A stretch of DNA of 29,050 nt from a virus, in IMG/VR virus record IMGVR_UViG_3300030329_001281, positions 17,094 to 46,143 of that record; one strand, written 5' to 3'. The position numbers and the translations under genes were made by a program. The notes beneath the pieces were generated by a model. It did not search any database and was not told where the DNA came from. It saw only the letters and a list, made by a program, of their open reading frames with translations. Of this stretch, positions 1-29,050 are shown in pieces (positions within the stretch are counted from its first letter, which is position 1; the number at the start of each line of letters is the position of its first letter).

Positions 1-2
1 AG

Positions 3-1286
3 ATAAAAAATAAGAAAAAAGATTTTTATTATGAAGGAATTCCCACTGATACTTTATTCGGTCAGCAGCTGTTCCCTAATACTGGTAAACGTATTGTTGT
101 TACTGAAGGTGAACTAGATGCTGCAAGCTGTTATGAAGCTATGCCAAATTGGCCAATGGTCTCATTACCTCACGGTGCTGCGTCAGCAAAGAAGGACATA
201 CAAAAACAGATACCTTTATTTCAAGGGTATCAAGAGATTGTCTTATTCTTTGATAATGACGAGCCAGGGAGAAAAGCGGCTGAAGAAGCAGCGAATGTAT
301 TACCACCAGGAAAGGTCAAGATTGCAAGACTGGAATCTTACAAGGATGCGTCAGATGCATTACAAGCGAATGACACAGAAGCTATAAGAAAAGCTATCTG
401 GGATGCTAAACCTTACAGACCTGATGGAATAATAGATGGAAAATCTTTATATGATATAGTAACTACACCAATACCACCAGCTGACCATGACTATCCATTC
501 AAAGGGCTACAAGATAAACTGCACGGGATTAGATACCAGGAACTTACAACAATTACTAGTGGATCTGGCCAAGGAAAATCCACGTTCTGTCGTCAACTTG
601 CAGTTAACTTACTTACCAAAGGAGTACGGGTCGGGTACTTGGCACTTGAAGAGTCAAATAGACGAACAGCTCTTGGATTAATGTCCACAGCTTTAGGCAA
701 GGCTTTACATATAGAGGAACATGACAAACAAGAACTCGAAGACGATTTTCGTAATACCCTTGCTAATTGGAATCTTTACCTTTTTGATGGCTTTGGTTCT
801 TTTGACCCGGACGTTATTTACAACAGGATCGAATACCTTGCCAGTGGATTGGAGTGTCGTATTATATTCCTCGACCATCTCAGCATATTGTTGAGTGGAT
901 TAGATGGAGATGAACGACGTACTATAGATATCACTATGACCCGACTTAGATCATTAGTAGAAAGAACAGGTATATCTTTATTCCTAGTATCACATTTAAG
1001 GAGAAGCAATAATGATAGGACTTCACACGAAGAAGGAGGTAGAGTTTCACTCAGCCAACTGCGTGGATCAGCTGGAATTGCTCAACTTAGCGATCAAGTC
1101 CTTGCCCTTGAGAGAGACCAACAAAGCGAAACTGAACGAGATGTTGCGACTTTGCGAATCATTAAGAATCGCTATTCTGGCGAGACAGGCTTCGCTGGAA
1201 AGATAAAATTCAATTTAGCCACCTCTAGATTTACTGAATATGAAACTGAGACCGAAACCCAATTCAACCCAGCCACGGATTTTTGA
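3..1286 (+). CDS. Primase/helicase, T7 gp4-like (5' end outside window)
   Basis: Makes RNA primers and unwinds DNA at the phage fork. The reading frame is open from base 3, so the start and any N-terminal zinc-binding domain are off the window; 427 residues are visible. Numbering from the first visible codon, a TOPRIM domain has the catalytic glutamate in VVTEGELDA (about 32-40) and the metal-binding aspartates in FFDNDEPGR (about 82-90). The RecA-like helicase domain has Walker A GSGQGKST (about 187-194) and Walker B hydrophobics ending in FLDH (near 855-880 on the DNA). The order and wording match T7 gp4 closely. The C-terminus is Glu/Thr-rich and ends in ATDF; T7 gp4 also ends in an acidic tail with terminal Phe that docks the DNA polymerase. 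It is directly upstream of the polymerase, as in T7. Very sure. Confidence 0.96.
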   Translation: MKNKKKDFYYEGIPTDTLFGQQLFPNTGKRIVVTEGELDAASCYEAMPNWPMVSLPHGAASAKKDIQKQIPLFQGYQEIVLFFDNDEPGRKAAEEAANVLPPGKVKIARLESYKDASDALQANDTEAIRKAIWDAKPYRPDGIIDGKSLYDIVTTPIPPADHDYPFKGLQDKLHGIRYQELTTITSGSGQGKSTFCRQLAVNLLTKGVRVGYLALEESNRRTALGLMSTALGKALHIEEHDKQELEDDFRNTLANWNLYLFDGFGSFDPDVIYNRIEYLASGLECRIIFLDHLSILLSGLDGDERRTIDITMTRLRSLVERTGISLFLVSHLRRSNNDRTSHEEGGRVSLSQLRGSAGIAQLSDQVLALERDQQSETERDVATLRIIKNRYSGETGFAGKIKFNLATSRFTEYETETETQFNPATDF

Positions 1287-1452
1287 CAATAGTGAATACG
1301 TTCACCCGTGGTATGAACATGAAGATAATAAATTAATTAAACCTAACCCACCTAGTAAAGAGGCAGTAGAACGTGCCCAATTCAAAGACAAAACCTATCA
1401 TTGGCAACGGGACAATAGTGTTCGACCTAGAAACCAACGGTCTTCTAAATAA
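1240..1452 (+). CDS. Small hypothetical protein between helicase and DNA polymerase
   Basis: A 70-residue ORF that starts inside the end of the helicase gene and runs 80 bases into the polymerase exonuclease gene in another frame. It is the only reading frame that covers the 86-base gap between those two genes. The product is rich in charged and aromatic residues (for example EYVHPWYEHED at about 18-28, then a lysine/proline stretch) with no membrane segment or motif that I recognise. T7 also carries small genes (4.3-4.7) here, but I see no specific similarity. The last 25 residues or so are constrained by the overlapping gene, so the true functional part may be residues 1-45. It could be spurious. 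I favour a real small gene because phage genomes of this type leave few gaps. Confidence 0.5.
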   Translation: MKLRPKPNSTQPRIFDNSEYVHPWYEHEDNKLIKPNPPSKEAVERAQFKDKTYHWQRDNSVRPRNQRSSK

Positions 1453-1966
1453 CACTACTCGTATACATTGTATGTCTTTATACTTCGGAGAGTTAGATGA
1501 AATACAAACTTTCAATAATGAACCTTATGCTAAAGATCCAAAAGAACTACCTATGGGAAGTAGGTATTCCATCACCACGGCGATCAGTCACCTTGAAGTT
1601 GCTGACGTTATCATTGGTCATAATATCATTGGGTTCGATATACCTGTTATTAAAAAGCTCTATCCTTACTTTAATCCCACTGGGGTTATTATTGATACTC
1701 TTTTGTTATCTAGGTTATATCATCCGAATCTACTCGATATAGATAAAAGAAGTAATTATATACCTAGTAAATTATTTGGTCGCCACTCCCTCGAAGCTTA
1801 TGGACATCGACTTGGTGAATATAAGGGCGAATTCGGCATGACTACTGACTGGAAAGAATGGAGTCAGGAGATGGAAGACTATTGTACACAAGACGTTACT
1901 GTTACGAAAAAATTATGCGAACACTTCCGCCCCTACCTAAATGGGTCGCATTCGAGCATGAAGTAG
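1373..1966 (+). CDS. DNA polymerase, 3'-5' exonuclease domain (T7 gp5 N-terminal part)
   Basis: Proofreading half of a family A DNA polymerase, 197 residues. Exo I is FDLETNG (about 17-23), Exo II is HNIIGFDIP, and Exo III is the YCTQD stretch just before the frame ends. The segment with TLLLSRLYHPNL and GRHSLEAYGHRLGEYKGE follows T7 gp5 very closely. The start is GTG, with GAGG 9 bases upstream (1360-1363). Homology stops near residue 185; the last dozen residues look like frameshift read-through to a TAG at 1964-1966. The polymerase domain continues in the -1 frame, so this is either one gene broken by a one-base indel, or a truly split or frameshifted polymerase. The domain is certain; its status as a separate protein is not. 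Confidence 0.85.
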   Translation: MPNSKTKPIIGNGTIVFDLETNGLLNNTTRIHCMSLYFGELDEIQTFNNEPYAKDPKELPMGSRYSITTAISHLEVADVIIGHNIIGFDIPVIKKLYPYFNPTGVIIDTLLLSRLYHPNLLDIDKRSNYIPSKLFGRHSLEAYGHRLGEYKGEFGMTTDWKEWSQEMEDYCTQDVTVTKKLCEHFRPYLNGSHSSMK

Positions 1967-3177
1967 CGACTATTCTCACCCAACAAGAACAACATGGATG
2001 GTATTTTAATGAACGCGCTGCACGGGAACTTGAATCTTCTCTCAGAAAAGAGTATGAAGAAACTTGTAGCTTATTACGCAACAGGCACCCTTTCGTTAGC
2101 GGACCATTATTCACTCCTAAGAGAAATAATAGGACCAAAGGCTATGTCGCTGGTGCTACGTTTACCAAACTCAAGGACTTAAACCCTACATCACGAGATC
2201 ATATAGCATGGCTACTGATTCAACATTATGGCTGGAAGCCTTCATTAACGACATCTACGGGGAAGCCAGTTATAGACGAGACGGTATTGAAGGATATTGG
2301 GACGGATATAGCTCTCCATTTCTTGCGTCTACTCGAACTGACGAAGATGTTAGGGATGATATCAGAAGGCGTCAACGCATGGCAGAAGCTATCTACGACG
2401 TCTAGCAGAATACACCACCACTGCTCGGTGGCTACATCAACATTTAGAGCAGCACATCGTAAACCAAATTTAAGTCAAGTACCATCAGATGAAAGATTCA
2501 GGAAACTTTTTACGGCATCCCCTAACATGGTTATGTGCGGGGCTGACCTTAGTGGCATTGAGCTTCGAATATTATCCCATTATCTTGCAAGGTATGATGA
2601 AGGACGCTATAAAGAAATCCTTATCAACGGAGACATTCACCAAACAAATGCCGACAAAATTGGAATTACCAGGAGACAAGTTAAAACCGTTACCTATGCC
2701 TTCCTCTACGGGGCTGGGGATCGCAAAATAGGACACTCTTATGACAAACAACTATCTGACGAGAAAGCTGTCAAGAAAGGTAGAGAGATTCGTAAAGCTT
2801 ACGTCGAAGCTATCCCAGGGCTTAAAGACCTTTTGGAAGCGGTACGTAAGGCTAGTAAGAGAGGGTACGTTTTAGGATTAGATCAAAGACGTATCTTAGT
2901 AGATAAAGACCACAAAGCTTTAAACTACCTCCTCCAGGGGTCAGCAGCGTGTGTCGCAAAAATGTGGATGGTAATAGTTCACAATCATCTTTTACCTGAC
3001 TGTCATCAGCTTGCTTTTGTACACGATGAATTACAATATGAATGTAAACCAGAAATGGTAGAAGATTTGAAATTCCTGTTAGAGCTTAGTGCTGTACAAG
3101 CAGGAGAGTTTTATTCATTACGATGTCCAATCGCTGCTGAAGCAAAAAGCGGTATGAATTGGGCAGACGTACATTAA
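1915..3177 (+). CDS. DNA polymerase, polymerase domain (T7 gp5 C-terminal part)
   Basis: Catalytic half of a family A polymerase, in the -1 frame relative to the exonuclease domain. The frame is open from an ATG at 1858, but the residues encoded before about 1935 are an out-of-frame shadow of the exonuclease. The later ATG at 1915 is therefore my choice; neither start has a good ribosome site. Numbering from the 1858 ATG: motif A is GADLSGIELR (228-237, Asp230). The O-helix motif B is RRQVKTVTYAFLYGAG (272-287) with Lys276 and Tyr280, the latter at the E. coli Phe762 position. Motif C is FVHDE (387-391, Asp390). The end, NWADVH, matches the end of T7 gp5 (NWAICH). Joined to the exonuclease part it would give a polymerase of roughly 600 residues, shorter than T7 gp5 (704). 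The identification is certain; the start is not. Confidence 0.9.
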   Translation: MRTLPPLPKWVAFEHEVATILTQQEQHGWYFNERAARELESSLRKEYEETCSLLRNRHPFVSGPLFTPKRNNRTKGYVAGATFTKLKDLNPTSRDHIAWLLIQHYGWKPSLTTSTGKPVIDETVLKDIGTDIALHFLRLLELTKMLGMISEGVNAWQKLSTTSSRIHHHCSVATSTFRAAHRKPNLSQVPSDERFRKLFTASPNMVMCGADLSGIELRILSHYLARYDEGRYKEILINGDIHQTNADKIGITRRQVKTVTYAFLYGAGDRKIGHSYDKQLSDEKAVKKGREIRKAYVEAIPGLKDLLEAVRKASKRGYVLGLDQRRILVDKDHKALNYLLQGSAACVAKMWMVIVHNHLLPDCHQLAFVHDELQYECKPEMVEDLKFLLELSAVQAGEFYSLRCPIAAEAKSGMNWADVH

Positions 3178-3183
3178 CCACCT

Positions 3184-3921
3184 ATGAAATTATTAATTGA
3201 TGCAGACTACATCGTATATAAGTCATGTGCTGCGGCGGAGACTGAATTGGATTTTGGGGATGACGTTATCCTTGTCACTTCTAATTTTAGTGATGCCTAC
3301 AGTGCCACTACCAGAGAACTTACCAAGCTTCAAAACGAATTTGGGTCACTCTCTGATATAGTTCTGTTCTTTTCAGACTATAAAAATTTTAGAAAAAAAG
3401 TTTACCCAGATTATAAAGGGCATCGTAATCGTAAGAAACCTTGCGGTTATAAACGTGTAGTTAATCAACTCAAGACTGAGTTTGAAACAATTATAATGCC
3501 CACATTAGAAGCAGATGATGCTTTAGGTATTTATGCTACACAATATCCTGGTAATATTATTGTTAGTCCAGATAAGGACATGAAACAAATACCTGGAAAA
3601 TTATATAATCTAGATGAAACATTCACAATCAGTCCTGAAGAGGGTGCTAAATGGCATCTTATCCAAAGTATCTCAGGTGATAGCACAGATGGATACTCAG
3701 GTGTACCAGGTATCGGCGTTAAGAGAGCTGAGACGCTCTTTAATAAAGAAGGATATTCTTGGAAAACCGTCGTCAGTGCATTCAAATCGAAAGATTTAAC
3801 TGAAGCTGACGCATTAATCAATGCTAGATTAGCCCGTATATTAACTTTTGATGATTATGACTTCGACAAACAACAACCAAAATTATGGTCCCCCGCCTCC
3901 GATTACAAAATTAACACATGA
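3184..3921 (+). CDS. 5'-3' exonuclease, T7 gp6-like
   Basis: A 245-residue FEN/5'-nuclease family protein. In T7, gp6 removes RNA primers and degrades host DNA. Acidic metal ligands appear in order: the LLIDADY start, DYKNFRKKVYPDYKGHR (the helical-gateway lysine/arginine region, about 65-81), EADDALG (about 109-115), SPDKDMKQIP and GDSTDGYSGVPGIG, the helix-hairpin-helix-like DNA-binding turn. The T7 counterparts (YKANRKAVKKPVGY, LEGDDVMG, CDKDFKTIP, GDITDGYSG) match one by one. It follows the polymerase stop by 6 bases. No Shine-Dalgarno sequence is evident. The 3' end overlaps the next small ORF by 74 bases. Confidence 0.95.
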   Translation: MKLLIDADYIVYKSCAAAETELDFGDDVILVTSNFSDAYSATTRELTKLQNEFGSLSDIVLFFSDYKNFRKKVYPDYKGHRNRKKPCGYKRVVNQLKTEFETIIMPTLEADDALGIYATQYPGNIIVSPDKDMKQIPGKLYNLDETFTISPEEGAKWHLIQSISGDSTDGYSGVPGIGVKRAETLFNKEGYSWKTVVSAFKSKDLTEADALINARLARILTFDDYDFDKQQPKLWSPASDYKINT

Positions 3922-4114
3922 ACAAGATTTTAGGTTGAGGCAATTAGAAATAATGTTACCTAAAGATGAGGTAGATAAGAAAGATATAATAACCTTACTA
4001 TTAGCTTTACAAAAGCAGAATTTTGTATTATCCAATTCCATGATGAATTTAGTAGAGAATTGGCCTATAGAATTAGATGAACCACCTATTTTAATTAGTT
4101 ATTTAACGAGATGA
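3848..4114 (+). CDS. Small hypothetical protein before nrdA
   Basis: Up to 88 residues, overlapping the end of the exonuclease gene by 74 bases and the start of nrdA by 4 (ATGA). Two ATGs near the start (3848 and 3857) could be used, and the first 20 or so residues are low complexity (Thr/Asn/Gln/Pro). From about residue 20 the sequence looks like a genuine helical protein: THEQDFRLRQLEIMLPK, then KKDIITLLLALQKQNFVLSN, then an acidic proline-containing end. No catalytic motif is seen, and I do not recognise a named family. Its position, coupled to nrdA, suggests co-translation with the nucleotide-metabolism genes. Confidence 0.7.
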   Translation: MMIMTSTNNNQNYGPPPPITKLTHEQDFRLRQLEIMLPKDEVDKKDIITLLLALQKQNFVLSNSMMNLVENWPIELDEPPILISYLTR

Positions 4115-5490
4115 CAGCACAACTTATCTCCCGCACTGGTCGGGTCCAATCATGGTTGGATAACCCAGATAGCCGTCTACCCGTATCATGTACTGTCTTC
4201 AGCGTTGAAGATTCAATGGAGGGAGACAATGGAATCGAAGCAAGTTGGAGATTCGCCTCATTTGCCCTACGACATGGAGCAGGAGTTGCGATCCATCTAT
4301 CTAAGCTCCGACCCAAAGGAAGTGAAAACGGCAAAGGTCTTACAGCTTCTGGCCCAGTATCATTCGCAAAAATCTACTCCTCCCTAAATGAAACACTTCG
4401 TAGAGGTGGGGTCTATAAGAATGGTGCGATAGTGATTCATATGGATTTGGATCATGATGATATAGTAGATTTCATTACTACACCTCGTAGTGAATTACCA
4501 TGGGTAAAGAGGTGTGTAAATATAACTCCAGTACTATGGAGACAATGTGATAGAAATACCAAAGAGGCATTAATTTATGGAATCAGATCCGGCGACATCT
4601 GGCTTAATAAAATCAGATATGACAAAGAAGGCAGACGTATTTTCGGCAATGTGTGCCTTGAAGTTTACCTGCATTCACGAGGAACATGCCTGCTCCAGCA
4701 TGTCAATCTCTCTGCCTGTAGAATCGGAGATATCGCGAAAGCTTTCACTCAAGGTATGTCCGAGTTGTGCGATCTTCATAGCAGAACAGGTGTTGGAGGG
4801 TCTGGAGAGTACTTACCCTCGGAGACGGATAGGCAAGTCGGGCTCGGAATGCTTGGATTGGCCAACATCCTCAGACAAAACGACATAACATATGATGACT
4901 TTGCACACGCATTAGAAGGTCGAATATGTAGTTCTAATGCACAGAATCTTGTCGTAGAATTAAGAGAAGGTATAGAAAACGCAGCTTATGTTGCTAAACA
5001 AAATAATATGGTACGAGCTTTTGCTATTGCTCCTACTGCTAGTTGTAGTTACAGATCTAAAGGTCTGGACGGATTTACAGCTACACCTGAAATAGCACCT
5101 CCAATAGCACGTTTCGTAGATAGAGATAGTGGTACATTTGGAGTAGAAAGATATGAATATGGCGATGTTGAGATCGCCTCAGAAGTCGGCTGGGACGTAT
5201 ATAAACGTGTAGCAGATGGCATAATGAAAATTCTCGACAGTACGGGTCTTCTTCACGGCTACAGCTTTAACTCATGGAGTGATGTTGTAGAATATGACGA
5301 ACAGTTCATTGAAGAGTGGCTAGATAGCCCCCAAACATCACTTTATTATAGCCTTCAGGTTATGGGAGATGTTCAGGACAAATCAAGCGCATACGCTGCT
5401 TTAGACCAGACTGACGTTGACGATTATTTGAATGATATACTTAGTAATAAAGTTGATGAATCCGAAATAAACTGCGATTGTCAACAATGA
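4111..5490 (+). CDS. nrdA: Ribonucleotide reductase large (alpha) subunit, class I, compact
   Basis: Reduces ribonucleotides to deoxyribonucleotides together with the following nrdB product. It has 459 residues, against about 760 in E. coli NrdA: the ATP cone and most of the N-terminal domain are absent, so dATP overall-activity control through a cone is not expected. Catalytic residues are in place: Cys27 (SCTVF, redox pair, E. coli C225), Asn180/Cys182/Glu184 (NVCLE, thiyl-radical Cys), Cys193 (redox partner, C462), the radical-relay pair Tyr412-Tyr413 (LYY), and a C-terminal Cys455-x-Cys457 tail for re-reduction by thioredoxin or glutaredoxin. The APTASCSY and EIAPPI stretches are the usual substrate loop region. 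This is the compact type seen in P-SSP7-like cyanopodoviruses, formerly called class II. The relay tyrosines and adjacent nrdB argue for class I. Confidence 0.93.
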   Translation: MTAQLISRTGRVQSWLDNPDSRLPVSCTVFSVEDSMEGDNGIEASWRFASFALRHGAGVAIHLSKLRPKGSENGKGLTASGPVSFAKIYSSLNETLRRGGVYKNGAIVIHMDLDHDDIVDFITTPRSELPWVKRCVNITPVLWRQCDRNTKEALIYGIRSGDIWLNKIRYDKEGRRIFGNVCLEVYLHSRGTCLLQHVNLSACRIGDIAKAFTQGMSELCDLHSRTGVGGSGEYLPSETDRQVGLGMLGLANILRQNDITYDDFAHALEGRICSSNAQNLVVELREGIENAAYVAKQNNMVRAFAIAPTASCSYRSKGLDGFTATPEIAPPIARFVDRDSGTFGVERYEYGDVEIASEVGWDVYKRVADGIMKILDSTGLLHGYSFNSWSDVVEYDEQFIEEWLDSPQTSLYYSLQVMGDVQDKSSAYAALDQTDVDDYLNDILSNKVDESEINCDCQQ

Positions 5491-6209
5491 GAACACATCC
5501 TTACGAAAAATTATTAAATAGAAAAAGAACTTGGACACCAGTTAAACCTACAAAAGGAGTATTAAAAGAAGGTGCTGAAGAAACCATCCTCCGTGCTCTG
5601 GCAATACGTCATATGGAGCTACCAGTGGGAGAATTTATACAAGAAGGACTTGAAAAAGAGGTACCCGACAACGCTCGGGCACTTCTTGAGTCTAACGTTA
5701 AAGACGAGATCAAACATGATATCGCACTTGGCTACATTGTTGACGCCCATGGGGCTGATCAACAGGCCGAGTTAGAAGCAATGAGGTTAAGAGATGCATG
5801 GATTGAACATCCTGATCATACTATTACCAAAGCTCTCGTGGCTGAAAGAGCAATCTTCTTTGTTCTTCTCCCTTTCTTTAGGTTTAATGGCGATGCTGCT
5901 TTACGCACAGTTTCGGCAGATATCTCAAGAGACGAACAGATCCATGTCGGCAGTAATAGCCTTGTATGTGCAGAGTTGGGTTTACGTCCTTCTGCTTCTT
6001 TGGATAAACTTAGGAAGGCCACTATCAATTGGATAATGCAGCCACTAGGTATAAATACTACCGATAAATATTTGGACAAAAATTTTTGGCTAGATGCTAG
6101 TGATTCTTTAATGTATCAAGGTAAGGCACCTAGTTTTTCTGACACCAAGGCAGCAAGAATGCCAGCTTTTTTCGAACATGCAAACACAAATCTCCCTCAA
6201 TACGCTTAG
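5487..6209 (+). CDS. nrdB: Ribonucleotide reductase small (beta) subunit lacking the usual radical tyrosine
   Basis: Ferritin-like dimetal protein of 240 residues that makes the radical for NrdA. I start at ATG 5487, which overlaps the nrdA stop (ATGA); a TTG at 5478 would add three residues. Metal ligands fit R2: Glu44 (MELP), Glu74-x-x-His77 (EIKH), Glu120 (AERAIFF), Glu150-x-x-His153 (EQIH). In E. coli R2 the radical Tyr122 lies four residues after the first ligand His; here that position is Leu81 (HDIAL). The enzyme therefore cannot use a canonical Tyr radical at that site. It may use a high-valent dimetal centre (class Ic style) or another arrangement. It is short (E. coli NrdB is 375 residues). 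Overlap with nrdA suggests coupled translation. Confidence 0.92.
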   Translation: MRTHPYEKLLNRKRTWTPVKPTKGVLKEGAEETILRALAIRHMELPVGEFIQEGLEKEVPDNARALLESNVKDEIKHDIALGYIVDAHGADQQAELEAMRLRDAWIEHPDHTITKALVAERAIFFVLLPFFRFNGDAALRTVSADISRDEQIHVGSNSLVCAELGLRPSASLDKLRKATINWIMQPLGINTTDKYLDKNFWLDASDSLMYQGKAPSFSDTKAARMPAFFEHANTNLPQYA

Positions 6210-6366
6210 TCTTCACACAGAAAAGCTGGAGAAATTAATAGAAGATTTAGAAAATAAATTTCCAGAACAAACCATCCATCCTAAAGAAGAAATTCCATCC
6301 ATCATGTACAAAGCTGGTCAACAGTCAGTTGTACAATACATAAAAACAATCATAGATGAAATCTAA
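6178..6366 (+). CDS. Small hypothetical protein after nrdB
   Basis: A 62-residue ORF starting within the last 32 bases of nrdB and ending in TAATG, which begins the next gene. The N-terminal half is predicted helical and charged (HTEKLEKLIEDLENKF). The C-terminal half is MYKAGQQSVVQYIKTIIDE, which reads like a short amphipathic helix. No known domain is recognised. The overlaps at both ends and sensible amino acid composition support a real gene at the junction between the metabolism and morphogenesis modules. Confidence 0.7.
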   Translation: MQTQISLNTLSLHTEKLEKLIEDLENKFPEQTIHPKEEIPSIMYKAGQQSVVQYIKTIIDEI

Positions 6367-6629
6367 TGTGTAGTATATTTAGAAGGCGACAGCCAACACC
6401 TATGCCTACGCCACAACTTATTCAACCAAGGAATCCAGATATCGTAAGACAATCTGCATTACCTAAGAAAAAAGAACTATTAGATCCAGATGAATTAGCT
6501 GGAGTTGAATACGGTACAGGTGCAGCAAAACAAATAGATGAAGCAACTAAAAAACAAGGAACAGATGCATTGAAAATTGCATTGAACGTTCCAGCTGCAG
6601 GTGCAACTGGAGGAACAAACGTTGGCTAA
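6366..6629 (+). CDS. Small virion/tail-assembly-like protein upstream of portal (T7 gp7.3-like position)
   Basis: An 87-residue protein starting MCSIFRRRQPTPMPTPQ, with a proline-rich N-terminus, a basic KKK patch and a Gly/Ala-rich end (NVPAAGATGGTNVG). T7 gp7.3, a small tail protein involved in adsorption and assembly, sits in the same place before the portal and also ends in a Ser/Gly-rich stretch after a basic region. I infer equivalence from position and composition, not from clear sequence identity. The start overlaps the previous stop (TAATG), and its last codons contain the GGAGG that serves the portal gene. No signal peptide or membrane segment. Confidence 0.65.
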   Translation: MCSIFRRRQPTPMPTPQLIQPRNPDIVRQSALPKKKELLDPDELAGVEYGTGAAKQIDEATKKQGTDALKIALNVPAAGATGGTNVG

Positions 6630-8217
6630 GGCAAGTGAAAGATACACTAAACTGGCAACTAATAGATCACAGTTTTTAGATACTGCAGTTGAGTGTTCTG
6701 AACTTACCTTACCATATTTAGTACAACAAGATCTAAGGCAGCGAGGAGGTAAACAATCTTTAAGTCAACCGTGGCAATCGGTTGGTGCAAAAGCAGTTGT
6801 TACTTTAGCAGCGAAACTTATGCTTGCAATCTTACCTCCTCAAACTAGCTTCTTCAAATTACAAATCAGAGATGATAAATTAGGAGAAGATATACCACCT
6901 GAAATGAGAAGTGAACTAGATCTTTCCTTTGCTAAAATGGAAAGAATGGTTATGGATTATATAGCTGCATCTAGTGATAGAGTAGTAGTACACCAAGCCT
7001 TGAAACACCTTATAGTATCAGGTAATGCCTTGATATTTATGGGTAAGGATGGTTTAAAACATTTTCCACTTCAAAGATATGTTGTAAGTAGAGATGGTAA
7101 TGGTAACGTACTAGAAATAGTAACTAAAGAATTGATAAGTCGAAAGGTATTAGGTGTGGAACTGCCTGAACCTATTCCAAATGATGTAAATGGTGAGACA
7201 AGTTCCGATGAAGATGACGCTGAAGTGTATACTTGTGTCAAACTGGAGGAAAGTAGTGGTCGTTGGGTATGGTATCAGGAAGTAGATGGACAAATCATCC
7301 CTGGTAGTCGTAGTACAGCACCAAAAAACGCTTCCCCATGGTTAGTTCTTCGCTTTAATACAGTCGATGGAGAGGACTACGGACGTGGTAGAGTTGAAGA
7401 GTTCTTAGGAGACCTACGTTCTCTTAACGGTCTATCACAGGCTCTTGTAGAGGGGTCTAGTGTAGCTGCTAAAGTATTATTCTTAGTATCACCTAGTTCA
7501 ACTACAAAACCTCAAACCTTAGCTAATGCAGCTAACGGTGCTATCATTCAAGGTAGAGAAGAAGATGTTTCTGTTGTAGAAGTTGGTAAAACAGCTGACT
7601 TTGGTACAGCTGCAAACTTAGCTACTACCTTAGAGAAAAGAATATCAGAGGCATTCCTTATTCTTAATGTAAGAGACTCCGAACGCACAACAGCAGAGGA
7701 AGTCAGGATGACTCAGTTAGAATTAGAACAACAATTGGGTGGGCTATTTAGCTTACTTACAGTTGAGTTCCTTGTACCATATTTAAAACGAACATTATTG
7801 GTACTACAACGAAGCAATCAGTTACCTAAGTTACCTAAAGATTTAGTTAGACCTAAGATTGTTACAGGTATTGGTAGCCTTGGTCGTGGCCAAGATGCTC
7901 AAGCCTTAACTCAATTCTTAGCAACAGTAGCTCAGAATTTAGGAGCTGAAGCCTTAGTTAAATTAATTGATCCTAGTGAAGCTGTTAAACGATTAGCAGC
8001 AGCTCAAGGTATTGATGTATTAAACTTGGTTAAGACTGCAGAACAAGTAGAACAAGCTAACCAAGAAAGACAGCAACAAGCTGCACAACAATCTTTAATA
8101 GAACAAGCTGGTCAATTTGCAAGTACTCCTTTAATGGATGCTTCTAAAGACCCTGATGCTAAAGAAAGAATAGATAACTTAACAGAAGCAGCATCACAAT
8201 TACAACCACCTGAATAA
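6622..8217 (+). CDS. Portal (head-tail connector) protein, T7 gp8-like
   Basis: Forms the dodecameric ring through which DNA enters and leaves the capsid. I start at TTG 6622, which has GGAGG at 6609-6613, 8 bases upstream, and gives an MAKASERYTKLATNR start that matches the T7 gp8 start region. The longer GTG start at 6601 lacks support. The product is 531 residues, close to T7 gp8 (536). The PWQSVGAKAVVTLAAKLML segment is the family hallmark (T7: PWQAVGARGLNNLASKLML). Later stretches PWLVLRF, YGRGRVEEFLGDL and ERTTAEEVRM also match the family. The C-terminus is Gln/Ala-rich. The start overlaps the previous gene by 8 bases. Confidence 0.96.
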   Translation: MAKASERYTKLATNRSQFLDTAVECSELTLPYLVQQDLRQRGGKQSLSQPWQSVGAKAVVTLAAKLMLAILPPQTSFFKLQIRDDKLGEDIPPEMRSELDLSFAKMERMVMDYIAASSDRVVVHQALKHLIVSGNALIFMGKDGLKHFPLQRYVVSRDGNGNVLEIVTKELISRKVLGVELPEPIPNDVNGETSSDEDDAEVYTCVKLEESSGRWVWYQEVDGQIIPGSRSTAPKNASPWLVLRFNTVDGEDYGRGRVEEFLGDLRSLNGLSQALVEGSSVAAKVLFLVSPSSTTKPQTLANAANGAIIQGREEDVSVVEVGKTADFGTAANLATTLEKRISEAFLILNVRDSERTTAEEVRMTQLELEQQLGGLFSLLTVEFLVPYLKRTLLVLQRSNQLPKLPKDLVRPKIVTGIGSLGRGQDAQALTQFLATVAQNLGAEALVKLIDPSEAVKRLAAAQGIDVLNLVKTAEQVEQANQERQQQAAQQSLIEQAGQFASTPLMDASKDPDAKERIDNLTEAASQLQPPE

Positions 8218-8219
8218 TT

Positions 8220-9128
8220 ATGGCCGAACAAAATACATTTACAGTTGATACAACTCCACAAACAGAAACTGTTATTAGTAATGATGGATCAACAGAGGGT
8301 CTTACTCCAGATGAGCAAGACTCCTTAGCTGTTGGCGAAGAGATAACAGCCCAGCAAGAGAACTTACTTGCTGGTAAATATAAAAGTGCAGAAGAATTAG
8401 AGAAAGCTTATGTAGAACTCCAATCAAAATTGGGCGAAAAATCTGAGTCGGATTCAACTAAACCCGAAGCTGAAACAGAACCTGTTGAGCAAGAATCGTC
8501 TGAGGAACCTGTACTTTATTTAGAAGATGGAGGAGTTAATTATGAACAAGTCAATGCATCTTATGGAGAAAAGTTAGGAGATATATTTAAAAGTTCTAAC
8601 GTAGATCCATGGGAAATCAGTGAACATTTCCATAGTAATAATGGTACTATTACTAATGATATGTATTCTAAATTAGAAGGAGCTGGTTTATCCAGAGCTT
8701 CTATTGATTCATATTTAGCTGGTAGAGCTGTTGAGTCTGGATATACTACAGTAAGTAATGATATACCCGACTCTGCTGTATCAGAAGTTCAAGCTTCTGT
8801 TGGCGGAGAAGATTCTTATAAGAATATTATTAATTGGGCTGGATCTAATTTAGATCAACCAGCTATCGAAGCTTTCGATAATATTATTAATAGTGGTAGT
8901 GTTGAAGCTATCAAGATTGCTGTATCAGGATTGAAAGCTCAGTATGAAAATGCAAACGGATACGAAGGAAAAATGTACACAGGAAAAGCACCAACACAAA
9001 CTAGTGATGTCTTTAGAAGTCAAGCTGAATTAGTTAAAGCTATGAGTGATAGAAGATATGATGATGATCCTGCATATAGACAGGATGTTATTGCAAAACT
9101 AGACCGATCTGATAACTTACAATTTTAA
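8220..9128 (+). CDS. Capsid assembly scaffolding protein, T7 gp9-like
   Basis: An internal scaffold that guides capsid shell assembly and leaves before DNA packaging. It has 302 residues (T7 gp9: 307) and is highly acidic in the first half (repeated Glu/Asp between about 10 and 105), with the conserved LLAGKYKSAEELEKAYVELQSKLG helix-forming region (about 49-72). The C-terminal end is basic/aromatic (DRRYDDDPAYRQDVIAKLDR), matching the capsid-binding helix-turn-helix end of podovirus scaffolds, including the DPAYR-type motif. It lies between portal and capsid genes, although here the capsid is displaced by 2.7 kb of small genes plus hli and psbA. Confidence 0.93.
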   Translation: MAEQNTFTVDTTPQTETVISNDGSTEGLTPDEQDSLAVGEEITAQQENLLAGKYKSAEELEKAYVELQSKLGEKSESDSTKPEAETEPVEQESSEEPVLYLEDGGVNYEQVNASYGEKLGDIFKSSNVDPWEISEHFHSNNGTITNDMYSKLEGAGLSRASIDSYLAGRAVESGYTTVSNDIPDSAVSEVQASVGGEDSYKNIINWAGSNLDQPAIEAFDNIINSGSVEAIKIAVSGLKAQYENANGYEGKMYTGKAPTQTSDVFRSQAELVKAMSDRRYDDDPAYRQDVIAKLDRSDNLQF

Positions 9129-9132
9129 AACT

Positions 9133-9273
9133 ATGGGTAATGTAAAAAAAATCAAAACACATAAGGATGTTCAGTTACCTTTTGGTAGCGGTAAAACAGA
9201 TACAAGACCTTATGTTGCTAGACCACCTGTTAAGAAAGCAAGTTCACGTAAAGTTAATTCGGTAAATGCATAA
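9133..9273 (+). CDS. Micro-gene 1 of 4: 46-residue basic protein with shared C-terminal box
   Basis: ATG to TAA, 46 residues, strongly basic (many Lys/Arg, few acidic residues). It starts MGNVKKIKTHKDVQLPFG and ends KKASSRKVNSVNA. The last 13 residues are repeated in the next gene (KKASTRKVNEVNV) at exactly the same distance from the start. The stop overlaps the next start as TAATG. The four micro-genes from here to 9704 fill the region after the scaffold without gaps. No domain recognised; a virion-associated or nucleic-acid-binding role is only a guess from the charge. Confidence 0.7.
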   Translation: MGNVKKIKTHKDVQLPFGSGKTDTRPYVARPPVKKASSRKVNSVNA

Positions 9274-9413
9274 TGCCAGGAAAATCAGTTTTCTCTACAC
9301 CCTCTTTAGATAAACAAAAAAAGATACAAGATTATTTAAAGAATAATGATAAAGTATTAAGACCTAATACAAAAAAGGCTAGTACACGCAAGGTTAATGA
9401 GGTAAATGTATAA
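9273..9413 (+). CDS. Micro-gene 2 of 4: 46-residue basic protein, paralogue of micro-gene 1
   Basis: Same length as micro-gene 1 (46 residues), beginning MPGKSVFSTPSLDKQKK and ending KKASTRKVNEVNV. By hand alignment, the last 42 bases match micro-gene 1 at 33 positions, and five of nine differences are silent third-base changes. That is what selection on the protein would leave, and it supports both being translated. The N-terminal halves are different. Start and stop both form TAATG overlaps. Function unknown. Confidence 0.72.
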   Translation: MPGKSVFSTPSLDKQKKIQDYLKNNDKVLRPNTKKASTRKVNEVNV

Positions 9414-9583
9414 TGCCAGATCAACCATACTACGGCGATAAATATGACAAAGGCAAGGGGGGAAATAAACCAGGTGATAGACCTGCTACACCAGAAGAGT
9501 TACAAAAAATACGTGACATCTTAAAGAAAAATATTAAAAAAGCTAAAAGCCCTTACAGTGGGAAAGGTCCGAATAATGCCTAA
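9413..9583 (+). CDS. Micro-gene 3 of 4: 56-residue basic protein
   Basis: 56 residues starting MPDQPYYGDKYDKGKGGNK, with a central predicted helix EELQKIRDILKKNIKKAKS and a short tail. Rich in Lys, Gly and Asp. It begins with MP like micro-genes 2 and 4 and overlaps both neighbours (TAATG before; 8 bases with the next). No recognised domain. It lacks the KKAS box of genes 1 and 2, though it keeps a lysine-rich element at a similar place. Confidence 0.65.
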   Translation: MPDQPYYGDKYDKGKGGNKPGDRPATPEELQKIRDILKKNIKKAKSPYSGKGPNNA

Positions 9584-9704
9584 ACCAGATTACACAGGCA
9601 TACCTAATGCCTTCGATAAAAAAGTACGAGAATCAAAAGGTACTTCAGGTAAGAAAAAAATTAAAATCTTATTAGACGCAGCTGCTATATATCCTAAAGC
9701 ATAA
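9576..9704 (+). CDS. Micro-gene 4 of 4: 42-residue basic protein
   Basis: 42 residues: MPKPDYTGIPNAFDKKVRES, then GTSGKKKIKILLDAAAIYPKA. It overlaps micro-gene 3 by 8 bases and ends 8 bases before the hairpin that precedes hli. Basic, with one short hydrophobic segment (IKILLDAAAIY) too short to span a membrane. No family recognised. It is the last gene of the tiny-protein cluster between scaffold and the photosynthesis genes. Confidence 0.6.
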   Translation: MPKPDYTGIPNAFDKKVRESKGTSGKKKIKILLDAAAIYPKA

Positions 9705-9711
9705 GTTATTC

Positions 9712-9740
9712 GTGGCGACCTGACCTATCATCCTCGCCGC
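9712..9740 (+). promoter_or_regulatory. GC-rich stem-loop in the gap upstream of hli
   Basis: GTGGCGA (9712-9718) can pair with TCGCCGC (9734-9740), a 7-bp stem with one G-U pair, around a 15-base loop. It lies in the 57-base gap between micro-gene 4 and hli, followed by an AT-rich stretch. There is no T-run, so a standard terminator is unlikely. It may be an RNA processing or stability element, or part of a promoter region for the hli-psbA transcript. Confidence 0.4.
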
Positions 9741-9761
9741 TGTTAACTTATTAAATCTTTA

Positions 9762-9917
9762 ATGAACGATACAGAAGTTATCGCAATTCAACCTCCTATT
9801 GAATATACTATGAACGAGAACGCAGAAGTACAGAATGGCCGCTGGGCTATGATAGGTATCATCTCCGCACTCGGAGCGTACGCCACGACTGGACAAATCA
9901 TCCCCGGAATATTTTAA
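9762..9917 (+). CDS. hli: High-light-inducible protein (Hli/HLIP)
   Basis: A 51-residue single-helix member of the chlorophyll a/b-binding superfamily. It contains the signature ENAEVQNGRWAMIGIISALGAY at about residues 19-40, with ExxNGRxAMxG as the chlorophyll-binding core, followed by TTGQIIPGIF, the usual Hli end. These proteins sit in thylakoid membranes and protect photosystems by quenching or pigment storage. This copy was probably acquired from a cyanobacterial host. By eye its base composition is more GC-rich than the phage genes around it. It is co-directional with psbA, 0.4 kb upstream, and its stop overlaps the next start as TAATG. Confidence 0.95.
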   Translation: MNDTEVIAIQPPIEYTMNENAEVQNGRWAMIGIISALGAYATTGQIIPGIF

Positions 9918-10279
9918 TGAAAAAAATTACACTAGCTATTGCAGCTTCTCTATTCTCAGTACCAGCTATTGCTGGACCTTATGTTAATGTAGAAACAAAC
10001 GCTTCTTACACTGGTAATGATTACCAATCAAGAGCTACTGATCTACATGCAGGTTATGAGAATACACTTGGTTCCCTTGACTGGTATGTACAAGGTGGAA
10101 AAACAATCAATGCCGCTGACGGTGTTGACTCTGACTCAGCATGGTCAGGAAAATTTGGCGGTTCTGTCGCTGCTACCGAAAGACTAGGAGTCTACGGTGA
10201 AGTATCTTTCGCAAATATATTTGATGAAGATACAGACAATACTTACGGCACTAAACTAGGTGCTAAATTTAACTTTTAA
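9917..10279 (+). CDS. Secreted beta-barrel-like (outer-membrane-type) protein between hli and psbA
   Basis: 120 residues. The N-terminus is a clear Sec signal peptide: basic MKK, hydrophobic core to about residue 16, and cleavage predicted after AIA (about 19). The mature part is rich in alternating polar/aromatic strands (YVNVETNASYTG, LDWYVQGGKTI, LGVYGEVSFANIF, TKLGAKFNF) and ends in a C-terminal Phe, the classical recognition signal for outer-membrane beta-barrel insertion. At about 100 mature residues it could make a small (roughly eight-strand or fewer) barrel. I recall similar porin-like small proteins from other cyanophages but cannot name the family with certainty. It ends 3 bases before psbA and starts inside the hli stop, so it should be co-expressed with both. 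Confidence 0.85.
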   Translation: MKKITLAIAASLFSVPAIAGPYVNVETNASYTGNDYQSRATDLHAGYENTLGSLDWYVQGGKTINAADGVDSDSAWSGKFGGSVAATERLGVYGEVSFANIFDEDTDNTYGTKLGAKFNF

Positions 10280-10282
10280 TAA

Positions 10283-11335
10283 ATGACTACAGCCACACTA
10301 ACAAAACCAAATAACAATTGGCAGCGTTTCTGTGACTGGACTACAAGTACCGATAACCGCCTCTACGTGGGGTGGTTTGGTGTACTTATGATCCCTGCAC
10401 TTTTAACCGCTGCAACAGCATTTATAATAGCTTTTATAGCTGCTCCTCCAGTTGATATAGATGGTATACGTGAACCAGTAGCTGGCTCAATACTCTATGG
10501 AAACAACATCATCTCAGGGGCAATCGTCCCATCGTCAAATGCAATCGGTCTTCACTTCTACCCAATCTGGGAAGCTGCAACCATCGACGAGTGGTTATAT
10601 AACGGAGGACCATATCAACTCATTGTGTTCCACTTTCTTATCGGCATCAGCGCTTACTTGGGACGACAATGGGAACTTAGTTATCGATTAGGAATGCGAC
10701 CATGGATATGCGTCGCTTATTCTGCACCAGTAGCAGCAGCCTTTGCTGTCTTCCTAGTATATCCTTTTGGACAGGGAAGTTTCAGTGATGGTATGCCTCT
10801 TGGTATTTCAGGGACTTTCAATTTCATGTTTGTGTTTCAAGCAGAACATAATATCCTCATGCATCCGTTCCATATGCTCGGTGTTGCAGGGGTATTCGGT
10901 GGAGCTTTATTCGCTGCTATGCATGGAAGTCTTGTTACTTCTTCACTCATTCAAGAGACAACTGAAGAGGTATCACAGAACTATGGTTATAAGTTCGGAC
11001 AACAAGACGAGACATATAATATCGTCGCTGCACATGGTTACTTTGGGAGATTAATATTTCAATATGCATCCTTCAATAACAGCCGTGCTCTTCATTTCTT
11101 CCTTGCTGCTTGGCCTGTTACTTGTATATGGCTCACCTCAATGGGTGTTTCAACAATGGCCTTCAACCTTAACGGATTTAACTTTAATCAGTCCGTTACT
11201 GATGCTGAAGGAAGAGTTGTTCCTACCTGGGCTGACGTTTTAAACAGGGCAGACTTAGGTATGGAAGTAATGCATGAGCGTAATGCTCATAACTTCCCGC
11301 TAGATTTAGCGGCAACTAAACAGACCGTAGGATAA
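10283..11335 (+). CDS. psbA: Photosystem II reaction centre protein D1
   Basis: Replaces the fast-turning-over host D1 so that photosynthetic electron flow continues during infection. It has 350 residues and is collinear with cyanobacterial D1 with an offset of -1. Key residues are present: Tyr160 (TyrZ), Asp169, Glu188, His189, His197 (P680 ligand), His331, Glu332, His336, Asp341 and Ala343 (the Mn-cluster ligands). Residue 129 (standard 130) is Gln, as in the D1:1 (low-light) form. The tail after Ala343 is only 7 residues (ATKQTVG), shorter than the roughly 16-residue extension usual in cyanobacteria. No intron interrupts it. By eye it is more GC-rich than the neighbouring phage genes, consistent with host origin. 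Confidence 0.98.
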
Positions 11336-11340
11336 CATCA

Positions 11341-11368
11341 CGTCCGTTCATCCATAATTTCATGGACG
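11341..11368 (+). promoter_or_regulatory. Alternative stem-loops downstream of psbA
   Basis: Two mutually exclusive pairings are possible just after the psbA stop: CGTCC (11341-11345) with GGACG (11364-11368), or TCCAT (11351-11355) with ATGGA (11362-11366). There is no T-tract, so this is not a normal intrinsic terminator. It could protect the psbA mRNA 3' end or be a processing site. Weak evidence. Confidence 0.3.
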
Positions 11369-11417
11369 CATGACAACCAAGGCATGGAACGGGGTCTTGG
11401 TACATTAGGACTTTACA

Positions 11418-11471
11418 ATGACTGTAAAACTAAGGTATCGTGGTGTTGAGTACACTAAGACAGTAAAATAA
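11418..11471 (+). CDS. 17-residue peptide with an LRYRG-Y motif (DUF4278-like)
   Basis: A minimal ORF, MTVKLRYRGVEYTKTVK. The LxYRGxxY pattern is what I associate with the very short cyanobacterial DUF4278-type proteins, which begin with a similar sequence near the N-terminus. Here only that motif is present. It lies between psbA and the next small ORF, with its stop 1 base before a TTG start. Function of the family is unknown. Because of its length the call rests on the motif alone. Confidence 0.45.
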   Translation: MTVKLRYRGVEYTKTVK

Positions 11472-11472
11472 A

Positions 11473-11616
11473 TTGGCACACCAATCAACTAAAAACAAAG
11501 CTTCTGTTACTAGACTATCTCCAGATCCAGTGGACACACTTCCGAGTGATAAACAACCACCTGGAGTAGATGAAGAAATCGATTATGATTCTCTTGAAGA
11601 AGCTCTCACATCTTAA
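11473..11616 (+). CDS. 47-residue acidic hypothetical protein (TTG start)
   Basis: Reads from TTG 11473 to TAA 11616. The start MAHQSTKNKASVTRLSPD is basic, and the second half (GVDEEIDYDSLEEALTS) is strongly acidic. There is no membrane segment. A TTG start is plausible because the portal in this genome also appears to use one; an internal GTG would give a 28-residue version. The start codon sits inside an inverted repeat (11472-11485). The 3' end overlaps the following membrane-protein ORF by 32 bases. No family recognised. Confidence 0.5.
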   Translation: MAHQSTKNKASVTRLSPDPVDTLPSDKQPPGVDEEIDYDSLEEALTS

Positions 11617-11740
11617 CGGACCATGGCTAGGAGTCTTAGGACTTCTAGCTATCTTCGTACTTATAGAAACCTTACATGTTAATTATCATGAACAAGGTAA
11701 GGCTTGGTTAGAGGCACCTCAGTGTCGGACCTCTGACTAA
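11585..11740 (+). CDS. Small single-pass membrane protein (holin candidate)
   Basis: 51 residues. After a short basic N-terminus (MILLKKLSHLN) there is one hydrophobic segment, GPWLGVLGLLAIFVLIETL (about 12-30), then a polar tail. Small one-helix membrane proteins near late genes can be holins or other lysis or membrane-modifying proteins; T7 gp17.5 is a one-helix holin, but it is encoded after the fibre gene. The identification as holin is inference only. Overlaps the preceding acidic ORF and ends 118 bases before the capsid gene. Confidence 0.6.
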   Translation: MILLKKLSHLNGPWLGVLGLLAIFVLIETLHVNYHEQGKAWLEAPQCRTSD

Positions 11741-11858
11741 TTGGCTTTTGGCCCTCTAAGGAGGATACCCTTTAGCCGTCTAGACGGTGGGAAAGACCAC
11801 AACAAAATGATCAAAAAAATTTCAGCTGAGAACGTTAATATAAACTTTATCCATATAA
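11741..11858 (+). promoter_or_regulatory. Leader region of the major capsid gene
   Basis: This 118-base gap contains AAGGAGG (11758-11764) with no start codon at a usable distance. It also has a perfect 12-base palindrome CCGTCTAGACGG (11776-11787), which can extend to a hairpin covering 11770-11795, and GGGAAAGACCACAAC at 11789-11803. The T7 phi10 transcript begins GGGAGACCACAAC, so AGACCACAAC is shared at the equivalent place before the capsid gene. No T7 consensus promoter precedes it, as expected if the phage RNA polymerase has a different specificity. Probably a late promoter and structured leader; not proven. Confidence 0.45.
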
Positions 11859-13049
11859 ATGGCACATCAAAATAATGACAATAACACCTCGCTTACTTGG
11901 GGTGGTGTTAATGCTAATAAGGGTACTCCTGATGCGACCACTACAGCGCATAGAAGAGCCCTCTATCTTAAGCTATTTAGTGGAGAACTATTCAAAGGAT
12001 TCCAACGCAATACAATTGCAAGGGATCTGATTACCAAGAGAACACTGAAGAACGGACGCTCATTGCAGTTCATCTTCACTGGTCGTACAAATAGTGAGTT
12101 CCATGTCCCAGGACAGAACATACTAGGTAATACTGATGGTGCTCCTCCAGTAGCAGAGGTTACAATCGAATGCGATGACCTCTTAATCTCAAGTGCATTC
12201 GTATATGAGCTCGATGAGACACTTGCGCATTACGATTTGAGAGGCGAAATAAGTCGCAAAATCGGTTACGCATTAGCAGAAAATTATGATAGAAGAATCT
12301 TTAGAGCAGTAACTAAAGCTGCTAGACAAGCTTCTCCTATTCAGAAGACTAACTACCTAGAGCCAGGTGGAACACAGATTCGTGTCGGTGCTACTGCTGA
12401 AGGTTCTGATGCTTATGATCCTCAGAAATTAATAGCAGCCTTCTATGATGCAGCTGCTGCACTAGATGAAAAGGGAGTAAGTACTGAAGGGCGTGTAGGT
12501 GTACTAAACCCACGTCAATACTATGAATTGATCCAACAAGTTGGTGATAATGGACTAGTAAACAGAGACGAGCAGGGTGACTCACGTCAGAGTGGTCAAG
12601 GTATCGTTGAGATTGCAGGCATTAAGATCTACAAATCAATGAATATTCCATTCTTCGGTAAGTTTGGTACTAAGTATGGTACTGGTTCTGGTGCAACTGT
12701 AACAGGTGTAACTGATCCTGGTAATACTGGTTCCTTCGTTAGTGAAGATATGGGCAACCAGGCTGAGAGTGCTTCCGGCGCTCCTGATGGACAACGCACA
12801 GTTAATGACTACGGTGAAGGAAACAAGTTCGACAACTCTTGTGGACTTATCTTCCAGAAAGAAGCCGTTGGTTGTGTAGAGGCCATTGGCCCACAAGTTC
12901 AAGTTACCAGTGGTGACGTATCCGTGATTTATCAGGGTGACGTTATTCTTGGACGCTTGGCAATGGGAGCCGCTCCTCTTAACCCAGCTGCTGCTGTAGA
13001 ATTGATTGCAGGTATTGCTCCAAACACTGGAGTTGCACAGGCATTCTAA
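11859..13049 (+). CDS. Major capsid protein, T7 gp10-like
   Basis: Builds the icosahedral shell (HK97 fold). 396 residues, against 345 for T7 gp10A. The N-terminal third aligns with gp10: RRALYLKLFSGELFKGF with ALFLKVFGGEVLTAF, GRSLQFIFTGRT with GKSAQFPVLGRT, and AHYDLRGE with NHYDVRSE. A Gly/Ser/Thr-rich stretch at roughly residues 265-325 has no evident T7 counterpart and may be a surface insertion. The C-terminal GDVILGRLAMGAAPLNPAAAVEL matches the family end. No ribosome site is obvious next to the ATG. It is followed by an intrinsic terminator. I see no T7-style slippery end that would give a minor 10B form. Confidence 0.95.
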   Translation: MAHQNNDNNTSLTWGGVNANKGTPDATTTAHRRALYLKLFSGELFKGFQRNTIARDLITKRTLKNGRSLQFIFTGRTNSEFHVPGQNILGNTDGAPPVAEVTIECDDLLISSAFVYELDETLAHYDLRGEISRKIGYALAENYDRRIFRAVTKAARQASPIQKTNYLEPGGTQIRVGATAEGSDAYDPQKLIAAFYDAAAALDEKGVSTEGRVGVLNPRQYYELIQQVGDNGLVNRDEQGDSRQSGQGIVEIAGIKIYKSMNIPFFGKFGTKYGTGSGATVTGVTDPGNTGSFVSEDMGNQAESASGAPDGQRTVNDYGEGNKFDNSCGLIFQKEAVGCVEAIGPQVQVTSGDVSVIYQGDVILGRLAMGAAPLNPAAAVELIAGIAPNTGVAQAF

Positions 13050-13069
13050 ATATATTTTTATACACACAC

Positions 13070-13098
13070 AAGGGGAGGCTTCGGTCTCCCTTTTTTTT
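13070..13098 (+). terminator. Intrinsic terminator after the major capsid gene (T-phi position)
   Basis: AAGGGGAGGC (13070-13079) pairs with GTCTCCCTTT (13084-13093) in a 10-bp stem closed by a C(TTCG)G tetraloop and followed by eight T residues (13091-13098). It is the strongest RNA hairpin I found in the window. T7 has its late terminator T-phi at the same place, directly after gene 10. Confidence 0.93.
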
Positions 13099-13111
13099 AT
13101 TTGATTAACTT

Positions 13112-13732
13112 ATGGCTTCCACAACAGTAGACACCGATACCGAACTATCCGCAGTTAATGCTATACTGGGAGCTATCGGTCAGTCTCCAATAACAAGTTT
13201 AGTATTTGATAATCCAGAAATACAATTTATATACAACCTATTAAGAGATGCTAATGTTGATGTACAATCGGAAGGTTGGCACTTCAATATTGAGGAGCAT
13301 GTACAATATACACCTGATTCTACCACAAATAAAATTCCAATAGGTACTGATATATTAAAGATAGATGTACATGATGGATGGTCTAAAAGACATTATGATG
13401 TAGTAAGAAGGAATGGATACTTATATGATAAAATAGATCATACAGATGACTGGGGTACTATTACATCAATAGATTTAGATATTGTTAGATTACTTTCTTT
13501 TGAAGATGTACCACCAGTATTTAAAAGATATATTATATATAGAGCTAGTCGTATGGCAGCTACACAGTTAGTAGCAAACAAAGAGTTAGTTGCATTACTA
13601 AGTTCTCAAGAAGCATTTGCACGAGCTGCATGTATGGAGTATGAATGTAATCAAAGTAACACAAGTATGTTCGGTTTCCCACAGAATACTGTGTATGAAA
13701 CATATCAACCATGGAGAAATCTTCCAAGATAA
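13112..13732 (+). CDS. Tail tubular protein A (adaptor), T7 gp11-like
   Basis: Forms the ring that joins the portal to the tail nozzle. 206 residues (T7 gp11: 196). Family features are the start TELSAVNAILGAIGQSPI (about 10-27), the EGWHFNIE stretch and the mid-region DVVRRNGYLYDKIDHTD, followed by FEDVPPVFKRYIIYRASRMAA (about 131-151). It begins 14 bases after the T-run of the terminator and its stop overlaps the next start (TAATG). Confidence 0.93.
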   Translation: MASTTVDTDTELSAVNAILGAIGQSPITSLVFDNPEIQFIYNLLRDANVDVQSEGWHFNIEEHVQYTPDSTTNKIPIGTDILKIDVHDGWSKRHYDVVRRNGYLYDKIDHTDDWGTITSIDLDIVRLLSFEDVPPVFKRYIIYRASRMAATQLVANKELVALLSSQEAFARAACMEYECNQSNTSMFGFPQNTVYETYQPWRNLPR

Positions 13733-16569
13733 TGGCAAGTATTACACAAACTATATCTAATTTCAATGTGGGGGGTATGTCTGAACAACCTGATCAAAAT
13801 AAAGCTACTGGTCAGTTAACAGATATTACTAATGCTATACCTCATACGATATATGGATTAATTAAAAGACCAGGGTCTAAACGTATAGGCACTGTTCCAT
13901 TAACTAATGTCCAAAGTAATGGATCTTGGTTTCATTATTATAGAGATGAAACAGAAGGGTCTTATATAGGACAAGTAGCATCTGATGGTAAGGTGAGGAT
14001 TTGGAGCTGTAATGATGGTACTGAAAAAAACGTTTGGTATGCAACAGATAACAGTGCATATAATGGAGGTACAGCAGCTCATACTTCTATCACTTCTTAT
14101 CTAACCCCAAGTAGTGCTACAGCTACAGAAGATATACAAGCTTTAACTATAAATGATACTACTTTCCTAGTTAATAGATCTAAAACTGTAACTACTACTG
14201 GTACCACACCAGCTGCAACACATACACATTATGCATATCTTGATTTAACTAGATCAGAAAATGGTAGACAATATGCATTAAATATTTCTACTCCAAGTGG
14301 TGGTACACAAGTTATTAAGCGAGCCACTAGACTTAAGATTAACTCAGATACCTTAGCTGAAGGAGACGGTACTGGGAACTGTCCTGGTATAGGTACTCAA
14401 GTCTTCGGAGCTAGTGAAACAAATACAGGTAGTCAAAAGAATTTAACATTTAGAATAAATACATTAGGACAACAAGGAATAAGCCCTGGATATAGTGCTA
14501 GTAGTGACGGACCTGATGGGGCTAATTATAGATGTACTTATAGTAGAGAGGTTGTACTTTTACATGGTGGTGAAGATTGGGAAACTGGTGATACAACTAC
14601 AGTTACTTTAGATTCAGCTCAGACTAATTATAACTATACTGTTAGAGTACAAGATCATGAGGAAACTACTATTCGAGCTGATGTAAAAGCAGTTAGACCA
14701 GCTCCAACTCCATTCAATGCTGATACAGCTGTTACAGCTGATGCCATATTAGGTAGTATTCAAGCAGAATGTTCTGGTTTAACGATAGGTGGTAATGCTT
14801 TAAGTACTCAAGTTATAGGTAATGGGATTTATTTTTCATGTGCCAGTGCTTTTAATATTGAAATAGTAGAACAAGATCTCATGCGAGTCATGCATGATAA
14901 TATTAATGATGTTTCTGAATTACCAAATACTTGTAAGAATGGATATATTGTAAAAGTATCTAATACAAGAATGGCAGAAGAAGATGATTACTATGTTAAA
15001 TTTGTAGGAGCTAACTCTGCAGATGGTAATGGTTCTTGGGTAGAATGTGCTAAACCTGGAATAGTTTTAGGTTTTAATGCAGAAACTATGCCACATGCTT
15101 TACAAAGGCAAGCAGACGGTGACTTTTTAGTGAAAAAATTTGTGTGGGCTGACCGTTTAGTAGGAGACGATGTTACTAATCCTATGCCAAGTTTTGCTGA
15201 TGGATCTTCTAAAATTAATAAAGTTTTATTCTTTCAAAATAGAATGGCTGTCTTATCAGGTGAGAATGTCGTACTTTCTAAACCAGGTACTATAGGTACA
15301 CCTGACTTCTTTATAGAATCAGCTCTAGTAGCAGCTTCTGTAGATCCAATAGATATAGCATGTAGTTCGATTTATCCTTCCGAATTATTTGATGGTATAG
15401 AACGTACTACTGGATTGATGTGTTTTAGTACTAATCAACAATTCTTATTATCATCCGATGATACAGTACTGAATCCAGATACAGCTAAGTTACGTAGTGT
15501 GTCTGTATATAACTATAATAAAGTTATACCTCCTGTAGATCTAGGACAGAGTATAGGTTATATAGATAACTCTGGTAGAACTAGTCGTTTTATGGAAATG
15601 GTTGATGTTAGAAGAGAAGGAGAACCATTAGTAGTAGAAACTAGTAAAGCTGTACCTACATTATTACCAAAAGATATAGATTTAATAACTAATAATAAAG
15701 AAAATGATATAGTTGCATTTGGTAAAACTGATTCAGATACAGTTTATCTATTTAAATATTGGAATGCTTCTGATAAAAGAGCTCAAGCAAGTTGGTTTAA
15801 ATGGAAATTCAATAATCCACTGAAATATCATTTCTTAATTAACGATCAGTACTTTTTCTTAGATACAGATAATTTCTTACAAAGTGTAAATTTAATCCAA
15901 GCAGATGCAGATATAAGTATAGATCAAGACTCTGTTAATTACTTATTACATTTAGATAATTATACTACTGTTAGTGGAGGAGTTTATGATACTGTTACTA
16001 AGAAAACTACATTTACAAATCAATCAACTTGGATACCTAGTGTTACCACTCCTAACGGTTCACTTGTTGTGGTTGATTCTGATTCTGCAACAACTAGAGA
16101 GGGTAGATATGCAAACTGTACTTTGACTGGTAATACTCCTAATGACGATTTTACAGTACCTGGAGATTGGTCTAGTGCTACTATTAATATAGGATATTTA
16201 TATGAATACTATATTAAATTCCCTACTATATATCCAACTAAAACAAATGGACAGATAACTATATCTGATATAAATTCATCTTTAGTTATACATAGATTAA
16301 AATTAAGTTTTGGTAAATTAGGTTTATATAGTACTACCTTAGAAAGAGTTGGTAAAACAGATTATACTGAGGTATATGAATCAACAACTATGGATGAATA
16401 TCTAACAGCTGATGCACCTTATGTTGAAGAATTTATTCAAACTGTTCCAGTATATGAAAAAAATACTAACGTCGATATAATTTTAAAATCTTCTCATCCA
16501 GCTCCAGCTAACTTAAGAGCATTATCATGGGAAGGAGATTACACACCCAAATATTACAAACGTGTCTAA
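13732..16569 (+). CDS. Tail tubular protein B (nozzle), T7 gp12-like
   Basis: Main tail nozzle protein, 945 residues when started at ATG 13732, which overlaps the gp11 stop. An upstream in-frame ATG at 13711 would add 7 residues, but MASITQTISNFNVGGMSEQ fits the T7 gp12 start (MALISQSIKNLKGGISQQ). The KRPGSKRIG, FQNRMAVLSGENVVLS (NRL-type) and STNQQFLLS regions are typical of gp12. It is longer than T7 gp12 (794) with extra Thr/Gly/Asn-rich strands in the first 400 residues. Ends with an 8-base overlap with the next gene. Confidence 0.94.
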   Translation: MASITQTISNFNVGGMSEQPDQNKATGQLTDITNAIPHTIYGLIKRPGSKRIGTVPLTNVQSNGSWFHYYRDETEGSYIGQVASDGKVRIWSCNDGTEKNVWYATDNSAYNGGTAAHTSITSYLTPSSATATEDIQALTINDTTFLVNRSKTVTTTGTTPAATHTHYAYLDLTRSENGRQYALNISTPSGGTQVIKRATRLKINSDTLAEGDGTGNCPGIGTQVFGASETNTGSQKNLTFRINTLGQQGISPGYSASSDGPDGANYRCTYSREVVLLHGGEDWETGDTTTVTLDSAQTNYNYTVRVQDHEETTIRADVKAVRPAPTPFNADTAVTADAILGSIQAECSGLTIGGNALSTQVIGNGIYFSCASAFNIEIVEQDLMRVMHDNINDVSELPNTCKNGYIVKVSNTRMAEEDDYYVKFVGANSADGNGSWVECAKPGIVLGFNAETMPHALQRQADGDFLVKKFVWADRLVGDDVTNPMPSFADGSSKINKVLFFQNRMAVLSGENVVLSKPGTIGTPDFFIESALVAASVDPIDIACSSIYPSELFDGIERTTGLMCFSTNQQFLLSSDDTVLNPDTAKLRSVSVYNYNKVIPPVDLGQSIGYIDNSGRTSRFMEMVDVRREGEPLVVETSKAVPTLLPKDIDLITNNKENDIVAFGKTDSDTVYLFKYWNASDKRAQASWFKWKFNNPLKYHFLINDQYFFLDTDNFLQSVNLIQADADISIDQDSVNYLLHLDNYTTVSGGVYDTVTKKTTFTNQSTWIPSVTTPNGSLVVVDSDSATTREGRYANCTLTGNTPNDDFTVPGDWSSATINIGYLYEYYIKFPTIYPTKTNGQITISDINSSLVIHRLKLSFGKLGLYSTTLERVGKTDYTEVYESTTMDEYLTADAPYVEEFIQTVPVYEKNTNVDIILKSSHPAPANLRALSWEGDYTPKYYKRV

Positions 16570-17014
16570 ATACATTCACCCAATAACAATGGAGGCTACT
16601 TTAGAAGTGGCCTCTAACTTACGCCCAGAAGACCGCAGAGAGGTCGAAGAAGGTCACGGGCTAGATCCTACAGAAAGTTTAATTTACGCTTCTCAGAACA
16701 GCTCATGCGTGTACTTTACAGTACCTGACGGCAAGACTGCCGGAATGGCTGGAGTTGGACCTGAAGGTGATATATGGATGCTATGTACACCTGAAATACA
16801 TAGATATCCTGTAACTTTTGCTAGAGAATCAAAGAGGTTTGTTGAGAGTAGAACAGAACCTTTACTATGGAATATTGTTGATAAACGCAACACTGTTCAT
16901 TTAAAATTACTCAAATTTTTAGGTTTTAAATTCTTGAGAGAATTTCCTTTTGGACCTAATCAATTAACATTTATTGAATTTTGCCGTGTGTTTCTCAAAC
17001 CCATACGAACATGA
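16562..17014 (+). CDS. T7 gp13-like internal/assembly protein
   Basis: 150 residues from GTG 16562. T7 gp13 (138 residues) is needed for correct particle assembly. The line-up is weak but consistent along the whole length: IHPITMEATLEVASNL against IRPTKSTDFEVFTPAH, CVYFTVPDGKTAGMAG against the central beta region, LLWNIVDKRNTVHLKLLKF against TLWNYVWVGNTSHIRFLKT, and the GFKFLREFPFGPNQLTFIEF end. The latter pattern is GNAT-like; catalysis is not known. A later ATG (16589) would cut off the conserved start. Overlaps the nozzle gene by 8 bases and gp14 by 29. Confidence 0.85.
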   Translation: MSKYIHPITMEATLEVASNLRPEDRREVEEGHGLDPTESLIYASQNSSCVYFTVPDGKTAGMAGVGPEGDIWMLCTPEIHRYPVTFARESKRFVESRTEPLLWNIVDKRNTVHLKLLKFLGFKFLREFPFGPNQLTFIEFCRVFLKPIRT

Positions 17015-17555
17015 AGGAGCTTTAAAAAAAGCCGAAAAGGATGCTGCTTACTTTAGTGAAGCTATGAAGTATCATAATAGAGAGCAGCAAGCTGAATGGG
17101 CTAATGATAGAGCTACCGTAGGTCTTAGTAGAGCTTATAGTGATTTAGATACGCAAGCTCTAGCCATACAAGGGCAAGGCCGATTATATAGTCAGAATGC
17201 TTTTAAAGATTATCTTGCTAAAGATAATACACTTACTGGCTTTGACAAAACAACTAAAGGTTATGCTAGTACAGCACGTTCAGCAGGACGAAATGCTTAT
17301 TTAGAATTATTAGGTAAGCAAGCTCAAGTAGAAAGTAGACTAAATAATACATTTGGACGACAAATGCAAGCTGGACAATTAACTGCTATGAGACAGTATC
17401 AAGGACAAATGGCTTCTAATAGAACTAAATTAGGATTACCACCAACTTATGGAACACCTGCTATGCAGAGACATCCAAGCTTCTGGGAGAAGACTCAAGG
17501 TATTAGAGATGTAGCAAGTTTCGCTAAATCAATGGCTACGGGGTGGAATAGTTAA
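16986..17555 (+). CDS. Internal virion (ejection) protein, T7 gp14-like
   Basis: 189 residues if started at GTG 16986 (MCFSNPYEHEGAL); a TTG at 16974 would add four. I prefer the GTG since T7 gp14 begins MCW. T7 gp14 (196 residues) is ejected first and forms the pore in the outer membrane. The protein is helical, Ala/Gln-rich (EQQAEWANDRATVGLSRAY; RQMQAGQLTAMRQYQGQM) and lacks a signal peptide. Position, between gp13- and gp15-like genes, and size make the call firm although identity to T7 is low. Confidence 0.85.
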   Translation: MCFSNPYEHEGALKKAEKDAAYFSEAMKYHNREQQAEWANDRATVGLSRAYSDLDTQALAIQGQGRLYSQNAFKDYLAKDNTLTGFDKTTKGYASTARSAGRNAYLELLGKQAQVESRLNNTFGRQMQAGQLTAMRQYQGQMASNRTKLGLPPTYGTPAMQRHPSFWEKTQGIRDVASFAKSMATGWNS

Positions 17556-17557
17556 TT

Positions 17558-19846
17558 ATGACAGACTCATTTCAAGCGGGAGGGTTCACTGGTTGGACCC
17601 CCGACTCCCGATACAACTATCCTCAAAACGTACCTGATCTTACAGAAGCTATTAACGATGAGATTGATAGAAAAAAAGAAGATACAAAACAATTCTTTGA
17701 ATTCTTAATTAAAGACAACGAAGACAGACAAGCACCTAAATCTAAAGAGTGGGAAGAACTTACTCAATTTACTAAGAAAGGTAGAGAAACTGTAGATTGG
17801 CTACGGGAAAGACAAGAAGCTAGAGAACTATATGATTGGTTTGTTAATCCTACTCATACAAAATCTAGACATGCAGATTATACTACTACGGATTATCTAG
17901 ATGAAGAAGCTGATGAATTACATTCAGATAATTATACAGCATCTAGAGCTCTTGAATTTATAGATCCAGAAATAGCTAATCAATTAAGATCTGGTAATCT
18001 ATCTAGATTTAAACAAAAACAATTACTTACTCTTCTTTTAAAAGATTCAGAACATTTCACTACATATGCAAAAGATAAAGTATTAATTGATTTTGAAGAT
18101 GGTAGAGGAATGCAATATCTTTCTGCTGCAAATGGAGCAGCTCAATACTCCAAAGGTCTTCAAGAAATTAATGCTATATACTTACAAGAAATATTAAAAC
18201 TTGGTGTTAGCCCTAAATTATTAAGAAAAGCATTAGGTAAAGAGTATTTAAATAGACATCAGACTGCAGTTAATGAGTATAGTGAAAGTAGAAATACTGC
18301 AATGATTGAAGATCAAGAGACTAGAAGATCTGAAGAATTAATTTCTAATATCAAACTATATGGTGGTAAAGCAGTAGTAAATTATATAAAAACATATGGA
18401 GGTTTTAAAGGTGGTAATGGTCCTGCTAGAGATGAAGCATTTACTTTTATAGAACAAGCTAGAAAAGACGGACTATTAAAAGGACATCATTTAGAAGAAG
18501 TATTAGATTATATCCATACCTGGAACGATGGTTCTACATCATCTATTAGAGATAAATTTTCAAAACAAGCGAATTCACTTATAGAGATAAATAAAAACGC
18601 TAATATAGATGAGATGAGACTATGGACTCAAACACAAGAGGCTAATTCCAAAGCCTTTGTAAAAGAAAAGTTTGATAGTCATGGTGATCAACCTCTTACT
18701 GAAGAAATAGTTGATAGTTGGATAGCAGAATTTAAAGGTGATCCAAGGTTTGGTGGATTACCAGTACCTAGTAGATTCCTGAATGCCTATACTGAACAAG
18801 ATGAAGATGATGCTGAGATAGATAAACGTTTAACTGCTAAATATTTAAAAGGTCAAAAAATACGTAGAGAAGATTTATACGGTATAAATAATGCTGAAAT
18901 GCTTGAGAAATGGTTAAGACGTGTTTCTTCAGAAGATGATTTCTCAAATGAAGCTTTAGCATTTATTAAAGCTGAAGCAACAGATTTTACACAAGATGAA
19001 ACTCTCGAAGCTGGAGCTGGTAATCCTACATGGGTAGCTATTGTACAACAAGCAGAACCATATTTCCATCAAATCTATAGAGCAGAACGAGGTACAGGAC
19101 AATCTCATGAATCAGCGCTTAGTACAGCAAGAGAAAAAACACGAATTGCTATACGGGATAAAGCATTTAATAAATTTCCCATTATTAATAAAGATGAGTT
19201 TGCAGCAAAAGCTATAGAAACAACTAAGAGGAGTTTATCAAAAGATACAACTTTATTATTAAGTAAAGACCCTTGGATGGGTGAAGAGTTACATTTAAAG
19301 CAAGGTTTAAAATACTATTTAACAGGGAAAGGTAGCATACCAGAATATTATTATAAATTTTCTTTGAAGAATAAGCCTCCTTTTGAGTTACTAGTAACAC
19401 GATTAAAAGCTACAGGTTTAATAAATGAAGATGGTACTGTTCCTGAGAGAGATAATTTAACAAATATTGAAGATCAAAATTTATTACTTAATAAACCTAA
19501 TCATAGTCGTACTTATCAAGTAGTAGAAAATAACAATAGAGATGTAGAATGGATGTTTAAAATGTTACAAGAGAAACCAGATAAACTTAAAACTAAAGCC
19601 GAATTAAATATAGAATCTATAGAGGATTTAATAGCTCACTTAAGAGCTGAAGCTAATAAATGGAATAGTCTGACAGCTGTTGATCCGAATTGGTTAAGAC
19701 TAGTTGAGATTGATCAAGAAACACTTGATGAATACTATACTCTTATCGGAGGAGAAGGAGGTTCCATTCCACCTTATTTAAGATTAGAAAATTTAACTCC
19801 TGGTGTTGCTATGGCATTACTAGAAGATACATTAATAGAACAGTAA
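17558..19846 (+). CDS. Internal virion (ejection) protein, T7 gp15-like
   Basis: 762 residues (T7 gp15: 747), mostly helical and highly charged. In T7, gp15 with gp16 forms the periplasmic tube that carries DNA into the cell. The N-terminus (FTGWTPDSRYNYPQNVPDLTEA, split here by Ser and Pro) is polar; tube-forming helices follow. I see no enzymatic motif. Assigned from size, order and composition. By eye AT-rich with strong AGA/TTA codon use, like the other late structural genes and unlike psbA. Confidence 0.87.
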   Translation: MTDSFQAGGFTGWTPDSRYNYPQNVPDLTEAINDEIDRKKEDTKQFFEFLIKDNEDRQAPKSKEWEELTQFTKKGRETVDWLRERQEARELYDWFVNPTHTKSRHADYTTTDYLDEEADELHSDNYTASRALEFIDPEIANQLRSGNLSRFKQKQLLTLLLKDSEHFTTYAKDKVLIDFEDGRGMQYLSAANGAAQYSKGLQEINAIYLQEILKLGVSPKLLRKALGKEYLNRHQTAVNEYSESRNTAMIEDQETRRSEELISNIKLYGGKAVVNYIKTYGGFKGGNGPARDEAFTFIEQARKDGLLKGHHLEEVLDYIHTWNDGSTSSIRDKFSKQANSLIEINKNANIDEMRLWTQTQEANSKAFVKEKFDSHGDQPLTEEIVDSWIAEFKGDPRFGGLPVPSRFLNAYTEQDEDDAEIDKRLTAKYLKGQKIRREDLYGINNAEMLEKWLRRVSSEDDFSNEALAFIKAEATDFTQDETLEAGAGNPTWVAIVQQAEPYFHQIYRAERGTGQSHESALSTAREKTRIAIRDKAFNKFPIINKDEFAAKAIETTKRSLSKDTTLLLSKDPWMGEELHLKQGLKYYLTGKGSIPEYYYKFSLKNKPPFELLVTRLKATGLINEDGTVPERDNLTNIEDQNLLLNKPNHSRTYQVVENNNRDVEWMFKMLQEKPDKLKTKAELNIESIEDLIAHLRAEANKWNSLTAVDPNWLRLVEIDQETLDEYYTLIGGEGGSIPPYLRLENLTPGVAMALLEDTLIEQ

Positions 19847-19862
19847 TTACTAAGGTAATAAA

Positions 19863-22800
19863 ATGGGATTAGATCCAAATGATATAGACGCTACAGCCGC
19901 TTTTGAAGAAGCAGAAGCTATAGGTGACTATTTAGAACAATCACAAGAGGAAGAAGAAGCACAAGAAGCTGTAAGACAACAAAATGAAGTTGAAGAAACT
20001 CAAGCTTTAGCAACACAAAATGATCCTAGAAACACTGAAGATGGTTGGGGTTTAAAAGGTGTAGCTGAAGAATTAAAATCAGTAGTTGCAGGTGGTCTTC
20101 AAGATACAGCTTCTTCTATCACTACTTTCGGTGAACGTACTGCAGATGCGCTTACTGGAGAAATAGCTAGAGAAAGAAAAGAAAAGGGTTATTATAGACC
20201 AGAATGGGACCCATTTGTAGACCATAATAATCCTATTGTTACTAAATCTTGGTGGGGTAAATTATTAAGAGGTACAGTTCATTTTGGTACTATGGCTGCA
20301 GCTATAATACCTGCTGCTAAATTTACAGCTGCACGTTTAGGTATATCAGCGGCTACAGGACTTGCTGCAAATAGTCTTGTAAGAGCTGCTGGTGTCGGTG
20401 CTGTATCTGATTTAGTATCTAAAGAATCAGATGGTCATAATGCATTAGGTGCTTTAACTGAGCGTTATGGTTGGATGGATACTCCTTTGACAACTAAAGA
20501 TACCGACCATCCTATAGTAATGAAATTAAAAAACATTGTTGAAGGTATGGGTATCGGCTTAATATTTGATAGCAGTCTTATGTTATTAGGTAGAGGTAAT
20601 AAAGCTGTACAAGCTAGAATAGCCGAAAGAGGTAGAACTGTTGAAGTAGAGACTTTAAGAAAAGGTATACAAGAAGTTAGAAGAAATGAGTTTGGATTTA
20701 GAGCTGCTAAAAATAAACCAATAGCTGCACCAGAACAAGGTGCGACATTATCAATAGATGATCCGTATGTTGTATGGCAGACTCAAAAGAAAATTAGAAA
20801 TACCTGGGGAGCTGAAGAAGGTTCAGCAGGTAATATAACTACACCAGTTCAAAGAGAAAGAATAGCTAGAGAGTCTGCAATATCAGAAGATCTAGTAGAT
20901 GAAACTCTTAGAAAATTATATAGTAATGAAAAATACCAGAAAGTTTTAAAAACTGTAGGTAATAGTAGAAGAAAATTAGTCGAAGTCTTTGGTGATGCAG
21001 TAGCTGCACATCAACGTATTACGTTAGGTAGAAATGCAGCTGATATGCCAGCTGAAGAATACTTAAAAGAATTATTTGAATCTTTTGATGTATTTGATTC
21101 AGGAACACCTCAACAGATCCAAACTATTGCAAGTAGAAATGTAGTAGTAGCTGATTTAGTAGTAGGTACTTTATTACAACAAGTAAGAGACTTAGGAATA
21201 TCTGGTAGAGAAATATCAAATTGGGCAGATTTATCAAGTAAAGATGGTCCATTAGACCAAATAGTAGATACAATGCTAACTGCTTTAAGTGAGGCTAAGA
21301 AAGCAAGAATTGTTAAATCACAAAACTTCAGAGAATTAGGAGCAGGAAAACGTAGATTCTTAGACGAAACTCTTACTAAAGAAATGAGTGATACTAGGGA
21401 ATCTATACAATCTATACTTGGTATAGCTAATAAGAGTGATGATGACAATCTATTAATGTCTTTATTTGAAGCGTTCTCTTCAATGCAGACTGTTAATACT
21501 TTAGATGACTTTGATGCTTGGGCTCGTAAAATGGTTCAAGGTGGAGAAATTGAAGGAAAACAGCAGATAGGTGCAGCTATAAGAGAACTAGAAGGTGTTA
21601 TGATCCATAGTATTCTAAGTGGTCCTAAGACTCCTATGAGAGCTATTATGGGTACTAGTACTGCAACGTTCCTTAGACCTCTTTCTATGACATTAGGAGC
21701 AGCTATGCAGTATCCATTCACTAAAGATGCTGTAACATTAAGAGCTGGATTAGCATCTATCAATGCTATGATGGAAGCTATACCTGAATCATTTTCTTTA
21801 TTTAGAAGTAAATTAAATTCTTATTGGACTGGTGATATAGCTACTATTAAAACACGATTTGCTGAATATACTAGAGGTGATGATAACTGGGAAATAATCA
21901 GAAGATGGCATGAAGATAGTGGTAGAGCTAATGCTGGTGATAAAGCTGTCTTTGCTATGGCTAATATGGCAAGGAATTTAAATAATAATAATTTCCTTAC
22001 ATACTCTACAAAAATTATGGCAGCAACTGATGATGCTTTTGCTTATATTTTAGGTAGAGCTAAAATGAGAGAGAAAGCTTTTAGATCAGCTGCTGATGCT
22101 CAACAAAAAGGTGTATTAACTGCTTATGATAATATAACACCTGAATTAGTTAGAGTATATGAAGAGGATTTTTATAGACAAATCTTTGATGCTAATGGTG
22201 ATATAATAGATGAAGCTACTAAATTTGCACGTAAGGAAGTAACACTTACTCAGGATTTGACTGGATTTGCTGGTGGTTTAAACCAAGTATTCCAAGCTAA
22301 TCCATGGGCTAAACCATTCTTCTTATTTGCTAAGACAGGTGTAAATGGACTAGCATTAACAGCCAAACATACACCAATAATTAACTTCGCTGTTAAAGAA
22401 TTTAATGACATTGCTTTCGCTACAGTTAAGAATGTCGAAGCTGGTGATCTAGCTAAATATGGTATTTCTACAGCTACAGAATTAGCAAATGCTAAGGCAT
22501 TGCAGACTGGTAGATTAGGAATTGGTAGTGCTTTAACTAGTATGGCAATATGGTCATGGATGTCTGGTAACTTAACTGGTAACGGTCCTATTGATAGACA
22601 GAAAAGACAAGTGTGGTTAGATGCTGGTTATAAACCTCGTACTATTAAATTGGGAGAGTTAACTGTAGGATATGATTCTATTGAACCATTCAACCAAATC
22701 TTGGCTACGATAGCTGATATTGGTGATGCTAGTCAATTAATGGGTGAAGAGTGGACAGAAAAACAACTACTTAAGGTATCATTACTCTTAGCTCAAGGTA

Positions 22801-23561
22801 TTACTAGTAAATCATATTTAGCTGGTATGCAACAGTTTGTTGATTTATTTGGAGGTCGTCCTGGTCAAGCTGAACGAATTGGAGCTAATTTATTAAATAA
22901 CCAAATACCTTTAGCTGGTTTACGTAATGAATTAGGTAAATTATTTATACCTTATACTCGTGAATTAGGATCAGGTATAGATCAAGCTATTAGAAATAGA
23001 AACCTTATTAGTGAACCTCTTGCTGGAGAAGGAGAATTACCTATTAAATATGATATATTAACTGGTAGACCTTTAAAAGCATGGGATCCAATGACTAGAA
23101 TGTTTAATGCTTTTAGTCCTATACATTTAAATCTCACTGTAACACCTGGTAGAAAACTATTATTTGATAGTGGATATGATTTAAGATTATCTACTTATTA
23201 TGGACCAGATGGTACAAATCTAACTGATAAACCTAGAATAAGATCAATGTTCCAACAAGCAATTGGTAGTCAAAACTTAGAAAGACAGTTAGATAAATTA
23301 GCCACAGATCCAAAGATATTAGCTTCTCTAGCACAAATGCAAAAAGACATTCAAAATGGTTTAAGAGGTGATTATCAGGCTATTGATTATTATCATAATA
23401 AAAAAATAGATCGTCTATTTACTAAAGCACGTAAACGAGCTTGGGGTATGATTAATAATAATCCATTAGTATTAGATGCAATTGCTGAACAAACAGGAAA
23501 GAAAGTAAATCGTCGTAAGAAGGTCGAACAGACACGAAACATCCTCTCAATTTATAAATAA
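19863..23561 (+). CDS. Internal virion (ejection) protein, T7 gp16-like, without transglycosylase domain
   Basis: 1232 residues (T7 gp16: 1318). T7 gp16 begins with a soluble lytic transglycosylase domain that locally opens peptidoglycan; here the first 50 residues are Glu/Gln-rich ([20 protein letters not shown]) and no catalytic Glu-Ser (ES) transglycosylase motif is seen. After that, hydrophobic Ala/Gly-rich stretches near residues 139-179 and 229-243 resemble the membrane-active part of gp16. The C-terminal half ([27 protein letters not shown]) has the conserved gp16 core look. AAGG lies 8 bases before the ATG. The call rests on order and size. Strong for gp16 identity, moderate for absence of the enzyme. 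Confidence 0.88.
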
Positions 23562-23563
23562 TC

Positions 23564-25807
23564 ATGGCAACAACACAAACTGCAAAAGAATATACAGGAG
23601 ATGGAAGTGATCTTACTTGGACTTATACTTTCCAATCCTATCAAAAAGAAGACATCAAAGTTCAAGTTACTGATGCTAATGCAGCTTTTGTAGATGTAAC
23701 AAACTTTACAATACCAGATTGGACAGCCGCAGGTGGTACTATCACATTTAATAATACAGGTGTTAATAGTGATGTATGTGAATCCACTGGAGCACCTAAG
23801 AATACTAGGGTTATCCGTATATACCGTGAAACCGATATAACAACTGGAGTAGTAGGAGAATATGATCCTAAAGCTACTTATACAGCTGGGTCATCAGTTA
23901 AAGCAGGAGACTTAAACAATAACCAAAAACAAGCATTATATGCTATACATGAGTTAAGGGATCAAGAAAGGATAACAGTTAATGTCAGAAATTCTGCTAT
24001 AACTGGAGTTAAGATAAAAGATGATGAGATAGATTCTCAACACTATGCAGCAGGTTCTATTGATTTAGAACATATGTCTGCAAATTCTGTGGATAGTGAT
24101 CAGTATGTAGATGGATCAGTTGATCTAATACACCTATCTGCTAACTCTGTAGACTCATCTAAGATAGTAGATGGTTCTATTGTTAATGCTGATATCAATG
24201 CATCTGCAGCCATAGAAGGATCTAAATTAGCAGCTTCTTCTGGTTCAGTATCAGGATCAATGTCAGCAGCTCATTATACCAAATTAGAAGGTATTGAAGC
24301 AAGTGCTGATGTAACTGACGCTACTAATGTTGATGCAGCTGGTGCTGTAATGAACTCTGACCTTGATGTTAAAGGTGAGATATTAGTAGGTGATGGGTCT
24401 GGTGATCCTACAGCAGTAAGTGTAGGTACGAATAACTATGTATTAACAGCTGATAGTTCTACAGCTACTGGGGTGGCCTGGAAAGAAAGCGGTGGAGCTA
24501 TTACTATTCAAGATGAAGGTAGTTCTTTAAGTACATCAGCAGAAACAATTAACTTTACAGGTTCTGGAGTAACAGCTAGTGGTACTGGATCAACTAAAAC
24601 TATCACCATTTCTGGTGGTGGTGGCGGTGGAACAGTTACAACTGACTATCAATACTTAGAACTTAAAGCACATAACAATGCAAGTGGAGCATTCTCTGCA
24701 GGTGCAGCTGATTATGAATTAGTTACTAAAGGTACAAATACTGCTGTATCTCCAACCCAAGCAGCTGCTTTACTTATTAGTGTAGCTGGTGTTTTACAAC
24801 AACCTAATACTGGTACATCTATAGGATCTAATGATGGATTCTGTATTGATGGATCTAGTATTCATTTTGGTGCAAACTTAGCAGCACATCCTGATTATAT
24901 TATCTGGATGAAAGGGTCTGGATCACACGTTGTAAGTGATAATAGTGTTAATGAGTCAAAATTAAATGTAAGTAATGATCCGACTAATAGTCATATATTA
25001 ACAGCTGATTCCACTGTTACTGGTGGTTTAAAATGGGCTGCAGCGGCTAGTGGAACTCCTGAAGGTACAGCAATACTTTCAACTGGTGAATCAGGTGGTA
25101 CTAAATTCCTAAGGGAAGATGGTGATGGAACCTGTTCATGGCAAGCAGCTTCTGGAGGTGTATCCGATATAGTTGACGATACCAGTCCTCAACTTGGCGG
25201 TAACTTAGATGTACAAGCAAATGAAATCAATACTAGTACTACTAATGGTAATATTAAACTTACACCTAATGGAACTGGTCTATTAGAAGTTAAAGGTAAT
25301 ACTAATGCTGGTACTATCCAACTTAACTGTGAGAATAATAGTCACGGTATAAAGATTAAAGGACCACCTCATAGTGCAGCTGCAAGTTATACATTAACTT
25401 TACCTAATGATGACGGTGATGCTAATGAAGTATTAAAGACAGATGGTAGTGGTAATTTAGATTGGGTAGCTCAAACTGCTGCTTATACACACCCTAACCA
25501 CTCTGGAGAAGTAACTTCTACAGCTGACGGTGCTACAGTTATTGCAGATAATATAGTTGATGAGGCAAATCTAAAAGTAAGTAATGCACCTACTAATGGA
25601 CATGTCTTGACAGCTAGATCAGGTGATACTGGAGGCATGACTTGGGAAGTTACACAAACTCCTAGTTTTGAGATATTTGAACACGCTAATGCTTTATCGG
25701 CAAATAAAACAATAGGTACTAATAACAACGCTCTCGTAGCTGGACCATTTTCAACAGGTACCTACACATTAACGATCCCTAGTGGGTCAGTATTCACGGT
25801 GGTATAA
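23564..25807 (+). CDS. Tail fibre protein, T7 gp17-like N-terminus with modular repeats
   Basis: 747 residues. Residues 1-145 form the T7 gp17-type tail-attachment domain (TAKEYTGDGSDLTWTYTF; VIRIYRETD; YTAGSSVKAGDLNNNQKQALY). Then come three 20-residue repeats (157-216), a Thr/Gly-rich shaft, the DDTSPQLGGNLDV element (538-550) common in phage fibres, and repeated modules of the form xVLTADS...GxxW at about 291-306, 461-491 and 641-694, with a related LKTDGSGNLDW at 624-634. The last 50 residues are a short beta-rich tip ending SGSVFTVV. Modules recur in the ORFs downstream. This is the likely receptor-binding protein, or the arm carrying it. Confidence 0.92.
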   Translation: MATTQTAKEYTGDGSDLTWTYTFQSYQKEDIKVQVTDANAAFVDVTNFTIPDWTAAGGTITFNNTGVNSDVCESTGAPKNTRVIRIYRETDITTGVVGEYDPKATYTAGSSVKAGDLNNNQKQALYAIHELRDQERITVNVRNSAITGVKIKDDEIDSQHYAAGSIDLEHMSANSVDSDQYVDGSVDLIHLSANSVDSSKIVDGSIVNADINASAAIEGSKLAASSGSVSGSMSAAHYTKLEGIEASADVTDATNVDAAGAVMNSDLDVKGEILVGDGSGDPTAVSVGTNNYVLTADSSTATGVAWKESGGAITIQDEGSSLSTSAETINFTGSGVTASGTGSTKTITISGGGGGGTVTTDYQYLELKAHNNASGAFSAGAADYELVTKGTNTAVSPTQAAALLISVAGVLQQPNTGTSIGSNDGFCIDGSSIHFGANLAAHPDYIIWMKGSGSHVVSDNSVNESKLNVSNDPTNSHILTADSTVTGGLKWAAAASGTPEGTAILSTGESGGTKFLREDGDGTCSWQAASGGVSDIVDDTSPQLGGNLDVQANEINTSTTNGNIKLTPNGTGLLEVKGNTNAGTIQLNCENNSHGIKIKGPPHSAAASYTLTLPNDDGDANEVLKTDGSGNLDWVAQTAAYTHPNHSGEVTSTADGATVIADNIVDEANLKVSNAPTNGHVLTARSGDTGGMTWEVTQTPSFEIFEHANALSANKTIGTNNNALVAGPFSTGTYTLTIPSGSVFTVV
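24032..24211 (+). repeat. Three tandem 60-base (20-residue) repeats in the fibre gene
   Basis: Units at 24032-24091, 24092-24151 and 24152-24211 encode DSQHYAAGSIDLEHMSANSV, DSDQYVDGSVDLIHLSANSV and the more diverged DSSKIVDGSIVNADINASAA. The repeated Asp-Gly-Ser-Val/Ile with a hydrophobic at fixed spacing is what a triple-stranded fibre shaft would show. The third unit type is seen again at the start of the gene at 27944. Confidence 0.85.
25484..25645 (+). repeat. Fibre tip module, copy 1
   Basis: Encodes fibre residues 641-694, beginning YTHPNHSGEVTSTADGA and ending GGMTW. By hand count 39 of 54 residues are identical to the module at 28217-28378 in another gene. Confidence 0.85.
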
Positions 25808-25809
25808 CT

Positions 25810-26364
25810 ATGGCAGTTTCAATTAATGGCACAACAAACGTTATAACCCCGACAAGTGCTGTTCAACCAACGGGGTCGATTCTTCAAGTAGTTTCAGTTA
25901 CTAAAACTGATACAGCAACCTCTGGTTCTATAGGAAGAATATCAGATGGTGTATACTGGGATTATACTGATTCTTCTTTGAAATTATCAATTACACCTTC
26001 AGCAACTTCAAGTAAAATTTTAGTAACAGGTCAAGTAATGATAGGTTGTGATAGAACAAATCTAACTTGTATTTTTCAACTTATGAGAGGAGGTAGTGTT
26101 ATCGCAGGAGGTTCAAGCCCTAGTGATCGAACTCCAGTTCATTCACAAAACTCACGTATTGGTAATACAGATGAAATCTTAGATTATCCTATACATTTTT
26201 TAGATTCACCTAGTACAACTAGTGCTGTTGAATATAATGTAAGAATGAGTCATGGTTCAAGTACTAATACTACTTACTATCTAAATAGAAGTCATACTGA
26301 TTCTGATGACTATTCATTTGTAAGAACAGTTTCTACAATTACAGGAATGGAGATAGCAGGATGA
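25810..26364 (+). CDS. Fibre-associated tip protein, family B copy 1
   Basis: 184 residues. Shares with the genes at 27336 and 28537 the order: GSILQVVS with a following TDT; SITPSATSSKILV (about 59-71); and LDSPSTTSAVEYNVR (about 136-150). This copy, like the one at 27336, has a short ending of the form GMEIAG. I take these to be small beta-sandwich tip or receptor-binding subunits that sit on the fibre, from context and composition. I do not recognise a named domain. It begins 3 bases after the fibre stop and its own stop overlaps the next start by 4 bases. Confidence 0.8.
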   Translation: MAVSINGTTNVITPTSAVQPTGSILQVVSVTKTDTATSGSIGRISDGVYWDYTDSSLKLSITPSATSSKILVTGQVMIGCDRTNLTCIFQLMRGGSVIAGGSSPSDRTPVHSQNSRIGNTDEILDYPIHFLDSPSTTSAVEYNVRMSHGSSTNTTYYLNRSHTDSDDYSFVRTVSTITGMEIAG

Positions 26365-27008
26365 GTGAAATAAAATTAAAACCAACAGGTGGCGGAGCAG
26401 GTAGTGTTTCACTCAAAGCTCCAGCTGCTACAACAGGGAACGCAGATGTTCCATTTATTCTACCTGTAGCTGACGGAAGTGCAGGTCAACTTTTAAAGAC
26501 TGATGGTTCTAAAAATTTAAGTTTTGCAAGTGTTTCTAGTGGATTGAGTGAAGTAGATTCATGGCAACTAACTACAGATTTTTCTTATAGCAGCGGCAAA
26601 GTAAATATAGAAAGTAATTGGGCTAGGTCTACTTATGCTCAAATGGCTAATGGAAGTAATTTAGGTACTGGTATGACTCAATCTAGTGGTACCTTTACTT
26701 TTCCTAGCACTGGTTTCTGGCGAGTAGATTTTAGGCTACATGGTTATAAAGATGCAAATAGAAGAGTATTTGAAGCTGGTATCAGAATCCCTGGTGGTAA
26801 TGAATGGACTCAAGGTTATCCATCTCTTGTTGATGGAGGTTCAGGAAATTGGCATCAAGAAATTGTTACTTGGGTGATTGTAGATATTACTGATACTAGT
26901 TCTCATACAGTGTCTTTCTTTACCTATTGTGAAGACTCTTATACTGTTGTTGGTAGTTCTAGTCAATTACGTACAGGTGCAATCTTTATGAAATTAGCGG
27001 ATACATAA
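26361..27008 (+). CDS. Fibre-associated protein with fibre-like N-terminus and C1q-like beta domain
   Basis: 215 residues. The N-terminal 65 residues (MSEIKLKPTGGGAGSVSLKA; then FILPVADGSAGQLLKTDGS) are a common adaptor-type start of phage fibre proteins and repeat the LKTDGS...L module of the main fibre. The C-terminal 140 residues (GTFTFPSTGFWRVDFRLHG; HTVSFFTY; LRTGAIFMKLADT) have the strand pattern of a C1q/TNF-like jelly roll, typical of trimeric receptor-binding tips. This assignment is from pattern only. Starts at an ATGA overlap with the previous gene. Confidence 0.75.
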   Translation: MSEIKLKPTGGGAGSVSLKAPAATTGNADVPFILPVADGSAGQLLKTDGSKNLSFASVSSGLSEVDSWQLTTDFSYSSGKVNIESNWARSTYAQMANGSNLGTGMTQSSGTFTFPSTGFWRVDFRLHGYKDANRRVFEAGIRIPGGNEWTQGYPSLVDGGSGNWHQEIVTWVIVDITDTSSHTVSFFTYCEDSYTVVGSSSQLRTGAIFMKLADT

Positions 27009-27012
27009 ACAA

Positions 27013-27339
27013 ATGGATATTAACGGAAAACCAAATCACATAGAAGATTATCTAGTAACATACCGTTCTGGGCAATGGTTCGGTTGGTCTGATCCCTCTA
27101 ATAAGATTTACGCAAACCTAATCGTCTATGACGGTGGTTCCAAACCGTCTGAAGCTGATTGTACTAACGGATTAAAAGCCTTACAAGATGCTTGGGACTT
27201 AGAGAATAATTCTTATAAATCAAAAAGGAGAGCTGAATTCCCTTCTGTGGTCGATCAGTTGGATGAGATATACCATAACGGTATAGATACTTGGAAAGCA
27301 AAAATTAAAGAAACTAAAGATAAATATCCGAAACCATGA
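27013..27339 (+). CDS. Tail fibre assembly/chaperone-type protein
   Basis: 108 residues. The N-terminal half (TYRSGQWFGWSDPSNKIYAN) is a small beta region. The C-terminal helical part includes RRAEFPSVVDQLDEIYHNG followed by WKAKIKETKDKYPKP, a pattern (YPs..DQLD.i.h.G...W...i...K.kYP) found in many phages next to fibre genes, where it is usually annotated as tail fibre or tail assembly accessory. Here it is placed between duplicated fibre-tip genes, which fits a chaperone or attachment role. Its stop overlaps the next start by 4 bases. Confidence 0.75.
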   Translation: MDINGKPNHIEDYLVTYRSGQWFGWSDPSNKIYANLIVYDGGSKPSEADCTNGLKALQDAWDLENNSYKSKRRAEFPSVVDQLDEIYHNGIDTWKAKIKETKDKYPKP

Positions 27340-27944
27340 GCACATTAAAAACTACTAATTTAAGACACGAGACTTCAAGCTCTAATAATATTGTATTAGA
27401 TTCTACTGGTAAGGTTACTGTTGCTGAGAAAAAGTTCGTTTGCCCTGGGACTATTATCCAAGTTGTTAATACAAAGGTTACAGATACTTCTACAGTTTCT
27501 GTTGGAACTTCATTTGTAGAGATTCCAGCTATTAACACTTCTATAACTCCTACAGCTACTTCAAGTAAAATTTTAGTAACTATGTATATGATGGGAGAAG
27601 GAACTACGAATGATTCTAATTTTTTAGCAAGAATAACAAGAGATATAGCAGGTGGTACAAGTGGTACAAGACTTGGTGGAGTAGATGCTAGTAGTCGACT
27701 TGGTTGTTTCCAAGCACTTACAGAAGGACATGATAGTGGTGATACTGGTACAACAACAACTTATTTAAATTTTTCTAATTATTTAGATAGTCCAAATACA
27801 ACAAGTGCTTGTACTTATAAAGTATTCTTAAGAGCTTCTGCAGCCAGCCAAACATGGTATGTAAACAGAACAAAAGATGATCCTGACACTGCCTATGGAG
27901 AACGAGGAGTATCTTACTGTACACTTATGGAGGTAGCAGGATAA
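27336..27944 (+). CDS. Fibre-associated tip protein, family B copy 2
   Basis: 202 residues, paralogous to the gene at 25810: GTIIQVVNTKVTDT, SITPTATSSKILV, LDSPNTTSACTYKV and the end CTLMEVAG align in the same order. The N-terminus (MSTLKTTNLRHETSSSNNIV) differs and is the kind of leader found on phage fibre proteins that attach to another structural protein. Likely a second, differently attached tip. Ends in TAATG shared with the next gene. Confidence 0.8.
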   Translation: MSTLKTTNLRHETSSSNNIVLDSTGKVTVAEKKFVCPGTIIQVVNTKVTDTSTVSVGTSFVEIPAINTSITPTATSSKILVTMYMMGEGTTNDSNFLARITRDIAGGTSGTRLGGVDASSRLGCFQALTEGHDSGDTGTTTTYLNFSNYLDSPNTTSACTYKVFLRASAASQTWYVNRTKDDPDTAYGERGVSYCTLMEVAG

Positions 27945-28537
27945 TGGCATTAACACAAATAACAGAAAAAGGTATTAAGGATGGAGAGATCGTTAATGCC
28001 GATGTAAACGCTTCAGCAGCTATTGCTAAATCAAAACTAGCAGGATTAGATATAGTTAATGCTGACATTAACGCTTCAGCAGATATTGCTGGTAGTAAAA
28101 TAGCAGACGATACTATAACTGAAGCTAAATTAGATATACATGCAGCTCCAACTGGTACAGATAAGTTCTTAGGATATACCAGTAATGGTATGGAATGGGC
28201 TACAGTACCAGCTGGATATACACACCCTAATCATAGCGGTGAAGTTACATCTACAGCAGATGGAGCTCAAGTTGTTGCAGATGATGTAATTGACGAAGCT
28301 AATTTAAAAGCTGATAACTCACCTACTAATGATTATGTATTAACTGCTAAATCAAGTGCAGCTGGTGGTCTTACATGGGCTGCCGCTAGTGGATCATCTG
28401 CTGACGATTGTATATGGAAAAACTCTCTAACTATAAGTAATGCGCACACGATTGCAGCTACTGAAGGGGCGCACAGTGTCGGTCCCATCACCCTAAATGC
28501 CACTGTAACGTTAAACGGAAGATGGGTGATTAGCTAA
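27944..28537 (+). CDS. Short fibre protein, paralogue of main fibre C-terminal part
   Basis: 197 residues with no T7-type attachment domain. Begins with repeats of the shaft type (IVNADVNASAAIAKSKL; IVNADINASADIAGSKI), then YTHPNHSGEVTSTADGA to GGLTW (92-145), 39 of 54 identical to the main fibre residues 641-694 by hand count, and a beta-rich tip (SLTISNAHTI; PITLNATVTL) parallel to the main fibre tip. It looks like a copy of the distal fibre only. The next gene is again family B, so the fibre/B order of 23564-26364 is repeated here. Confidence 0.85.
   Translation: MALTQITEKGIKDGEIVNADVNASAAIAKSKLAGLDIVNADINASADIAGSKIADDTITEAKLDIHAAPTGTDKFLGYTSNGMEWATVPAGYTHPNHSGEVTSTADGAQVVADDVIDEANLKADNSPTNDYVLTAKSSAAGGLTWAAASGSSADDCIWKNSLTISNAHTIAATEGAHSVGPITLNATVTLNGRWVIS
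28217..28378 (+). repeat. Fibre tip module, copy 2
   Basis: Encodes residues 92-145 of the short fibre protein and is the paralogue of 25484-25645 in the main fibre. The DNA has diverged more than the protein, especially at third codon positions, so the duplication is not recent. Confidence 0.85.
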
Positions 28538-29050
28538 TGGGAATAGTATTAAATGGACAGACTAACACCATTGGAGGTTTAGCCGTAGGTGGTCTACCAG
28601 ACGGATCGATAGCAACAGCTGATTTAGCTAGTGGTGTAGGAGGGAAAATCCTTCAAATACTCCAAACTACAACAGATAGCACAGTAACTAATGAGACAAC
28701 ATCTTTTGTCGATACTAATTTGACAGGAAATATAACTCCTGCAAGTACTAGTAATAAGATTTTAATTATTATATCCCAGACTGTTCAATGGAAAAAATCG
28801 GGTTCTGATGCTGGAGGTAATATTAAACTTCTGAGAGGATCTACCTCACTAAATGCGATACTTCCTAGTCAAAATAATGGTCTATATTCTTATATTAGTG
28901 GTACTAGTCAGACAAATAATTATAATGTCTATAACTTAACTTATTTGGATTCACCAAGTACAACTTCTGCGATTACATACAAAACACAGTGTGCAAGTCA
29001 TTATGCTGATGACAGTGCTCAATTTAAATGTCAAGCTGAAAGTGGTAAAT
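28537..29050 (+). CDS. Fibre-associated tip protein, family B copy 3 (3' end outside window)
   Basis: Open from ATG 28537 to the end of the window (171 codons visible). Motifs GKILQILQTTTDST, NITPASTSNKILI and LDSPSTTSAITYKT follow the order of the copies at 25810 and 27336. The start MGIVLNGQTNTIGGLAVGG resembles the start of copy 1 (MAVSINGTTNVIT). Start overlaps the previous stop (TAATG). Confidence 0.82.
   Translation, partial: MGIVLNGQTNTIGGLAVGGLPDGSIATADLASGVGGKILQILQTTTDSTVTNETTSFVDTNLTGNITPASTSNKILIIISQTVQWKKSGSDAGGNIKLLRGSTSLNAILPSQNNGLYSYISGTSQTNNYNVYNLTYLDSPSTTSAITYKTQCASHYADDSAQFKCQAESGK

Follow-up and report, generated by a model that had tools for sequence, protein, structure and literature searches.

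Comparison of four tiny basic genes, found in a row between the scaffold gene and hli of an uncultured marine cyanophage, with their counterparts in relatives points to a hypervariable cassette row of marine T7-like cyanophages, the products of which would carry a C-terminal docking peptide and may act in the head or in packaging. We give this reading a probability of about 45%. The shared C-terminal sequence (the tail) suggests a short address tag, and the remainders of the proteins (the heads) are interchangeable, Lys-rich and probably disordered.

The row and its flanking genes

The window, i.e., the whole stretch of 29,050 nt that was analyzed, comes from the record of an uncultured virus (46,143 bases) and has the layout of a marine T7-like cyanophage. 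The genes include the scaffold, hli, the cyanophage outer-membrane-like protein (PF24653), psbA and a gene at the capsid position; terminase genes (TerS and TerL by PHROG) are upstream in the record, before the window. In the isolate collection, podoviruses of Prochlorococcus and Synechococcus come closest, with a DNA identity of ~70-78% along part of the region. The window ORFs 1373-1966 and 1858-3177, at the DNA polymerase position, overlap and resemble the annotated split exonuclease/polymerase ORFs of P-SSP7. The features of the row and its borders are listed below; L numbers denote loci, and L138_1, for example, is a row gene of locus L138.

8220..9128, + strand: scaffold (gp9-like) gene, conserved left border of the row (PF05396, E=1e-14; phrog_1052; border from L088/L138)
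9133..9273, + strand: tiny gene 1 (ORF1), 46 aa, pI 10.8, head related to L138_1
9232..9270, + strand: tail of gene 1, KKASSRKVNSVNA (direct repeat, tail survey)
9273..9413, + strand: tiny gene 2 (ORF2), 46 aa, pI 10.2, head related to L040_4
9372..9410, + strand: tail of gene 2, KKASTRKVNEVNV (direct repeat, tail survey)
9413..9583, + strand: tiny gene 3 (ORF3), 56 aa, pI 9.7, orthologue in L079
9576..9704, + strand: tiny gene 4 (ORF4), 42 aa, pI 9.9, tail-less, orthologue in L079
9714..9738, + strand: conserved hairpin in the hli leader, just past the right row border (covarying pairs, 12 relatives)
9762..9917, + strand: hli, first conserved gene right of the row (phrog_178, E=1e-19)

The four ORFs of 46, 46, 56 and 42 aa described in the initial annotation are real, and are joined twice by TAATG and once by an 8-base overlap. 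That annotation had named frameshifts in related genomes as an argument against them; none was found, and the frames are open and under purifying selection, with pN/pS values of 0.19 for the ORF1 head, 0.41 for ORF3 and 0.34 for ORF4. A protein search with ORF1 against 50,697 phage records (isolates) gave no match. Profile searches gave no match for ORF1 and ORF2, DUF6321 and phrog_16028 included, and only weak unrelated matches for ORF3 and ORF4, again with neither of these two families present.

A direct repeat of 48 nt, at 9232 and 9372 (81% identical, spacing 140), takes in the stop codon and the TAATGCCAG of the next gene. The two tail boxes are indeed 140 bases apart and differ at 9 bases, 5 of the 9 changes being silent, as first reported. 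Over the 13 codons of the boxes pS is 0.58 and pN 0.13, and replacements this few occur in 1.5% of random placements. ORF3 ends in GKGPNNA, a looser Asn-rich tail. The tandem duplication of 140 bases that had been proposed did not hold up: only the ~13-residue tail is common to the two genes, and neither 33-residue head is a copy of the other. We reject duplication of such a unit because the heads have separate relatives, L138_1 for ORF1 and L040_4 for ORF2. The equal length of ORF1 and ORF2 is a coincidence or a by-product of cassette exchange.

Variability of the row in relatives

Two scans with the scaffold protein yielded about 150 related loci. In about 120 relatives the gap between the scaffold gene and hli, omp or psbA is between ~20 and ~2000 bases long, with 0-7 tiny basic genes in it. 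The 232 non-redundant row ORFs have a median length of 54.5 aa and a median pI of 9.9, with pI >9 in 92%; many are tail-less. Purifying selection acts on the heads as well (pN/pS 0.12-0.62, ten pairs).

Alignment of loci L088 and L138 shows 96.9% identity over 3,279 aligned bases, up to 7 bases beyond the scaffold stop codon. No similarity is found between the two rows, and an identity of 98.7% resumes where the row ends. Gene content thus differs between the conserved flanks of close relatives, as in a hypervariable cassette, and at the level of sequence the alignment shows that, from the end of the scaffold gene to the hli leader, rows are swapped as whole blocks.

The hairpin in the hli leader (GGCGA...TCGCC) is kept beside differing rows, with compensatory changes in 3 of its 8 pairs among 12 relatives; an Rfam search around hli and the hairpin gave no credible family. 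Small basic proteins with the DUF6321 and RGLYANI domains follow the scaffold in uncultured phages (rows L017, L025, L032 and others), are found near terminase genes in the isolates P-GSP1 and Syn5, and in PHROGs correspond to domains at the end of much larger proteins. In P-SSP3 (L083) an unannotated short ORF past the scaffold stop codon (MPKGKGTYGTKKGRPPKK), a possible remnant of a row, has its match in the gene that opens the rows of L013 and L018. The rows of L003 and L004 hold a larger gene downstream of the scaffold (6172-6747 in L003, 191 aa), which by eye only looks like a 2-oxoglutarate oxygenase.

Occurrence and conservation of the C-terminal tail

A search for the box at the same locus in other cyanophages, as had been suggested, shows that the tail recurs in many uncultured relatives. 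Its core is N-x-V-N-[A/V/E]. NxVN is found in the last nine residues of 38 of the 232 non-redundant row ORFs, as against 6 of 10,957 other sequence windows in the same proteins, a C-terminal enrichment of ~300-fold. When heads were clustered without the last 13 residues, with a composition correction for Lys-rich proteins, 102 clusters were obtained and the strict tail is present in 25 of them. Among the isolate genomes examined, P-SSP7, P-SCSP-R27W, P-GSP1, NATL1A-7, S-CBP4 and Syn5, the tail is absent. A pattern search of the whole collection for a tail with an overlapping start returned 21 stretches, most of them chance frames; the real ones are small genes of cyanophages. A quick tree of the scaffold requires a minimum of 16 changes in tail state, or 9 when only starred branches are trusted.

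Two further genomes have neighboring genes that share a tail, with sequences unlike that of the window. In L138, two adjoining genes end in AKHKN[RK]PKPHDQSVNA, with 7 silent changes and 1 replacement in 16 codons, and in L040 two genes end in NQTLDH[RK]A, with 3 silent changes and 1 replacement. Pooled over the pairs from the window, L138 and L040, pS is 0.68 and pN 0.07, although the low pN is partly built in, since tails were partly picked by their residues; of the pairs, that of the window was initially detected at the DNA level, and that of L138 is extreme. In strict tails, all four codons are used for Val, both for Asn, and codons from both boxes for Ser. Compared with the rest, the tail differs modestly in its use of Val codons (P=0.004) and not clearly in that of Asn codons (P=0.10). 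Thus the pS and pN values, and the use of all four Val codons, argue that the peptide is conserved and not the DNA. The initial proposal of one C-terminal tail on differing N-termini, kept as peptide, is borne out; conservation of the tail at the DNA level was considered and rejected on the codon diversity and silent changes.

Among tagged genes, tails within one genome are more alike than shuffled ones (P=0.0035), a result that is suggestive only, as the sample consists of 11 genomes; the N-termini are not more alike (P=0.28). Over all row genes no within-genome likeness of tails was detected (P=0.26). Recombination within the genome, a common partner or the two together may account for the match among tagged genes.

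Separate exchange of heads and tails

Heads that are related do not necessarily have related tails. The ORF1 head is related to that of L138_1, whose tail is PKPHDQSVNA, and the ORF2 head to that of L040_4, whose tail is VNQTLDHKA. One head is found with three tails in L040_2, L088_2 and L090_1, and one tail is found with two heads in L138_1 and L138_2. In a comparison of L043 with L053 the scaffold end is conserved and the gene 1 heads are unrelated, and the DNA is identical from CCTAAGAAAGCGAAG, in the tail, to past the stop codon. The L079 tail resembles window ORF1 in its 5′ part, and ORF2 with the ORF3 start in its 3′ part; this hybrid apparently fits a crossover within the tail, with the loss of one gene. 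These comparisons show that heads are exchanged separately from tails, and that one tail serves differing heads both within a genome and between close relatives.

Possible function of the tail

Tiny basic genes with such tails are also found outside the window in the same record (L085). A 49-aa gene at G000:C1:7509-7658, ending in KKGPNKVNET, overlaps the large terminase gene at its start; another 49-aa gene at G000:C1:3853-4002, ending in KRDPKREANA, is directly before the small terminase gene. A tail is likewise found before TerS in L103 and L195 and before TerL in L200; L103 also has the related ending GNVND before TerL. Of the 81 loci searched, a minority have a tailed gene beside a terminase. 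Protein searches gave no match for the L103 tail gene and its 516-aa neighbor, and chance-level matches only for the terminase-flanking tiny genes.

The neighborhood of the row points to head assembly or packaging, since there is also a tailed gene next to a terminase gene; the two genomic positions, both among head and packaging genes, and the high basicity of the proteins are in favor of such a role. As a docking peptide, the tail would, late in infection, direct several of the small basic proteins to a single partner that they have in common, the site of action most likely being head assembly or DNA packaging. There the basic heads could act on DNA, for instance, or recruit additional factors. 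Rows are exchanged as blocks, sometimes apparently with a crossover within tail DNA. The scaffold protein is weakened as a sequence-specific partner, since the scaffolds of L088 and L138 are near-identical and their tails differ, all ending in [SN]VN[AV]; a scaffold partner would therefore have to read only [SN]VN[AV]-COOH. A wider reading is more tentative: a modular cyanophage address system, in which a common C-terminal tag would make tiny effector or packaging proteins interchangeable, although they are unrelated, and would deliver them to a single phage or host hub, the tag being matched within the block and recombination in tag DNA plugging on new heads.

A somewhat doubtful alternative is that the row encodes small host-targeting effectors built of short motifs, in which the tail would bind a protein common to the hosts and the heads would carry further motifs, for example for clamp binding. 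The heads of relatives are enriched for QLx[LI][PF] (14 of 215, as against 0.25 in shuffles) and for [AS]PYxx[YFW] (14 against 0.1), and exact QLSLPL is present in L123_2 and L162_2. Differing tails beside near-identical scaffolds fit a partner outside the phage backbone, and the fast exchange of genes suits an arms race. However, no clamp motif of the QLxLF or QLSLPL type was found in the window ORFs, and the genes are among the head genes, not in the early region. It is improbable that a host protease instead recognizes the tail at the C-terminus, as a degron or trimming site, keeping the proteins short-lived or processing them. Tails are at the very C-terminus and mostly end in small A, V or T, but they do not appear to end in the ssrA-like LAA or RRKKAI, and in the window and L138 pairs the constraint extends ~10-16 residues inward. 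Degron-type signals usually need fewer residues than this.

Two other explanations would leave the tail without a function as a peptide. It could be what is left where recombination replaces heads and keeps the downstream DNA, with intragenomic recombination making neighboring tails alike; breakpoints at the start of the tail (L043/L053) and apparently inside it (L079), and the exchange of whole rows, agree with this. Silent changes between tails are, however, far above replacements, the codons are diverse, and tails persist on the last genes of rows and at another site in the genome, and we regard this account as unlikely to be correct. The tail stretch could also be a translation signal for the next gene, by start overlap or Shine-Dalgarno sequence, the peptide arising by chance. 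In the window, each of the two tails leads into TAATG, and the ORF2 tail contains a Shine-Dalgarno-like GAGGT. But the central codon is variable, with GAG in only 3 of 38, and tails are present on the last genes of rows with no start close behind (L138_2, L041_3, L003_4, L043_4 and L133_3). Since last genes have it, the tail is not a start-site effect; translational coupling as a general cause is contradicted, and a translation signal of any kind has very little probability left.

Relationship to known systems

Hypervariable cassette loci are already known. The hypervariable accessory loci of tailed phages (moron-like, metaviromic islands) likewise have variable small genes, conserved flanks and exchange between close relatives; in contrast to these, members of the row described here have a selected C-terminal peptide in common, and their heads are exchanged independently of their tails. 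In the moron sense each cassette has its own promoter and terminator; the genes of the row overlap or abut. By analogy, there is also a likeness to the internal proteins of T4: the small basic products of genes near the head genes could be guided by a short peptide. In T4 the capsid-targeting signal is at the N-terminus and the prohead protease cleaves it off, whereas the shared peptide here is C-terminal. Proteins of PF19846 (DUF6321) and phrog_16028 (RGLYANI) are found in the same rows of many relatives and are similar in size and basicity; they have no NxVN tail, and the four window ORFs are outside both families. In the open-licence full-text papers searched, no description of a cassette row with a shared selected C-terminal peptide and interchangeable heads was found.

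QLSLPL is the hexapeptide by which Hda binds the sliding clamp (PMC3836487). The two row proteins of relatives that have it exactly are candidate clamp binders, in contrast to the window ORFs, which do not have it. Motifs of the clamp type, QLDIF among them, were also observed in further row proteins of relatives, such as L069_1 and L159_1.

Tiny accessory genes of marine phages are numerous, and a function is known for almost none. A tail common to unrelated heads provides a handle on them, and a pull-down with the tail peptide could name the hub of many such genes. The locus also shows gene-fragment exchange around one short peptide in uncultured ocean viruses.
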